A DNA stretch of 64,000 bases, from the NCBI RefSeq assembly GCF_913061305.1, contig NZ_CAJXST010000007.1:62001-126000 (forward strand), written 5' to 3'. A program made the translations under genes and the position numbers. This stretch comes from an uncultured Porticoccus sp. Lineage in GTDB: Bacteria > Pseudomonadota > Gammaproteobacteria > Pseudomonadales > Porticoccaceae. Positions within the stretch are counted from its first letter, which is position 1. Every line of letters begins with the position of its first letter. Shown piece after piece: positions 1 to 64,000 of the stretch. The notes beneath the pieces are model-generated. The model was not told the DNA's origin. It did no database searches and worked only from the letters and a program-made list of their open reading frames with translations.

Positions 1-953
1 AGCAGCCCCCCCAGAAAGGAGCCGACCAGGGTCATCACAAAGCCGTAGAGCTTGCCAACATTGGCGATATCCGTTTTGCTGAAACCGAGATCGAGATAAA
101 ACGGGTTGGCCATGATACCCATGGTGATATCACTGAGCCGATAAAGACCGATAAAGGACAGGATCAGAATGGCCCAGGTCCCGTTGCGTCGAAAAAACTC
201 CACAAACGGTGCCACCACTGCCCCCAGAAACCAGCTTTCCAGCCTGAACCACCAACCGGGCCGGTCAGCGTGCAAGCTATGCTGCAGACCGGATTCAAGC
301 TGCCAGGTTTCGGCTGGAACGGCCCGCTCGGGTTCACTAACCAGCAACACGGTTACCACGCCGACCAGCATCAGCAGCGCCATACACAGATACGCCGTAC
401 TCCAGCCCGACCAATCGGCGAGATAAAAGGCACCGGCACCGGCAACCAGCATGGCGATCCGGTAGCCAAAGATGTACATGGCCGACATCGCGCCCTGGTA
501 TTCATCAATGGCCGACTCGATCCGGAATGCATCGATGGCCACATCCTGGGTGGAGGCGGAAAAAGCCACCAACAGCGAACAAATGGCGACGCTGACCAGC
601 GACACGGTCGGATCGGTGAGCACCATCGCCACCAACCCCAGCATCACCCCCATCTGACCGAGCAAGATCCAGCTGCGCCGCTGACCCAGCAGCCGGGTCA
701 ACACCGGCAGCCTGAGTCGATCCACCACCGGCGCCCAGAGGACCTTGATGGAATAGGTGATGCCCACCCAACCAAAGAAACCGATTGTACTGCGGCTGAT
801 CCCCAGATCCCTGAGCCAGGCGGTCAGTGTCGAGAACACCAGCAACAGGGGCAAACCGGCGGCAAAGCCGAGAAACAGCATGGCAATGACCTGTGGTCTG
901 GAGTAGACCCGCACCGCCTCACCCCAGCTTGCCGTACCATCCTTCAATGCCAT
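1..953 (-). CDS. ampG: AmpG-like muropeptide permease (3' end outside window)
   Basis: Reading the reverse strand from the ATG at 953 gives an open frame of about 317 codons that runs off the left edge of the window. It is a multi-pass major facilitator protein: a short cytoplasmic start (MALKDGTASW), then repeated hydrophobic segments, with the AmpG-typical stretches LGFAAGLPLLLVFSTLTAWL near residue 30 and STQDVAIDAFRIE near residue 150. AmpG imports GlcNAc-1,6-anhydro-muropeptides across the inner membrane for cell wall recycling. Its placement within 3 kb of ampE and ampD, which act in the same pathway, supports the assignment. The gene is divergent from the ABC exporter at 1022, with only 68 bp for both promoters. 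The C-terminal part lies outside the window, so completeness cannot be judged. Confidence 0.9.
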   Translation of the reverse strand, partial: MALKDGTASWGEAVRVYSRPQVIAMLFLGFAAGLPLLLVFSTLTAWLRDLGISRSTIGFFGWVGITYSIKVLWAPVVDRLRLPVLTRLLGQRRSWILLGQMGVMLGLVAMVLTDPTVSLVSVAICSLLVAFSASTQDVAIDAFRIESAIDEYQGAMSAMYIFGYRIAMLVAGAGAFYLADWSGWSTAYLCMALLMLVGVVTVLLVSEPERAVPAETWQLESGLQHSLHADRPGWWFRLESWFLGAVVAPFVEFFRRNGTWAILILSFIGLYRLSDITMGIMANPFYLDLGFSKTDIANVGKLYGFVMTLVGSFLGGL

Positions 954-1021
954 AACGACGCCTCTCCAAACAGGGCAATACCCTAACAGATAATCCTGCA
1001 GATGCTATACACTACGCCGCC

Positions 1022-1906
1022 ATGACAGCCATCCTCGAAGTACGCAACCTGAGCAAATCATTTCGTTCACTGAAAGCTGTGGATGATATCTCCTTTGCCA
1101 TTCCCAAAGGGGCCTGTTTCGGGCTGCTCGGGCCCAATGGCGCGGGGAAAACCACCACCATCGAAATGGTGGAAGGCATCACCAAACCCAGCTCGGGAGA
1201 GATCTACTACAGGGGTAAACCCAGGGACAGCAGCTTTCTGGAGGAAACCGGCATACAGTTTCAATCCACCTCGCTGATGGACTACCTCAGAACCCGCGAA
1301 GTGCTGGCCCTGTTTGCCCGCTTTTACGCCAACAGCACACCCATTGAAGCACTGATCGAGCTGTGCCAACTGGAAGATTTCCTGGACACCTATGCCACCC
1401 GCCTGTCCGGTGGCCAGCGCCAACGCCTGCTGCTGGCCGTGGCACTGATTAACGATCCGGAAATTCTGTTTCTGGACGAACCCACCACCGGACTCGACCC
1501 CCAGTCCCGACGACACTTCTGGTCACTGATACGAACCATCAAGGCCCGCGGCAAAACCGTGCTGCTCACCACCCACTACATGGAAGAAGCCGAGCTATTG
1601 TGCGATCAGCTGATTATTATGGACAAGGGGAATATCATCGCCGAGGGGTCGCCCCAGTCCCTGTTGCGCCAGCACTTTAAGGACAGCTATATCTGTCTCA
1701 ACCGGGAAGATCTCGACGATGACCTGGCAAGCCTTGGCAGCCGGGTTGAAGTCCGTGAAGACGGTATTGCCATCGCCACCTCCAACGTCGAAAAAACCCT
1801 CGCCGAGCTGGTGGCCCTCAATATCAACCTGCGTTCCCTGCGAGTCCGCAACCCCTCCCTGGACGATCTGTTCCTCAAACTCACCGGCCACCATTTAAGG
1901 GAATAA
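1022..1906 (+). CDS. ABC-2 type exporter, ATP-binding subunit
   Basis: A 294-residue ABC ATPase. Walker A is GPNGAGKTTT near residue 38, the signature is LSGGQRQRL near residue 130, and Walker B is ILFLDEPTTGLDP near residue 150, followed by a switch histidine in TTHYMEEAE. A single nucleotide-binding domain followed by a roughly 70-residue C-terminal extension is usual for the CcmA/NatA-like group of multidrug, lipid or polysaccharide exporters. The permease begins 5 bp after its stop codon, so the two form one operon. Substrate is unknown; location between ampG and ampE suggests an envelope role, but this is only inference from position. Confidence 0.88.
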   Translation: MTAILEVRNLSKSFRSLKAVDDISFAIPKGACFGLLGPNGAGKTTTIEMVEGITKPSSGEIYYRGKPRDSSFLEETGIQFQSTSLMDYLRTREVLALFARFYANSTPIEALIELCQLEDFLDTYATRLSGGQRQRLLLAVALINDPEILFLDEPTTGLDPQSRRHFWSLIRTIKARGKTVLLTTHYMEEAELLCDQLIIMDKGNIIAEGSPQSLLRQHFKDSYICLNREDLDDDLASLGSRVEVREDGIAIATSNVEKTLAELVALNINLRSLRVRNPSLDDLFLKLTGHHLRE

Positions 1907-1910
1907 ACCC

Positions 1911-2945
1911 ATGCGACGAATACTGGCCCTGTGGATGGCGAGAAACCGCGAATACTACCGGGATAAAGGCTCCCTGTTCTGGTCATTCATTGCCACTCCG
2001 TTTATCGTGATTGTACTGGCGGTCGCGTTCTCGTCTGAAAACGAGGAAATATTCCGCGCCGGCCTGTTGATCGACTCTGCGTCCGACCGCGCCTACACAC
2101 ACCCCTTCGGTGAAGAAACCGCCATTGGCCTGGTGGAATACACCGACCGACAGGAGGCCCTGCGGCGGGTACAATTTCATCAACTGGATATTCTCCTCAC
2201 CACCCAGCAGCCACCCCGGTACTGGATCAATACCGAATCGGCCAAGGGCCGACTACTGGAAAAGTTGCTGCTCGCCCGGCAACAGACCGGGACAACGTTG
2301 CCACCTCAGCCGGACTGGCAGAAGCAGGAGGTCAGTGGAAAGAAAATTCGCTACATCGACTGGGCCATCCCGGGAATACTGGCCATGAACATGATGTTCA
2401 GTGGTTTATGGGGGATTGGCTATGTGATCGTCCGCTACCGCAAAAATGGTGTATTGAAACGACTTCAGGCTACCCCTCTCAGGGCCTGGGAATTCCTGAT
2501 ATCCCAGGGGCTGTCGCGACTGGGCATCATGCTCGCCGTGACCGTCATTGTATTTCTGATCTGCCATCTGTTCATCGGTTTCATGATGGCGGGCAGTTAC
2601 CTGCTGTTACTGCTGATCGCCATCATCGGTAACCTGTCCATTATCAGTATTTCACTGCTGATGGCCACCCGCACCGCCAGCGAAGAACTGGCCAACGGCC
2701 TACTCAACCTGATCAGTTTTCCCATGCTGTTGCTGTCGGAACTGTGGTTCTCGCTTGACGATGCACCCAACTGGTTACAGCAACTCTCCCAACTGCTGCC
2801 GTTAACCCACCTGGTGTCAGCGGCCAGGGAGGTCATGCTGGAAGGGGCCGGGATCGTACAGGTGGCACCTCAGCTACTGGCACTGGTTGCCATGACGGCA
2901 GTGTTCATTACCCTGGCGGGTATGCTGTTCCGCTGGCACGACTGA
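1911..2945 (+). CDS. ABC-2 type exporter, permease subunit
   Basis: A 344-residue membrane protein of the ABC-2 family. There is one membrane segment near residues 20-40, a large extracytoplasmic domain (roughly 45-165), then five more hydrophobic segments from residue about 170 to the end; this 1+5 arrangement is typical of ABC-2 permeases with a long first loop. The sequence around YRKNGVLKRLQATPL (after the second membrane span) matches the conserved coupling region of the family. It starts 5 bp after the ATPase gene and must pair with it. It ends 8 bp before the convergent stop of ampE; no clear terminator hairpin is visible in between. Substrate not identifiable. Confidence 0.85.
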   Translation: MRRILALWMARNREYYRDKGSLFWSFIATPFIVIVLAVAFSSENEEIFRAGLLIDSASDRAYTHPFGEETAIGLVEYTDRQEALRRVQFHQLDILLTTQQPPRYWINTESAKGRLLEKLLLARQQTGTTLPPQPDWQKQEVSGKKIRYIDWAIPGILAMNMMFSGLWGIGYVIVRYRKNGVLKRLQATPLRAWEFLISQGLSRLGIMLAVTVIVFLICHLFIGFMMAGSYLLLLLIAIIGNLSIISISLLMATRTASEELANGLLNLISFPMLLLSELWFSLDDAPNWLQQLSQLLPLTHLVSAAREVMLEGAGIVQVAPQLLALVAMTAVFITLAGMLFRWHD

Positions 2946-2952
2946 GCCATCC

Positions 2953-3792
2953 TCACCAGAGCACCACCATCAACGCCACCATTGAAAGCGCAAAGATCAG
3001 GGTCCGGGTGAACAGTGCCTGAAGGTTGGCCGGCATCTCTTCACCGGCTGCATTGAGCGCTACTTCGCCCTCGGGCACAGCGTGCTCCGCATAACCACCC
3101 AACACCTCAGCACTTTCGGCAGAAGAAAAAAAGGAGCGCTGCCAGTGCTTGAGGCAGGCCGAAAAGTTACCCACAAAGCACATGGAAATACCCACCAGCC
3201 TGACTGGCAGCCATTCCAGCAACCAGAGCCACCCTGTATCGACAGACTCGCCGGTTGTACTTGCGCGGTCGCGCCGAATCACCGACAACCGATATAAAAG
3301 CGCGCCGGGAGCACCCGCCAGGATGAACCAGAACATCGCAGCAAAATAACGCTCGAAGTAGCGGTAGGCAATCACCTCCAGGGCCGCCAGGCGGGACTGC
3401 TCCGCATTCACCACATCGTCCTGGCGATCGGGACTGAGCGCCGCAACATCGCGATAAGCCGCCTGGTGATCACCCCGCCCCAGGTCTTCCTCGTAATCCG
3501 CCACCTCAGGCTCAAGACTGCCGCGCCCGAGCGCATAGAGAAACACCAGCAAACTCAGCACAAACTGCGGCAAACCCAGCCAGCTGTTACCCAGCAACCC
3601 GATCACCAGCGCCAGGGCGGCGACCGGCAGCAACAGGGTGATCACCTGCTGCACGCGGGGAGCCGACTGAAGCTTTGGCCAGCTGGCAAGCCGATCACAG
3701 AACCGGTGAAACCAGCCATCGGACTGGATCGCCGCCAACGAACCCAGCTGACGTAACAGCAGAAGCCCCACCACAATTACAATAAATTCCAT
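2953..3792 (-). CDS. ampE: AmpE inner-membrane protein
   Basis: A 279-residue integral membrane protein. The N-terminal MEFIVIVVGLLLLRQLGS, the central loop containing FAAMFWFILAGAPGALLYRL, and membrane spans near both ends agree with AmpE, a cytoplasmic-membrane protein of the CobD/CbiB superfamily associated with beta-lactamase regulation. Its ATG at 3792 lies just downstream of the ampD stop codon (TGA at 3794-3796, sequence tgaTATG), so ampD and ampE are translationally coupled. The ampD-ampE pair is a long-recognised operon in gammaproteobacteria. The molecular activity of AmpE is still unclear; no AmpR/AmpC gene is present in the window. Confidence 0.88.
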   Translation of the reverse strand: MEFIVIVVGLLLLRQLGSLAAIQSDGWFHRFCDRLASWPKLQSAPRVQQVITLLLPVAALALVIGLLGNSWLGLPQFVLSLLVFLYALGRGSLEPEVADYEEDLGRGDHQAAYRDVAALSPDRQDDVVNAEQSRLAALEVIAYRYFERYFAAMFWFILAGAPGALLYRLSVIRRDRASTTGESVDTGWLWLLEWLPVRLVGISMCFVGNFSACLKHWQRSFFSSAESAEVLGGYAEHAVPEGEVALNAAGEEMPANLQALFTRTLIFALSMVALMVVLW

Positions 3793-3793
3793 A

Positions 3794-4300
3794 TCACGCC
3801 TCCAGGGCAGCGCTCAATCGCCGCCAGTCAAAGCAGGGGCCCGGATCGGTCTTGCGCCCGGGCGCGATGTCACTGTGACCGACAATACGCTGTTTTGACA
3901 GACCGGGGTAGTGCGCCAGTAAAACCCGAACCAGCGCCGCCAGACAGTGGTATTGCTGGTCGGTATAGGGCTGGTCATCGCTGCCCTCCAACTCTATCCC
4001 CAGCGAAAAGTCATTACAGTTTTCCGCGCCATCAAAGCAGGACTGCCCCGCGTGCCAGGCGCGGTCGTGAAACGAAACAAACTGCACCACGCCACCATCG
4101 CGCCGGATCAACAGGTGAGCGGAGACCCTGAGATCGGCAATCTCACGAAAATAGGGGTGGGCGTCGGCATCCAGGCAATTGGTAAAAAAGTCGCAGATGT
4201 GCGCACTGCCAAACTGACCGGGTGGCAGGCTGATATTGTGGATCACCAGCAATGATAGCGCCGCCGTTGCCGGCCGCTGATTAAAGTTTGGCGAGGGCAC
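3794..4300 (-). CDS. ampD: 1,6-anhydro-N-acetylmuramyl-L-alanine amidase AmpD
   Basis: A 168-residue cytoplasmic amidase of the N-acetylmuramoyl-L-alanine amidase type 2 family. It cleaves the stem peptide from 1,6-anhydro-MurNAc during peptidoglycan recycling. The zinc ligands can be read: a His in LLVIHNISLPPGQFG near residue 21, and the His and Asp of VGHSDIAPGRKTDPGP near residues 142-153. The length is in the usual AmpD range (about 180), lacks a signal peptide, and so fits cytoplasmic AmpD rather than the periplasmic AmiD-type enzymes. First gene of the ampDE operon. AmpD and the ampG gene upstream would act on the same imported muropeptides. The 167 bp upstream (4301-4467) hold its promoter; no strong consensus was recognised. 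Confidence 0.93.
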   Translation of the reverse strand: MPSPNFNQRPATAALSLLVIHNISLPPGQFGSAHICDFFTNCLDADAHPYFREIADLRVSAHLLIRRDGGVVQFVSFHDRAWHAGQSCFDGAENCNDFSLGIELEGSDDQPYTDQQYHCLAALVRVLLAHYPGLSKQRIVGHSDIAPGRKTDPGPCFDWRRLSAALEA

Positions 4301-4467
4301 ATGCCGCGCACCCGTCAGCCAGCCTTGCGAATCGATAGAAAAACCAGAAATAGTCTATGCTCCCGGCAAAGAATCACCTGAATACTAGTGGGGGTTATCC
4401 CGGGGTTGAAGAATCAGCGGGGACAGCTCCGCAGCCTCTTGTTTGCAGCAGGAAAGCCAACATAGCC

Positions 4468-6744
4468 TCAATGCACCGATTTGGACTGGCACATCTCACC
4501 GACCACACCTTCCAGAGCACGGTCAAACAACCGGGTTTTTTCCAGCGGGCGAAGCTTCTCGGTTTGCAGATCCATCGCCACCCGGTTGCGGTGCTTTTCA
4601 GATACTTTGGCGCCCTGGCGGTTCACAAAAATAAATTTACCGGAAGGCAACACAACCCCCGCCAGCTTACAGCGCCGCTTGTCGGCGCCCTCATCGGTCA
4701 TTTCGACCCAGGCACCTCTGGTGAGGCTATCGGCCCGACGCAGGTACTGCTCATCCACATGCTCAGCCGAATCGTCCTCCAACCCGGCAGGATTACCCGG
4801 AATATTGGTTCTGAGCGCATCCACCAGCACCGACTGCAGGGGGCTGGCAGACACACCGTGGCGCAAGCTCTCCTCGCTGCCAGTAACGGGTTCGCCACGA
4901 AAATACTGTTCCATCGCCCCCAGCAAACGGCCCATGTCATAGTCGTCGTAGGAGACATTTTCCAGACTGTCCTTGATGGTTGCCAGTACCGGTGCGACAA
5001 CCCCGGCATCCGTCTGCCCCTGGGCGACCAGCTCAAGCAAACGATCCAGCAACCGAATGCTGCCATGCCATTCTTCAGAATCCTGACCGGACCGCACGTG
5101 GTTCAGGAACAACACCTTGCACCAGGCGTCTTCGGCAAAACTGACCACAAAACGCGGCAGGGTTTTGCCCTTTACACGCTCCATCAGCACCTTCACCACG
5201 GCCTGATGCGCATGGTTGACCTTTTCTGTGGCAGTCGCCTCCTCCATCAGCCGCTGCTCAAGTACGGCAACACGGCGCCGCTCTTTTTCTACCAGATCAA
5301 TAAAGTTCAGCAGCAATTGTGTCAGCGCAGCATGGTCGCCGGGAGGCTGCCCGGCGAGCTCATCGGCCACACTGGAAATTGCTCGCGCAACCGGATCTTC
5401 ATCAACATCGACCTTTTCCGTGTAACCGATGGACGCTTCGGCAATTTCGTTTAACAGCCGTCTGGCCGGGTGCTTTTCCCGATCAAGAAATGTGTTGTCC
5501 TTGAGGGCGAGCTGCAGAATAGGCAACTCCAGCTTGCGCAATTCCGTCGCCAACTGGGCACAGGCAATCGTCTGGTGATTGACCTTGACAAACAACCTGT
5601 CGAGCAAATCGACGAGTCCTCGCTCAGTACCACCGAGACTGGCTTCTCCCTGCCGCTCGAGATGGCCATCAATAAGTTGTAAAAGCCCTTCGCTGTCGTC
5701 AGCTTCAGCGCTGACCGCATTGGACCAGTCCTGCTGCAAATCGCCCACCATGGAGACGAGCTGGTCCCCCTCAATGCGCTGGCGCGTGTCAGCAGCCTCG
5801 GAACCCGACTTTCCCGACGCACCCCAGTGCAACAGATTTTTCAGCTGCGAAAGCAACTGACCATAGCGCTGGCCATCATCCTGCCTGCGATTCGTCGGTT
5901 GACCGGTACCGGCTTGATGGCGGCTGTCGGTAGCGCGGCTATCCGGGCCGGGCTGACCAGCGGTCTCTCCAGAAGCAGAAGCAGAAACCGGGGCAGGGGA
6001 AGAGGAGGAATGTGCGGTGCCGGCCACAGACGCCTGTTCCGGCGGGGGCGCCGGGGGTTTTTCCTGCTGTCGCTGTTCAACCCGAGCCTTGCGCAACTGC
6101 TCCAGATCGGGCAACACGCCCATATCGCGGAGACGCTTGTTGCCCTCCACCAGAAAATCCTTCAACGACACCATTACCTGACGGTCAAACAACTTGAACA
6201 GCACCAACTTAACCGGCAGTTTGAGTTCGAGGTGGGCCACGGCCTCATTAAAGGATTCACAGATCACATCCGGCCCGACCGGATTGTTTTTCATGGTCAC
6301 CGTGGCCGGCACCATGGAGCTGAGACGGGTATTGAGGGCTTCGAGTTCAGGCTTGCAGAGCTCCGATACCCGAAACACCATGGTATCCAGTGCGATGATT
6401 TCTTCGAGCTGTTCGTTCTCCACCACTTCCAGCCCTTCGGGCTCCTGAGTGGGTAGTTCCGGATCCTGGTGCTGGCCCAGCTGCTGAAAGCTCTGGGTGA
6501 GCACACCAAAAAAATTGTGCTCGATATTTTTTCGTTCCATCCGGATCAGACGCATCGCATCAAAATACATGGTTTGCTGGCGGTTGTTGTCCGCGCGATC
6601 GGCGAGATCGAAAAAGGTGTCATCCACCTGATCAAACATATTGTTCAGACGGGAAGAGAGGAACGTATGGACACGCCCCTTGAGCGCCAGTAGTGGCCGA
6701 GGCAACCGAAACAAAGCTACTGATAGCTTATCTACATCTGTCAC
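4468..6744 (-). CDS. DUF1631 family protein, copy A
   Basis: A 758-residue protein of the DUF1631 family, whose function is not established. Hallmarks are the N-terminal VDDTFFDLADRA and YFDAMRLIR segment (residues 40-70), a central block with DREKHPARRLLNEIA, a predicted alpha-helical region with EKERRR, and a C-terminal small domain of the form GAWVEM...CKLAGVVLPSGKFIFVNRQG, which looks beta-rich and PilZ-like. A Pro/Ser/Gly-rich low-complexity linker spans about residues 225-290. No signal peptide or membrane span. It is paralogous to the neighbouring gene at 6939-9212. A DUF1631 gene also sits between ampD and nadC in Pseudomonas (from memory), so one copy is ancestral to this locus. Cytoplasmic; role unknown. 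Confidence 0.82.
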   Translation of the reverse strand: MTDVDKLSVALFRLPRPLLALKGRVHTFLSSRLNNMFDQVDDTFFDLADRADNNRQQTMYFDAMRLIRMERKNIEHNFFGVLTQSFQQLGQHQDPELPTQEPEGLEVVENEQLEEIIALDTMVFRVSELCKPELEALNTRLSSMVPATVTMKNNPVGPDVICESFNEAVAHLELKLPVKLVLFKLFDRQVMVSLKDFLVEGNKRLRDMGVLPDLEQLRKARVEQRQQEKPPAPPPEQASVAGTAHSSSSPAPVSASASGETAGQPGPDSRATDSRHQAGTGQPTNRRQDDGQRYGQLLSQLKNLLHWGASGKSGSEAADTRQRIEGDQLVSMVGDLQQDWSNAVSAEADDSEGLLQLIDGHLERQGEASLGGTERGLVDLLDRLFVKVNHQTIACAQLATELRKLELPILQLALKDNTFLDREKHPARRLLNEIAEASIGYTEKVDVDEDPVARAISSVADELAGQPPGDHAALTQLLLNFIDLVEKERRRVAVLEQRLMEEATATEKVNHAHQAVVKVLMERVKGKTLPRFVVSFAEDAWCKVLFLNHVRSGQDSEEWHGSIRLLDRLLELVAQGQTDAGVVAPVLATIKDSLENVSYDDYDMGRLLGAMEQYFRGEPVTGSEESLRHGVSASPLQSVLVDALRTNIPGNPAGLEDDSAEHVDEQYLRRADSLTRGAWVEMTDEGADKRRCKLAGVVLPSGKFIFVNRQGAKVSEKHRNRVAMDLQTEKLRPLEKTRLFDRALEGVVGEMCQSKSVH

Positions 6745-6938
6745 TTCTGCCCTCTACTCCAAAACAACCAGTTGCTGATCATAACTTACCTGCACATTCG
6801 AGTCTCAGGTTGTCCTGGAAGAATAGCTTAACAACAGGGAACAACAAGGGTGCCCGGCCACTGAAACTGGCCGGCTATGGCACCAATTGTTTATTTGCCG
6901 CAGAAGAGGGCATCAGAAAAAGTGTTGCAACAATAAGG

Positions 6939-9212
6939 CTAGTGAGCCTGGCGGCTGGTTCGAATATCCTTTATTACGCGCTCCAAAGTATTGTCAAACA
7001 AGTGTGAGTTATCCAACACAACCAGGTTTTTGTTTTGTATGCTGATGGCCGTGCGGTTGCGGTTCATCTCAGCAACCTTGGTGCCCTGGCGGTTCACGAA
7101 AATATAGATTCCCGGGGGAGATATCACTCCAGCCACCTTGCAGCGCTTGTTGGAAGAAGTTTCATCCAGAAAATCAACCCAGGCGCCGCGACAGAGAGAA
7201 TTGAGTGCCTTCAGAGACGCTTCATCAGGACCTGCCGCCTCATCACCTTCAGTGGCAGCATCCTCCTCCAGTTTGCGCTGCCCCGGCATGTCCGTTTTAA
7301 TTTTCCTGATAACCACTGTCTCATGTGGTTTATTGGCAACAACGATGGTCTGTACTTTCGGCCCGGCCACCTCTTCCGGTTGGCCGGTCAATTCTTCAGC
7401 GACGGGTTCTATCTGGCCAACACCTTCATCGGGTTTATCGTTTTCAGATTTATTGCGATAAAAGTATTCCTCGAGCCTGATGATCAGCCGACCCAGGTCA
7501 TAGGATTCATAAGCGATATCTTCGAGGTGTTCCTGAATGGCAGCCAATAGCGACTTGACGTCGTCATCACTCACCTCACCGCCATCTGCATGTGCCAGCA
7601 CCCGGTCCAGAATCCCAACCGCAGTTTCCCACTGCTCGGGCGACGATTCAGTCCGCAGACAGGCCATGAACATCACCCGGCACCAGGCCTTCTCGGCAAA
7701 ATGTACCAACAGTCGAGGGAAAGACTTGCCCTGCATGCGCTCATTCAGGGTCTTGTCGACCAACTGGTGTGCCTGATTGACCTTTTCGGATGCCGCCGCT
7801 TTCTCTATAACGCGCTGCTCCATCATGAGAGCCTTGCGACGTTCCTTTTCTGTCAGCTGAATGAAGTCGAGCAGCAACTGTTTAAGGTCCTCCGTACCCA
7901 TGGTTTCTTCAGCCGAAAGCTTCTGGGCGATTTCAGAGATAGCTCTACCCACAGGATCGGTATTGATATCCGCATCTTCGGGAAACCCTATGGCAACCTG
8001 TGTTATCTCATTGATCAACCTTCTTGCCGGGTGTTTCTCCTTATCAAAAAAGCTGGGGTCCTGAAGCACGATTCTCAGAAGGGGTAATTCCAGCTTCCGC
8101 AACTCACGGGAAAACCCGCCCGAAATATGGTTTTCACTGTGCATTCTCGAGAACAGCTGATCCAACAGGCTGACCACACTGTAATCCTGCCGCCCCAGAC
8201 CCGGGCCGCCCTGTTGCTGGAGTCGGCCCTCAATCAGACCAAGCAGCCCCCCCTCGCTGTGGCTGCTCTCGCCCCACTCGCGCTGCAGGCCGGAAACCAG
8301 AGAGACCAGCTGATCCTGGCTGATGGATGCGTTAGGTGCCGAAGCATAAGCATAATTATCCGGTTGCCCCAGAAATTCCTGTAATTGAGAAATAAGCTGG
8401 CTGTGGCCGCCGGATCTCTCAGCGCCATGTTTTGCAAAGGCGGAGTTGCCTTCTTGATAATCCGGTTTCTTGGCCGCACCACTGCCCTGAGCAGATTGAT
8501 TGGGGTTGATCGCTTTTTTTGCCTGCTGCTTTTCCAGGTCAGGCAATACACCGAATTTACGGAGCAACCGGTTACCGTCAACCAATAGAGTCCCAACAGC
8601 ATCCATGACATGCCGGTCAATCAGTTTAAGCAACACCAGTTTTGAGCGAATATCAATTTCCAGCTCCAATAGTGTCTGCCGCAGTGATTCACAGATAATG
8701 TCCGGCCCAAGGGGGTTGTTAATTGCGGTGACTTCACTGGGCACTATGGAATTTATCCGCATCACCAGCAGCTTGAGATCGTATTTATGGCGCTTCGCCA
8801 CCTTGGAAACCATGCTGTCCATGGCAATCATTTCTTCGAGATCTTCGTTTTCCACCAGCGTGAGACCCGCCGGGCTCTCCGCTGCGGATGCCCTGGTGCT
8901 GGCACCCCGATATCCCCGGTTGCCAAGCCGTTGAAAAGAATTGTCGATGGCCTGTGAAAATTTATGTTCAATTGATTTTCGTTGCAGACGAATCAACCGC
9001 ATCGCATCGAAATACGTTGCCTGCTCACCGTTACTCGCCGCCCGATCTGCAAGATCGAAAAACGTATCATCCACATGGTCAAAAACTTCAGCCAGCCGCT
9101 GATCCAAAACGACTTTTGCGTGATCTCTCAACTGGCGAAGGGACTCAGGCATTTCAAAGCCCCTGGCCTTCATTTTTTCAGCCTCAACTAATTTCAAACG
9201 CTCGTTCATCAT
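6939..9212 (-). CDS. DUF1631 family protein, copy B
   Basis: A 757-residue DUF1631 protein. The start was placed at the ATG-ATG pair (9212/9209) preceded by an AGCAGG element; the longer frame to 9257 would need a TTG and adds an unconserved leader. It shares with copy A the VDDTFFDLADRA, YFDAMRLIR, DKEKHPARRLINEI and C-terminal GAWVDF...CKVAGVISPPGIYIFVNRQGTKV segments, in the same order and spacing. It differs by lacking the Pro/Ser-rich linker and by carrying an acidic stretch before the C-terminal domain (around residues 640-690). The 194 bp between the two copies hold no gene. It is divergent from nadC with 257 bp between. Function unknown. Confidence 0.82.
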   Translation of the reverse strand: MMNERLKLVEAEKMKARGFEMPESLRQLRDHAKVVLDQRLAEVFDHVDDTFFDLADRAASNGEQATYFDAMRLIRLQRKSIEHKFSQAIDNSFQRLGNRGYRGASTRASAAESPAGLTLVENEDLEEMIAMDSMVSKVAKRHKYDLKLLVMRINSIVPSEVTAINNPLGPDIICESLRQTLLELEIDIRSKLVLLKLIDRHVMDAVGTLLVDGNRLLRKFGVLPDLEKQQAKKAINPNQSAQGSGAAKKPDYQEGNSAFAKHGAERSGGHSQLISQLQEFLGQPDNYAYASAPNASISQDQLVSLVSGLQREWGESSHSEGGLLGLIEGRLQQQGGPGLGRQDYSVVSLLDQLFSRMHSENHISGGFSRELRKLELPLLRIVLQDPSFFDKEKHPARRLINEITQVAIGFPEDADINTDPVGRAISEIAQKLSAEETMGTEDLKQLLLDFIQLTEKERRKALMMEQRVIEKAAASEKVNQAHQLVDKTLNERMQGKSFPRLLVHFAEKAWCRVMFMACLRTESSPEQWETAVGILDRVLAHADGGEVSDDDVKSLLAAIQEHLEDIAYESYDLGRLIIRLEEYFYRNKSENDKPDEGVGQIEPVAEELTGQPEEVAGPKVQTIVVANKPHETVVIRKIKTDMPGQRKLEEDAATEGDEAAGPDEASLKALNSLCRGAWVDFLDETSSNKRCKVAGVISPPGIYIFVNRQGTKVAEMNRNRTAISIQNKNLVVLDNSHLFDNTLERVIKDIRTSRQAH

Positions 9213-9469
9213 TGTGTGGCCTGCTCGGAGATAAATCGTATTAGACGAAGTGGTCAAATATTGACTCAGATTATAGGTCCCATACCCAGCACCCGGGATA
9301 AGTGAAACGCCAACCAGTTCCCATAACTGACCAGCCGATCAGGACTTTGTCCAAAACCGAGAAACAGGTCACACTTGCTGCCGCCAATGACTGCCGCAAC
9401 TTATTCCACACCAGCCTATTCCCCCATAAACGACTGTTGTAATATGCCCGGATCGCAGCTGGATACCCT

Positions 9470-10324
9470 ATGTCAAAGAATTTGCCTGAAAACCATATCG
9501 CCACCTCCGTCAAGCAGGCCCTCGCAGAAGATATCGGCGAAGGGGATATTACTGCCCTCCTGATTCCAGAAGAAAACACTGCCGAGGCCAGCGTCATTAC
9601 CCGTGAACAGATGGTGGTATGCGGAACGGCCTGGGTGGATGAAGTGTTCGCCCAGCTTGACCCCGCGGTCAGGATCGAATGGCGGGTTCGCGACGGTGAC
9701 GAGGTCAAACCGGGGGGAACTCTCCTGACCCTCTCCGGACCGGCCCGCAGCCTGCTGACCGGCGAGCGCACCGCGCTGAACTTTTTGCAGACCCTCTCCG
9801 GCACCGCCACCATTGCACGGCAGTTTGCGGCACTGGTAAAAGGGACGACCATTCAGATTCTCGATACCCGAAAAACCATCCCCGGCCTGCGTCTGGCGCA
9901 AAAATATGCGGTGACCGTGGGCGGTTGTCACAACCACCGTATCGGGCTGTACGACGCCTTTCTGATCAAGGAAAACCACATTGCCGCCTGTGGTGGCATC
10001 GTCGCTGCCGTCACCAAGGCACGGGAGATCGCCCCCGGCAAACCTGTCGAGGTGGAAGTAGAGAGTCTGGAGGAGTTTCAGCAGGCGCTGCAGGCCGGAG
10101 CCGACATTATCATGCTGGACAATTTCGATGAAAAACAGATCCGCGAAGCGATCGCCATGAACCAGGGGGCCGCCAGACTGGAAGTGTCCGGCAACCTGGA
10201 AATGGACAACCTCTCCTCAAAAGCTATCGAAGGAATCGATTACCTGTCATCCGGCAGCCTGACGAAGCACTGCCGGGCCATTGACCTGTCGATGCGGATA
10301 CAGCTGAAAAGCCTGCCGGGCTAG
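9470..10324 (+). CDS. nadC: nicotinate-nucleotide pyrophosphorylase (quinolinate phosphoribosyltransferase)
   Basis: A 284-residue NadC. The enzyme converts quinolinate and PRPP to nicotinate mononucleotide in de novo NAD synthesis. Family landmarks visible: [13 protein letters not shown] near residue 17, the substrate-binding [15 protein letters not shown] near residue 140, [20 protein letters not shown] near residues 152-172, and the C-terminal barrel motifs [16 protein letters not shown] and LEVSGN. Length is standard. Its TAG stop at 10322-10324 shares the palindrome CTAG with the stop codon of the convergent inositol phosphate synthase, so the two coding regions overlap by four bases. 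The upstream 212 bp (9258-9469) hold its promoter and that of the divergent DUF1631 gene. Confidence 0.96.
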
Positions 10325-11415
10325 ACCCACTCCGCCATCAGCGCAGCATAGGACTCGTCGTCCGGAATCTGGCGCGGCGGATGCTTGCAGAAGAACGCCG
10401 AGGGAATGTCCACAGTCCCACTGATGCCGCGCTCCAGCGCCAGCTTCGCACAGCGAAGGGTGTCGATGGCCACCCCGGCGGAATTTGGCGAATCCTCCAC
10501 CGACAGCCGCAGTTCAATATTCATCGGCACATCGCCGAACAATTTGCCCTCCATGCGGATAAAGCAGACCTTGTTGTCATTCTGCCAGGGCACATAGTCA
10601 CTCGGCCCCACGTGAATATTCTCATCGGCCAGCCGCTGGGGAATAGCACTCTGCACCGCTTCGGTCTTGGACTCTTTCTTGGAGGCCAGGCGATCCCGAT
10701 TCAGCATATTCAGAAAATCCGTGTTACCACCGGTATTCAGCTGGTAGGTCCGCTCCAGTTTCACGCCGCGATTTTTGAACAGGTTACCCAGCGTACGATG
10801 AAGAATCGTCGCCCCCAACTGCGCCTTGATATCATCGCCGATAATCGGCAGGTTCTTTGCCTTGAAGCGGGCGGCCCAGTCCGGATTGCTGGCAATGAAT
10901 ACCGGGATATTGTTAACAAAGGCACAACCGGCCTCCAGGGCGCACTCGGCATAAAACTCAGTAGCTTTCTGGGAACCCACCGGCAGATAGTTCATCACCA
11001 CATCCACCGCTGCATCCTTTAACTGCGCCACCACATCGGCCAGGCTCGGCTGGGGGTCGGAGCAGAGCAGAAACGTGCGATCATCGCCGTAACCCGCCAT
11101 ATGCTCTGAATAACCGTCGAGCACATTGCCCATGGAAACTGTGACACCGCAGGGCGGCAGATCCGGACAAAATACCGCAGTACAGTTGGGCAGTGAAAAA
11201 ATCGCCTCGTTGACATCCCGACCCACTTTTCGCTTATCGATATCAAAGGCAGCGACCACCTCGATATCTTCCGGCCGGTAACCGCCCAGTTCGTAATTCA
11301 GCAAACCGATTGAATCCTGCACCCCACGCAAACGGTAGTGGTGAATTCCCTGAATCAGCGAGCTGGCACAGTTGCCCACACCCACCACCGCTATTTTTAT
11401 TTTCTGTCTTTCCAC
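10321..11415 (-). CDS. ino1: inositol-3-phosphate synthase, actinobacterial type
   Basis: A 364-residue NAD-dependent synthase converting glucose 6-phosphate to 1L-myo-inositol 1-phosphate. The Rossmann motif [13 protein letters not shown] is near residue 12, and the family signatures [19 protein letters not shown] (near 142), [11 protein letters not shown] (near 170), [17 protein letters not shown] (near 193), [12 protein letters not shown] and [10 protein letters not shown] follow in the order seen in mycobacterial Ino1; the eukaryotic enzyme is about 150 residues longer. It is the last gene of a three-gene cluster with a GtrA-like protein and a CDP-alcohol phosphatidyltransferase, which suggests that the product goes to inositol phospholipid. 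De novo inositol synthesis is uncommon in gammaproteobacteria, so horizontal origin is possible. Identification is firm; destination of the product is inferred. Confidence 0.92.
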
Positions 11416-11447
11416 TTGGGCTCCTTAAACATCAAAAACAGCAAAAC

Positions 11448-11840
11448 CTAGTCGTCGCTGACAAACCTGCCAGAGGTCACAAATACCACCCGCCGGTGCA
11501 GGGGATAATTAATGGCCAATGCCACCGCAGTCGCCACCAATATCCTCGCCAACAAATAATCCAGTGAAAAATACTCTACCAACGTCAATACGCCAACCAC
11601 ATTGGCGGCGGCGGCGATCAGACAAACCAGCATATAGCTATAGATCTGCCAGCCAATGTCCTCCCGGTGGGCATTGAAACTCCAGCGGCGGTTGAGAAAA
11701 AAGTTTACCAACCCGCCACTGATCGGCCCAGCCGCCACGGCAAACGCCAGCGGCAGACCCAACACCTGAAAACACAGCATCATCACCAGAAAATCGATAG
11801 CCGTGGCCACCACAGCCGATGTCTGCGCCCGAAAAAACAT
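11448..11840 (-). CDS. GtrA family membrane protein
   Basis: A 130-residue, four-span membrane protein of the GtrA family. Characteristic features are ATAIDFLVMM in the first span, GGLVNFFLNRRWSF after the second, and NYPLHRRVVF near the C terminus. GtrA-like proteins are believed to assist translocation of lipid-linked sugars or lipids across the inner membrane. The ATG follows the stop codon of the upstream phosphatidyltransferase by 3 bp and the gene precedes ino1 by 32 bp, so the three genes are one operon. The position raises the possibility that it handles an inositol lipid or its glycosylated derivative rather than an O-antigen sugar. Family call good; substrate unknown. Confidence 0.85.
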   Translation of the reverse strand: MFFRAQTSAVVATAIDFLVMMLCFQVLGLPLAFAVAAGPISGGLVNFFLNRRWSFNAHREDIGWQIYSYMLVCLIAAAANVVGVLTLVEYFSLDYLLARILVATAVALAINYPLHRRVVFVTSGRFVSDD

Positions 11841-11843
11841 CCG

Positions 11844-12587
11844 TCAACCCGCCCGTGCCGACAGGAACAACGCCCTGAACCGCAGCGCCGCAGAGACATT
11901 ACCCAGTACGGCCACGAGCCAGATCACCAGCAATAGCGGCAGGCCCTGCGGCCAGAATGCCGAGGCCGCCAATCCCAGCAACAGATACACGTAGCGCTCC
12001 GTGCGCTTCATGACACCCCGGGGGACGGCCAGCGTCATGGCCTCCGCCTTGGCGGTGGTGTAACTGATCATGAATGAGCCGTGAATGGCCAGCAGACAAC
12101 CCAGCAGAGCCCAGGTCTGGTGGCGAAAAAACAGCGCACACCCGGCCAGCAACATAAAATCCACATAGCGATCAATGGTGGAATCGAGCACCACACCACC
12201 GCGATCCGCTGTCGCCTGCAACCGCGCCAGCATGCCGTCCAGCACATCGCTGACACCGGACAACAGGGCCAGGCAGAACCCGTAGCCAAAATGGCCGAGG
12301 GCAATCGACACTGCGGCAAGCAGGCCGAACAGCAAAGACACGAACGTGACCTGATTGGGCGTCACCGAACAGCGCTGCAACAGTCTCACCAGCGGCTCGA
12401 CACACCAAACCGCAAAATTCATCAACGCCTTGCCGAGCAGCGCGCTGCCACCCTGACGATCCACGCGCTCGTAGCGTTTGAACCCCCCGCCGGCCAAACC
12501 CCGCAGAAAATAAATCAGACCGAGTGACAGCATCAGCACAAACACCGCCAGAACGACCCATGCCTCACGCTCTATCACGGCGAGCAC
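11844..12587 (-). CDS. CDP-alcohol phosphatidyltransferase (candidate phosphatidylinositol-phosphate synthase)
   Basis: A 247-residue integral membrane enzyme. The family motif DG-x2-AR-x8-G-x3-D-x3-D is complete: it begins at DGMLAR and ends with the two catalytic aspartates of VVLDSTID, near residues 119-140. After it, YTTAKAEAM and RGVMKRTERYVYLLLG resemble the region of inositol-type phosphatidyltransferases where actinobacterial PIP synthases have AKAEG...RAER. There is an extra hydrophobic N-terminal segment (residues 10-30). Operon partner of GtrA and Ino1. The expected reaction is CDP-diacylglycerol plus inositol 1-phosphate to phosphatidylinositol phosphate. Alternatives are phosphatidylglycerophosphate synthase-like enzymes with other alcohol acceptors; the ino1 linkage favours inositol. 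Confidence 0.8.
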   Translation of the reverse strand: MLAVIEREAWVVLAVFVLMLSLGLIYFLRGLAGGGFKRYERVDRQGGSALLGKALMNFAVWCVEPLVRLLQRCSVTPNQVTFVSLLFGLLAAVSIALGHFGYGFCLALLSGVSDVLDGMLARLQATADRGGVVLDSTIDRYVDFMLLAGCALFFRHQTWALLGCLLAIHGSFMISYTTAKAEAMTLAVPRGVMKRTERYVYLLLGLAASAFWPQGLPLLLVIWLVAVLGNVSAALRFRALFLSARAG

Positions 12588-12912
12588 CCGGTGACTTCAT
12601 CGGCCCTGATCGGCAACCGTTTACGACGGATCCACCCGTATAAAACGCCAAACAACATCGTTATTTTTATCTCACCTTCAGCCAGCCACTACGGTCAACG
12701 CGAACACTGTCGCCCTGACCCCTCGACACCGGCCATTATAGGAAGGTCAAGAGCCGCTTCCCACCGTTTATTTCAAACCGATGACACCCGTTGCAATGAG
12801 AGATGATAATTTGATCCAGCGCAACGATCTGCCACATATTTCTCAAAGCGACTGTTTCATTTAATAATAAATCTCATTACCATTAAGGGTTATTGCTACC
12901 GGAGAGGGTGTT
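12588..12912. promoter_or_regulatory. divergent intergenic region, inositol-lipid operon / iron operon
   Basis: This 325-bp stretch separates the reverse-strand inositol-lipid genes from the forward fbpABC genes. It must carry both promoters. The AT-rich end next to fbpA contains the candidate Fur box listed separately. A short forward open frame (12591-12806) has no recognisable content or neighbour logic and is not called. No RNA gene or repeat was recognised. Confidence 0.5.
12863..12881 (+). promoter_or_regulatory. candidate Fur box upstream of fbpA
   Basis: The 19-mer AATAATAAATCTCATTACC matches the Fur consensus GATAATGATAATCATTATC at 13 of 19 positions by eye. It lies 32 bp upstream of the fbpA start, within the expected promoter. 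Ferric-ion importers of this kind are commonly Fur-repressed, so the match and the gene function agree. Confidence 0.5.
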
Positions 12913-13938
12913 ATGCAAATCAGTAGGCGTTTTCCACACTGTATTCTGGGCCTGCTTCTGGCCTGCTCCACTGCGGTTGCCTCAGCCGCTGAAGTCAACT
13001 TGTATTCCGCGCGGATCGAGGCGCTGATCAAGCCATTGCTGGACACCTTTACCGAGCAGACCGGTATCGAGGTCAATCTGGTCACCGGCGATGCCGACGG
13101 TCTGATTCAGCGCCTGAAGAGTGAAGGCCGCAACTCCCCCGCAGATATTCTGCTCACCACCGATGTAGGCCGCCTGTACCGGGCCAAAGAGGCCAACCTG
13201 ACCCAATCGGTGGAATCGACCACACTGGAGAAAAACATCCCCGTGATGTATCGCGATGACAGCAACCACTGGTTTGGTCTATCCCTGCGTGCGCGGCCCA
13301 TCCTTTACGTCAAGGACAAAGTGGACCCGGCCGAACTGAGCAACTACGAAGACCTCAGCGACCCTAAATGGAAAGGCAAAATCTGTATTCGCTCTTCCAA
13401 CAATGTTTACAACCAGTCCATGGTGGCATCGCTGATCGCCGCCAATGGTCTGGAGGCCACCGAGGAATGGGCCAAGGGGTTAGTAGCCAATTTCGCCATG
13501 CCACCCAGAGGTGGCGACCGCGACCAGATCAAGGCGGCGGCGGCCGGCCAGTGCGACCTGGCCATCGCCAATACCTATTACCTGGCGGGCATGCTCACCA
13601 GCGATGACGAAGAGCAGCGGGCTGCCGCCGAAAAAATGGCCGTGTTCTGGCCCAACCAGGATGGTCGTGGCGCCCACGTCAATATCTCCGGTGCTGCCGT
13701 CACCGCCTCGGCACCCAACCGCGACAACGCCATTGCCCTGCTGGAATTTTTAAGCACCGATGCGGCGCAATCCTGGTATGCACGTGAAAATGGCGAATAC
13801 CCCATCCGCGATGATATCGAGATCGGTCCGGTACTGAGCAGCTGGGGCACCTTCAAGGCGGACCCGGTGGAACTTTACAAGCTGGGAGCCGGCAACGGCG
13901 AGGCACTGCGCCTGATGGATCGGGCCGGCTGGCGCTAG
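12913..13938 (+). CDS. fbpA: ferric iron ABC transporter, periplasmic binding protein
   Basis: A 341-residue periplasmic protein with an N-terminal signal peptide (ILGLLLACSTAVASAA, cleavage near residue 26) followed by EVNLYSARIEALIKPLLDTF, the start of the FbpA/FutA/IdiA fold. The twin tyrosines in IANTYYLAGM (near residue 220) correspond to the iron-coordinating Tyr pair of this family. A GGGG-poor ribosome site GGAGAGGG lies about 6 bp before the ATG. It is the first gene of a three-gene ferric importer operon; a candidate Fur box is just upstream. Role: capture of ferric ion in the periplasm and delivery to the permease. Siderophore-independent binding is inferred from family membership. 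Confidence 0.92.
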   Translation: MQISRRFPHCILGLLLACSTAVASAAEVNLYSARIEALIKPLLDTFTEQTGIEVNLVTGDADGLIQRLKSEGRNSPADILLTTDVGRLYRAKEANLTQSVESTTLEKNIPVMYRDDSNHWFGLSLRARPILYVKDKVDPAELSNYEDLSDPKWKGKICIRSSNNVYNQSMVASLIAANGLEATEEWAKGLVANFAMPPRGGDRDQIKAAAAGQCDLAIANTYYLAGMLTSDDEEQRAAAEKMAVFWPNQDGRGAHVNISGAAVTASAPNRDNAIALLEFLSTDAAQSWYARENGEYPIRDDIEIGPVLSSWGTFKADPVELYKLGAGNGEALRLMDRAGWR

Positions 13939-13955
13939 CCCGCCAAGCCCCCTCC

Positions 13956-15620
13956 ATGCCAGATTCTCCACGACAACAACAGACACTGATCAGTACCGGC
14001 GCAGTGCTCCTGGCACTGTTGCTGGCGCTGCCGGTGATTGTCGTGGTGAGCTACGTGTTTGTGCCCACTGGCGAAATCTGGAGCCATCTGGCCGCCACGG
14101 TGCTGCCGGATTACATTATCAACTCGTTGCTGCTGATGCTCGGCGTCGCCATCGGCACCCTGCTGATCGGGGTGAGTACCGGCTGGCTCACCAGCATGTG
14201 CCAGTTTCCCGGCCGGGGCCTGTTTGAATGGGCCCTGCTGCTGCCCATGGCCATGCCCGCCTACATCATCGCCTACACCTATACCGGCATGCTGGACTTC
14301 TCGGGACCGGTACAAACCACCCTGCGGGAACTGACCGGCTGGGGCTTCGGGGATTATTATTTCCCCGATCTCCGCTCGATCGAAGGGGCTGCCATCATGC
14401 TCACGCTGGTGCTCTACCCCTATGTTTACCTGCTCAGCCGCGCCGCTTTTCTCAATCAGTCCATCTGTGTGCTGGATGCCAGCCGTACCCTGGGCAACGG
14501 GCCATGGAGCACCTTCCTGTTTGTCGCCCTGCCATTGGCCCGACCGGCGATTATCGCGGGGCTGTCACTGGCATTGATGGAAACCCTTGCGGATTTTGGC
14601 ACCGTGCAATATTTCGGGGTATCCACCTTTACCACCGGCATTTTCCGCACCTGGTTCGGCATGGGCAGTGCCGCCGCCGCGGCCCAACTGGCTGCCGGGC
14701 TGATGGGTTTCGTGATGATTCTGATTCTGGTGGAGCGCTACTCCCGACGCCGCGCCCGTTACCACCACACCAGCCGCCGCCATCAGGATATCCACCGCTA
14801 TTCACTGCGGGGCATGCGAGCCGTTGCGGCAAGCGGTTTCTGCTTCGGTATCGTCGCATTGGGATTTCTGCTGCCCGCCACTCAATTGCTGAGCTGGACG
14901 GTCAGTGTTGCCGACCAGGTGCTCGATGCACGGTTCATGGGGCTGGTGACAAACAGTCTCGAGCTGGCCAGTTACGCCGCCGTGCTGGCTCTGCTGCTGG
15001 CTTTACTGCTGGCCTACAGCCAGCGACTGTTTCCGGGCAAGGTTCTGCAGGGTGCCGTCCGGCTGGCAGGCATGGGCTACGCGGTACCCGGCCCGGTGAT
15101 TGCGGTGGGTGTGATGATTCCGTTTTCCTTTATCGACAACAGCATCGACAGCTGGGCGCGCAGCAATTTCGATATATCCACCGGGCTTATGCTCAGTGGC
15201 ACCGTGGTGGCCGTGGTGTTTGCCTACCTGACCCGGTTTCTCGGTGTATCGCTGCAAACGGTGGACAGCGGCCTGAGCAAAATCACCCCATCCATGGACG
15301 AAGCCGGTCGCTCCTTCGGTTATGGCCCCCTGCAAATCCTCAGACAGGTGCATGTGCCCATGCTGAAAGGCTCCCTGCTCACCGCCCTGCTGCTGGTCTT
15401 TGTCGACGTCCTGAAAGAGCTCCCGGCCACCCTGATTTTGAGGCCATTCAATTTCAACACCCTCGCCGTGCGCGCCTACGAACTGGCATCGGATGAACGT
15501 CTCGCCGAGGCCGCGCCCGCTGCCCTGGCCATCGTCGCTGCTGGTATACTGCCGGTCATCTTGATCAGTTGGACCATTACCCGGACCCGCCGGGTGGCCG
15601 TCACCAGGGATACCCCATGA
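13956..15620 (+). CDS. fbpB: ferric iron ABC transporter, fused permease
   Basis: A 554-residue permease with two tandem MetI-type permease halves, typical of FbpB/SfuB proteins. About 12 hydrophobic segments are visible. The cytoplasmic EAA-like loops that contact the ATPase are near residue 175 (LDASRTLGNGPWSTFLFVALPLARPAI) of the first half and near 445 (DEAGRSFGYGPLQILRQVHVPML) of the second, each with the conserved Gly. It starts 17 bp after fbpA and its stop overlaps the start region of fbpC by a few bases, so the three genes are co-transcribed. It forms the inner-membrane channel for ferric ion. Confidence 0.92.
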   Translation: MPDSPRQQQTLISTGAVLLALLLALPVIVVVSYVFVPTGEIWSHLAATVLPDYIINSLLLMLGVAIGTLLIGVSTGWLTSMCQFPGRGLFEWALLLPMAMPAYIIAYTYTGMLDFSGPVQTTLRELTGWGFGDYYFPDLRSIEGAAIMLTLVLYPYVYLLSRAAFLNQSICVLDASRTLGNGPWSTFLFVALPLARPAIIAGLSLALMETLADFGTVQYFGVSTFTTGIFRTWFGMGSAAAAAQLAAGLMGFVMILILVERYSRRRARYHHTSRRHQDIHRYSLRGMRAVAASGFCFGIVALGFLLPATQLLSWTVSVADQVLDARFMGLVTNSLELASYAAVLALLLALLLAYSQRLFPGKVLQGAVRLAGMGYAVPGPVIAVGVMIPFSFIDNSIDSWARSNFDISTGLMLSGTVVAVVFAYLTRFLGVSLQTVDSGLSKITPSMDEAGRSFGYGPLQILRQVHVPMLKGSLLTALLLVFVDVLKELPATLILRPFNFNTLAVRAYELASDERLAEAAPAALAIVAAGILPVILISWTITRTRRVAVTRDTP

Positions 15621-15621
15621 C

Positions 15622-16689
15622 ATGACATCACAACTCACCGTCACGGACCTGCAAATTGACTACGCGGGAACAAGTATCCTGCAACATATTTCTTTCTCGC
15701 TGGAAGCGGGTGAAATCGCCTGCCTTGTCGGGCCGTCTGGCTGCGGTAAAACCTCCCTGCTGAGAGCCATCGCCGGCTTCGAACCGATTTCCGCCGGACA
15801 GATCGAACTGCGTGGCCGGATCGTCTCCGGCCCCGACAAAACACTGCCGCCGGAACAGCGCCACATCGGTATGGTGTTTCAGGACTTTGCCCTGTTTCCC
15901 CACCTCACCGTAGCCAGGAACATCGCCTTCGGTCTGCGCAAAATGCCGCGCGGGCAGCGTCGGCAGCGGGTCGACGAACTGCTCAAGCTGGTGGAGATGC
16001 AGGATACCCGCAACCAGTACCCCCACCAGCTCTCCGGCGGCCAGCAACAGCGCATCGCACTGGCGCGCGCCATGGCGCCGCGCCCGGATATCCTGATGCT
16101 CGATGAACCCTTTTCCAGCATGGACTCGGAACTGCGCGAACAACTGGCCCGCGACGTGCGCCAACTGCTGCGCAAGGACGGCATCACCGCCATTCTGGTG
16201 ACCCACGACCAGAACGAAGCCTTTGCCATGGCAGACCACATCGGCGTACTGGGGGAGGGGACACTGCACCAGTGGGGCACCGGGTTTGATCTCTACCACC
16301 GCCCCGCCGACCGGTTTGTCGCCGACTTCATCGGCCAGGGTGTACTGCTGCCGGGCATGATCATCAACGACAAGCAGGTGCGCACCGAGCTGGGAATCGT
16401 CACCGGCGATCTGGAACCCGGCGAAGCCGCCTCACCGGCCAAAATAGTCGACCTGCTGCTGCGTCCCGACGATGTCATTCACGTTGAAGACAGCCACCTG
16501 CAAGCCGAAATTGTCGCCCGCGCCTTTCGCGGCGCCGTGTACCTCTACACCCTGCGCCTGGAGAGCGGCCAGAAAGTGCTCTGCCTGGTACAGAGCCATC
16601 ACCAGCACGAAATCGGTGAAATGCTCGGCATCCGTCTGGAAGCGGACCACCTGCCGGTCTTCAGGCGGCACACCTCCCCGGCAACCTGA
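15622..16689 (+). CDS. fbpC: ferric iron ABC transporter, ATP-binding subunit
   Basis: A 355-residue ABC ATPase. Walker A GPSGCGKTS is near residue 37, the Q-loop VFQDFALFPHLTV near 85, the signature LSGGQQQRIALARA near 135, Walker B ILMLDEPFSSMD near 155 and the switch His in VTHDQNEAF near 195. The C-terminal third is a regulatory TOBE-like domain (LLLRPDDVIH and following), as in FbpC and related Fe/Put/Pot importers. The stop codon TGA at 16687-16689 is part of a perfect hairpin that probably ends the operon. It powers import of ferric ion through FbpB. Confidence 0.93.
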   Translation: MTSQLTVTDLQIDYAGTSILQHISFSLEAGEIACLVGPSGCGKTSLLRAIAGFEPISAGQIELRGRIVSGPDKTLPPEQRHIGMVFQDFALFPHLTVARNIAFGLRKMPRGQRRQRVDELLKLVEMQDTRNQYPHQLSGGQQQRIALARAMAPRPDILMLDEPFSSMDSELREQLARDVRQLLRKDGITAILVTHDQNEAFAMADHIGVLGEGTLHQWGTGFDLYHRPADRFVADFIGQGVLLPGMIINDKQVRTELGIVTGDLEPGEAASPAKIVDLLLRPDDVIHVEDSHLQAEIVARAFRGAVYLYTLRLESGQKVLCLVQSHHQHEIGEMLGIRLEADHLPVFRRHTSPAT

Positions 16690-16714
16690 CACCCGGTCAC
16701 TTATACCGGGTGTC
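16688..16714 (+). terminator. hairpin at end of fbpABC operon
   Basis: GACACCCGGT (16688-16697) and ACCGGGTGTC (16705-16714) form a perfect 10-bp stem with a 7-nt loop. It begins inside the fbpC stop codon. No strong T tract follows, so it may be a processing or rho-assisted end rather than a classic intrinsic terminator. Confidence 0.6.
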
Positions 16715-16848
16715 GTTGAAAAGACTACAAAACTCCGCTCTGCTATCTATCCAGACGGCCTTCGCCGGATTACACTTCGCACAGATAACCCGCTCCGGCG
16801 CCGACTCGACCAACCCCTAAAAATAATAACTATTTTTAATAATCATTG

Positions 16849-18348
16849 ATGCTAAGAAAAACCTGCAAGGATGTGGTGCTATTCCCCATCACCATTTATC
16901 GGGCCTGCCTGTGGCTGCCCGCGCGGCTGCGTGGCGACCGGTGGCACCCCCGTATCAACACGACTCTCGGCCTGCTGCTTTACGGCCTGTTTGGCCTGCC
17001 ACTATCCATCCTGCTTCTGCTTGAAATACTGATCGTCATCAATACCCAACTGATGGCACAGCCGATGGATGACGACGAAGCCACACAGCAACCGCTCTCA
17101 TCGACCGGCTACAGCCCCACTCACCACGGACCCGGCAGGGCACTGGCGGAGTGGCCCTCAGACCTACAGGTCACACTGCCCGGCTATGCGGACAACGCAT
17201 CCCCACCGCCGGACCCGACACTGCCACGCGACCAGTATTATGACCAGCTACTGGCAATCTACAGCCCCACCATCCTTCACAAAATGGGGCACGAACCGCT
17301 GTGGGACATTCCCACCGACATCTTCTTCGACGGCGACACAGACCCGCGCAACAACGTGAGCAATGCCCTGAGCCTAGGCACAGTGCCACCAGTGGTCCAC
17401 GGCGAAGTCATTGCCGAAACCCGCGACGCCTACTACCTCACTTACATGCTCTATCACGTCAAGGACTACGACCTGCCCGTGCGGGAAGCCATCTCCGACG
17501 CCACCTTTCACGACGGCGACAACGAAGGCATTCAATTGCGCATCGACAAGGCCAGCATGCAGGTCACCCTGGTAGAAACCTGGTTCCACAACCGCTTCTT
17601 CCTATGTAACCGCACCGGCGAATCCCAGGGCACCGAACCCATCCAGACCCGCACCCTGTTCGAGGGCGGCACCCACCTCGTCCTGTTCGTCCAGAGCATG
17701 GGGCACGGCGTGCGCTGCGCCAGCCCGGCGGATTTGGAAGAACTGGCCAACAACAGCAAAATCCTGCGACTGGCCAGCGACCCGGACAAGCTGATTGCAC
17801 CCGCAATCAACGACCACACCGAATACAATATCGGCTACCGACTCTCCAGCCTGAAGCCCTGGTACCGCCTGGCTAAAACCCATGCTGACTCCGGCAATGA
17901 CGCCACCACCCTGTTCGAAGACACCATCGTGCTGAGCACAGATTCCACCGGAAAGGAGATTCAGATCGGCAAATTCTTCGCCGCCAACGACTTCGAAAAA
18001 CGCGCCTGGTCACGTCCCAAACCGCCCTGGGCATGGGACGATCGTTGGGACGACATCCCCGTCGCCCTGTGGCACTTCCACCCTGCACTGGCCTTCAACA
18101 GCCATACCGGCGAAACCTACTCGGAGCAGTATTACTACAACGCCCCGATGAGCCTGATCTTTACCGCCGATGAAAGAAACACCGTGCTGACCAGCCTGCT
18201 GAACGAACACTACCACCGTGCACCCCAGCGGCTGGCGAGAAAAACCAACCCGGCGGTCCGGCAGCCATCCTCACCGCCCACCGAAAAGCCGGGCATCGGA
18301 GTACAGGTCAAACGCTATATGAACTACGTGATTCATTCGTTGGGGTAA
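16849..18348 (+). CDS. unrecognised membrane-anchored protein
   Basis: A 499-residue protein starting at the ATG at 16849 (a TTG directly before it is also in frame). One strong hydrophobic segment near residues 40-66 ([20 protein letters not shown]) follows a basic N terminus, predicting one membrane anchor with the remainder outside the cytoplasm. The main domain has clustered His/Asp/Glu motifs: [14 protein letters not shown] and [13 protein letters not shown] (near 205-240), QSMGHGVR (near 285), and [18 protein letters not shown] (near 400). The HxxDxEG plus later GHG pattern is loosely like Vps62-type proteins, a weak resemblance only. No family was confirmed. It follows the iron operon by 159 bp; whether it is iron-regulated is not clear. 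Downstream it abuts an rmlB remnant on the other strand. Confidence 0.7.
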
Positions 18349-18354
18349 TAGCCT

Positions 18355-18579
18355 GCCAAATAAACATTGCTCGTGGCCATCCTCCTGGCCAAGGCAGCAC
18401 CCTCGCAGATATCCACTTGATAGAAATGATAGCGAGTCGATTCGACTACCGAAGCCAGTGACTCCAGGTTGCCCGCATAGGTCAACTTATCGAGGTTGGC
18501 GACCTCGCTAGCGGTATTGTCGATCCACGGCGGAGCCGATAAAGCCGGCACCGCCGGTTATTAGAATTTTTGAGGTCAC
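18355..18579 (-). pseudogene. remnant of dTDP-glucose 4,6-dehydratase (rmlB), N-terminal part only
   Basis: Two reverse-strand frames together reproduce the start of RmlB. Frame one, from a GTG at 18579, reads [15 protein letters not shown], the NAD-binding start; frame two continues [19 protein letters not shown], then LESLASV and YHFYQVDIC, the next conserved blocks. The frames join if roughly 10 bases that would encode the usual VRHL segment were lost. After about 75 codons the similarity ends, although the intact protein has about 350 residues. This is a truncated and frameshifted gene remnant; the RmlB family is well known for dTDP-deoxysugar synthesis. Confidence 0.82.
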
Positions 18580-18605
18580 TATCTTTACCAAAAATGATTT
18601 AAATC

Positions 18606-18757
18606 TTACCCAAGCGCTGCATCCACGGCGGCTACAACGGTTTTTACTCCGTCGTCAAGGCCAACCCAGAGCGGTAAACGCACCAACCTTTTCGCAACGC
18701 TATCGGTCTTCAGGGTCCCACAGGAACGCCCAAAGCGTAAACCACCAGGCGCCTCTT
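18606..18757 (-). pseudogene. remnant of a DegT/DnrJ/EryC1 sugar aminotransferase, C-terminal tail
   Basis: The reverse strand carries an open stretch of about 50 codons ending in TAA (18606-18608). It reads PGGLRFGRSCG, then TDSVAKRLVRLPLWVGL, then VVAAVDAALG. This closely follows the C-terminal end of PLP-dependent sugar aminotransferases (SPAG...TE.ASERLLRLPLW.GL). No start codon or upstream catalytic part exists here, because the methyltransferase remnant begins directly next to it. It is the end piece of a gene whose body was deleted. Confidence 0.75.
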
Positions 18758-19307
18758 CATGTCACTTTCCTTACCAGAATTGTGAATTCATATAACCCGT
18801 AATCATGTAGCAATGCCACATTGCACGAGTAGCGGCGCTTGCAGAGGTCAAACAATGCGCAGGGATCCGCATAGAAGAGATCGTCGCGCATCTTCTCTGC
18901 ATCCGAATAAGAAGTCAGGCAGTTGAAGGAAAAACCGATGCGACTGGTACGGTCGAGAATGTCCAACGCGGCTTCGACATATTCACACCATTCCGCACCT
19001 TATCAGCCCCCTGATAACGCTGCTGAGCGGACCGAATCATATTTTCAGAGACATCAATGCCAGAATAGCAAAATCCAGAAAAGCGGCCACCGAGAAAATC
19101 ACGCAGCGCTCCATAGCCACAACCGAGATCATTGAGCGAAAATTGATTCTGACCATCGATGAGCTTGCACAGCTGCTCGAAGCGCAACGTTTGACTGTAT
19201 TCTCCGTTCCAGTCAACCCCTTTTGGGGTTTCGCCATGGAGTGCTAATTTTTCCGAGTAGTAGTCAGCCACATCAGACAAGATTGCTTTCTCAATGCCGC
19301 CGCTCAT
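18757..19307 (-). pseudogene. broken class I SAM-dependent methyltransferase
   Basis: The start ATG at 19307 has AGAGGC at suitable spacing. The first frame (to about 18975) includes the SAM-binding motif LNDLGCGYGALRDFL and YSGIDVSENMI, then loses its family pattern after QQRYQGAD. The pattern resumes in another frame at EWCEYVEAALDILDRTSRIGF and runs to LLHDYGLYEFTILVRK, a normal C terminus for this methyltransferase group. An internal deletion of roughly 25 codons with a frameshift near 18985-18995 explains the break. The gene follows phyH by 66 bp in the same direction and was probably part of that operon. Likely inactive; the original substrate was probably a sugar or glycolipid. Confidence 0.78.
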
Positions 19308-19373
19308 TTTTGCCTCTCTTGCGGCACGGGCCAAGCCTCAAAAAAATTATCATGAGCCTAAACCATGCCACCA

Positions 19374-20204
19374 TTAACACTTAGTGCTTTTAGCATCACG
19401 CGTAGATAAATAGTCAAGGATAGAACATGGCTCGACATAATCGAATCCAAAAATATTTTTTTCCTCAAGCGAGAGCCCGACACCCTCAAAGCTCCTTGGG
19501 ATATTTATCTGCTGTTTGAAAAAAGGAATAGTGTAAACATGATTAACTGCGCGCCTTGCCAGGTGCGAATTATTATACCCACCTGCATGGAATAGCATAC
19601 AATCGAGCAAGATAAAGGATCCTGCTTTTGCTTCAATCTGTACTGCATTTCTGCTGACATAGCTTTCAGAAGGAAAGGCTTCTGATTTGTGCGACGCAGG
19701 AAGAACGAAAGTAGCTCCATTATCAAAGGTGAAGTCATCAACACAAAACAGGGCATTAATGGCAAGCGGCCTTGATGAGATGAAGTGCTGATAGGGCAGG
19801 TCACGATGCCATGCGCCCTGATTATATATTTCCTGCGGCGGATTGATCACACCATTCTGTTGATTAAGGATAAACTTTCCCGAAATCAAACATCCAAGAA
19901 CAGACAATAATCTGGTATTTAGAACAAGATCGATAAACGGCCTGCCTCCATGCGCGAACGGAGAGCGAATCGTGTAAATTTCGTTGATGGCCCTTAGTCG
20001 AGATTCACCATAGGTTTCAATATAACGCTTTAATGTACGATCAAACTCATCCGAAACGTCTTGGATCTGTGACAATGAACAACCCGAATCCAGAACGGCA
20101 TAGCCAAGACTACGAACTTGTTCAACCACCTCATCAAGAGTGTTATCCACCTTGCTTTGCTCAAGAACACCGTAAAAATCCCGAGGCACATCATTAGGCA
20201 TCAT
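19374..20204 (-). CDS. phytanoyl-CoA dioxygenase (PhyH) family protein
   Basis: A 276-residue protein starting at the ATG at 20204, which is preceded by AGGGGAGAGG; a longer frame to 20249 would reach deeper into the upstream glycosyltransferase. The 2-His-1-carboxylate Fe(II) site is visible as WHRD (near residue 135) with a distal His in LFHAGGYNNSH (near 205), and an Arg (ARRAVNH) that would bind 2-oxoglutarate. Members of this family hydroxylate lipids or small molecules; those in glycan loci have been little studied. The ATG overlaps the end of the GT2 gene by 11 bp, so it is translationally coupled to it. Substrate unknown; a modification of a surface glycan or its lipid carrier is a guess from position. 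Confidence 0.8.
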   Translation of the reverse strand: MMPNDVPRDFYGVLEQSKVDNTLDEVVEQVRSLGYAVLDSGCSLSQIQDVSDEFDRTLKRYIETYGESRLRAINEIYTIRSPFAHGGRPFIDLVLNTRLLSVLGCLISGKFILNQQNGVINPPQEIYNQGAWHRDLPYQHFISSRPLAINALFCVDDFTFDNGATFVLPASHKSEAFPSESYVSRNAVQIEAKAGSFILLDCMLFHAGGYNNSHLARRAVNHVYTIPFFKQQINIPRSFEGVGLSLEEKNIFGFDYVEPCSILDYLSTRDAKSTKC

Positions 20205-21144
20205 CCTCTCCCCTTTCCTTTGTGCCTTTTTTATACAGGTGGCGAACAATTGTATAGGGGCGCTGCTTTACTTCAGAAAACAGCTTTGAAATATATATCC
20301 CCTGAATACCAATAAAAAAAATAATCAGCCCTGAAAAAAGCCATATTGATGCAATAATCGAAGTATACCCATCCGGTGGAGAGGAGCCCGACATATACCC
20401 TACTGAAAGATAAACGATATAAGCAAGAGCGGAAATAGAAATACATAGCCCCGAGTAAAACGTAAAAACCAGTGGTAGGCTGCTGAACGATGTTACTGCA
20501 TTTACAAGATGACTAAACTTTCTGGAGAATGTATAGGTCGTACGGCTACTAGAACGTTTAAGTACGTTTCGCTGGCATTGTTTGAATCCCGTCAGCAGCC
20601 AAAGACCACCAATATTTATTTCGCGTTCCCGATGCAAAAGAAGCGCTTCCACGTATCGTCGGGTCATCAATCTTGCTGTCAAAATATTGTCTGGCTGCGC
20701 TATTCCGGTAAGAAGGCGGAATATGCGATAAAAAAGGTTGCCGGTAACTTGCTCGAAAAGCCCGCCTTTTCTTACGGACTGAACACCAAAAACAACATCA
20801 CTTGCTTCGTCATTCATTTGCATTTCAAACTGAAGCAACCACTCAGGATCCTCTTCTAGGTCACTGTCGATCAGAAATACCCGCTCGCCCACCGCGTGGG
20901 CAAGCCCGGTCATCATGGCCTTGTGATGACCGAAGTTACGCGATAGGTCCACGACGACAACATGACCATCGTACTCTGAAATTTGCACAGCCAAGTCCAA
21001 ACTGCTGTCTGGCGATCCGTCGTTTACCAGCACGATCTCATAATTGTCACCGACGAGCTGTCTGGCAGCGGCACCCGCACGCTGATGAAACTCGGCAATG
21101 TAGGGAGCAGATTGGTAGAGGGTTGCAACGATAGACAACTTCAT
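20194..21144 (-). CDS. GT2 family glycosyltransferase, polyprenyl-phosphate type
   Basis: A 316-residue membrane-associated GT2 enzyme. The N-terminal nucleotide-sugar domain has [25 protein letters not shown] (near residue 38), [16 protein letters not shown] (near 70) and [13 protein letters not shown] (near 92, the DxD-type motif). Two C-terminal hydrophobic segments (around 225-250 and 265-290) are followed by a short basic tail. This is the DPM1/GtrB/ArnC arrangement, in which UDP- or GDP-sugar is transferred to undecaprenyl phosphate. The ATG overlaps the WbqC stop codon as ATGA. The lipid-linked sugar could be used by the GT-C-like protein encoded at 22149-23741. Confidence 0.88.
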
Positions 21145-21836
21145 GAGCGCACATACCTCATGTTGCGGTGTGCATTTTTACCGCAGTTGAAAAGCAAATC
21201 GAGAATGCTGACCTCGTGGGTGAAGTCGCCCCAAAGCTGAGGATATTCTGGGTATCCGGCGTAGTCAAACCACGTCAGCTGGATACCACGCTTGGCGAAC
21301 ACGGCTCTGTCGATGTAGTCCTTGGTAGCGGGGCCGGAGATGTATTCGCTCCCACCACCCGCCGCACACAGATCAGCTAACCGCTCTGACTTACCTTCAG
21401 ACAATGGATAATCCCATGAATTACTGATGGTCGTCTTGATACCCAGGTAAGTGCAAATTGCTTCAATAAAGCATCGATTCAGTTGTGAAAGTTGCTCTGG
21501 CGGCTCAGCCAAATAAAGCGGCTCAAGCCAGGCCGAAATCTCGTTGAAATATGGTGCACGGCGATAGTTCTGCGAAAGTGCTTTCCAATGATCCTTTGCC
21601 CACTGGGTACCTTCGACCTCCGTTTCGCGAATGGCCTGGTAATATTTGCCCTTTACCTTGACAGGAATAGTCAGCCAGTTAGCACCTTGTGTCGTCTTGA
21701 TCTGATTTCGATTACGCCAATCACGCCGAGTATATTGCATGTCATCAAAGAGAATAAACTCGTCGACTGCAGCAATCATGTCGAAGTAGCCTTTCCAGGG
21801 AATATAGTTGGATTGAACAATAGCTACTTTCTTCAC
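21141..21836 (-). CDS. WbqC family protein
   Basis: A 231-residue cytoplasmic protein of the WbqC family. Typical features are the N-terminal [19 protein letters not shown], then [21 protein letters not shown] (residues 28-48), WLTIPVK near 56 and the C-terminal [10 protein letters not shown]. WbqC-like proteins occur in O-antigen and other polysaccharide loci, often next to sugar aminotransferase and acyl/methyl transferase genes. Its catalytic role has not been settled. Here it is the first intact gene of a tightly overlapped WbqC-GT2-PhyH operon, downstream of a decayed GT2 remnant. Confidence 0.88.
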
Positions 21837-21979
21837 AATGGTTTGCTGCCCACCAAATACGTGAATTATCTTAGAGCATCAATTGGCATAAGAGGCGCTT
21901 CCTTTAACAGCGAGTACCGCTCGGCATGTCCGGGAATCTATCATTGGTGGGCTGAAGCTGGTCACTATCAAGATCTCCC

Positions 21980-22116
21980 TAGCTCCTGCCTCCACGCAAG
22001 CATCCTCCAGCTGACCTTTCCCCTGAATTAGCACCATTGGCTTGATGACATTTGGACTCATTATAACAAGGAACTACTATAGCCAGCGTGCCAACTTTAT
22101 TACTAATTTGATCCAT
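21980..22116 (-). pseudogene. remnant of a second GT2 glycosyltransferase, N-terminal piece
   Basis: From the ATG at 22116 the reverse strand reads 45 codons to a TAG at 21980. The first part includes KVGTLAIVVPCYNES, a textbook GT2 start (beta strand, then PxYNE). After this the translation loses family character (CHQANGANSG...). The rest of a normal 300-residue enzyme is absent before wbqC. It is the head of a gene that has lost its body. The remainder of 21837-22148 contains a further open stretch (21879-22061) with no recognised family. Confidence 0.65.
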
Positions 22117-22148
22117 TATTTCTTATTCCTAATACTGTTCCACAGTAT

Positions 22149-23741
22149 TTACTGATGCAGCTTCGAAATATCCACAATTGAACCTGTAAAACCGTCGATA
22201 TTATATTCATCCAAAAGTTTAACCTCATAGGTATCAGGCGCCTTTAGTGCTTGATATAGCAAAGCAGACATATACTGCCCCCCATGGGACACGTTGCTCA
22301 ACACCAAGGCAAAACTGTCGGGATATTCACTCAAGTCTGCCTGATTGTTATGGTATGTCACAATATATTTGAAATTCTCTTTACGGTGATCGATGTACCC
22401 CATTATTGGACTTGATGTATAAAAGGTATCAAAGAGATTCAGATAGACATTCCGGTCATCTATATTTTCTGCCGATTTCAGTAGAGAGCTTTGCATTTCA
22501 TTGAAGGACCTGTATTCCATACTGCGCTCTGCAATAGAAAATGCCGTAATATCTTTCCCATAATTCGGATAATATTCCCCTGATTTATTGCTCCAGAAAA
22601 AACCTATCATCACCAACATAAGAACATTGACAAAAATTTTTACAGCATGACTATAGCTTTTATTTTCTCGCTTTAACTTACCACTTGCACACGATATCAG
22701 CGTGACAAGTGTTATAACCATTACAGGCCAAATCCAGATGTAGTACCTTATAAGCGGGTAAAACTCCACACCAGTCAATGGGACTACAACAATAAAACCC
22801 ACAAACGCACTTATCATCAATATACCGCCGAGCAGTACCCTTTTTTCGGCCTCGATATCTCCCGCACCGTGATTGCTCAGCAAAAATTTCCTTCTGAACA
22901 TATCCTTGTTCTTCACCAAATACCACCATCCACCCATAGCAAGGAAAAGCAATATCAAATAGAAGTCGGGTGTCTGCGAGAGCCGACCATGAAACTGATG
23001 GATTAAATAGCCAACAAAATCAGTATTGTTAGTTAGTGCCTTATCGGCAGCCTGCATCCAACGCAACCATTCAATACCAACACCAAATATCGCCATTATA
23101 GCCACATAAAGCATACGCCTGGCTCGCCCACCCTTTTCGAGCATAAATAGCAAAGAAAGGCACGTTATTATCGGCAAACCTAGCGACTTGACCAAGCAAG
23201 CGGCAATTGCAGCAATCGCCGCCCAAAAATAATTCTGCTTAACCCAATTTGAGAAGGCGAGCATTACACATAGGCTTCCCCCGATCTCCATATACATATA
23301 TCTTGATTGAATTAGAAAAGGAGGAAAAAGCAAGATAGCTGCTGTCACCAACAGCGAAGTATAAATGCCGAAAATTGACCTGCTCAGATTAAAAACGACA
23401 GCCAACACCGCCCCGGTTAAAAGAAACTGGATGAAGTGAAGCAATAGGTAGACAAGCTCATTATCACCATCGAACAGCCACATCACTGCCGCCGTCACAA
23501 CTGTGATAGGTGTATATACGTGGACGTTCGGGCCCGCTTGCCGAAATCCGGGCTCTTCTACCAAGGCGTAAAAATCAAATCCTGTTTCATAGAGGTAAAT
23601 TGCGGGAGCAAAGACACCAGCCGCAGTATCCCATACAGGCTTTTCGTAACGAGCATCCCAATTGAGGATACAAACAAGAATGAAAAAAACCAAAAATACC
23701 AAACACGCAGAAAAGTACTTTTTTCCTTTTAAAATATCCAT
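22149..23741 (-). CDS. polytopic membrane protein, possible GT-C glycosyltransferase
   Basis: A 530-residue protein with about 10-11 hydrophobic segments, beginning KKYFSACLVFLVFFILVCIL. The first extracytoplasmic loop has paired acidic and aromatic residues (NWDARYEKPVWDTAAG, near residues 27-43), where GT-C enzymes such as ArnT/PMT have their catalytic Asp or Glu. Large C-terminal soluble part (about 400-530) contains NIDDRNVYLNLF and YNIDGFTGSIVDI. No exact family is recognised. It is near a polyprenyl-phosphate GT2, so use of a lipid-linked sugar donor to modify an envelope glycan or a protein is plausible. AT-richer than the flanking genes, as is the whole island. The 138 bp upstream (23742-23879) hold nothing recognised. 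Confidence 0.6.
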   Translation of the reverse strand: MDILKGKKYFSACLVFLVFFILVCILNWDARYEKPVWDTAAGVFAPAIYLYETGFDFYALVEEPGFRQAGPNVHVYTPITVVTAAVMWLFDGDNELVYLLLHFIQFLLTGAVLAVVFNLSRSIFGIYTSLLVTAAILLFPPFLIQSRYMYMEIGGSLCVMLAFSNWVKQNYFWAAIAAIAACLVKSLGLPIITCLSLLFMLEKGGRARRMLYVAIMAIFGVGIEWLRWMQAADKALTNNTDFVGYLIHQFHGRLSQTPDFYLILLFLAMGGWWYLVKNKDMFRRKFLLSNHGAGDIEAEKRVLLGGILMISAFVGFIVVVPLTGVEFYPLIRYYIWIWPVMVITLVTLISCASGKLKRENKSYSHAVKIFVNVLMLVMIGFFWSNKSGEYYPNYGKDITAFSIAERSMEYRSFNEMQSSLLKSAENIDDRNVYLNLFDTFYTSSPIMGYIDHRKENFKYIVTYHNNQADLSEYPDSFALVLSNVSHGGQYMSALLYQALKAPDTYEVKLLDEYNIDGFTGSIVDISKLHQ

Positions 23742-23879
23742 TACCTTTCCACAACTCTAGGCACTCATAACTTAAGCGTTTTCATCAAACCAGCCCCGCA
23801 ACCAATTAAGAGTGCATCTAAAATCCGAACTATAGATTTAACCTAAAAACCCAAGTTTTCGAATAACTATTGCACAAAC

Positions 23880-26000
23880 TTATCGAATTTTCTGGTCACA
23901 AATACCGGCCGTATCAAACCCGACGTCATTCTTATAATGCTCGCACAGGTCACGAAGCATACCGGCAGTGTCGGCATCCCCTTCATACTGGTCCAGCGAC
24001 CACCATTTTTTTTCGGGGATGTTAATCAGCACCAAGTATTCGCCCATGCTGGGAATCAGGGTCAACTGCCAGTCACCTTTGACCACGGCGCGGTGTTTGC
24101 TCCTGATAATCATGTCCCGGAAGTCATCCCTGACCACCAGCTTGCCGGCAGCATCGGTGGCATAAATTCCCACGGTCTGGGTCAGCAACCTTTTTTTGTT
24201 GATCTCGTCCTTGGTCAGTTCCGTGACAATTACCCCGGTTTCCATAAACAGAGGCCTGTTTGATAACTCCCGGTCGGTGACAGAAAGCAGTGATAGACCA
24301 TCGAACGCTTTATCTGCAAAGCGGTTATCCAGCAGTTCTGAGATCGTCGGGGCAATATCCATCAGTGAGCCGTTACCGGTGCGGAGCGCCGGGCCAAAAT
24401 CATCGTTGCCGTAACTTTTTGCTGCCAGTAGCACACGGCTCTGGCCCAAGTTAAGCAGATTGGTGGCGTGGCCGCGGGTGGTGGTATACACCTCAAAAAT
24501 GGCATCGTCCCGGGCTGCCGTTAATTCATCGGCCGGCAGATCAAAGCCGTCACCGTGGTCCGACATAAAGAACACGTAGGCATTATCCAGCGCACCGGTC
24601 GCCTCCAAGTCCGCCATAAACTGACCGAACTGCCTATCTACCTGCTTCAGCATCATGCGGTAGCGGTAAAACGACTGCTCGGCGGGGTCATCGCTATAGG
24701 CCTCACCCTCCAATGGCTCCCACTCCCGTGATAACCAGGGCCAGTGGGGCAACACAAAATGAGCAGCCAGAAACACCGGTTTATCCGGCTCGCTGACCAC
24801 GGCATCCAGAATCGCCTGGCTGTATCGCTCGGGGTCGTAGTTCATGTCGCGCCCCCGGTTCAGATACATATTCGGAAACAGCCACTTGCCCGCCACGGTA
24901 TTGCAAAGCAGGTTGACCAGCGGGTGATCAAAACCGCCGAGCATGAAGTTGAGTGCACCGTACTCGGGGCCGACTACCTCATCAAAACCGAAAGTTTCGT
25001 CAATGTTATTGAAGCGCCTCTCGTCCATCGCATAAATTGAACGATAGCCACTATTCTGCATCCAGCGTCCCAGTGCGCGGTTTTTGTCTATATATTTATG
25101 GTTAGTCAGATTGTAGCGGCCATTGTGGTTGACCGGCTCGGCACCAGTGAGAATGCTCATCCACGCCGGAAAGGTTCGGGCATAGGGCGTGTAGGCATTT
25201 TCAAATACGGTGCTCTGTTGCAGAAATTTGTCTACATTGGGCGTCAGGCCGGTGGTATTGCCAAAATAGCCGGTCTGGTCCGGACGCAGGGAATCGATAC
25301 CGATAATAAAGATATTGGGTGGTCCAGCACCATTGGCCCCAGCACTATTAACCACAGCACTATTAACCACAGCGCCATTAAATTGCGCATTGCCGGCTGT
25401 GATGCTCAACCCGTACATCACGCCAAACGCGCCCACTGCCAACACACAGGCCGAGCCCCAGACACGGGCGTTGCGCCGAATCAGAAAACCCAGGCTTACA
25501 ACAAACGCCACGGCAAAAATCGTCAGCAGGCCGACGAATACCGCGTCACTCATTAACCAGGGGCTTTGATGGAGAAAACCGCTGCCCTGCATCTGCGGAT
25601 AGCGCCGGTTACTCCACACCAGCAACAACAGCGCCGACAACAGAAACAGCAATACCGGCAACAACTGGCGGTTTTTCGGGCTGATCGCAGGCAGGCCCAG
25701 CCAGCCCGCAGAAGCCAGCCACAGTAAAAATAGCCAGGCCAGATGAATCGCCACCATGGCCAGCACAAAGTAGCCCAGATCCCACCAGAAGCCGGGGCTG
25801 ACCAGCAGAGCATGGTAGAAGGCTTTCATGTCAACCTGGTCCGGCGCCACAATCAGCACCTGGTAAAAGTTGGCCACTAACACCACCAACAGAAAACCCA
25901 AAATCAGCCCGGTGTAGAGGGAGATCGACTTGCGGGGTGGGATAGCTTCTAATCTGGGTCTGGCGGCCAGGCTGCGGTCCGTATCGGGGGTGTCCGTCAT
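23880..26000 (-). CDS. membrane-bound sulfatase/phosphotransferase-like enzyme (alkaline phosphatase superfamily)
   Basis: A 706-residue protein starting at the ATG at 26000. Five hydrophobic segments fill residues 25-210 and anchor a large extracytoplasmic catalytic domain. The domain begins NIFIIGIDSLRPDQTGYFG (metal ligand Asp), then TPNVDKFL. In YARTFPAWMSILTG the position of the sulfatase Cys/Ser is Thr (TFPAW in place of CxPSR), and the distal metal site is visible in VFFMSDHGDGFD and TRGHATN. A Thr nucleophile is typical of phosphotransferases and phosphodiesterases such as EptA, LtaS or PptA, not of formylglycine sulfatases. A 15-bp tandem repeat encodes part of the linker before the catalytic domain. 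Next gene upstream is pilA, separated by a strong terminator. Substrate unknown. Confidence 0.78.
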   Translation of the reverse strand: MTDTPDTDRSLAARPRLEAIPPRKSISLYTGLILGFLLVVLVANFYQVLIVAPDQVDMKAFYHALLVSPGFWWDLGYFVLAMVAIHLAWLFLLWLASAGWLGLPAISPKNRQLLPVLLFLLSALLLLVWSNRRYPQMQGSGFLHQSPWLMSDAVFVGLLTIFAVAFVVSLGFLIRRNARVWGSACVLAVGAFGVMYGLSITAGNAQFNGAVVNSAVVNSAGANGAGPPNIFIIGIDSLRPDQTGYFGNTTGLTPNVDKFLQQSTVFENAYTPYARTFPAWMSILTGAEPVNHNGRYNLTNHKYIDKNRALGRWMQNSGYRSIYAMDERRFNNIDETFGFDEVVGPEYGALNFMLGGFDHPLVNLLCNTVAGKWLFPNMYLNRGRDMNYDPERYSQAILDAVVSEPDKPVFLAAHFVLPHWPWLSREWEPLEGEAYSDDPAEQSFYRYRMMLKQVDRQFGQFMADLEATGALDNAYVFFMSDHGDGFDLPADELTAARDDAIFEVYTTTRGHATNLLNLGQSRVLLAAKSYGNDDFGPALRTGNGSLMDIAPTISELLDNRFADKAFDGLSLLSVTDRELSNRPLFMETGVIVTELTKDEINKKRLLTQTVGIYATDAAGKLVVRDDFRDMIIRSKHRAVVKGDWQLTLIPSMGEYLVLINIPEKKWWSLDQYEGDADTAGMLRDLCEHYKNDVGFDTAGICDQKIR
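25326..25385. repeat. 15-bp tandem repeat inside the sulfatase-like gene
   Basis: Four head-to-tail 15-bp units are present: two identical copies of agcactattaaccac (25341-25355 and 25356-25370) flanked by a diverged copy on each side (agcaccattggcccc and agcgccattaaattg). The unit length is a multiple of three, so it adds VVNSA-like repeats to the extracytoplasmic linker without a frameshift. Confidence 0.85.
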
Positions 26001-26037
26001 AATCAATTACATCTGCTGGTAATAAGCTTCATTCATG

Positions 26038-26073
26038 AAAAAACCCTGCCAGGTCATCCAGGCAGGGTTTTGT
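26038..26073 (-). terminator. intrinsic terminator downstream of pilA
   Basis: AAAACCCTGCC (26040-26050) and GGCAGGGTTTT (26061-26071) form a perfect 11-bp stem with a 10-nt loop. On the reverse strand the stem is followed by a run of six T. It lies about 70 bp after the pilA stop codon and separates pilA from the sulfatase-like gene. Confidence 0.88.
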
Positions 26074-26139
26074 TTACCACGATCGTGAACTGATCCAGTA
26101 GCAATCACACTCACAAGGCCCAAAGGCCCAGGTGCGGAC

Positions 26140-26628
26140 TTAGCCTTTACAGGAACCTGGCAGGAATTTATTCATAGTAGTATTTTCAGGCTCACACTTA
26201 AACTTGAATATCTGCGTGCCTGCGTCAGAGGTCGTCATTGTGGTGGTACTATCGGAATAAGGTACCAGCTTGATGACCTCGCTATCAACGTCAGTATCAC
26301 CAAAGCCCTGAGTAGTGACCTCGATCACGCCACTACCGGTCGTATGAATACTTTTGACGTATTTGGTAATGCCGTTGCCACCGGTACCGCTGCCTTCACC
26401 ACAACCCCAACCGTCGGACCCGATGGTCGACAGGGAGGTTGAATCGGCTGTCTGGTAGACCTCAGATATCGTGGTGCGGCACTGGCTGGTGGCCAGGATC
26501 ACTTCAGACATTTTCGCCTTGACCACGTAGCTCTGGTAGGCAGGCAGTGCCACGGCGGCCAGAATACCGATAATCGCGACCACGATCATCAGTTCGATAA
26601 GGGTAAAACCCTGTTGTACTTTCTTCAT
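26140..26628 (-). CDS. pilA: type IV pilin, major subunit
   Basis: A 162-residue type IVa prepilin. The start at 26628 gives the classic leader MKKVQQG followed by the mature N terminus [20 protein letters not shown], with Glu at mature position 5; a longer frame to 26691 adds a non-pilin sequence. An AGGGAGAA ribosome site lies just upstream. Two C-terminal cysteines (KFKCEP and PGSCKG) would form the D-region disulfide loop of pilins, and two further cysteines (SQCRTT, GWGCGEG) form a likely second pair. The leader is cut by PilD (30261). The gene is transcribed away from pilBCD, from a sigma-54 type promoter. Confidence 0.94.
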
Positions 26629-26686
26629 TGTATTTCTCCCTTGAAATAACGGTATGCCAAATGGCGTTGTTGCAGTGTATATGGAG

Positions 26687-26702
26687 AGCATTTACCGTGC
26701 CA
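26687..26702 (-). promoter_or_regulatory. sigma-54 promoter of pilA
   Basis: On the reverse strand the sequence TGGCACGGTAAATGCT matches TGGCACG-N4-TTGC(A/T) at all but one conserved position, with the required GG and GC 11 bases apart. It ends about 58 bp before the pilA ATG. PilA expression from RpoN and the PilS/PilR two-component system is established in Pseudomonas; PilS/PilR are not in this window. Confidence 0.82.
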
Positions 26703-26742
26703 ACCAAAAAATTATTGGACAGTAAGGGCAACCGCCTTCCGC

Positions 26743-26765
26743 AAACTGACAATTTTTGTCAGTTT
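26743..26765 (-). promoter_or_regulatory. palindrome upstream of pilA, candidate activator (PilR) site
   Basis: AAACTGACAA and TTGTCAGTTT flank three T in a perfect 23-bp palindrome, centred about 60 bp upstream of the sigma-54 element. Position and the TGTC cores are what is expected for an enhancer-binding protein such as PilR, which binds TGTC-type sites upstream of pilA in Pseudomonas. Assignment is by inference. Confidence 0.6.
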
Positions 26766-27040
26766 ACACCAAGACCCGACAGCTATAGCGCGTTCAGCCG
26801 GGCATCCTGACGCCCCCGGTCAGCCCGTAAGCCCGGCGTCAATCAGCCGCTATTCACTACCAACCGGTTGCGCCGCCCACCCCTATCGGTGTCACCGCCC
26901 ACAACTAATCATTTGCGCCGTGGTCAACGGGGTTGACGCCCGATTGCCAGACTATGGCTCCCACCGCCACCTTGTATTACCATCACGGCTGGTTCTACTA
27001 CTTCATACTTCTTTATTAGCCGCTGAGTATCTGTCCGCCT

Positions 27041-28777
27041 ATGAAACAAACCGATACATTGAAGGGCTTGGCCAAACGTCTGGTAACAGATCAGTTGCTG
27101 GAAGAAAATGTTGCCGTGCAGGCACTGGCAGAATGTGAAAGCGACAAGTCCAACCTGGTTCATTACCTGACCCACAATAATCTGCTGGCCCCCAGCCTGA
27201 TCGCCGCGGTTGCGGCCAATGAGTTTGGCACACCACTCTACGATCTCTCGGCCCACAACATCGATGCCAGCCCGAAGGAGCTGGTCGAGAAGAAGTTGAT
27301 TCGCAAACACCAGGTATTGCCCCTGTTCAAACGGGCCAACCGCCTGTTTCTGGCAGTGAGCGACCCCACCAACCACCAGGCGGTGAGCGAGGTGCGTTTT
27401 CAGACCGGCCTGTCCGTTGAGCTGGTACTGGTGGAGCACGACAAACTGGAGCGGGCACTGGATGCCTACCTGCATGAGCAGGATGAACACGAAATGGGCG
27501 ATGCGCTCGGCACCATGGATGATGTGCACCTCGACGACCTGGATATCGAGGCCGTCGACGAAGATAAGAAAGGCAGCGGCACCGGCATTGACACCGCCGA
27601 TGTGGACGATGCCCCGATTGTGCGGTTTATCAATAAACTGCTACTGGACGCCATCAAGCAGGGGTGTTCGGATATTCACTTTGAACCCTACGAAAAAGTC
27701 TACCGGGTGCGGTTCAGAACTGACGGTATTCTTCGCGAGGTCACCAAGCCCCCGGCCAATCTGGCCCCGCGGATGGCGGCTCGTCTGAAGGTGATGTCGC
27801 AGATGGATATTTCCGAGCGCCGCGTACCCCAGGATGGCCGGATTAAACTGCGGATTTCAAAGAACCGGGCCATCGACTTTCGGGTGAACACCCTGCCCAC
27901 CCAGTTCGGTGAGAAAATCGTACTGCGGATTCTCGACCCCGCCAGTGCCCAGGTGGGTATTGAAAACCTCGGCTATGAAGAAGACCAGAAGCAGATGTAT
28001 CTGGACGTGCTGAACCAGCCACAGGGCATGATTCTGGTAACCGGCCCCACTGGTAGTGGTAAAACCGTCTCGCTCTACACCGGCCTGAATATTCTCAATA
28101 CCACGGAACGCAATATCTCCACGGCCGAGGACCCGGTGGAAATCAACATGCCCGGCATCAACCAGGTGCAGATCAATTACAAGGTAAAACTCACCTTCCC
28201 CGAAGCACTGCGGGCTTTCCTGCGACAGGATCCGGATGTGATCATGGTGGGTGAGATCCGCGACCTGGATACCGCTGAAATCGCCATCAAGGCAGCCCAG
28301 ACCGGTCACCTGGTATTGTCCACCCTGCACACCAATAGTGCGCCGGAAACCCTCAACCGTCTGCTCAATATGGGCGTGCCCGCGTTTAACGTGGCCACCT
28401 CGGTGAACCTGATTATTGCCCAGCGGTTGGGCAGACGACTCTGCGTGCACTGCAAAAAACCCGCTGACGATATACCCCAGAAGATTCTGATCGATGAGGG
28501 TTTTGACACCATAGGCCGCCCCCTGGAGGAGCTGACCCTGTTTCACCCGGTGGGCTGCCCAAAATGCACCAACGGCTACAAAGGACGGGTGGGGATTTAC
28601 GAGGTGTTGAAAGTGACACCCAAAATAGCCCGGCTCATCATGGAAGGCGGCAATTCGATTGAAATTGAACAGGCGGCCATTGAAGAAGGCTTCAGAACTT
28701 TGCGCCAGTCGGCACTTCGTCGTGCGGCCGAGGGTATAATCAGCCTGGAAGAGGCTAATCGGGTAACAAAGGACTAA
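27041..28777 (+). CDS. pilB: type IV pilus assembly ATPase PilB
   Basis: A 578-residue hexameric extension motor. The N-terminal GSPII_E-type domain (LTHNNLLAPSLIAAVAANEFG) occupies about residues 1-150; Walker A is GPTGSGKTVSLYTG near 340, the Asp box TAEDPVEI near 365, Walker B QDPDVIMVGEIRD near 395 and the His box AAQTGHLVLSTLHTN near 420. The zinc-type tetracysteine motif is seen as CVHCKKP and CPKCTNGYKG near 470-515. An acidic linker (DLDIEAVDEDKK) sits between domains. PilC starts 3 bp after the stop codon. It acts at the inner-membrane base of the pilus to polymerise PilA. Confidence 0.96.
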   Translation: MKQTDTLKGLAKRLVTDQLLEENVAVQALAECESDKSNLVHYLTHNNLLAPSLIAAVAANEFGTPLYDLSAHNIDASPKELVEKKLIRKHQVLPLFKRANRLFLAVSDPTNHQAVSEVRFQTGLSVELVLVEHDKLERALDAYLHEQDEHEMGDALGTMDDVHLDDLDIEAVDEDKKGSGTGIDTADVDDAPIVRFINKLLLDAIKQGCSDIHFEPYEKVYRVRFRTDGILREVTKPPANLAPRMAARLKVMSQMDISERRVPQDGRIKLRISKNRAIDFRVNTLPTQFGEKIVLRILDPASAQVGIENLGYEEDQKQMYLDVLNQPQGMILVTGPTGSGKTVSLYTGLNILNTTERNISTAEDPVEINMPGINQVQINYKVKLTFPEALRAFLRQDPDVIMVGEIRDLDTAEIAIKAAQTGHLVLSTLHTNSAPETLNRLLNMGVPAFNVATSVNLIIAQRLGRRLCVHCKKPADDIPQKILIDEGFDTIGRPLEELTLFHPVGCPKCTNGYKGRVGIYEVLKVTPKIARLIMEGGNSIEIEQAAIEEGFRTLRQSALRRAAEGIISLEEANRVTKD

Positions 28778-28780
28778 TCC

Positions 28781-29989
28781 ATGGCAACAACGGCGCAGGT
28801 CTATACCTACAAGGGCAAGGATAAAAGAGGCAAGCCCATTCAGGGCGAGTTGAAGGCGAGCAGCGCGGCGATGGTAAAAGCCCAGCTCCGCAAGCAGGGC
28901 ATTGCCGCCAACCGGGTAAAGAAAAAGGCCAAGCCCTTGTTCGCTGGCCAAAAGCCCGTCAAACCCCAGGATATCGCGATATTCACTCGTCAGCTGGCCA
29001 CCATGATGCGCGCCGGTGTGCCACTGGTACAGAGCTTTGATCTGGTCGGCGAAGGTGCCGATAAAGAGAGTCTGCGCGACATCATTTATACCATTCGCGA
29101 TGACGTCTCCTCAGGTATCAGCCTGGAGGGGGCTCTGCGCAAACATCCCAAACACTTTGATGACCTGTTTTGCAGCCTGGTTGGAGCCGGCGAACAGGCT
29201 GGTGCGCTGGAAACCATGCTGGACCGGATTGCCACCTACAAGGAAAAAACTGAATCCCTGAAAGCCAAAATCAAAAAAGCACTCACCTACCCGATTGCCG
29301 TTGTTCTGGTGGCGGTGATTGTGACCGGGATACTGCTGGTCAAAGTGGTGCCGGTATTTGCCCAAACGTTCAGCAATTTCGGGGCCGACCTGCCCGCGTT
29401 TACCCTGTTCGTACTGGGTCTGTCGAATACGGCCCAGGAGTGGTGGTTTATCTGGCTAATCAGCCTGGTCGCTTTCTTTGTGATCTTCCGCGAGGCCAAG
29501 CGGCGCTCAACCAGGTTTGATGCGTTCATTGATAAATACATGCTGAAAGTGCCGGTGGTGGGCAATATTCTCTACCAGGCCATTATCGCCCGGTTCGCCC
29601 GCACACTCTCCACCACCTTTGCCGCCGGGGTACCGCTGGTGGATGCCCTCACGTCGGTGGCGGGGGCGGCGGGCAATGCTGTTTACCGGGAAGCCATATA
29701 CAAGGTTCGGGACGATGTAACCACCGGGATTCAGCTTCATCAGGCCCTCAAGACAACCAACAAATTCCCTGTGATGCTGCTGCAAATGACCTCAATCGGT
29801 GAGGAGTCCGGCGCACTGGATGACATGCTGGAGAAATCTGCGGTGTTCTACGAGGAGGCGGTGGACAATGCCGTGGATAACCTGACCACGCTGTTGGAAC
29901 CGATGATCATGTCGGTTCTGGGGGTTCTGGTGGGCGGTCTGCTGATTGCCATGTACCTGCCGATCTTCAAACTTGGCGCGGTAATCTAG
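28781..29989 (+). CDS. pilC: type IV pilus inner-membrane platform protein PilC
   Basis: A 402-residue GspF-family protein. N-terminal YTYKGKDKRGKPIQGELKA, two repeated GspF domains (FTRQLATMMRAGVPLVQSF near 68 and FARTLSTTFAAGVPLVDAL near 270), and membrane spans near 170-195, 220-240 and 370-400 are all normal. PilC anchors PilB/PilT beneath the pilus. Its TAG stop (29987-29989) coincides with the left TA of the inserted MITE-like element; removal of the element would restore a TAA stop at the same position. Cotranscribed with pilB. Confidence 0.95.
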   Translation: MATTAQVYTYKGKDKRGKPIQGELKASSAAMVKAQLRKQGIAANRVKKKAKPLFAGQKPVKPQDIAIFTRQLATMMRAGVPLVQSFDLVGEGADKESLRDIIYTIRDDVSSGISLEGALRKHPKHFDDLFCSLVGAGEQAGALETMLDRIATYKEKTESLKAKIKKALTYPIAVVLVAVIVTGILLVKVVPVFAQTFSNFGADLPAFTLFVLGLSNTAQEWWFIWLISLVAFFVIFREAKRRSTRFDAFIDKYMLKVPVVGNILYQAIIARFARTLSTTFAAGVPLVDALTSVAGAAGNAVYREAIYKVRDDVTTGIQLHQALKTTNKFPVMLLQMTSIGEESGALDDMLEKSAVFYEEAVDNAVDNLTTLLEPMIMSVLGVLVGGLLIAMYLPIFKLGAVI

Positions 29990-30254
29990 GGCCTGTTAAC
30001 ACTAATTGGATTGCCACTGTTGTGGCTAAAAAAGCGCCAATCAAGGCGCGAGGAGCGTAGTTTGGTGATTCTAAATAAGAGACGAGCAACGAAGAGTGGC
30101 GTTTTTTTAGCCGCAACCCTTTGGGTTGGGGACATTTTTGCCTCCAGTGTTGTTGAAATTTGCTCATTTAGAGTGACTAAACTTTGCTCATTCCGCCTAG
30201 CCGGAGGCAAAAATGACCGCCAGCAGAGATAATCCAATTAGTGCTAACAGGCCC
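29989..30254. mobile_element. MITE-like element between pilC and pilD, flanked by TA duplication
   Basis: A 266-bp non-coding element with near-perfect 24-25-bp terminal inverted repeats: left GGGCCTGTTAACACTAATTG (from 29989), right CAATTAGTGCTAACAGGCCC (ending 30254), extending inward to GATT/AATC. Each end is bordered by TA (29987-29988 and 30255-30256). Inside are two more inverted repeats: 30019-30039 with 30097-30117 (19 of 21 pairs) and 30133-30145 with 30203-30215 (13 of 13), plus a short GCGCC/GGCGC hairpin at 30034-30050. There is no transposase gene. TA duplication and terminal repeats suggest mobilisation by an IS630/Tc1-mariner type transposase located elsewhere. Short open frames inside the element are not credible genes. 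Confidence 0.82.
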
Positions 30255-30260
30255 TAACCG

Positions 30261-31124
30261 ATGCCTGACATGCTGGGTTTATCCGTTGCGCCAGTGCTGG
30301 CTGTCAGTCTGGTACTGGGTTTGCTGGTGGGCAGCTTTATCAATGTGGTGATCTACCGCCTGCCCCGGCAACTGGCCGCCAGCTGGCGGCGGGACTCCCA
30401 GGAGTTTCTGGAGATTGAACCCGATTCAGAGGCCGTGCCGGAACCGCTCAATGTGGTGTTTCCCGCTTCGCACTGCCCGCAATGCGGTGCTCCGATTAAA
30501 GCCATTCACAATATCCCCCTGCTGAGCTACCTCCTGCTACGCGGCCGCTGTGCGCACTGTCGGTCTGCCATTTCCCTGCAATACCCGCTGGTTGAACTGG
30601 TTTCCGGCCTGCTGACCCTGGTGGTGGTGTATCAGTTTGGTCTGACGGCGACCACCGCACTGGCATTACTGTTCAGCTGGAGCCTGCTGGCGCTCACCGG
30701 CATTGATTTCAACGAGCAATTGCTGCCGGATGGCATTACCCTGCCCCTGCTGTGGCTGGGCTTGCTGGTCAACGTCAACGGCCTGTTCACGTCGCTGGAC
30801 AGCGCGGTAATTGGTGCGGCTGCGGGCTATCTCAGCCTCTGGTCGGTGTTCTGGCTGTTCAAGCTAGTGACCGGCAAGGAGGGCATGGGCCATGGCGATT
30901 TCAAACTGCTGGCGGCGCTGGGTGCCTGGCTGGGCTGGCAACAATTGCTGTTGATCGTTTTACTGTCTTCGCTGGTGGGCGCGGTGGTGGGCCTGCTGAT
31001 GATTATTTTGCTGGGACGGGACAGGCAGATACCCATTCCATTTGGCCCCTACTTGGCAGCGGCTGGCTGGATTGCCCTGCTCTGGGGCGAAACCTTGACC
31101 AGCAGTTACCTGACGCTGTTCTGA
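30261..31124 (+). CDS. pilD: prepilin peptidase / N-methyltransferase PilD
   Basis: A 287-residue inner-membrane aspartic protease that removes the pilin leader and methylates the new N terminus. The cytoplasmic tetracysteine domain is CPQCGAPIKAIHNIPLLSYL plus CAHCRS (residues 74-105). Catalytic aspartates are in GIDFNEQLLPD (near 155) and GHGDFKLLAALGAWLGW (near 212). About eight hydrophobic segments. The ATG follows the right end of the inserted element by 6 bp, so the natural translation-initiation region and coupling to pilC have been altered. The enzyme would also process type II secretion pseudopilins if the genome has them. Confidence 0.95.
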   Translation: MPDMLGLSVAPVLAVSLVLGLLVGSFINVVIYRLPRQLAASWRRDSQEFLEIEPDSEAVPEPLNVVFPASHCPQCGAPIKAIHNIPLLSYLLLRGRCAHCRSAISLQYPLVELVSGLLTLVVVYQFGLTATTALALLFSWSLLALTGIDFNEQLLPDGITLPLLWLGLLVNVNGLFTSLDSAVIGAAAGYLSLWSVFWLFKLVTGKEGMGHGDFKLLAALGAWLGWQQLLLIVLLSSLVGAVVGLLMIILLGRDRQIPIPFGPYLAAAGWIALLWGETLTSSYLTLF

Positions 31125-31221
31125 CCGATACTGTCGACGAACGTTGTTCGTTGATGTTTAGCTCGATTATGCTTTTCTCCGTAATTAATATGTTTTCAAC
31201 CTTCCTGTGAGTGACCGCTTC

Positions 31222-31830
31222 ATGTTTACCGTAGGTCTGACCGGCGGCATCGGCAGTGGCAAAAGCGCCGTGGCACAGTTATTTCGACAGCACGGTATCA
31301 CCGTGGTGGATGCCGATCAGGCGGCGCGCGAAGCCGTGCTGCCCGGTTCACCGGCATTGGCGAAAATCCGCGCCCATTTTGGGGCCGCGGTGCTGAAGGA
31401 GGACGGCTCCCTGAACCGCGCCTGGTTGCGGGACGCGGTGTTTGCCGATCCCGAACAACGACAGTGGCTGGAAGCTCTGTTACACCCGGCCATTGCAGTA
31501 CTGATAGACGAGGCCCTGAATAGCGCCACCAGTCCCTACGCCATTCTGGAATCGCCCCTGCTGCTGGAAACCTCACAGCACGCATTGGTGGATCGGGTAT
31601 TGGTGGTGGATGTCAGCGAGGCGACCCAGGTGGCCCGTGCCGTCCGGCGTGATGGCAGCGACGAGGCACAGATTCGCGCCATTATGGATGCCCAGATCAG
31701 TCGCCATGGGCGACTCGGCAGGGCGGACGACATCATTGATAACGATGGTCCGCTGGCGGCATTGGAACCGGCCGTGGCGGCGCTGCATCAGCGCTACCTG
31801 GCGCTGGCAGGCCAGCGCACCGGACAATAG
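31222..31830 (+). CDS. coaE: dephospho-CoA kinase
   Basis: A 202-residue P-loop kinase that phosphorylates the 3'-hydroxyl of dephospho-CoA, the last step of CoA synthesis. Walker A GLTGGIGSGKSAV is at the N terminus, VVDADQAAREAV near residue 30, the lid-type LLLETSQHALVDRVLVVDV near 115-135 and the terminal region with ADDIIDNDG near 175. The ATG at 31222 was chosen because GLTGG normally lies close to the start; an in-frame GTG at 31207 is possible. The pilD-coaE-yacG order is common in gammaproteobacteria. Confidence 0.94.
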   Translation: MFTVGLTGGIGSGKSAVAQLFRQHGITVVDADQAAREAVLPGSPALAKIRAHFGAAVLKEDGSLNRAWLRDAVFADPEQRQWLEALLHPAIAVLIDEALNSATSPYAILESPLLLETSQHALVDRVLVVDVSEATQVARAVRRDGSDEAQIRAIMDAQISRHGRLGRADDIIDNDGPLAALEPAVAALHQRYLALAGQRTGQ

Positions 31831-32046
31831 AAAACTGCCAGAACGGTCATAACAGGGTGACAGAGGCCCGGATGATAAATCGGTGAATATGCCGTAACAT
31901 TCGGGCTGTCACTTTATCGCGACAACCTATGGCAAGTAACGTGATGGCAAGTAGCCTGATGGTCAATAACGGTTTCACTTTCAATAATTCAATAACAGCC
32001 CGATCCCTCCAACAACAATCCTCCAACAACAGTGTCTGATGTCAGT

Positions 32047-32265
32047 ATGAATAAACCCAAACCCCTTACCGTGAACTGCCCCACCTGCAAAAAGTCCGTG
32101 ATCTGGGGAGAGGACTCACCCTATCGGCCGTTTTGCGGCAAGCGCTGTCAACAGCTGGATTTTGGCGCCTGGGCAAGTGAACAGTTCAGTATTCCGGGCG
32201 ATGAGACCATGCCGCCGGACGATGCAGATTCCGATGCCGAAAACGGTGGTGTCACCCGGCATTGA
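32047..32265 (+). CDS. yacG: DNA gyrase inhibitor YacG
   Basis: A 72-residue zinc protein with the Cys4 site CPTCKK and CGKRCQ, spaced 16 residues apart, and the following [15 protein letters not shown], all diagnostic of YacG. In E. coli YacG binds GyrB and inhibits DNA gyrase. Acidic C-terminal tail. An in-frame GTG at 32032 is an alternative start. It follows coaE by about 200 bp; that spacer (31831-32046) contains two small direct repeats (ATGGCAAGTA twice near 31930-31955, CCTCCAACAACA twice near 32007-32032) but no gene. Confidence 0.92.
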
Positions 32266-32308
32266 TCTGCAACCTGCCTAACCGGCGTTGGGGAGGTTGC
32301 GCAGTCAG

Positions 32309-32713
32309 TCAGTTCGGCTGTAATGCCGATTGTAGTGCATCGATAATCGGCTGATTGGCAGCGGGAAAAGCGTAGTCCGCCAATTCGGCCACTGTCACCC
32401 ATTGTAACGGCTGCCCCTCATTGCCTTGCGGCTGGCCGGAAAATGCCCGCACCCACCACACATCGAGCAGAACCGCCTTGTCGGCGTAATCGTGTTGCAC
32501 CTCGAGAAAGGGCTCGGCGGACTGCACCGAAATCGCCAGTTCCTCGTGAAGTTCGCGGTGCAGGGCGGCCGCCACGGTTTCATCCGGCTCGACCTTGCCG
32601 CCGGGAAATTCCCACAGCCCACCCTGATGCTTATGCTCGGGCCGTCGGGCAATCAGAATGCGCTGGTCTGCCGCCAGAATCACCGCTGCCGCCACATGAA
32701 TACGAGGGGTCAA
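32309..32713 (-). CDS. mutT: MutT/Nudix 8-oxo-dGTP hydrolase
   Basis: A 134-residue Nudix hydrolase with the box GGKVEPDETVAAALHRELHEEL (G-x5-E-x7-REUxEE-x-x-U pattern), preceded by HVAAAVILAADQRILIARRP and HQGGLWEFPG, as in MutT. It removes mutagenic 8-oxo-GTP species. The frame is open far upstream, but conservation begins at IHVAAAV. The most likely start is a TTG at 32713 overlapping the argJ stop codon (TTGA), with a GTG near 32695 as an alternative. ArgJ and MutT are adjacent in Pseudomonas as well. A GCAACCT...AGGTTGC hairpin between the convergent yacG and mutT ends (near 32269-32300) may separate the two. Confidence 0.88.
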   Translation of the reverse strand: MTPRIHVAAAVILAADQRILIARRPEHKHQGGLWEFPGGKVEPDETVAAALHRELHEELAISVQSAEPFLEVQHDYADKAVLLDVWWVRAFSGQPQGNEGQPLQWVTVAELADYAFPAANQPIIDALQSALQPN

Positions 32714-33927
32714 GTGCGGTATTCCGCGTTGATGGTGACGTACTCGTGGGAAAAGTCGGTGGTCCAGACGGTTTCCCTGGCTTCGCCGCGGTTGAGGCGG
32801 ATTTCGATGGTAATTTCTTCCTGACTCATCACCGATTGGCCTAGTTGCTCGGTGTAACTGGCGGCGCGTCCACCGTCTTCTGCGATCAGCACGTCGTCGA
32901 GGTAGACCTGAATGGCGTCCACGTTGAGATCGGCAATACCGGCCCGGCCAATGGCGGCCAGGATCCGTCCCCAGTTGGGGTCCGAGGCAAACAGGGCGGT
33001 TTTCACCAGCGGCGATTCCGCCACGGTATACGCCACCGCCAGACATTCGGCACTGTCACCGCCACCGGTGACCCGCACGGTGACAAACTTGGTGGCCCCT
33101 TCACCATCCCGGATGACCTGCTGCGCCAGGGAGATGAACACCTCGATCACCGCCAGCTCAAAACGGGTCTGCTCCTCGGCGGACAACCCGTCAATATCCA
33201 GATTCGATGCACCGGTGGCCACCAGCATGGCGGCATCATTGGTGGAAGTATCGCCATCCACGGTTATGCGATTGAAGGAGCATTCTGCGGCCGTACTGAC
33301 CAGTGTCTGCAAACGGGTTGCCGAGATTTCGGCATCGGTGGCCACATAGGCCAGCAGGGTGGCCATGTTCGGTTTGATCATTCCGGCGCCCTTGGCAATG
33401 CCGGTGATGGTAATGGGCTGCCCCGCCAGGGTGAGCTGGACGCTGGCGCCTTTGGGGCGCGTATCGGTAGTGAGAATACCTTTGGCCGCGCTGGTCCAGC
33501 CATCTTCACTGAGGGCGCCAATGGCGTTTGGCAGGGCAGCCAGAATTTTTTCGACCGGCAGTGGTTCGCCAATCACCCCGGTGGAAAATGGCAATACCGC
33601 AGTGGGTTCAACATCACCGAGCTCGGCAACTTTCTCGCAGACCCGGGCCGCGTTAATACGGCCCGACTCGCCCGTTCCCGCATTGGCATTGCCGGTATTG
33701 GTCACCAGGTAGCGAGTGGCGGTCCCGGCAAGATGTGCCTTGGCCAGCTGAACCGGCGCGGCGCAAAAGGCGTTTTGGGTGAACACGCCAGCAGCGCGAC
33801 CACCCGGCGCAATCGCCATCAGCACCAGATCCTCGCGACCGGGTTTTTTAATACCCGCACTGGCTGTACCGAGCCGGAAACCCGGCACCGGGTGCATCAC
33901 CGGAAAACAATTTTCGCCAACGGCCAT
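32710..33927 (-). CDS. argJ: glutamate N-acetyltransferase / amino-acid acetyltransferase ArgJ
   Basis: A 405-residue ArgJ. The enzyme moves acetyl groups between N-acetylornithine and glutamate in arginine biosynthesis. Key features are VTNTGNANAGTG (near residue 95), PFSTGVIGEPLP (near 118), KGILTTDTRPK (near 155), and the autoproteolysis site MATLLAYVATDAEI (near 190), where Thr becomes the nucleophile of the beta chain. The conserved C-terminal EYRT is intact. It lies between mutT and secA in the same direction, as in Pseudomonas. Whether it is bifunctional cannot be told from sequence. Confidence 0.95.
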   Translation of the reverse strand: MAVGENCFPVMHPVPGFRLGTASAGIKKPGREDLVLMAIAPGGRAAGVFTQNAFCAAPVQLAKAHLAGTATRYLVTNTGNANAGTGESGRINAARVCEKVAELGDVEPTAVLPFSTGVIGEPLPVEKILAALPNAIGALSEDGWTSAAKGILTTDTRPKGASVQLTLAGQPITITGIAKGAGMIKPNMATLLAYVATDAEISATRLQTLVSTAAECSFNRITVDGDTSTNDAAMLVATGASNLDIDGLSAEEQTRFELAVIEVFISLAQQVIRDGEGATKFVTVRVTGGGDSAECLAVAYTVAESPLVKTALFASDPNWGRILAAIGRAGIADLNVDAIQVYLDDVLIAEDGGRAASYTEQLGQSVMSQEEITIEIRLNRGEARETVWTTDFSHEYVTINAEYRT

Positions 33928-33983
33928 GATGTCTGTCTCTTTATGTTTTCGCTATGGGCGCACGTCGCAGGGCCTGAACCCAC

Positions 33984-36683
33984 TCACGACAGGCGTCCGT
34001 GACACTGTTTGTATTTCTTTCCGCTGCCGCAGGGACAGGGGTCATTCCGGCCCACCTTGCGACCTTCCCGAACAAACGGCTGCTCAGGGTTTCCCTGCTG
34101 CTGTGCAGGCGATTGCCCGCCCAGTGCCGACACTTCCTCGTGCTGCATCTGCAACTGCTGGCGCTGCTGCGCTTCCCGCTGCTGTCGCTCCAGGGCTTCG
34201 ATTTCCTCGTGACTGCGGACTTCGACGCGACAGAGAAACTTGATGGTCTCGAGCTTGATATTATCGAGCATTTCCCGGAACAGCATGAAAGATTCACGCT
34301 TGTATTCCTGTTTGGGGTTTTTCGCCGCGTAGGCCCGCAAACCGATACCCTGGCGGAGGTGATCCATGTTCGATAGATGCTCTTTCCAGAGGGTATCCAG
34401 CACCTGCAACATCACCTGCCGTTCAATGGTGCGGATATCCTCGCCGATAGTCTGGGCTTTTTGCTCATAGCGCTCGCTCATCGCCTGCTGGATACGGTTG
34501 CGAAGACCTTCCTCGTGCAGCCGGGAATCCTCATCCAGCCACTGCTGGACCGGCAGTTTCAGTCCGAATTCCGTGGAGAGGTGTTCCTCCAGTCCGGGAA
34601 TGTCCCACTGTTCAGCGAGACTCTGGGGCGGCACAAAATAGTCGATCGCCTGATTGACCACGTCAGCCATGATGTTAGTGATCACATCGGCGATATGATC
34701 GGCCGACAGCAGGTCTTCGCGCTGCTGGTAAATGACCTGACGCTGATCGTTGGCCACATCATCGTATTCCAGCAGGTTTTTCCGGATATCAAAGTTGCGA
34801 CCTTCGACCTTGCGCTGCGCTTTTTCAATGGCACCGGTCACCATGCGGTGCTCAATGGCCTCTCCCTTTTCCATACCGAGGGCGCGCATCATGTTCTTGA
34901 CCCGATCCGAGGCAAACAGACGCATCAACTGGTCTTCCAGTGACAGGTAGAAGCGGGTGACACCGGGATCGCCCTGACGTCCAGCCCGACCGCGCAACTG
35001 ATTGTCGATACGGCGGGATTCATGGCGCTCGGTACCCAGAATATGCAGACCACCAGCGGCAATGACCGCATCGTGGCGCTCCTGCCAAGCCTCTTTGACT
35101 GCTGCAATTTTTGCCTCGTCCGGGTTGGCCAGCTCGGCAATCTCGGCATCCAGATTACCCCCCAGCACGATATCCGTGCCGCGACCCGCCATATTGGTGG
35201 CAATGGTGACAGCGCCGGGTCGTCCCGCCTGGGCGATAATCATCGCCTCTTTTTCATGCTGCTTGGCGTTCAGGACCTGGTGGGGAATTTTCGCTTCACG
35301 AAGGCGGGCCGCCATAGCCTCTGAGGTTTCGATGGAGGCGGTACCAACCAGTACCGGCGCCTTTTTTTCAATACAGGCGCGGATATCCTCCACCACGGCA
35401 TCGTATTTTTCCTCGGTGGAGAGGTAGATCAGGTCGTTGAGATCTTTTCGGGCCAGCGGTTTATTGGAGGGTATGACCACCACCGGCAGGCCGTAAATCT
35501 GATGAAATTCGTAGGCTTCGGTATCCGCGGTGCCGGTCATGCCCGCCAGTTTTTCGTAGAGACGGAAGTAATTCTGGAAAGTGGTGGAGGCCAGTGTCTG
35601 GCTCTCGCTCTTGATCGTCACCCCTTCCTTGGCTTCGATAGCCTGGTGCAACCCCTCGGAGAGACGCCGGCCCGACATGGTGCGACCCGTGTGTTCATCG
35701 ATCAGGACGACCTCACCCTCCTGGATGATGTACTCGACATCCCGGTTGAACAGGTAGTGGGCCCTGAGGGCGGACTGCACGTGGTGCAACATGCCCAGAT
35801 TGGATGCATTGTAGAGGCTATCACCGGATTGAAGTAAGCCATCACTTTCAAGCAATGACTCTATTTTCTTGTGGCCTTCTTCAGTAAGTTCTATCTGGCG
35901 GGTTTTTTCGTCAATGATGAAATCGCCGGGTTCTTCATCGCTGTGGGACTTCAGCATCGGCATCATGCTGTTCATGCGTTTGTACAGGGCCGAGCTGTCC
36001 TGGGCCGCGCCGGAGATGATCAGCGGTGTCCTGGCTTCATCGATCAGGATGGAATCCACTTCATCCACGATGGCAAAATTCTGACCCCGCTGAACCCGGT
36101 CGTCGAGTCTCAGCACCATATTGTCGCGCAGATAATCAAAGCCGAATTCGTTATTGGTACCGTAGGTAATGTCCGCCTGGTAGGCCCGTTTTTTGTCCTC
36201 GGGCAACTGCTGGGACATGATCGCGCCCACGCTCAGACCGAGAAATTCGTAGACCGGCGACATCCATTCGGCGTCGCGTCTGGCCAGGTATTCGTTCACG
36301 GTGACCACGTGTACCGCGTCACCGCCGAGGGTGTTGAGATAGGCCGGCAATGTAGCCACCAGCGTTTTACCCTCACCCGTGCCCATTTCCGCAATGCGTC
36401 CCTGATGCAACGTCAGGCCACCGATCATCTGCACATCAAAGTGGCGTAGTCCGAGGGTTCGCCCGGCGGCCTCGCGCACCACGGCAAAGGCTTCCGGCAG
36501 CAATTGATCGAGAGACTCTCCCTCGCTGACACGTTGTCTGAACTCGGTGGTTTTGGCTTTTATCTGGTCGTCGGTGAGCTCCGCGAGAACCGGCTCAAAT
36601 GCGTTGATCTGTCGAACAGTCTTCCACATTTTTTTGATTTCGCGGTCATTTTTACTGCCAAGAAGCTTCTTTAAGAGTTTCAT
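33984..36683 (-). CDS. secA: preprotein translocase ATPase SecA
   Basis: An 899-residue SecA starting with [19 protein letters not shown]; the frame continues 10 codons further upstream without conservation. Walker A is [16 protein letters not shown] near residue 103, DVTYG-type motif near 175, [19 protein letters not shown] near 210, helicase motifs MAGRGTDI and [25 protein letters not shown] near 505-580, and a C-terminal zinc-binding SEC-C motif [18 protein letters not shown]. It drives post-translational export through SecYEG. Standard length (E. coli 901). Followed downstream by argJ on the same strand. Confidence 0.97.
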
Positions 36684-36760
36684 TATCAAATCCAGTATCA
36701 CAAGATGCGCCAAGGCGCCCTGAAAAACGTGCGGGTGTCGGGTGTGGACAGATGGGAGCG

Positions 36761-37681
36761 CTAGCGGATGGTGCGTCGGATATAACTGGCCGGATCGACC
36801 GAACGACCATTTTTGTAGACTTCGAAGTGAAGGTGGGGACCGGTTGCACGGCCGGTACTACCCATCAGGGCAATCACATCACCCTGCTTGACGGTATCGC
36901 CCGCCTTCACCAGGTTTTCGCGGTTATGGGCATAGCGTGTCAGGTAACCTTCACCGTGATCCACCTCAACCAGTGCACCATAGCCGCTGTGTCGACCCGC
37001 CCGGGTAACCACACCGGAGGCAACCGCAATGATTTGATCCCCTTCCTGGCCGGCAAAATCGACGCCGTTATGCCAGGCGCGGTGGCCGCTAAAGGGGTCG
37101 GTACGTCTGCCGTAACGGGAGGACAGCCAGCCTTTCAACACCGGCCGTCCAGCCGGTTGGCTCTGGCCATTGAGCTGGCGGTCCAGCATCAGTGATTCGA
37201 GGACACCGAGCTGACCTTCACGGTTTTCCACCTGGGACTGAAGTTGGGCAAACATGAGATCCAGCTCGGTGTGGCTGTATTCAAGTTCTAGGGGTTCCAG
37301 CTCTGGCCCGCCGATAGCCGGTTGCAGACTGAAATCAAATTCACCGTCTTCGAGATCGGCGATGTTTGCCAGCCGCGCACCCAGTGCATCCAATCGCAAC
37401 AGCCGGGTTTGCAGGGCGGCCAGTTTTTTGGTGAGAGCGGCCACTTTTTGTCTGGCTTCGTCGCGGCCCGCGTCGAGATTGGCCTGTTGCTCGGCCAGCT
37501 CCTGCTGCATGTAGTCCGTCAGCCGGTCATCCACCTTGCTTTCACCGAGCTGCATGCCGAGGTAAATGCCACCGGACACAGGTAAACCCAGCAGGCACAT
37601 GGACAACAGGAACTTGGCCCAGTTATTCAGGGTCAGCGTCCAGGTTTTTCCCTTGCGGTTACCGATAAAAATGATATTCAC
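36761..37681 (-). CDS. M23 family (LytM-type) peptidase
   Basis: About 306 residues, starting at a GTG ([11 protein letters not shown]); a longer frame to 37714 is possible. One N-terminal membrane span ([19 protein letters not shown], residues 22-42), then a coiled-coil region (about 50-115, rich in Leu/Gln/Arg), then the LytM domain. The metal-binding motifs HNGVDFAG (near 205) and HLHFEV (near 285) are intact, so the enzyme is likely an active periplasmic endopeptidase or a divisome-type activator. The same family member lies between secA and lpxC in Pseudomonas. It probably acts in peptidoglycan remodelling coupled with division. Confidence 0.88.
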
Positions 37682-37723
37682 GGGTTGACGATCACCCTCT
37701 TTGGCTCTGCACAACAGCTCACG

Positions 37724-38638
37724 CTAGGCGGTGACCATTGGCTTGATATAGGAGATGGGCACATCGGCTTCATCCTCTTCGAAGGTGACCATTTCCCAAG
37801 CATCTTTCTGGGCAATCAACTGCCGCAGCGAAGCATTGTTCAGTCCATGGCCGGATTTGTGCGCAACAAATTCGCCGATCAGGCTGTTGCCAAGCAGGTA
37901 CAGGTCGCCAATGGCATCGAGTATCTTGTGCTTGACGAATTCGTCTTCATAGCGAAGACCGTCCTCATTTAACACCTGATACTCGTCCACGACAATAGCA
38001 TTGTCCATGCTGCCGCCCCGGGCCAGGCCCATGGAGCGCAGGTATTCAATTTCGTGCATGAACCCGAAGGTACGGGCCCGGCTGACTTCTTTTACAAAGG
38101 AGGTGGTGGAAAAGTCCACTTCCGCCTTGAGCGTCCGGTTGTGAAATACCGGGTGATCAAAATCGATGGAAAACGTCACCTTGAATCCGTTAAACGGTCG
38201 CAGGGAGGCCGACTTGTCGCCATCGGTCACCGTGATCGGTTTCAGGATACGGATAAACCGTTTCGGTTCTTCCTGCTCACGGATACCCGCAGATTGCAGC
38301 AGGAACACGAAAGGTCCGGCACTGCCATCCATGATCGGCACTTCCGGCGCCGTGACATCGATAATGGCGTTGTCGATACCGAGACCGGCCATGGCGGACA
38401 ACAGGTGCTCCACGGTCGAGACCTTGACGTCGCCGTTCACCAGTGTGGTGGACAGGGTGGTCTCGCCGACGTTCTCGGCCTTGGCGTGAATTTCCACCAC
38501 GGGATCAAGGTCGGTTCGACGGAAGATAATACCGGTGTTAACTGGGGCTGGATGGAGGGTCAGGTAGACTTTCTCGCCAGTGTGGAGACCCACACCCGTG
38601 GCGCGAATCATGTTGTTCAAAGTACGCTGTCGAATCAT
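37724..38638 (-). CDS. lpxC: UDP-3-O-acyl-N-acetylglucosamine deacetylase
   Basis: A 304-residue LpxC, the committed enzyme of lipid A synthesis. Visible are [19 protein letters not shown] near residue 15, [17 protein letters not shown] near 75 (zinc His), [12 protein letters not shown] near 97, and [15 protein letters not shown] near 238 with the second zinc His/Asp, then GHKSGH-type HKSGHGLNN near 265. Length matches the family. It lies directly downstream of ftsZ in the dcw cluster, as in E. coli. Presence of lpxC fits an outer membrane with lipopolysaccharide. Confidence 0.97.
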
Positions 38639-38715
38639 GCGTTACGAATACCTGCCAAAATTACAAAAAACCGCCGACAATACTAGCAGAACTCTGCCCA
38701 CAGCTCCATAAAGCA

Positions 38716-38750
38716 AACCGCCAGACATTTGAGGGGTGTCACTGGCGGTT
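38716..38750 (-). terminator. hairpin downstream of ftsZ
   Basis: AACCGCCAG (38716-38724) and CTGGCGGTT (38742-38750) pair perfectly over 9 bp and lie 30 bp after the ftsZ stop codon. On the reverse strand the stem is followed by TTGCTTTATGG, only moderately T-rich, so it may attenuate rather than end transcription before lpxC. Confidence 0.6.
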
Positions 38751-38780
38751 CACCTTGTGGATCCAGATAACCTACGTCGG

Positions 38781-39965
38781 TCAGTCGGCCTGACGACGCA
38801 GGAATGCCGGAATATCCAGATAGTCCATGTCGGCATCGGCACGGGCGTCCAGCTTGCGCGCCACCGCTTCACCACCACTGGACCCGCGCCGGATGACGGT
38901 GGGTTTTTCCAGGGCATCGTAGTCGGTTTCACCACTGCTCTTGCGCATGTGAATCGGCGCCACATGGCCGTTGTCGACAACTTTGGACGGGGCCTTGCGT
39001 TCCAGTGCGGGCTGACCCAGACCAGTGGCCACGACCGTAACCCGCAGACGATCACCCATTTCCGGGTCGATCACTGTTCCCACCACGACGGTGGCGTTAT
39101 CGGAGGCAAAAGCTTCTACAGTGTCACCCACATCGGAGAACTCACCCAGAGACAGATCGGGACCAGCGGTGATGTTAACCAGAATACCGCGGGCACCCTG
39201 CAGGTTGATGTCTTCCAGCAGCGGGCTGTGAATCGCTGTTTCGGCGGCGATCCGGGCACGATCTTCGCCTGTCGCTTCACCGGTACCCATCATCGCCTGC
39301 CCCATTTCGGACATCACGGTGCGCACATCGGCGAAGTCCACGTTGATCATGCCGGGGCGGATAATCAGGTCGGCAATCCCCTGTACAGCACCCAGCAACA
39401 CATCGTTGGCCGCCTTGAAGGCCTCCAGCAGACTGGTGGTTTTACCCAGCACCTGCAGCAGCTTTTCATTGGGCACCGTGATCAGTGAATCCACCCGGTC
39501 CTTCAGTTCTTTCAGGCCCTCTTCGGCGATGGCCATGCGCTTGCGGCCCTCAAACACAAACGGCCGCGTGACCACCGCCACGGTCAGGATGCCCAGCTCG
39601 CGGGCCACATCGGCCACAATGGGCGCGGCACCGGTACCGGTTCCACCACCCATGCCAGCAGTGATGAACACCATATCGGCGCCCTGCAGGACATCGGCGA
39701 TGCGCTCGCGATCCTCCATGGCGGCATGACGCCCCACTTCAGGGTTGGCTCCCGCACCCAGCCCCTTGGTCAGGCCATTGCCCAACTGCAGGATGGTGGC
39801 GTGCCCCAGGTCCTTGAGTGCCTGAGCATCGGTGTTGGCGCAGATAAACTCCACCCCGTCCACACAGCTGCTCATCATGTGACGGACAGCGTTTCCGCCA
39901 CCGCCTCCGACCCCTATTACTTTGATTTCTGCGCTATCCGGTGCGCTATCTACGATCTGAAACAT
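38781..39965 (-). CDS. ftsZ: cell division GTPase FtsZ
   Basis: A 394-residue tubulin homologue that forms the division ring. The N terminus has IKVIGVGGGGGNAV, the tubulin signature GGGTGTGAAP is near residue 105, the synergy loop NVDFADVRTVM near 207, and the T7 region is normal. A variable linker precedes the C-terminal LDIPAFLRRQ peptide, which binds FtsA and ZipA. Last gene of the dcw run, 38 bp after ftsA. A hairpin follows its stop codon. Confidence 0.98.
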   Translation of the reverse strand: MFQIVDSAPDSAEIKVIGVGGGGGNAVRHMMSSCVDGVEFICANTDAQALKDLGHATILQLGNGLTKGLGAGANPEVGRHAAMEDRERIADVLQGADMVFITAGMGGGTGTGAAPIVADVARELGILTVAVVTRPFVFEGRKRMAIAEEGLKELKDRVDSLITVPNEKLLQVLGKTTSLLEAFKAANDVLLGAVQGIADLIIRPGMINVDFADVRTVMSEMGQAMMGTGEATGEDRARIAAETAIHSPLLEDINLQGARGILVNITAGPDLSLGEFSDVGDTVEAFASDNATVVVGTVIDPEMGDRLRVTVVATGLGQPALERKAPSKVVDNGHVAPIHMRKSSGETDYDALEKPTVIRRGSSGGEAVARKLDARADADMDYLDIPAFLRRQAD

Positions 39966-40003
39966 GATAAATACCCCTCATTTGGTATAACTGCGTTAAA
40001 AAA

Positions 40004-41242
40004 TTACAAATTTCCCTGAAACCAGCTTTTCAGCCGGGCGATAAAACTTTCCTTGGCGCTCTCCCGGCGCCGCACGGGACGGGTACCGTCCTGCTGCTGC
40101 TGCAAGCCATAGAGCAGCAGTCCGACGCCAGTGGAGTAGATCGGGTTGTCGACAATGTCCGCCAACCCTTTGATATTGTGTGGCGAGCCAACGCGCACCG
40201 GCATGTGGAAGATCTCTTCCGCCAGTTCGATGACCCCCTCCATCTTCGAGGTGCCACCGGTCAGCACGACGCCGGCGGCCACCAGATCTTCAAAACCGCT
40301 GCGGCGCAACTCTGCCTGTACCAGGGTGAACAGCTCGTCGTAGCGCGGTTCGACCACTTCTGCCAGGGCCTGCCGGGACAGGTCCCGCGGCGCACGATCG
40401 CCGACACTGGGCACCTTGACGGTCTCGTCCGGACCAGTCAGCTTGGCCAGCGCACAGGCATATTTGACCTTCAGTTCTTCGGCGTGCGCGGTGGGCGTAC
40501 GCAGGGCGTGGGCAATGTCATTGGTCACCTGATCACCGGCAATGGGAATGACCCCGGTATGACGAATGGCACCGTCGGTGAAAATCGCGATATCCGTGGT
40601 ACCGCCACCGATGTCCACCAGACAGACGCCGAGCTGCTTTTCATCTTCGGTGAGCACAGCGTAGGAAGAGGCCAGCTGCTCGAGAATGATGTCGTCGACC
40701 TCAAGGCCGCAGCGCCGAATACATTTTTTAATGTTCTGGGCGGCATTCGCGGCACAGGTCACCAGGTGTACCTTGGCTTCCAGTCGCACGCCCGACATAC
40801 CCAGCGGTTCGCGAACACCTTCCTGGTTGTCGATAATGAATTCCTGAGGCAGGACGTGGAGGATCTCCTGGTCGGCGGGAATCGCCACCGCCCGCGCCGC
40901 ATCGATAACCCGTTCAATATCCAGGGGCAACACCTCACGATCGCGAATGGCCACGATACCGTGGGAATTCAGGCTGCGGATGTGGCTGCCGGCGATACCC
41001 ACATAGACCGAGTGAATATGGCACCCCGCCATCAACTCGGCTTCTTCAATTGCCCGCTGAATGGAATGAACGGTGGACTCGATGTTGACCACCACACCCT
41101 TTTTCAAGCCGGAGGAGGGATGCAGCCCGGTGCCGACAATTTCCAGTGTGCCACCGGGTCCCGCCAGACCCACGATCGTCACGACTTTTGATGTGCCGAT
41201 ATCCAGCCCGACAATGAGTTGTTCGTCATTTGAGTTCGCCAT
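40004..41242 (-). CDS. ftsA: cell division protein FtsA
   Basis: A 412-residue actin-like protein that tethers FtsZ to the membrane. The chosen start (MANSNDEQLIVGLDIGTSKV) has AGGTCGAG just upstream; an ATG four codons earlier overlaps the ftsQ stop as ATGA. The phosphate loops GLDIGTSKV (near residue 12) and CLVDIGGGTTDIAIF (near 205), ILTGG-type VLTGGTSKMEG (near 335) and the C-terminal amphipathic helix (SFIARLKSWFQGNL) are intact. It follows ftsQ without a gap and precedes ftsZ. Confidence 0.97.
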   Translation of the reverse strand: MANSNDEQLIVGLDIGTSKVVTIVGLAGPGGTLEIVGTGLHPSSGLKKGVVVNIESTVHSIQRAIEEAELMAGCHIHSVYVGIAGSHIRSLNSHGIVAIRDREVLPLDIERVIDAARAVAIPADQEILHVLPQEFIIDNQEGVREPLGMSGVRLEAKVHLVTCAANAAQNIKKCIRRCGLEVDDIILEQLASSYAVLTEDEKQLGVCLVDIGGGTTDIAIFTDGAIRHTGVIPIAGDQVTNDIAHALRTPTAHAEELKVKYACALAKLTGPDETVKVPSVGDRAPRDLSRQALAEVVEPRYDELFTLVQAELRRSGFEDLVAAGVVLTGGTSKMEGVIELAEEIFHMPVRVGSPHNIKGLADIVDNPIYSTGVGLLLYGLQQQQDGTRPVRRRESAKESFIARLKSWFQGNL

Positions 41243-41250
41243 TCTCGACC

Positions 41251-42153
41251 TCATACTTGCTCTGGCTCGCCAGATGCCATTGATAATTGCTGTTGATTGA
41301 GTTGCGCCTGTTGCGCAGGTTTTTTCACCCACTGCACCGCGACACCGTTGTCATAACGAATATCTACCCAGCCAACCTCTGTCGCCCGCGCCTTGAGGTG
41401 CTGATCCCAGACCAGCAGGAAACGGCGCATTTTTTCGATAATCTGATCGCGGCCGATCACCAGTTCCAGATCGTTGGTGAGCGTCAGCCGCCAGGCATCG
41501 CGGGCATCGCGTTTCAATGCTGCAATACGCAACTCCGCCGGTTGCAGCATCTGCGCCATCTGCCGGTAGGAGCGCATCATCTGCCGCTCACTGCGTTCAA
41601 CGCCTTCCAGTAGAGGCAGGTGTGACAGCATGCTGTTGTCGCCGATTTCCAGTCGCTCCCCGCGATGATTGAGAAAAGCGCTATCGCCCCAGCGAGCGAT
41701 AGGAACCTCTTCTACCAACCGGATCACCAGACTGTCTGGCCACTGGCGACTGATACTGGCCTCTTCGATCCAAGGATGCTGCTCCAGACCGTCGCGGATT
41801 TTTTGCAGGTCGAGGCTGATAAAACCACCACTCAACAGCGGCTCAACCATCTTCTGGATCTGTGCCTGATCCACCTGGGTGTATTGCCCCCGCACCAGGA
41901 TCACCCCGATGGGCGCATCGACTTTGTTGAACACCAGCCACGCACCCCAACCGCTGCCGACCAGCAATCCACTCAGCAGCAACAGCGACAGACCGCGTTG
42001 CAGCCAGGCCAGGCGATCACGCCAGGGCTTCGTCTCGCCCCGCCGTTTGGCCCCTGCCATTTTTGGTAATTTGCCTGCCATCGCTCTGCTGTTTCTCCGT
42101 TGTTGCCTTGCCAAACTTTCAGGTTGTATCACTCGTCCTCGAAGCGCGCTCAC
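41251..42153 (-). CDS. ftsQ: cell division protein FtsQ
   Basis: Up to 300 residues; an internal Met at residue 25 (MAGKLPKM) is an alternative start. A basic cytoplasmic part precedes one membrane span (GLSLLLLSGLLVGSGWGAWLVF, about 54-75) and a periplasmic POTRA domain beginning IGVILVRGQYTQVDQAQIQ; then the FtsQ beta domain with HPWIEEASISRQWPDSLVIRL and IARWGDSAFLNHRG. FtsQ links early and late divisome proteins through FtsB and FtsL. It sits between ddlB and ftsA, the usual place. Confidence 0.93.
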   Translation of the reverse strand: MSALRGRVIQPESLARQQRRNSRAMAGKLPKMAGAKRRGETKPWRDRLAWLQRGLSLLLLSGLLVGSGWGAWLVFNKVDAPIGVILVRGQYTQVDQAQIQKMVEPLLSGGFISLDLQKIRDGLEQHPWIEEASISRQWPDSLVIRLVEEVPIARWGDSAFLNHRGERLEIGDNSMLSHLPLLEGVERSERQMMRSYRQMAQMLQPAELRIAALKRDARDAWRLTLTNDLELVIGRDQIIEKMRRFLLVWDQHLKARATEVGWVDIRYDNGVAVQWVKKPAQQAQLNQQQLSMASGEPEQV

Positions 42154-42175
42154 AGCGCCTTTAAAGACAACGCCT

Positions 42176-43120
<945 letters not shown>

Positions 43121-44545
43121 TCACTGGACCAATTGTCGATCGTCGAGCAGCTTCACCAACTTGCCCACACTGCCCGCCCCCTGGGTCATCACCAGATCAC
43201 CGTCGCGGAGCAGGTCTTTCAGCACGTCACCGACAGCTTCAATGTCTTTCACATAGATCGGTTCCACCAAACCGCGCTGACGGATACTGCGACACAGGGC
43301 GCGGCTGTCTGCGCCGGGAATCTCCTCTTCACCGGCGGGATAAACCTCCAGCAGAATCAGCACATCGCAACCGGAGAGCACCTGTACAAAGTCTTCGTAG
43401 AGATCGCGGGTACGGGTATAGCGGTGTGGCTGGAAAACCATGACCAGACGCCGCTCCGGCCATCCCTCACGCACAGCCTTGATGGTGACGGCCACTTCTT
43501 TCGGGTGGTGGCCGTAGTCGTCCACCAGCATGGCCGTGCCACCGCTCACGGGGTATTCACCGTAAATCTCGAAACGTCGACCCACCCCCTGGAAATTGGC
43601 AAGTCCGCTCTGGATGGCCCGGTCGTCGACACCTTCATCAGTGGCGACAGCCACCACCGCCGCCGCGTTCAGCACGTTGTGCTCCCCGGGAATATTCAGG
43701 GAGATGGGCAGGGGCTCGGCATGGTCGGGCCGATAGATCACGAAATGGCTGTTGTTCTGGTGAATAGTGACCTGGTCAATGCGGAAATCGGCATCCTCGG
43801 CAAAGCCATAGGTCAGCACCGGGCGCGACACCAGCGGCAGAATTTCCCGAATCACCGGTTCGTCAATACACAGCACCGCCAGCCCGTAAAACGGCAGGTT
43901 GTGCAAAAACTCGACAAACGTCTGCTTGAGCCGGTTGAAATCAAATCCGTAGGTTTCCATGTGGTCGGCATCGATATTAGTCACGATGGCCACCATCGGT
44001 TGCAGGTGGAGAAAAGAGGCATCGCTCTCATCCGCTTCAGCCACCAGATAGCGGCTCTCCCCCAACCGCGCGTTGGTTCCCGCGCTCTTCACCAGCCCGC
44101 CGATGACGAAAGTCGGGTCCTTGCCACTGGCGGCCAGTACCGATGCCAGCAAACTGGTGGTAGTGGTTTTACCGTGCGTCCCCGCCACCGCAATGCCGTG
44201 TCGATAGCGCATCAGTTCCGCCAGCATTTCCGCGCGGCGAACAACCGGAATGCGCCGTTCCCGCGCACTGACAATCTCGGGATTGTTTTCATCCACAGCG
44301 GAGGACTGCACCACCACGTCCGCATCCGCAATATGCTCGGCCGCATGCCCCAGGGTAATCCGCACACCGAGCCGGCGCAGCCTGACAATATTGCTGTTGT
44401 CCGCCAGATCGGAGCCGGAAATCAAATAGCCCTGATTCAGCAATACTTCGGCGATGCCACACATGCCGCTGCCACCAATACCAATAAAATGGATACGGCG
44501 GATACGACGCATTTCCGGTACGGGATGAAAGCCTTTATCGCCCAC
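43121..44545 (-). CDS. murC: UDP-N-acetylmuramate--L-alanine ligase
   Basis: A 474-residue Mur ligase adding L-Ala to UDP-MurNAc. The start is a GTG at 44545, which has a near-perfect AGGAGGT ribosome site seven bases upstream and overlaps the end of murG by 11 bp; an ATG at 44512 lacks such a site. The protein opens with [21 protein letters not shown] (residues 12-32), has ATP loop [17 protein letters not shown] near 120, and the usual [13 protein letters not shown] near 340. In the dcw order murG-murC-ddlB-ftsQ. Confidence 0.96.
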
Positions 44546-45620
44546 GGCAAACCTCCTCGCAAATTTCGGCCACGGTCTCCGCCACATCAGGTCTGGCAAG
44601 TTTTCGCGCATTCAGCGCGCGCTGTTGCAGCTGGGCGGCATCCGCCAGCCAGTCCGCCAGCAATGTCGCCAGTTTTTCAGCGGTCAGGTCCTGCTGCTGG
44701 ATCATGTCGGCCGCACTCTCGGCCACCAGCCACTGGCCGTTGCCGGTCTGGTGGTCGTCAATGGCGTGGGGGTACGGAATGAGAATGGCACCGATGCCCG
44801 CCGACGCCAGCTCGGAGACGGTCAGGGCACCTGCCCTGCAAACCACCATGTCCGCCCAGCCATAGGCGTCGGCCATGTCCTTGATAAAGGGCTCGATCTC
44901 GGCATTCACACCCTGTTGCTCGTAGGCCGCAGCGGTGGCATCCACATGGTTCCTGCCACACTGGTGACGGATGAGAGGCCGCTGGGCTTCAGGCAGCAGT
45001 GCCAGCGCCGCCGGCAGGATCTGATTGATCGCCAATGCACCGAGGCTACCGCCCAGCACCAGAAGGTGGCGGGGCCTCCCCACCGGGGCAATTCGTTGCT
45101 GCGGGGCGCCGAGCGCCGCAATCTCGGACCGCACCGGATTGCCGATCCACACCGCGTTGGGCAAGGCATCGGGGAACGCCGACAGTACCCGGTTTGCCAC
45201 CTTCGCCAGCAAGCGGTTGGTGGTCCCGGCCACGGCATTCTGTTCGTGAATGACCAGCGGAATGCCCAGCAATTTGGCCGCCAAACCACCGGGGCCAGAG
45301 GCAAACCCGCCAAATCCCAGCACCGCATCGGGGCGCTCGCGGCGCAATACGGTGATGGCCTGGCAAAGTGCCCGCAACAACTGCCAGGGTGCGCTGATCA
45401 GCTTTCGCCACCCCTTACCGCGCAACCCCGCCACTTCGATATAATGGATCGGGAAACGATTGGCCGGCACCAGTTCGGCCTCGATACCGCGCCGGGTGCC
45501 GAGCCAGCACACCGCAATATCGCGTGCGCGCAGGACATGCGCCACCGCCAGGGCGGGGAACACGTGTCCACCAGTGCCGCCGGCCATGACCATCACCTTG
45601 TTACAACTCCGCTCTGTCAC
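44535..45620 (-). CDS. murG: UDP-GlcNAc:undecaprenyl-PP-MurNAc-pentapeptide GlcNAc transferase
   Basis: A 361-residue GT28 enzyme forming lipid II from lipid I. The N-terminal [19 protein letters not shown], loop [19 protein letters not shown] (near 103-122) with HEQNAVAG, and the C-terminal donor-binding [15 protein letters not shown] (near 265) are all present. The start overlaps the end of ftsW by 20 bp; MurG is peripheral on the cytoplasmic membrane face. Confidence 0.96.
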
Positions 45621-46785
45621 GTCTCACCTGTTTTGCAACGGCCTGCACATCATCCATCTCCCGGCTGATCCTCAGCACCAGTGCCACCATGGCACAACAC
45701 ACCAGCAGGCTGCTGCCGCCGTAACTGATGAAGGGCAGTGTCAGCCCCTTGGTGGGCAACAGCCCGGAGGTGACACCGATATTGATAAACGCCTGGCCCG
45801 CCAGCACGATCGCGATACCGAAACAGCTGTAGGCGGCAAACCAGTCCTCCTGCCGAACTGCTTTTCTGGCCACATGCACGATTCGCGACACCAGCAGACT
45901 GTAGAGCCCGAGCACAACCGCAACCCCGATCAGACCGAACTCCTCGGCGTAGATCGAGAACACGAAATCGGTGTGTGCCTCGGGCAGAAAAAACAGCTTC
46001 TGGATACTGTTGCCCAGACCAACCCCGAACCACTCGCCGCGACCAAAGGCGATCAACGACTGGGTTAACTGATAACCGCTGTCGTATTGATGGGCCCAGG
46101 GATCGAGGAACGTCACCAGACGCTCAAGGCGGTAGGGGGAAATCAGCGCCATGGAGGCAATGCCACCGATACCGGCCAGCAACAGCCCGCTGAACAGCCA
46201 CAGCTTTGCGCCACCGATGAACAGCATGGCCAGCACCGTGCCGCACACCACAACCATTGAGCCGAAATCCGGTTCCAGCAGTAACAGGCCCGCGACGCCA
46301 ATCAACAGCAGTACCGGCCTGATAATGCTCTGCCAGCGTTCACGCAGCTCCCGCTGATAACGCTCCAGATAGCTGGCCATGAACAGGATCATCATGAACT
46401 TGGCCACTTCGGAGACCTGCAGATTGATCGGTCCCAGGGGGATCCAACGCTGGGCACCGTTGACCCGGCGACCGATTCCGGGAATCAGCACCGCCACCAG
46501 TAAAATGATGGTGACCACCAGCAGAGGTACCGCGTTGTGATACCAAAATCGCGATGGCAGGTAGAGAAACAGCGCGGCCACTACCAGCCCCATGGTCATG
46601 TACAACACCTGGCGCTTGAGAAAATAGAAACCGTCGCCAAGACTGTGTTCGGCAAAACTGATGGAGGCCGAGCTGATCATCACCAGTCCGATGGTGGCAA
46701 TGGCGATTGTCGACAGCAGCAAACCCTGATCGAGCTCCCGCAGGAACAGGGTAATGCGCGGCCAGTAGACAGCGGCAAGATTCAT
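45601..46785 (-). CDS. ftsW: lipid II polymerase FtsW (SEDS family)
   Basis: A 394-residue polytopic SEDS protein with about 10 membrane spans. Landmarks are VMISSASISFAE near residue 34, PGIGRRVNGAQRWIPLGPINLQVSE near 105-130, LEPDFGSMVV near 170 with the catalytic-region Asp, and the C-terminal GLLPTKGLTLPFISYGGSSLL near 335. It makes septal peptidoglycan with FtsI. The murD stop overlaps its start region by 4 bp. Confidence 0.96.
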   Translation of the reverse strand: MNLAAVYWPRITLFLRELDQGLLLSTIAIATIGLVMISSASISFAEHSLGDGFYFLKRQVLYMTMGLVVAALFLYLPSRFWYHNAVPLLVVTIILLVAVLIPGIGRRVNGAQRWIPLGPINLQVSEVAKFMMILFMASYLERYQRELRERWQSIIRPVLLLIGVAGLLLLEPDFGSMVVVCGTVLAMLFIGGAKLWLFSGLLLAGIGGIASMALISPYRLERLVTFLDPWAHQYDSGYQLTQSLIAFGRGEWFGVGLGNSIQKLFFLPEAHTDFVFSIYAEEFGLIGVAVVLGLYSLLVSRIVHVARKAVRQEDWFAAYSCFGIAIVLAGQAFINIGVTSGLLPTKGLTLPFISYGGSSLLVCCAMVALVLRISREMDDVQAVAKQVRRDRAEL

Positions 46786-48131
46786 CGCAATGCCTCCGCC
46801 GCCCGGACAAATTGTTCACCGCGGTCGGCAAAACCCCGGAACATATCAAAGCTGGCACAGGCCGGTGACAACAGCACGATGTCACCGGGTCTGGCGATCT
46901 GTGCGGCGGCACTGACTGCCGCATTGAGACCCGTAGCAAACAGCACGGGAACGGCCCCAGCCACGGCATCGCCAATAACCGGTGCATCCTCGCCCATCAG
47001 GATCAGCTGCCTGACAGCCCCCTGCAGGACGCTGGCCAGCGGGGTGAAATCCTGCCCCTTGCCCTGTCCACCAGCGATCAGCACCAGATTATCAGCACCG
47101 CGCAGACCGGCGATTGCCGCCAGGGTGGCTCCGACATTGGTGGCCTTGGAGTCGTTGATATAGGTGACACCGTTGCGTGTCGCCACCCGCTGGCAGCGGT
47201 GGGGCAGGCCCTGGAAACGCCGCAACACGGCCAGCATCGGGGCTATTGGCAGGCCAGCTGCCGTCCCCAGCGCCAGGGCCGCCAGCGCATTGGCGGTATT
47301 GTGTCGCCCGGTCATACCCAGCTCCCGCTCCGCCAGCAACGGTTCAAACTGGTAGTACAGCCAGGACTCGCCCTGGTGCTGACGCAGGCCAAAGCCTTTG
47401 AAATCGGGCTGATCGAGACCAAAGCTCCACTGTTTTACGGCATCGCCCACCAGTGCCGCACTGAGCCGGTCGTCGCGATTGGTCACCACCTGACGCGCCC
47501 CGATAAAAATCCGGTGCTTGGCCTGGTGATAGTCCAGTAAGCTGCGATAGCGATCCATATGGTCAAGGCTGATGTTCAGCACAGTGGCGACTTCGGCGTT
47601 CAGTGCCAGCACGGACTCCAGCTGGAAACTGGACAACTCCAGTACGTAATACGCGATGTTGGGTGCCAGCAGATCGAGCGCGGGCACGCCGAGATTGCCG
47701 CCCACGGCGGCGTCGATGCCGGCTTCCGCAAACATCTCCCCCACCAGGGTGGTGACGGTGCTTTTGCCGTTGGAACCCGTGATGGCGACGATCGGTGCAC
47801 TGGCGCGGCGGGCAAACAATTCAATGTCGCTGATCACCGGAATTCCGGCCTCGATGGCTGTCTTTACCGCCGGGTGCTGGCGCGATAATCCGGGGCTGAG
47901 GATCACTTCATCGGCACCCAGAAAGGCGTCGTCGCTGAACTCGCCCAAGGTCAGTGGTACATCGGGCAGTTCGCTTTGCAGCTGTGCCAGGCAGGGGGGA
48001 CTGGTGCGACTGTCGAGCACCACAAACCGCTCGCCCATTTCGCTTAAATGACGCGCCACAGACAAACCGGTGACACCGAGACCGGCGATCACTTTCAGTT
48101 TGCTACTGGCGATTAATTGCGTCATTGCCAC
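46782..48131 (-). CDS. murD: UDP-N-acetylmuramoyl-L-alanine--D-glutamate ligase
   Basis: A 449-residue Mur ligase that adds D-Glu to UDP-MurNAc-L-Ala. The N terminus IAGLGVTGLSVARHL, ATP loop ITGSNGKSTVTTLVGEMF near residue 118, the central LDHMDRYRS near 190 and VTYINDSKATNVGATLAAI near 320 are intact. It lies between mraY and ftsW, separated from mraY by 15 bp. Confidence 0.96.
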   Translation of the reverse strand: MAMTQLIASSKLKVIAGLGVTGLSVARHLSEMGERFVVLDSRTSPPCLAQLQSELPDVPLTLGEFSDDAFLGADEVILSPGLSRQHPAVKTAIEAGIPVISDIELFARRASAPIVAITGSNGKSTVTTLVGEMFAEAGIDAAVGGNLGVPALDLLAPNIAYYVLELSSFQLESVLALNAEVATVLNISLDHMDRYRSLLDYHQAKHRIFIGARQVVTNRDDRLSAALVGDAVKQWSFGLDQPDFKGFGLRQHQGESWLYYQFEPLLAERELGMTGRHNTANALAALALGTAAGLPIAPMLAVLRRFQGLPHRCQRVATRNGVTYINDSKATNVGATLAAIAGLRGADNLVLIAGGQGKGQDFTPLASVLQGAVRQLILMGEDAPVIGDAVAGAVPVLFATGLNAAVSAAAQIARPGDIVLLSPACASFDMFRGFADRGEQFVRAAEALR

Positions 48132-48146
48132 TCCCGTATCCTTCCC

Positions 48147-49229
48147 CTAACGCAGCTTCAGGGTAGCCAGGCCAAACAGCACCAGCACCAGCGTAATAAT
48201 CCAGAAACGCACGATAACGCGCGGCTCCGGCCAACCTTTCAGTTCAAAATGGTGATGGATCGGCGCCATGCGGAAAATCCGCCGTCCAGTCAATTTGAAG
48301 GAGGCCACCTGCATGATCACCGAGACGGTTTCCAGCACGAACACACCCGCCATAATGAAAAACACAATCTCGTGGCGCACGATCACCGCGATGGTGCCCA
48401 GTGCCGCACCCAGTGCCAGCGCACCCACATCACCCATAAATACCTGGGCCGGGTAGGTGTTGAACCAGAGGAAGCCGAGGCCGGCGCCACCCAGCGCCGC
48501 GCAAAACACCACCAGTTCGCCGGCACCCACCACATAGGGAATGTGCAGATAACTGGCAAACTGGGCATTGCCCACGGCATAGGCAATCACCCCCAGCGCA
48601 CCGCCGATGACGACACTGGGCATGATCGCCAACCCATCCAGGCCATCGGTCAGGTTGACGGCGTTGCTGCTGCCCACGATCACGAAATACCCCAGCAGCA
48701 CATAGAACAAGCCCAGTGGCAGCGCCACCTCCTTGAAGAACGGTATGATCAGCTCGTTCTCCGCACCGGTACTGCCGGTGTAGTAAAGAAAAAAGGCAGC
48801 CCCGAATCCCGCGACCGACTGCCAGAAATATTTCCACCGGGCCGGCAGGCCACGGGAGTTTTTTTCCACCACCTTGCGATAATCATCCACCCAGCCGACG
48901 GCGCCAAAGGCCAGCGTCACCGCCAGAACCACCCAGACATAACGGTTAGTGAGGTCGGACCAAAGCAGCGCACTGATGAAAATGGACAGAATAATCAGTG
49001 CACCACCCATGGTCGGTGTGCCGGATTTACTGAGGTGGCTTTGTGGGCCATCGTTGCGAACCGACTGCCCGATCTGCAGATGATTGAGCCGGCGGATCAT
49101 CACAGGACCCAGCACCAATGACAGTCCCAACGCAGTGAGCGCACCGAGAATGCCGCGAAATGTCAGGTACTTCACCACGCCGAAAACGGTGAAGTACTGT
49201 GTCAGATAGTCTGCCAGCAAAAGCAACAT
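48147..49229 (-). CDS. mraY: phospho-N-acetylmuramoyl-pentapeptide transferase
   Basis: A 360-residue membrane enzyme forming lipid I from UDP-MurNAc-pentapeptide and undecaprenyl phosphate. About ten membrane spans; conserved loops are [15 protein letters not shown] near residue 68, [10 protein letters not shown] near 112, [17 protein letters not shown] near 190 and [15 protein letters not shown] near 265, with the C-terminal [17 protein letters not shown] near 320. All acidic catalytic residues visible are intact. Confidence 0.97.
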
Positions 49230-49231
49230 GG

Positions 49232-50596
49232 CTAGTGTTCCCCCAGTTCCGTTATCATCTTCACCACAGCGTCCATGGCCATGAAACGCGATCCCTTCAC
49301 CAACACCACAGCATCTTTATCCAGCAGGCTCTTCAACCTTTCCAGCAGCTGTTCCTTGCTGTCTAAATGTTCGGCCCCTTCACCAAACTCACGAACCGTA
49401 TTGATCGACAAAGGTCCAACTGCGAGCAGGTGGCCGACACCCTTGTCAGCGGCATAACGACCCACTTCGCCATGCAGCGCAGCTTCGTCGTCACCCAGCT
49501 CGCCCATGTCACCCAACACCAGAATCTGTTTTCCGCTGATGGTCATCAGGGTATCCACCGCAGCTTTTACGGAACCGGGATTGGCGTTGTAGGTGTCATC
49601 AATCAGCGTGCCGCCAGTGGCCAACATCTGCCTGTGCAGGCGACCCGGCACTGCCCGAACTTTATTCAGGCCGGCGGCAACTGCACCGAGGTCGGCGCCC
49701 GCTGCGTGGGCACAGGCCGCCGCTGCCAGTGCGTTGGCAACGTTGTGGCGACCGCTCACCGCCAGCTGCACGGCCGCTTCGCCGACGGGAGTCACCAGCA
49801 CAAAGGAGAAACAGCCCTGCGGGTCTGGCACCATGGCTTTGGCATAAAAATCAGCGGATTCGCTGACGAGGGAGTAGCTGACCACTCTGGCCAGGGTGGC
49901 TGCACGCCATTGGGGCGCCCAGCTTTCGTCGAGATTGATTACGGCAGTGCCTTCGGAACAGACGCCGCTGTATATTTCTCCCTTCGCACTGGCAATCCCC
50001 TCCAAGCTGCCAAAACCCGACACATGTGCGGGCAGCACATTATTTACCAACACCACATCCGGCTTGGCCAGACTGCATAAATAGCTGATTTCCGACGGCC
50101 CGCTGGCACCCATTTCGATCACGGCAAAACGGTGTTTGGCAGTGAGGCTGAGCAGGGTCAGCGGCACGCCAATCTGGTTGTTCAAATTGCCTTTTGTGGC
50201 GAGCACGGAGCCACATTCGCCGAGGATAGCGGCCACCATTTCCTTGACGGTGGTTTTGCCGCTGCTGCCAGTAATCGCCACCACCGGCCCGTGAAAGCGA
50301 CGGCGGTTTAACAGCGCGAGCTGGCCAAGTGCCACCGTGGTATCCGGCACCACCCACTGGGGCAGGTTGATGTCCCTGTCGGCGTATTCCACCACCATTC
50401 CCGAGGCTCTGGTGGCCACATCGGGCAGAAAATTGTGGGCATCGAAGCGCTCACCGCGCAGGGCGACAAACACCTCGCCCTCATGGATCTGGCGACTGTC
50501 CGTACTGACCGCGCTAAATTCACAATCGGGGTACATGAGTGTGCCGCCAAAGGTTTGCGCAGCCATCGTCAGGGTCATCGGCTGAATCATCGACAC
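49232..50596 (-). CDS. murF: UDP-N-acetylmuramoyl-tripeptide--D-alanyl-D-alanine ligase
   Basis: A 454-residue Mur ligase adding D-Ala-D-Ala. Family features: N-terminal [28 protein letters not shown] split domain (residues 24-55), ATP loop [14 protein letters not shown] near 108, [14 protein letters not shown] near 160, and [18 protein letters not shown] near 330. It overlaps the end of murE by about 10 bp, and mraY follows its stop by 2 bp. Confidence 0.96.
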
Positions 50597-52089
50597 CCCC
50601 CTCGCTGGCGCAATGCCAGCCTGGCCTGCGCCTGGTCGCTGAACGGCAACCGCTCGGCACCGATCAACTGGTAGTGTTCGTGCCCCTTGCCGGCAATCAG
50701 CACAACGTCGGCATCGGCCGCTTCCCAGACTGCGCTCTGAATGGCCAGGGCGCGATCGGCAATACTATCCACCGCTGCACCGGCTGCAACGCCCCGTACA
50801 ATATCGGCAATGATTTCGCCGGGCTTCTCACTGCGCGGGTTGTCACTGGTCACGATGGTGCGGTCAGCCAGCTGGCTGGCGATTGCACCCATCTGCTCGC
50901 GCTTGCCCCGATCGCGATCACCACCACAACCAAATACGCACCACAGCTGGCCTTTACAGTGCTCGCGCAAGGTGAGCAGCACCTGCTCCAGGGCAGCCGG
51001 TGTGTGGGCGTAATCCACTACCACTGTAGGCCCGGCACCCTTGGTGATTTTCTCCATACGACCCGTCGCTGGCTGCAAACCCGGCAGCGCGCTCAACACC
51101 TGTTCCAGGGGCAGCCCCTGAATGCAGGCAGCAGCCAGCACGGCCAGCAGATTTTGCAGATTGAAGCGGCCCAGCAGGGAACTGGCGAGCTGTCCGTCAC
51201 CCCAGGGCGTGGTCACATTGGCTTGCAGGCCACTGTCGGAAAATGCGATGTCCGAGGCATACACTGTGGCGGCGGGATTGCCCAGTGAGTAAGTCGTCAA
51301 CGCGACGGACGGGGGTAGTCGCAGAATCATTTCTGCGCCGACCGGGTCGTCGATATTGATTACCGCGTGAGCCAGCCCGGGCTGGGTGAACAGCCGCGAT
51401 TTGGCATGGGCGTAATTCACCAGATCACCGTGATAATCCAGGTGATCCCGGCTCAGATTGGTGAAGACTGCGGTATCAAATTCAATGGCCGACACCCGGC
51501 ATTGATCGAGACTGTGGGAAGACACTTCCATCACCACACGGTCTACCGATTGATCGGCAAAATCCTCCAACAGCGCCTGCAACGTGATGGCATCCGGCGT
51601 GGTCATACCGGTTTCAGTGAGCGCCACCTGACCCTCGCGCACCACACCGCAGCCCAGTGTGCCGATCACCCCGGCCGGATAACCCGCCAGACTGAATAGC
51701 TGTGCCAGCAGCAGGCTACAGGTGGTTTTACCGTTGGTGCCGGTAATACCGGTCAGTGACAGTGACGCCGAGGGATCGCTGTAAAAACGGCCTGCCAGCT
51801 CACTCAGCTGACGATTCAGGCCCTCGACCGGGATCACACGCGGGTCCTGGCAGTCGAGTCCATCCGCCTCGGCCAGCGCGGCAACAGCACCGGATGCCAA
51901 CACCTGGGACAGGTAGTCGCGGCCATCTGCGTTGGTACCGGGAATCGCGATAAATAGTTGACCCGGCTCGAGTAAACGACTGTCGAGACACAACCCGGTC
52001 ACGGGTGTGCCGGCCAATGCGGCAGGCAGGGACATGCCCGGCAACAGGGTTGCCAGTGTTGGCAGCGGGGTGTTCGCGGAGGCTGTCAT
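50587..52089 (-). CDS. murE: UDP-N-acetylmuramoyl-tripeptide synthetase MurE
   Basis: About 500 residues. MurE adds meso-diaminopimelate to UDP-MurNAc-L-Ala-D-Glu. The N-terminal GLCLDSRLLEPGQLFIAIPG, ATP loop GITGTNGKTTCSLLLAQ near residue 115, VMEVSSHSLDQCRV near 190, and DNPRSEKPGEII near 410 are visible. The DNPR motif is the diaminopimelate-recognising version, so the wall is of the usual Gram-negative type. The ATG shares one base with the ftsI stop codon (TGATG). Confidence 0.96.
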   Translation of the reverse strand: MTASANTPLPTLATLLPGMSLPAALAGTPVTGLCLDSRLLEPGQLFIAIPGTNADGRDYLSQVLASGAVAALAEADGLDCQDPRVIPVEGLNRQLSELAGRFYSDPSASLSLTGITGTNGKTTCSLLLAQLFSLAGYPAGVIGTLGCGVVREGQVALTETGMTTPDAITLQALLEDFADQSVDRVVMEVSSHSLDQCRVSAIEFDTAVFTNLSRDHLDYHGDLVNYAHAKSRLFTQPGLAHAVINIDDPVGAEMILRLPPSVALTTYSLGNPAATVYASDIAFSDSGLQANVTTPWGDGQLASSLLGRFNLQNLLAVLAAACIQGLPLEQVLSALPGLQPATGRMEKITKGAGPTVVVDYAHTPAALEQVLLTLREHCKGQLWCVFGCGGDRDRGKREQMGAIASQLADRTIVTSDNPRSEKPGEIIADIVRGVAAGAAVDSIADRALAIQSAVWEAADADVVLIAGKGHEHYQLIGAERLPFSDQAQARLALRQRGGCR

Positions 52090-53831
52090 CACGTGGCATC
52101 TCCGGGCTTGCGATTGTTCAACACCACTTTCTGCTGGATATTTTCCAGCGATGGCGGAATTTTCAGCATTCTCAGGGCATCGGCGGTCACTTCGGAAAAT
52201 ACCGGCGCAGCCACTGCCCCGCCAAAATAATCATCACCCCGCGGATCATTGATCACCACGACGGTCACCAGCCGCGGGTTGTCGGCGGGCACCATGCCGG
52301 CAAACATCGAGACATAGCGATTTTTTTCGTAGCCGAATTTGCCCACCTTGTGCACCGTGCCGGTTTTCCCCGCCACATCGTAGGAACTGATCGCCGCCCG
52401 GGTGGCTGTGCCACCCGTTTCGGTGACATGGGTCATCATCTCCCGCATGGTGGTGGCCAGCTCTGGATCCACCACCTGCTCGCCGACCGGCACATCATTC
52501 ACACTGAGCAGCGATACCGGTTTTTTCAGACCGTCGCTGGCGATCACGGCATAGGCCTGGGCCAGTTGTAATGCCGTGGCAGAAAACCCGTGACCAAATG
52601 CAAAGTTGGCCCGCTCGATCGAGGGCCAACGGCGGTAGTCAGGCAGGCTGCCGGGGCTCTCTCCCGGGAATCCGGTACCGGGACTTTTTCCCATCCCCAC
52701 CCGGTAGAACATCTCCCGGATATGCTCCGGCTCGAGATCCAGCGCCATCTTGGTGGTGCCCACCTGACTGGACTTGGTCAACAGTGTGGTCAGATCAATC
52801 ACGCCGTAGTTGCGATGATCATAGAAGGTCTTTCTGCCAACCCGTATTGAGCCGGGGTTGGTATCAATCAGGGTTTCGGGTGAGTACTTGCCGCTCTCCA
52901 GTGCCGCCAGCACGGTGAAGGGCTTCATGGTGGAACCGGGTTCCACCAGATCAGTCACTGCGCGATTGCGCAGCGCATCAGAACTCAGCTGGCTGCGATC
53001 GTTGGGATTGAAAGACGGCTGATTGGCCATGGCCAATACTTCGCCAGTGCGCACATCCAGTATGACCACCGACCCCGAGACAGCCTGAAATTTACCCATC
53101 GCCGCCTTGAGCTCGCGGTAGGCGGTGTACTGCAGGCGCAGGTCGATACTGAGGGCCAGATTTTGTCCCGGCTTCTCGCTGTGCACCAGCGCCAGATCCT
53201 TGATCACCCGGCCCTTGAGATCCTTGAGCACCTGCTTTGCCCCGGGCACACCGGTTAACAGGTGGTCGTAGGCAAGCTCCATGCCCTCCTGACCACGGTC
53301 ATCGATATTGGTAAAGCCTACCAACTGGGCTGCAACCTCTCCGGCCGGATAAAACCGCTTGTATTCCGGTTGGCCAAAGACCCCTGGAATTTCAAGGTTT
53401 AGCACCTGCTCCGCCTGCTCGGGCGTTACCTGACGAGCCAGATACATAAACTCCTTGTTGGCATAGCGAACCAGACGCTGCTGCAACTCCTCCCGGGTGA
53501 TGGACAACAGGCTGGCCAGCTCGGCGAGCTCGGGCGCCCGGTTATCCATCAACTTTGGATTGGCCCATAGCGTTACAACCGGCGTACTGACAGCCAGGGG
53601 CTCACCGCGACGATCGGTAATGACGCCCCGGTAGGCCGGAATCGTTTCGGTCCGGACTGTACGGGCCTGCCCCTGTATCTGTAAAAACTCATAACCGCGG
53701 TCGACGTCCGGCAGTACCTGCAGGCTGGCGATATGCCAGAAACCTGCCACCGGCAGAATCGCCAGCACCATCACCACCAGCATGTAACGCCAGCGCTGAA
53801 TAGTGAGTTTGTTGTGCCTGATGCCACTCAT
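52089..53831 (-). CDS. ftsI: peptidoglycan transpeptidase FtsI (PBP3)
   Basis: A 580-residue class B penicillin-binding protein of the divisome. One N-terminal membrane span (residues 15-35), the pedestal with RGVITDRRGEPLAVSTPV, and the transpeptidase domain follow. Catalytic SxxK is STMK (S300, K303), and KTG is K489 in GKTGTVHK. The SxN motif, normally SSN in FtsI, here reads SSQ (Gln at residue 356, codon CAG) in TKSSQVGTTK; Asn is the usual residue. Tightly packed between ftsL and murE. The protein is otherwise of standard length with no frameshift. Confidence 0.96.
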   Translation of the reverse strand: MSGIRHNKLTIQRWRYMLVVMVLAILPVAGFWHIASLQVLPDVDRGYEFLQIQGQARTVRTETIPAYRGVITDRRGEPLAVSTPVVTLWANPKLMDNRAPELAELASLLSITREELQQRLVRYANKEFMYLARQVTPEQAEQVLNLEIPGVFGQPEYKRFYPAGEVAAQLVGFTNIDDRGQEGMELAYDHLLTGVPGAKQVLKDLKGRVIKDLALVHSEKPGQNLALSIDLRLQYTAYRELKAAMGKFQAVSGSVVILDVRTGEVLAMANQPSFNPNDRSQLSSDALRNRAVTDLVEPGSTMKPFTVLAALESGKYSPETLIDTNPGSIRVGRKTFYDHRNYGVIDLTTLLTKSSQVGTTKMALDLEPEHIREMFYRVGMGKSPGTGFPGESPGSLPDYRRWPSIERANFAFGHGFSATALQLAQAYAVIASDGLKKPVSLLSVNDVPVGEQVVDPELATTMREMMTHVTETGGTATRAAISSYDVAGKTGTVHKVGKFGYEKNRYVSMFAGMVPADNPRLVTVVVINDPRGDDYFGGAVAAPVFSEVTADALRMLKIPPSLENIQQKVVLNNRKPGDAT

Positions 53832-54133
53832 TCGACTTTCTCTCCGGCACGAACCACAATAACTTCACCGGGTTTCGGTACCCGCATATGCAATTCCGAT
53901 TTGGCCAGTTGCTCTACGCGGCTCAGCGAAGCCCATGAGCTCTGTTCCAGCAAATAGCGGCCCCATTCAACCTGAAACCCATTGGCCTCCTGCTCGAGTT
54001 TGGCCAACTCGTTGTACAGCTGGCGGCATAAGTGGCTGACATAGATAACCGACAGCGCCGAGAGCACCAACAGCAACCACAGCACTGGCAACCAGCCGCC
54101 CGTGCGAACGGACAAAGGGCGCCTGGCAATCAC
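53828..54133 (-). CDS. ftsL: cell division protein FtsL
   Basis: A 101-residue bitopic protein. A short basic N terminus ([12 protein letters not shown]), one membrane span ([20 protein letters not shown], about 15-34) and a periplasmic coiled coil ([26 protein letters not shown]) match FtsL. It bridges FtsQ/FtsB and FtsW/FtsI. Its start overlaps the rsmH stop and its stop overlaps the ftsI start, each by 4 bp. Confidence 0.93.
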
Positions 54134-55065
54134 GACAGTTTCTCCGCGACGCGCATCACGGCGCTTCTTGAACGCAGGTTAGCGGCGACTTCAGCCGAAC
54201 CCGGTTTGCTGGCCTTGCCCACAGAGCGCATCCGCCGAACAATATCTTTCTCCATAATGGGCAGCCCTTTTGGCAGCGGCTTGCCGCGCTCTTTTTCCCG
54301 GATAAACCGCTTCACAATCCGGTCTTCCAACGAGTGAAAGCTGATAACCACCAGCCGCCCGCCAACCGCGAGCACATCCAGAATTGAGGCCAACGCCAAC
54401 TCGAGGTCTTCCAGCTCGCGGTTAATAAAAATACGAATACCCTGAAAAGCCCGGGTGGCCGGGTGTTTACCTTTTTCCCAGGAGGGGTTGGCTTCAGCGA
54501 CAATCGAAGCCAGCCTCGCGGTGCGGGTAATTGGTTGCTCATTGCGGGCGGCAATAATGGCTTTCGCCATGCGCCGGGCAAAGCGCTCTTCGCCGTAGTC
54601 GCGCAGCACCCGGGTAATTTCTTGCTCTTCTGCAGTTGCCAGCCAGTCGGCCGCACTGATACCGGAATCCGGATCCATACGCATATCCAGAGGACCATCG
54701 CGAAGAAAACTGAATCCCCGCGAGGCATCATCCAGTTGGGGAGAGGAAACACCCAAGTCCAGCAGCACCCCCTGAACCTCACCCAGCCGATGCTGTGCCG
54801 ATACCATCTCGGCCAGCTGCGCAAAGGAGCCACGGACTATCTGAAAGCGGTTGTCTTCAGCAAATTTTTCGCTGGCAACCTGACAGGCCACCGGGTCTTT
54901 GTCGATGCCCATCAGCCGACCCCGCTCACTCAGTGCGGCGAGAATCCTGGTCGCGTGCCCGCCCCGGCCGAAAGTGCCGTCCACGTAAAAACCGTCGGGG
55001 TCGGTGACAAGGGCAGCAACTGCCTCGTCCAGCAGAACGGTCGTGTGTTCGACCTGTGCCGACAT
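54130..55065 (-). CDS. rsmH: 16S rRNA (cytosine-1402-N4)-methyltransferase
   Basis: A 311-residue SAM-dependent methyltransferase of the MraW/RsmH family. Motifs include [13 protein letters not shown] at the N terminus, [17 protein letters not shown] near residue 27, GIDKDPVA near 54, [20 protein letters not shown] near 100-120 and the C-terminal [18 protein letters not shown] near 255. It methylates C1402 of 16S rRNA together with RsmI, whose gene is 2.2 kb away in this window. Confidence 0.97.
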
Positions 55066-55082
55066 AGCCCCTTACCTCAGCA

Positions 55083-55538
55083 TTACAGTGACAGGGATTG
55101 CATTTCTACCGGTATCTGCAGATCGCCTTCGCTGTCAGCCAGCCAGCTCTCTCTACCGGAATTCCAGTTTTCTTCGCTCCACAACTCAAAGCGGTGGCGC
55201 TGGCCTACCAGCACCACTTTCTTGTCCAGTTGCGCGTATTGGCGCAACTCCGGGGGGATCAGAACACGTCCGTTACTGTCCAGTTCCAGTTCTCGGGCAT
55301 GGCCGATCAGGATTCGTTGCAACTTGCGCGTCAGCGGGTTGAAGGAAGGCAGCTGTGCTATTTCTTCTTCAATCTTTTCCCATTCCTGTAGCGGATAGAT
55401 CAGCAGACATTTATCCTGTATATCGATAGTGGCAATCAGGCAGCCACCGCAGCTGGCTTCCAGGGAGGCACGGTACCGCGCGGGCATGGCCATTCGCCCC
55501 TTGGTATCCACATTAATTTCGTTGCTGCCTCTGAACAC
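55083..55538 (-). CDS. mraZ: transcriptional regulator MraZ
   Basis: A 151-residue AbrB/SpoVT-like protein. The start is a GTG giving VFRGSNEINVDTKGRMAMPARYR, as in most MraZ proteins; the longer frame to 55607 would run through the operator. Two repeats of the domain are visible: the first ends near CLLIYPLQEWEKIE, the second begins GHARELELDSNGRVLIPPELR. MraZ is the first gene of the dcw cluster and represses it by binding repeated TGGG boxes, which are visible directly upstream here. Confidence 0.95.
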   Translation of the reverse strand: MFRGSNEINVDTKGRMAMPARYRASLEASCGGCLIATIDIQDKCLLIYPLQEWEKIEEEIAQLPSFNPLTRKLQRILIGHARELELDSNGRVLIPPELRQYAQLDKKVVLVGQRHRFELWSEENWNSGRESWLADSEGDLQIPVEMQSLSL

Positions 55539-55582
55539 TGCTATCGCCTGACTCGAAATGACAGGGGGAATGGGAGAGAAAA

Positions 55583-55607
55583 CCCACTCCGCCCCACTTT
55601 TACCCAC
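55583..55607 (-). promoter_or_regulatory. three MraZ-binding repeats (dcw operator)
   Basis: On the reverse strand the pentamer GTGGG occurs three times at exact 10-bp intervals (55603-55607, 55593-55597, 55583-55587), that is TGGG cores with 5-6-nt spacers. Three or four such direct repeats upstream of mraZ are the documented MraZ target. They lie at about +2 to +27 relative to the predicted start point, suited to repression. Confidence 0.88.
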
Positions 55608-55615
55608 TTTTCGTC

Positions 55616-55643
55616 ACTATATGCCGACCAAGGCCAATGTCAA
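55616..55643 (-). promoter_or_regulatory. sigma-70 promoter of the dcw cluster
   Basis: On the reverse strand TTGACA (55643-55638) is followed after 16 bp by TATAGT (55621-55616). Both hexamers are close to consensus. The expected start point near 55609 lies immediately before the first MraZ box. Confidence 0.82.
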
Positions 55644-55762
55644 GGCAAAAAAAGGGACGCGAATCACGAAAAATGTTTCGAAAACTCAACAACTTGCGAC
55701 AAACAACAGGACACAGAAAAGCGCCTTGAAAAATATAGCGAAGATAAACAATTCGCTAGAAT

Positions 55763-55802
55763 CCGCCGTTAATGTTTTACATTAACTTTGAAATAACGGC
55801 GG
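55763..55802. repeat. nested inverted repeats upstream of the dcw promoter
   Basis: CCGCCGTTA (55763-55771) and TAACGGCGG (55794-55802) form a perfect 9-bp inverted repeat. A second palindrome, GTTAATGT-TTT-ACATTAAC (55768-55786), sits within it. They lie about 120 bp upstream of the mraZ promoter and could be an operator; no protein is assigned. The remaining bases from 55644 to 56005 contain no recognised gene. Confidence 0.6.
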
Positions 55803-56005
55803 CAGAGAAAACACATACGAAGATTTTTTTGATTAATTTTTGACCACCTTGCAGGAGGCGTAAACGGGTTAATCCCGGCACCGTCTTGCTGGCGGCGTTG
55901 GGCGACTGCCCTTGAGAAAACACTGAGATTCGAGGCAAACGCGGTCACTGACCATGTTGTCAATTCGAGTCGATGAACAGGCTGTTCAGAAAGGGGGATA
56001 AAAAA

Positions 56006-56390
<385 letters not shown>

Positions 56391-56553
56391 CGCGGCAAGG
56401 TTAGCACGAAGCCAGCCCCGCTGGCGATTGGCAAAAGCGGCAAAAAGCCCATTGCACAGCAGGCGCATTGGTTATTTTTTGATCTGATCGTGGTTTCTGC
56501 GAGGCGTTGTTGGGTAGCCTAGGTAATCTTGCGAATCATACGGGATCAGAGAA

Positions 56554-57261
56554 ATGCAAAGAATCGTGGTAATGAACCCCAAAGGAGGGTGTGGCAAAAC
56601 GACGCTGTCCACCAACCTGGCCAGTTATTTCAGCCATTGGGGCAAAGTCACCACATTAATGGACCTGGACCCCCAGGGGTCGAGTGTGTTCTGGGCGCAC
56701 AAACGTCCCGACACGGCCTCCTACATTCAGCTGGTGGATGCGCATCATGCACCGCAAAATGTCACTCGCAGCTGGGCGATTCAGCCGCCCCGCAATACGG
56801 AAGTGCTGGTTCTCGATACCCCCGCCAGACCGGACCTGAACAATCTCAGCCCCTTACTGCGTGAAGCGACTGCCATACTCTTACCGGTGTTAACCGCCGA
56901 GTTCGATTTGCACGCCATTGTCACTACCGTCCAGCAACTGCGGCGGATGCTGCCGTCCAAACAGACTATCGCGCTGGTTCTGAATCGTGTGCCGCGGACC
57001 GCCACCACCGCCAGACAGGCAGAGACATTGGCCAGACAACTGCAGCTTCCGGTCATCGGTAGCCTGCGCAATTCATGCAATTACCTCAATGCCGCCAGCC
57101 AGGGCCTCGGCATGGTCGACATGCTCGGGGCCCACTACCAAGGTGACCAAAAAGATATCGCGCGCATTGCCCAGTGGTGTGCTGGAAAAACACCGGAAAA
57201 GCCGGTCCGGCAATTCAGGCAGATCAGCCCGGAAACCATAGCACTGGCCTGTAGTGCCTGA
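56554..57261 (+). CDS. orphan ParA/MinD-like ATPase
   Basis: A 235-residue deviant Walker A ATPase. The P loop is NPKGGCGKTTLSTNLA at the N terminus; switch-type segments are LMDLDPQGSSVFWA (near residue 38) and VLVLDTPARPDL (near 88). It has no N-terminal helix-turn-helix domain, so it is of the small chromosome/plasmid or cargo-positioning ParA type. No parB, mcdB or MinE-like gene is adjacent: it lies alone between rnpB and the convergent rsmI. Such ParA proteins position cargoes on the nucleoid; the partner cannot be told from this window. Confidence 0.85.
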   Translation: MQRIVVMNPKGGCGKTTLSTNLASYFSHWGKVTTLMDLDPQGSSVFWAHKRPDTASYIQLVDAHHAPQNVTRSWAIQPPRNTEVLVLDTPARPDLNNLSPLLREATAILLPVLTAEFDLHAIVTTVQQLRRMLPSKQTIALVLNRVPRTATTARQAETLARQLQLPVIGSLRNSCNYLNAASQGLGMVDMLGAHYQGDQKDIARIAQWCAGKTPEKPVRQFRQISPETIALACSA

Positions 57262-57282
57262 CCGGTCATGGCCGGACCGGCT

Positions 57283-58119
57283 TCAGTCGGAGCGCAATGA
57301 AAGTGCCAGCTGGTACAGCGCGTTTTTCTGACCACCGGTAATTCTGGCCGCCAGCGCGGCAGCCTGTTTGACGGGCAGGTCGTCCAGCAGGGTTTTCAGG
57401 ATTCTCAATTGCTCTGCATCGGACGCGCTGACAGCATCAGCATTTCCCTTCACCATCACCACCATTTCACCTTTTTGCTGGTTGCTGTCCGCGTTCACCT
57501 GCTGCAATATTGCCGCCAGAGTACCGGTCAGGAATGTCTCGAAGGTCTTGGTAATTTCTCTGGCCAGCACCGCTTCACGGTCGGAGCCGAAGGTGGCGAT
57601 CATATCCGTCAGTGTGTCGAGTATCCGGTGAGGGGACTCATAAAAAATCAATGTCTGAGCTGATCCGGCAAGGATCTCAAATTTTTTCAGTCTGGCGGCA
57701 GTCCTTGCTGGCGGGAACCCCTCAAAGCTGAACCGGTCACTGGGCAACCCGGAAGCGCTCAGGGCTGCAACAGCGGCGCAGGCACCCGGAATCGGCGTGA
57801 CCCTGATGTCCCGCAACCGGGCCTCTCTGACCAGGCGGTAGCCGGGATCAGAAATCAGGGGCGTTCCCGCATCCGAGATGAGCGCCACCGTCTGGCCCTG
57901 CACCAGCATATCGATAATCCGGCCCATCTGGCGCTCATCGCTGTGATCATGATAGGCAACCAGCGGTGTATCGATACCGAGATGTTTCAGCAATCTGCCA
58001 CTGTGACGGGTATCCTCTGCAGCAATGAGATCAACCGCATGGAGAACCTCAACGGCTCGGGGTACCATATCACCCAGATTACCAATGGGCGTGGCTACCA
58101 CATACAATTGACCCGGCAT
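57283..58119 (-). CDS. rsmI: 16S rRNA (cytidine-1402-2'-O)-methyltransferase
   Basis: A 278-residue SPOUT-unrelated TIM-type SAM methyltransferase (tetrapyrrole methylase fold). Start chosen at MPGQLYVVATPIGNLGDM, the standard RsmI N terminus; a GTG four codons earlier is also possible. IAAEDTRHSGRLLKHLGI (near 34), LISDAGTPLISDPGYRLV (near 82) and ACAAVAALSASGLPSDRFSFEGF (near 115-140) are typical. Partner of RsmH in making m4Cm1402. Divergent from lpoA with starts only 5 bp apart. Confidence 0.95.
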   Translation of the reverse strand: MPGQLYVVATPIGNLGDMVPRAVEVLHAVDLIAAEDTRHSGRLLKHLGIDTPLVAYHDHSDERQMGRIIDMLVQGQTVALISDAGTPLISDPGYRLVREARLRDIRVTPIPGACAAVAALSASGLPSDRFSFEGFPPARTAARLKKFEILAGSAQTLIFYESPHRILDTLTDMIATFGSDREAVLAREITKTFETFLTGTLAAILQQVNADSNQQKGEMVVMVKGNADAVSASDAEQLRILKTLLDDLPVKQAAALAARITGGQKNALYQLALSLRSD

Positions 58120-58124
58120 AAGAA

Positions 58125-60026
58125 ATGACACCTATGTTCAAATTCAGAATAACAGCGACTGTGTTGCTGGGGCTGGCTTTAGTGCTCAGCGGCTGCGCCC
58201 AAACGGGCCGCGACACACCGAAAACCACCGGTCCGGCCACATCCCTGAGCCCCGCAGAGCGCGCCGAACAGGCACTCTCACTGGCCGCGAACAGCATAGC
58301 ACCGCACCGACAACTCCACCAACTGGATGCCGCCGAGTTTCTGGTGCTCGCGGGGGAGAACCAGCAGGCGCTACAGGTGTTGTCGTCGCTTGATCAGAAT
58401 GCGCTCTCAGGCCAGCGCTTTGTGGACTTCCGTCTGTTATTCGCTGAAGTGGCCATGGCTGAGGAGCGTTTTTTCCTCGCCAGGGACTTACTCACCGATC
58501 CGAAATTCACGGCCAACGCTGACCAACTGCCGACCAGCCACCGGGTTAAATGGCAAAAATTGCGCGGGGAGCTGTTTTCGCTATTGGGGGAAGATGAGCA
58601 GAGCATTCGCGCCTATGCGGAACTTTCCAAGCTGGTGACATCAACCGGGGAACAGACAGACATCTCCGAAGCGATATGGCGATTGCTGACCCACATTTCA
58701 CAGAAGCACCTGGCAGCACTGCAGGCAGCGGAATCCGACCCACTACTACAGGGCTGGTACACGCTTGCCAGCAGGGTTCGGGGAAACCAGGGCGATATGG
58801 ACAAACAGCTCCGCGAGATAACAGCTTGGCAAGTTGAATGGCCAGACCATCCCGCAGCCCTGAATCCACCACCATCACTTACGGCATTGCAGGAAGTCGC
58901 GAATAATCTCCCTGAACAAATTGCAGTATTGCTACCGCTGCAAGGTTCCCTTGCAGAAGCGGGCAAGGCCATTCGCGGCGGCATACTGTCCGCCTGGTAT
59001 GGCGTCAGGGGAGCTCGCGGCAAGACACCATTAATACGATTCTACGACACCTCCTCCAGCGACGATATCGGCCCACTCTACCAGCAGGCTATCAGTGAGG
59101 GAGCCGGGTTGATCGTAGGTCCGGTACAACGGGAAAAAGTTGGCCAGTTGCTAGACCTTCCCGAGCTGCCGGTACCGACAGTGGCGCTCAATTATCTGGA
59201 TACGCCCAGCACTGAGCCCCACCAGAATTTTTTTCAATTTGGTCTTTCCTCCACTGCTGAAGCGCGTCAGGTCGCCGACCGGGCATGGCTTGAAGGACGC
59301 AGGTTCGCACTAACCATCACGCCAGACTCCAGCTCGGGAATACGTGCATTGGCAGCATTCAGGGAACGCTGGCACGAGCGGGGCGGCACGCTGGTCGAAG
59401 TGCCCGCCTACGCAGCATCCCAGAGCGATTTCATCGCGCTACTAAAGCCCGAACTTCAGATTGAACAGAGTATTGAGCGCAACAACCGTTTACAGCGTTT
59501 ACTCGGAAAACAACTGGCCCATACGCCCAGGCGGCGCCAGGATCTGGACATGGTCTTTCTGATAGCCTCACCCAGTCAGGCACGACAGATCAAACCCACG
59601 CTAGACTTTCTCTTCGCCAGCGACCTCCAGGTTTATGGCACGTCCCAGCTTTTTAGCGGGATACAGGATCCGGGGCGCAATCGCGACCTGGACGGGGTTC
59701 GTTTCAGCGCCATGCCCTGGACACTCCCCGGCTACAGTGCTGACGCCATGCAACCGACAGAAGACCTCGAACCCATTTATCGACATATGTATGCGCTGGG
59801 CATTGATACCTACCACCTGCACCAATGGCTGGGGCAGATGCTGTTGTTTCCTAACATCCGGCTGCCCGGGAACACCGGCATGTTATATCTGACGCCACCG
59901 GACACCATTGAACGGGAACAGCCCTGGGGTGTTTTTAAAAATGGCAGGGTGGTTCCCGCCATACAATTGCAGAAAAAAAACCTCGAAGAGGAGCACCAGA
60001 CAGCCCCCTCACCTCAGATACCGTGA
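58125..60026 (+). CDS. lpoA: penicillin-binding protein activator LpoA (LppC)
   Basis: A 633-residue outer-membrane lipoprotein. The signal peptide ends in a lipobox LVLSGC with Cys near residue 25. The N-terminal half (about 30-240) is helical and TPR-like; the C-terminal half is a periplasmic-binding-protein-like LppC domain starting IAVLLPLQGSLAEAGKAIRGG near 268. In E. coli LpoA reaches through the wall to activate PBP1A. Its location between rsmI and yraN is conserved. Confidence 0.92.
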   Translation: MTPMFKFRITATVLLGLALVLSGCAQTGRDTPKTTGPATSLSPAERAEQALSLAANSIAPHRQLHQLDAAEFLVLAGENQQALQVLSSLDQNALSGQRFVDFRLLFAEVAMAEERFFLARDLLTDPKFTANADQLPTSHRVKWQKLRGELFSLLGEDEQSIRAYAELSKLVTSTGEQTDISEAIWRLLTHISQKHLAALQAAESDPLLQGWYTLASRVRGNQGDMDKQLREITAWQVEWPDHPAALNPPPSLTALQEVANNLPEQIAVLLPLQGSLAEAGKAIRGGILSAWYGVRGARGKTPLIRFYDTSSSDDIGPLYQQAISEGAGLIVGPVQREKVGQLLDLPELPVPTVALNYLDTPSTEPHQNFFQFGLSSTAEARQVADRAWLEGRRFALTITPDSSSGIRALAAFRERWHERGGTLVEVPAYAASQSDFIALLKPELQIEQSIERNNRLQRLLGKQLAHTPRRRQDLDMVFLIASPSQARQIKPTLDFLFASDLQVYGTSQLFSGIQDPGRNRDLDGVRFSAMPWTLPGYSADAMQPTEDLEPIYRHMYALGIDTYHLHQWLGQMLLFPNIRLPGNTGMLYLTPPDTIEREQPWGVFKNGRVVPAIQLQKKNLEEEHQTAPSPQIP

Positions 60027-60099
60027 TGGCAGCGAGACCCATGTAATCTTTATCGAGAAATGTGTACGGCGGGAAAACATCAGCGAAAAGGGATTTTCA

Positions 60100-60489
60100 A
60101 TGACCAAAGGGAAACTATCGTCCCGCTCAAACCAGAGCGGGGCTATTGCCGAACAGTGGGCCAGGGAATTTTTGGAACGACAGGGTCTGGTGACCCTGCA
60201 CCGGAATTACCGGACGTCCCAGGGAGAAATCGACCTGATAATGCGGGAGGGAAAGACCGTAGTCTTTGTCGAAGTTCGATTGCGCAACCATGCCGCATTC
60301 GGTGGCGCGGCCTCTAGTATTGATCACAGGAAGCAGCGGCGAATCATTGCTGCAGCCCGGCATTTTTTACAGGCCACCCAGGCGTGGGACAAGGTAGCCT
60401 GCCGTTTTGATGCGGTGTGTCTCAGCAAAGACATCACTAATAACCCGCCGTATCAGGTAGAATGGCTGCCAAACGCCTTTGACCACTAA
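60100..60489 (+). CDS. yraN: UPF0102 (YraN) family protein
   Basis: A 129-residue protein with the YraN signature: GAIAEQWAREFLERQGLVTLHRNYR at the N terminus, then GEIDLIMREGKTVVFVEVRLR with the acidic nuclease-like E-D-E-V-R pattern, then RKQRRIIAAARHFL. It resembles Holliday-junction or restriction-endonuclease-like folds; its function is not firmly known. The frame is open upstream to 59908, but family similarity begins after the ATG at 60100. Confidence 0.92.
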   Translation: MTKGKLSSRSNQSGAIAEQWAREFLERQGLVTLHRNYRTSQGEIDLIMREGKTVVFVEVRLRNHAAFGGAASSIDHRKQRRIIAAARHFLQATQAWDKVACRFDAVCLSKDITNNPPYQVEWLPNAFDH

Positions 60490-60512
60490 CCCCAGAAAGC
60501 CAAAGAAAACCT

Positions 60513-61100
60513 ATGGAATCCAGTGTTATTGAGCTATTTCACGAGAGCATTGAAGCGAAAATGGCCTGTGGCGAAATACTGGCACCACTGATTGCCGAAG
60601 CCAGCACAGTGGCAGTTCAGCGGTTGCTCCAGGGACAGAAGATACTCTGTTGTGGCAACGGCCTCTCCGCCTCACTATCAAATATTTTTTCCCAATCCCT
60701 GTTACTGCAATATAAACTGGAAAGGCCGGGGTTACCGGTGATTTGCCTGAACAGCAATAGCTCTACAATTACCGCTATCGGCCATTATCACAGTGTCAGT
60801 GAAATTTTCAGCCGACAACTGAAAACCCTGGGCCAGGCAGAGGATGTACTGGTTATCTTCAGCCTCGGGACCAATCCAAGCAATCTGGTCCAGGCGATTC
60901 ACACCGCCCATGACCGCGGGATATCTGTCATTGGTTTTACTGGCGCGGGCGATGTCGACCTGTCGGCATTGCTGAGTGGTGACGATATTGAGATTCGTGT
61001 TGATCATCATGACCGACATCGCATCAGCGAAATTCATTTATTGAGCCTGTTCTGTCTTTGTGAACTTATTGATCAACAATTATTTGGAGGAAATTCTTGA
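60513..61100 (+). CDS. diaA: SIS-domain protein DiaA
   Basis: A 195-residue phosphosugar isomerase-like (SIS) protein. Features include ILCCGNGLSASLSNIFSQSLL near residue 44, LVIFSLGTNPSNLVQAI near 115 (usual isomerases have SGxSxN) and the C-terminal HLLSLFCLCELID. In E. coli, DiaA stimulates DnaA assembly at oriC; others are called GmhA. The yraN-diaA-dolP gene order favours DiaA. The stop codon overlaps the dolP ATG by one base. Confidence 0.85.
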   Translation: MESSVIELFHESIEAKMACGEILAPLIAEASTVAVQRLLQGQKILCCGNGLSASLSNIFSQSLLLQYKLERPGLPVICLNSNSSTITAIGHYHSVSEIFSRQLKTLGQAEDVLVIFSLGTNPSNLVQAIHTAHDRGISVIGFTGAGDVDLSALLSGDDIEIRVDHHDRHRISEIHLLSLFCLCELIDQQLFGGNS

Positions 61101-61672
61101 TGTTGCCACGTCTGGCACCTCTGTTACTTGCGGGCATGCTCATCCTCTCGGGCTGCACCAGTATTATCCATGCAACCACCGACGAGCCAATCAAGCCCGA
61201 TCCCTCCTCTACCTCGCTGGGCACCGATATTGATGACTGGCAGATGGAGACACTGATCGGCGTGAACATCAAGAAGGCCCACGCTGACCTCGAAAGGGCT
61301 CACATCAATATTACAGCCTACAATGGCGTGATTCTGCTGACCGGCGAAGTGGTTTCCGGCGATCTCCGTACGCTGGCGGGTGATACTGCAAGGAAGTTTC
61401 GTGGTGTCCGCCAGGTACATAATGAACTGCAGATACGCACTCCAACCTCCCTGATATCAAGAAGCAATGACACATGGCTAACCACCAAGGTAAAAGCCAA
61501 GCTGATTGCTGAAAAAAACCTGAAATCGTCGACCATAAAGGTGATTACCGAAAACAGCGTGATCTATCTGATGGGGCTGGTGACGCATAATACGGCCGAT
61601 CAGGCAGCCCTTATAGCCAGCAAAACCCGTGGTGCCCAGCGGGTGGTCAAAGCTTTTGAATATATCGATTAA
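61100..61672 (+). CDS. dolP: outer-membrane BON-domain lipoprotein DolP (YraP)
   Basis: A 190-residue lipoprotein with a lipobox MLILSGC and cleavage near Cys 20. Two BON domains follow (residues about 50-115 and 120-190), each with an I-x-V-x3-V-x-L-x-G pattern: NITAYNGVILLTGEV and IKVITENSVIYLMGLV. DolP supports outer-membrane integrity in E. coli. Last gene of the lpoA-yraN-diaA-dolP operon; an intrinsic terminator follows. Confidence 0.92.
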   Translation: MLPRLAPLLLAGMLILSGCTSIIHATTDEPIKPDPSSTSLGTDIDDWQMETLIGVNIKKAHADLERAHINITAYNGVILLTGEVVSGDLRTLAGDTARKFRGVRQVHNELQIRTPTSLISRSNDTWLTTKVKAKLIAEKNLKSSTIKVITENSVIYLMGLVTHNTADQAALIASKTRGAQRVVKAFEYID

Positions 61673-61689
61673 TAGCGCTGTCTACCGTT

Positions 61690-61729
61690 AAAAAAACCGG
61701 CCCTGTGATCAGCAGGGCCGGTTTTTTAT
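61690..61729. terminator. bidirectional terminator between dolP and the thiolase gene
   Basis: AAAAAACCGGCCCTG (61691-61705) and CAGGGCCGGTTTTTT (61713-61727) form a perfect 15-bp stem with a 7-nt loop, giving A/T tracts on both strands. It sits between two convergent genes and can serve both. Confidence 0.95.
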
Positions 61730-61742
61730 TACTCGAGAATCG

Positions 61743-62921
61743 CTAGATCAGTTCGACAGCAATCGCAGTGGCTTCACCACCACCGATGCAGATAGCCGCC
61801 ACACCCTTGCGTTTCCCGTAGGTTTGCAGGGCACTGAGCAGGGTCACAATAATGCGGGCACCCGAGGCACCAATGGGGTGACCAAGGGCACAGGCCCCAC
61901 CGTGGACGTTGACTTTGTCATGGGGCAAATCCAGTTCTTTCATGGCCGCCATGGTGACACAGGCAAACGCTTCGTTAATTTCAAACAGGTCCACATCGTC
62001 CTTGGTCCAGGCCACTTTCGCAAGCAGCTTGTTGATAGCACCTACCGGAGCGGTCGTAAACCACTCGGGTTCCTGAGAATGGGTACTGTGGGCGTGAATG
62101 GTTGCCAGGGGTTTCATACCCAGTTTTTCTGCGACAGAAAGGCGGGTCAGCACCAGGGCAGCAGCACCATCGCTGATAGAACTGGCATTGGCAGCTGTGA
62201 CAGTGCCGTCTTTGATGAACGCCGGGCGCATTTGCGAGATTTTATCGGCGACCGATTTGCCAGGCTGTTCATCAATTGAACAGACTACCTCGCCCTTGCG
62301 GGTCTTGACGGTTACCGGCGCAATTTCGTCCTCAAAATTGCCGTCCTTGATCGCCCGTTGAGCCCGCTCCAGTGAGGTCACGGCAAAAGCGTCCTGCTCT
62401 TCCCTGGTAAAATCGAATTTGCTAACACATTTTTCGGCGAAAATACCCATCGCTTCGCCATTGTAGGCGTCCTCAAGACCATCCATTGTCATGTGGTCAA
62501 AAATCTGCGCGTGACCAAACCGGTAGCCGCTGCGACCCTGAGTCATCAGGTATGGGGCATTAGTCATGCTCTCCATTCCACCGGCTACGGCCACATCCAC
62601 ATTGCCCAGCGTCAGGCTGTCACAGGCATTCATCACCGCTTTCATACCGGATCCACACACCTTGTTGAGGGTGGTAGCCCCCACACTCGGCGGCAATCCC
62701 GCACCAATAGCAGCCTGACGAGCCGGGGCCTGCCGGAGACCGGCCGTGAGACAACAGCCCATATCAACGGAGCCAATCAGTTCACCGGCAACCCCGGCCC
62801 GCTCAATGGCGGCCCTGATGGCCACGGCACCCAGCTCTGTCGTGGGAACACCGGTAAACTGCCCTTGCATGCTACCGATGGGCGTTCTTGCCATACCGGC
62901 AATGACAATTGGATCTGACAT
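61743..62921 (-). CDS. acetyl-CoA C-acetyltransferase (thiolase II)
   Basis: A 392-residue thiolase. The catalytic Cys is in LNKVCGSGMKAVMNA near residue 88, the His is in GHPIGASGARI near 348, and the second Cys is in AICIGGGEATA near 378. N-terminal IAGMARTPIGSMQG is typical of biosynthetic degradative thiolases such as AtoB/PhaA. Enzymes of this class join two acetyl-CoA or cleave acetoacetyl-CoA. It lies between dolP and sspB, where Pseudomonas has no thiolase, so it is a local insertion. No PHB or beta-oxidation partner gene is adjacent. Confidence 0.93.
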   Translation of the reverse strand: MSDPIVIAGMARTPIGSMQGQFTGVPTTELGAVAIRAAIERAGVAGELIGSVDMGCCLTAGLRQAPARQAAIGAGLPPSVGATTLNKVCGSGMKAVMNACDSLTLGNVDVAVAGGMESMTNAPYLMTQGRSGYRFGHAQIFDHMTMDGLEDAYNGEAMGIFAEKCVSKFDFTREEQDAFAVTSLERAQRAIKDGNFEDEIAPVTVKTRKGEVVCSIDEQPGKSVADKISQMRPAFIKDGTVTAANASSISDGAAALVLTRLSVAEKLGMKPLATIHAHSTHSQEPEWFTTAPVGAINKLLAKVAWTKDDVDLFEINEAFACVTMAAMKELDLPHDKVNVHGGACALGHPIGASGARIIVTLLSALQTYGKRKGVAAICIGGGEATAIAVELI

Positions 62922-62932
62922 AATTGAGGCCT

Positions 62933-63370
62933 CTATTTTACGATTCTGAGAGAAGGTTTTTTGCCACTGTCCCCAGCAGCTCCTCCAGAAGGTTTTTCTT
63001 TCGATGGTACGGATTTTACAGGACCCGGTCCGGCAGGTGGCGGAGGCTCATGGTCAGCCTCCGGTTCAAACATCATGCCCTGGCCGTTTTCACGGGCATA
63101 AATGCCCAATATCGACTGAACGGGTAATTCTATCGTACTCGGCACTCCCCCAAACCGGGTAGTGAAGGAAATGATCCGATTATCCATGACTAAGGAGGTT
63201 ATTGCTCGCGGTGCCAGATTCAACACGATCTGTCCGTCACTGACATGTTGCTGGGGAACAGCAACCCCCGGATAAAAGGCATCGGCGACTATGTAAGGAG
63301 TGCAGTCGTTATCCACAATCCAGTCATAGAACGCCCGAACCAGATAAGCTTTGTTTGACGTCATGCTCAT
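62933..63370 (-). CDS. sspB: ClpXP protease specificity-enhancing factor SspB
   Basis: A 145-residue adaptor for ClpXP. The folded domain has YLVRAFYDWIVDNDCTPYIVADA, then GQIVLNLAPRAITSLVMDN and FTTRFGGVPSTIELPVQSILGIYARENGQGM. A flexible Pro/Gly/Ser-rich linker precedes the C-terminal LRIVK peptide, which binds ClpX. Standard architecture. Cotranscription with sspA is usual, but here a hairpin with a T run lies between. Confidence 0.95.
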   Translation of the reverse strand: MSMTSNKAYLVRAFYDWIVDNDCTPYIVADAFYPGVAVPQQHVSDGQIVLNLAPRAITSLVMDNRIISFTTRFGGVPSTIELPVQSILGIYARENGQGMMFEPEADHEPPPPAGPGPVKSVPSKEKPSGGAAGDSGKKPSLRIVK

Positions 63371-63411
63371 GACAGTTATATTGGCCCAATATGTCTGTGC
63401 TGCAGTTTACG

Positions 63412-63439
63412 AAAAAAGGGACATATCATGCCCCCTTTT
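63412..63439 (-). terminator. hairpin between sspA and sspB
   Basis: On the reverse strand AAAAGGG and CCCTTTT pair across a 12-14-nt loop and are followed by TTTTTT-like sequence, just after the sspA stop. Stem is short, so partial attenuation is likely. Confidence 0.55.
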
Positions 63440-63467
63440 CAAGATTCCTCCCGGCCACACAGGGTTT

Positions 63468-64000
63468 TCACATATCCCGCTCAAACTCTGACAGACTTTC
63501 TGCGAAGGACGGCCGGTCAAACAATCGTTTCATATAGTCCTGCAAAGGCTTTGTCTGACGATTTGATGGCAGTTTAATCTCAAGGTGCTTTAATCGCCAC
63601 AAAATAGGTGCCAGGCAGCAGTCGACCAGGGTGAATTCTTCACTCATGAAAAATGGCAGGTCAGCAAAGATCGGCGCAATGCTTGTCAGGCTGTCGCAAA
63701 GCTCCTTGCGGGCTATTTCGGCTGCCTTGCTGTCACTGTTGCCAATAATAAAATCCAGTTGACTACAGCAATCCCGCTCAATGCGGTGCATGAACTGGCG
63801 GCTCAGTGCCCTGGCAACTGGATAGACAGGCAGTAACGGCGGGTGAGGGAATCGCTCGTCGAGATACTCCATCATCACTTTGGTTTCATAGAGTGCCAGA
63901 TCCCGGTCCACCAGAGTAGGAAGGGATGCGTAGGGATTCAGTTCAAGTACATCTTCGGGCAAATTTTTGCCGTCGACATTTTCGATGTCTACCGTGACCC
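63468..64000 (-). CDS. sspA: stringent starvation protein A (5' end outside window)
   Basis: The reverse-strand frame is open to the right edge; the visible 177 codons begin inside the N-terminal thioredoxin-like half (VTVDIENVDGKNLPEDVLEL) and run through YETKVMMEYLDERFPHPPLLP to the C-terminal GST-like helices (VDCCLAPILWRL). SspA is a GST-fold RNA polymerase-associated regulator. An internal Met at 63962 is not the true start, since similarity extends upstream of it. The partner SspB gene follows. Confidence 0.92.
   Translation of the reverse strand, partial: VTVDIENVDGKNLPEDVLELNPYASLPTLVDRDLALYETKVMMEYLDERFPHPPLLPVYPVARALSRQFMHRIERDCCSQLDFIIGNSDSKAAEIARKELCDSLTSIAPIFADLPFFMSEEFTLVDCCLAPILWRLKHLEIKLPSNRQTKPLQDYMKRLFDRPSFAESLSEFERDM

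Follow-up and report, generated by a model that had tools for sequence, protein, structure and literature searches.

The window, the whole 64,000-nucleotide stretch of DNA analyzed here, comes from an uncultured Porticoccus sp. and includes pilC and pilD, which are separated by a 266-bp element. The genes around the element were named from Pfam (T2SSE, T2SSF, A24 peptidase, CoaE, and pilin). The element (29989-30254) starts with GGGCC, ends with GGCCC, and is flanked on each end by TA (29987-29988 on the left and 30255-30256 on the right), confirming the description in an earlier note on this DNA. The inverted ends that the note put at about 24 bp are present; their length was underestimated, as the imperfect arms (29987-30022 and 30221-30256) span 36 nt and are 86% complementary, with mismatches. 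The three internal hairpins it listed are a fair description of the interior, which is made up of two inner inverted pairs (30019-30042/30094-30117 and 30130-30145/30203-30218) and a small hairpin between the two. A similar 19-nt motif is found in the two inner arms, A and B, in opposite orientation (30060-30078 on the plus strand with 3 mismatches; 30164-30182 on the minus strand, exact). When up to 3 mismatches are allowed, the 21-mer end is found at just the two sites in the window, compared to a mean of 0.00 in 100 shuffles. Relative to shuffled sequences, the element has a stable predicted fold both as RNA (-122.7 kcal/mol, z -9.85) and as DNA (-65.6, z -9.47). The features of the locus are the following:

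28781-29989, plus strand: pilC (T2SSF family; Pfam T2SSF, 1.9e-68), with the stop TAG at 29987-29989
29987-29988, no strand: left target TA copy, read from the sequence (39 of 60 independent insertions are flanked by TA on each side)
29989-30254, plus strand: MITE of 266 bp with IS5-family (IS427-like) ends, based on its copies, the ends of the proposed parent IS, and no conserved frame
29987-30022, plus strand: left inverted repeat, its first 20 bases (with the TA) identical to IS ends
30221-30256, minus strand: right inverted repeat, its first 20 bases with one difference from the left end
30019-30117, plus strand: arm A hairpin with an A-run/T-run stem, based on inverted pairs and fold (terminator-like match at 30049-30034, minus strand)
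30130-30218, plus strand: arm B, the second hairpin, based on inverted pairs and fold
30255-30256, no strand: right target TA copy, reading TAACCGATG on the right side of the element, from the sequence
30261-31124, plus strand: pilD (prepilin peptidase, A24; Pfam)

The pilC frame reads to GAVI-TAG, wherein the stop is formed by the target TA and the first G of the element. Insertion in the pilC stop codon with preservation of a TAG, as previously proposed, is therefore upheld. The same proposal held that the initiation region of pilD had been replaced, which goes too far: the pilD ATG, which begins four bases past the right TA, and the codons after it are intact, and just the bases directly upstream differ. 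Reading frames were compared in 45 copies of 265-266 bp, and no more than 2 copies are open in any single frame; none is conserved, and the frames present within MITE copies (median about 69 aa) are chance frames. A promoter scan of 28700-31300 found 0 sites compared to 1.4 expected, while 4 terminator-like sites were found compared to 3.0 expected, one of them within arm A. At the Rfam gathering threshold, the whole window contains only an RNase P RNA (class A; 56004-56390, minus strand) and no family falls on the element; the only two sub-threshold matches on the element are to microRNA and snoRNA families (E 0.013 and 0.81) and are read as chance.

Element copies and their target sites

The element family is found at four places in the window's own genome (2.68 Mb, 16 contigs). 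The other copies are a 190-bp copy at C7:14844, a full copy at C1:134214 that is 77% identical, and a diverged 301-bp copy at C2:101204; each of the four places is preceded by an in-phase open frame, 174 codons or longer, that terminates at the junction TAG. Matches at E ≤ 1e-3 are present in 19 of 58 genomes searched (own genome included), one of the 19 being partial and from outside the bacterial family. Within that family, a survey of 112 genomes (own included), in which up to six candidates were scored per genome, gave matches at E ≤ 1e-20 in at least 19 genomes from 7 of 14 genera. The single-contig relatives G036 and G120 carry the element at 17 and 20 distinct places, respectively (20 and 22 matches at E ≤ 1e-8, of which 3 and 2 are second matches on the same copies). 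The earlier expectation that further copies would share these ends and the TA duplication is borne out in the own genome and in relatives. These copies, along with the empty site described below, refute the idea of a chance palindrome that is not mobile, in favor of which no point was found and which retains practically no probability.

Judged by PilC, the closest relatives with a name are Cellvibrionales bacterium UBA2511 and Porticoccus sp. NORP89, the latter of which has the same pilC-pilD insertion and is 100% like G012 over pilC and pilD. No match to the element was found in plasmid and phage collections. A literature search returned no description of the family among the matches listed, as judged by title or start of abstract, which is not proof that the family is unpublished.

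Element ends without a partner in the surrounding stretch of sequence that was covered (L173-L181, L183-L188, L285-L304) also occur in G036, G023, G022, and G029. Several lie directly after a long open frame (L173, L177, L184, L303), and some (L288, L293) resemble diverged full copies. G023 contains a recurrent unit of about 30 bp, TA-GGGCCTGTTAACACTAATGGAACCG(A)CCC-TA (L183, L184, L187); deletion remnants and micro-elements are suggested alternatives for the unpaired ends and 30-bp units. In G017, near-identical ends lie close to the ends of contigs, at distances of 39-276 bases and often of about 140 (L306, L310-L313, L315-L317, L319-L321, L324-L327, L330-L334). Such a pattern would be produced if the element had recently multiplied and its copies had fragmented the assembly.

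The ends could be paired in 65 copies (one alternative pairing was dropped), corresponding to 60 sites that are independent by flank. TA is found on both sides at 39 of these sites and is lacking on at least one side at 21. The targets of the 39 are CTAG (11), CTAA (10), TTAA (6), TTAG (5), and other (7), such that 32 conform to YTAR. With ends that begin TA-G, the element leaves a stop codon in place when it inserts into TAA or TAG. Of the 60 sites, 26 have their longest open frame (100 codons or more) closed by the junction TAG, 5 and 7 have it in the other phases, and 22 have no such frame; not all of the 26 rejoin to a stop, as some are without the far TA and one would read TAC. Under a stricter rule, 24 of 81 sites in a larger set are at stop codons (83 copies, less one fragment and one contig-edge copy). 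These counts, and the four of four places in the own genome, could be taken as a sign of specific targeting of stop codons or gene ends by the transposase or the element. However, among the non-coding sites of the window, 18 of 57 YTAR and 9 of 16 CTAG are already stop codons. The stop-site excess is roughly as expected: with YTAR targeting and the loss of insertions in coding DNA, about a third of sites should be stop codons. A special preference for stop codons was dropped against this baseline and is considered highly improbable.

Filled and empty junctions

The pilC-pilD junction is readable in 12 genomes of the genus, with the unreadable junctions of G002 and G013 left out. Two are filled (G000, the window's genome, and G012) and 10 are without the element. 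Relatives without the insertion therefore exist, as anticipated; the exact empty junction that had been predicted, atcTAAccgATG, occurs in none of the 10. The three closest genomes without the element instead have TAG, 8 nt, and ATG, and the predicted TAACCGATG is absent. With the insertion carried by 2 of the 12, the element is not a conserved RNA with the same sequence in all relatives, an alternative that the earlier note had itself named. The spacing between pilC and pilD is 271 bases with the element compared to 8-31 nt in relatives. The short spacers of G009 and G005 (TAGGTCCGTTG) and of G015 (TAGGCCTGTTG) look like the start of the element end, and each may be either a scar left by deletion or the original junction; pilB, pilC, and pstB disagree on species order. 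Since the insertion is common to G000 and G012, it is older than their split or was exchanged between them.

Over window positions 28801-29800, compared with L072, pilC of G012/NORP89 is 64-91% identical, while pilB and pilD are near 91%, which suggests that this pilC may have been partly replaced by recombination. In G002:C107 (L182:1-1083), a permease-PilC fused frame is followed by the element and then exbB. This pilC-element-exbB junction was set aside, as the upstream frame is a permease joined to PilC and the draft contig is probably mis-joined.

A second shared insertion is located between pstB and phoU (PhoU named by Pfam; PstB inferred from an ABC domain and its neighbor). Here, 16 of 18 loci are readable (G006 is counted twice), 4 of which are filled, in 4 species, and 12 of which are not. 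The empty site of G009 reads GGTTAAGGAG compared to GGCTAG-element-TTAAGGAG at the filled site or, in a longer reading, GGTTAAGGAGCAGAGGATG compared to GGCTAG-element-TTAAGGAGCTGAGGATG. These sites form a nearly clean before/after pair in a TAA stop; relative to the filled site, the empty one has an additional T along with one or two substituted bases. The G012 copy at this locus is 169 bp (L070:1477-1645, G012:C22); arm A was lost between two TTGCCGC repeats, and the remainder is identical to the copy in the window's genome.

An insertion sequence with matching ends

An IS630-type parent, guessed from the TA duplication, was dropped, as an IS5-family IS has matching ends. G022 contains a multi-copy IS with an end that differs from the element end by one base in 18, and a 98-aa fragment of this IS is an IS5-family DDE transposase. 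Six of 293 genomes of the order searched with this fragment have a match at E ≤ 1e-22, and a matching 808-bp IS5-family (IS427-like) IS was found in other families of the order. Both ends are available for seven IS copies, five of which are 808 bp plus TA and the others 790 and 805 bp. The IS ends are identical to TAGGGCCTGTTAACACTAAT at 20 of 20 bases on both sides in three of the seven copies and on one side in two more; the MITE matches the IS at 20 of 20 bases on the left and 19 of 20 on the right. The MITE and the IS share just these 20-28 terminal bases and have unrelated interiors, and thus the MITE is not simply a deleted IS. The IS has two separate frames, with DUF4096 and DDE_Tnp_1 above cut-off; NF033580 matches both frames, each alone below its cut-off. 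The last transposase codons lie in the IS end, and the stop consists of TA and the next host base, as read directly in L335. The frame is matched to its last residue in six of seven copies (not L340), and the first host base past the right TA is a G in six of the seven and an A in the other.

The element has terminal inverted repeats, a target-site duplication, dispersed copies, no transposase or conserved frame, and ends that match an autonomous element, all of which are MITE criteria. Interpretation of the pilC-pilD insertion as a MITE-like mobile element is supported. Very probably, it is a non-autonomous MITE that is moved in trans by an IS5-family (IS427-like) transposase, inserts into YTAR with duplication of the central TA, and recreates TAG at TAA or TAG stops. 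This explanation draws on the observed element, its ends and target, its other copies, the relatives without the insertion, and the autonomous IS with matching ends. Some observations run against it. The DDE_Tnp_1 gene, which is present in 4 of 10 genomes checked, is absent from the window's genome, G012, G036, G120, G026, and G023, even though G036 and G120 carry 17 and 20 element copies. Furthermore, the bases common to MITE and IS are limited to the termini, the predicted pilC-pilD empty site was not found in the 10 genus genomes, TA is missing on at least one side of 21 of 60 sites, and the pstB-phoU empty site is not an exact counterpart of the filled one.

The proposed mechanism is as follows. 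First, a passing IS5-family transposase would move the MITE in trans into a YTAR site, and the central TA of the target would be duplicated. Next, owing to the G that follows TA in the ends, a TAA or TAG stop codon hit at its TA would be rebuilt as TAG, with the upstream protein unchanged. Copies in coding DNA would be lost while those in stop codons and between genes would remain, and many stop-codon copies presumably survive because they are harmless there. Finally, the hairpins between pilC and pilD would weaken coupling and may attenuate transcription into pilD, with the PilC and PilD proteins intact.

The element is a clear example of an already known element type and not a new kind of system. 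Similar to the IS427 group of the IS5 family, it has the left 20 bases of an IS of such type, a TA duplication, and a YTAR target, and in the matching IS the target completes the stop codon. In contrast to that group, the MITE has no transposase gene and an interior unrelated to the IS. The IS427-like label is a putative one set by features: the group is marked by a length of about 0.8 kb, a 2-bp duplication, and two overlapping frames, and the IS has 808 bp, TA, and two separate frames. The stop codon of the IS870 transposase is reportedly completed by its target, going by the title of a 1993 paper by Fournier et al. (cited in PMC6471742); the likeness to IS870 is in stop-codon behavior as given by that title.

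In PMC2229807, the ERIC (IRU, RU-1) elements are described as small and non-coding, with inverted ends, TA termini, and a stable fold, all of which the present element shares, and ERIC copies are located between co-transcribed genes. ERIC differs in having 127 bp and 7 contiguous pairs, compared to 266 bp and 36-nt imperfect arms, and in its sequence and hosts. According to the same text, Correia (NEMIS) elements resemble the present one in having inverted ends of about 24 bp with TA, and differ in size (107/155 bp), host (Neisseria), and sequence (PMC2229807).

Fold, conservation, and possible retention

The interior was probed by comparing 24 aligned copies, in which 33 of 88 predicted pairs have changed on both sides. 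Shuffled alignments give 16.6 such pairs (none of 500 reaches 33) and slid controls 3-8; related sequences can exceed shuffles without structure, and a structure derived from the alignment on which it is scored usually outperforms its own slid copies, such that the controls alone are not proof. The covariation is taken as strong because the gap over the controls is large. Many of the pair changes swap A-T/T-A or G-C/C-G. Among 76 copies of at least 260 bp, G.U and A.C mispairs number 39 and 53 in the end stem, 77 and 21 in arm A, and 36 and 26 in arm B, with column 37 dominating the arm A counts and column 160 those of arm B. For the end stem, maintenance at the DNA level accounts for the counts no less well than selection on RNA does; those of arm A are compatible with an RNA role. 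Overall, the fold of the interior covaries strongly and shows no clear signature of an RNA strand.

Conservation was assessed between G000 and G012, leaving out a pilB row that is out of register (5% identity). Their shared pilC-pilD element is identical at 258 of 266 positions (262 of 270, or 97.0%, with the TAs), compared to 46 of 58 nearby four-fold sites in pilD and 35 of 50 in pilC. Overall, identity is 82.7% at four-fold sites and 92.4% in aligned intergenic DNA; the true intergenic background is lower still, as 34% of intergenic sites failed to align. The element ranks second of 15 intergenic blocks (76-99%). It exceeds all aligned intergenic DNA with p = 0.003 and ten cleaner blocks (89.8%) with p = 5e-5, where the intergenic set derives from an open-frame gene list, probably with missed coding stretches, and the cleaner set leaves out four such blocks. 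In this pair of genomes, intergenic DNA evolves more slowly than four-fold sites do, and the case for conservation of the element is therefore weakened but not removed. The shared copy is somewhat better conserved than its surroundings.

These results bear on whether the pilC-pilD copy, and others, are now retained under selection as a regulatory RNA element (terminator, attenuator, or mRNA stabilizer). Consistent with such retention are the both-side changes, the conservation of the shared element, the pstB-phoU copies (97-100% against 86-94%), the orientation of copies (34 sense and 19 antisense), and the G.U excess in arm A. However, stems are not spared by recent substitutions (pairs are broken by 3 of 8 and by 3 of 7, with 3.9 and 3.5 expected), G.U is not in excess in the end stem and stands at 36 to 26 in arm B, and the orientation bias has p = 0.053 (16 compared to 7 at stop sites, p = 0.09). 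Moreover, 10 of 12 readable genus genomes do without the element at pilC-pilD, and no Rfam family reaches its gathering threshold on it. Retention as a regulatory RNA is thus considered unlikely. A wider scenario, similarly doubtful, is that the interior of the MITE family is kept whole across genera by selection or by arm-to-arm DNA correction, that the stop-rebuilding ends provide a nearly cost-free operon 3' end, and that some copies (pilC-pilD, pstB-phoU) have been retained as attenuators that set the ratio of neighboring proteins.

Mobilization in trans by an IS5-family transposase would link a known oddity of some IS5-type elements, wherein the target supplies the stop codon of the transposase, to the places in host genomes where their small relatives persist: one and the same end closes the transposase frame and re-closes host genes. 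At pilC-pilD, two operon genes have been separated with both proteins intact, and the family offers a well-sampled fold for telling DNA-level upkeep of a palindrome from RNA function.
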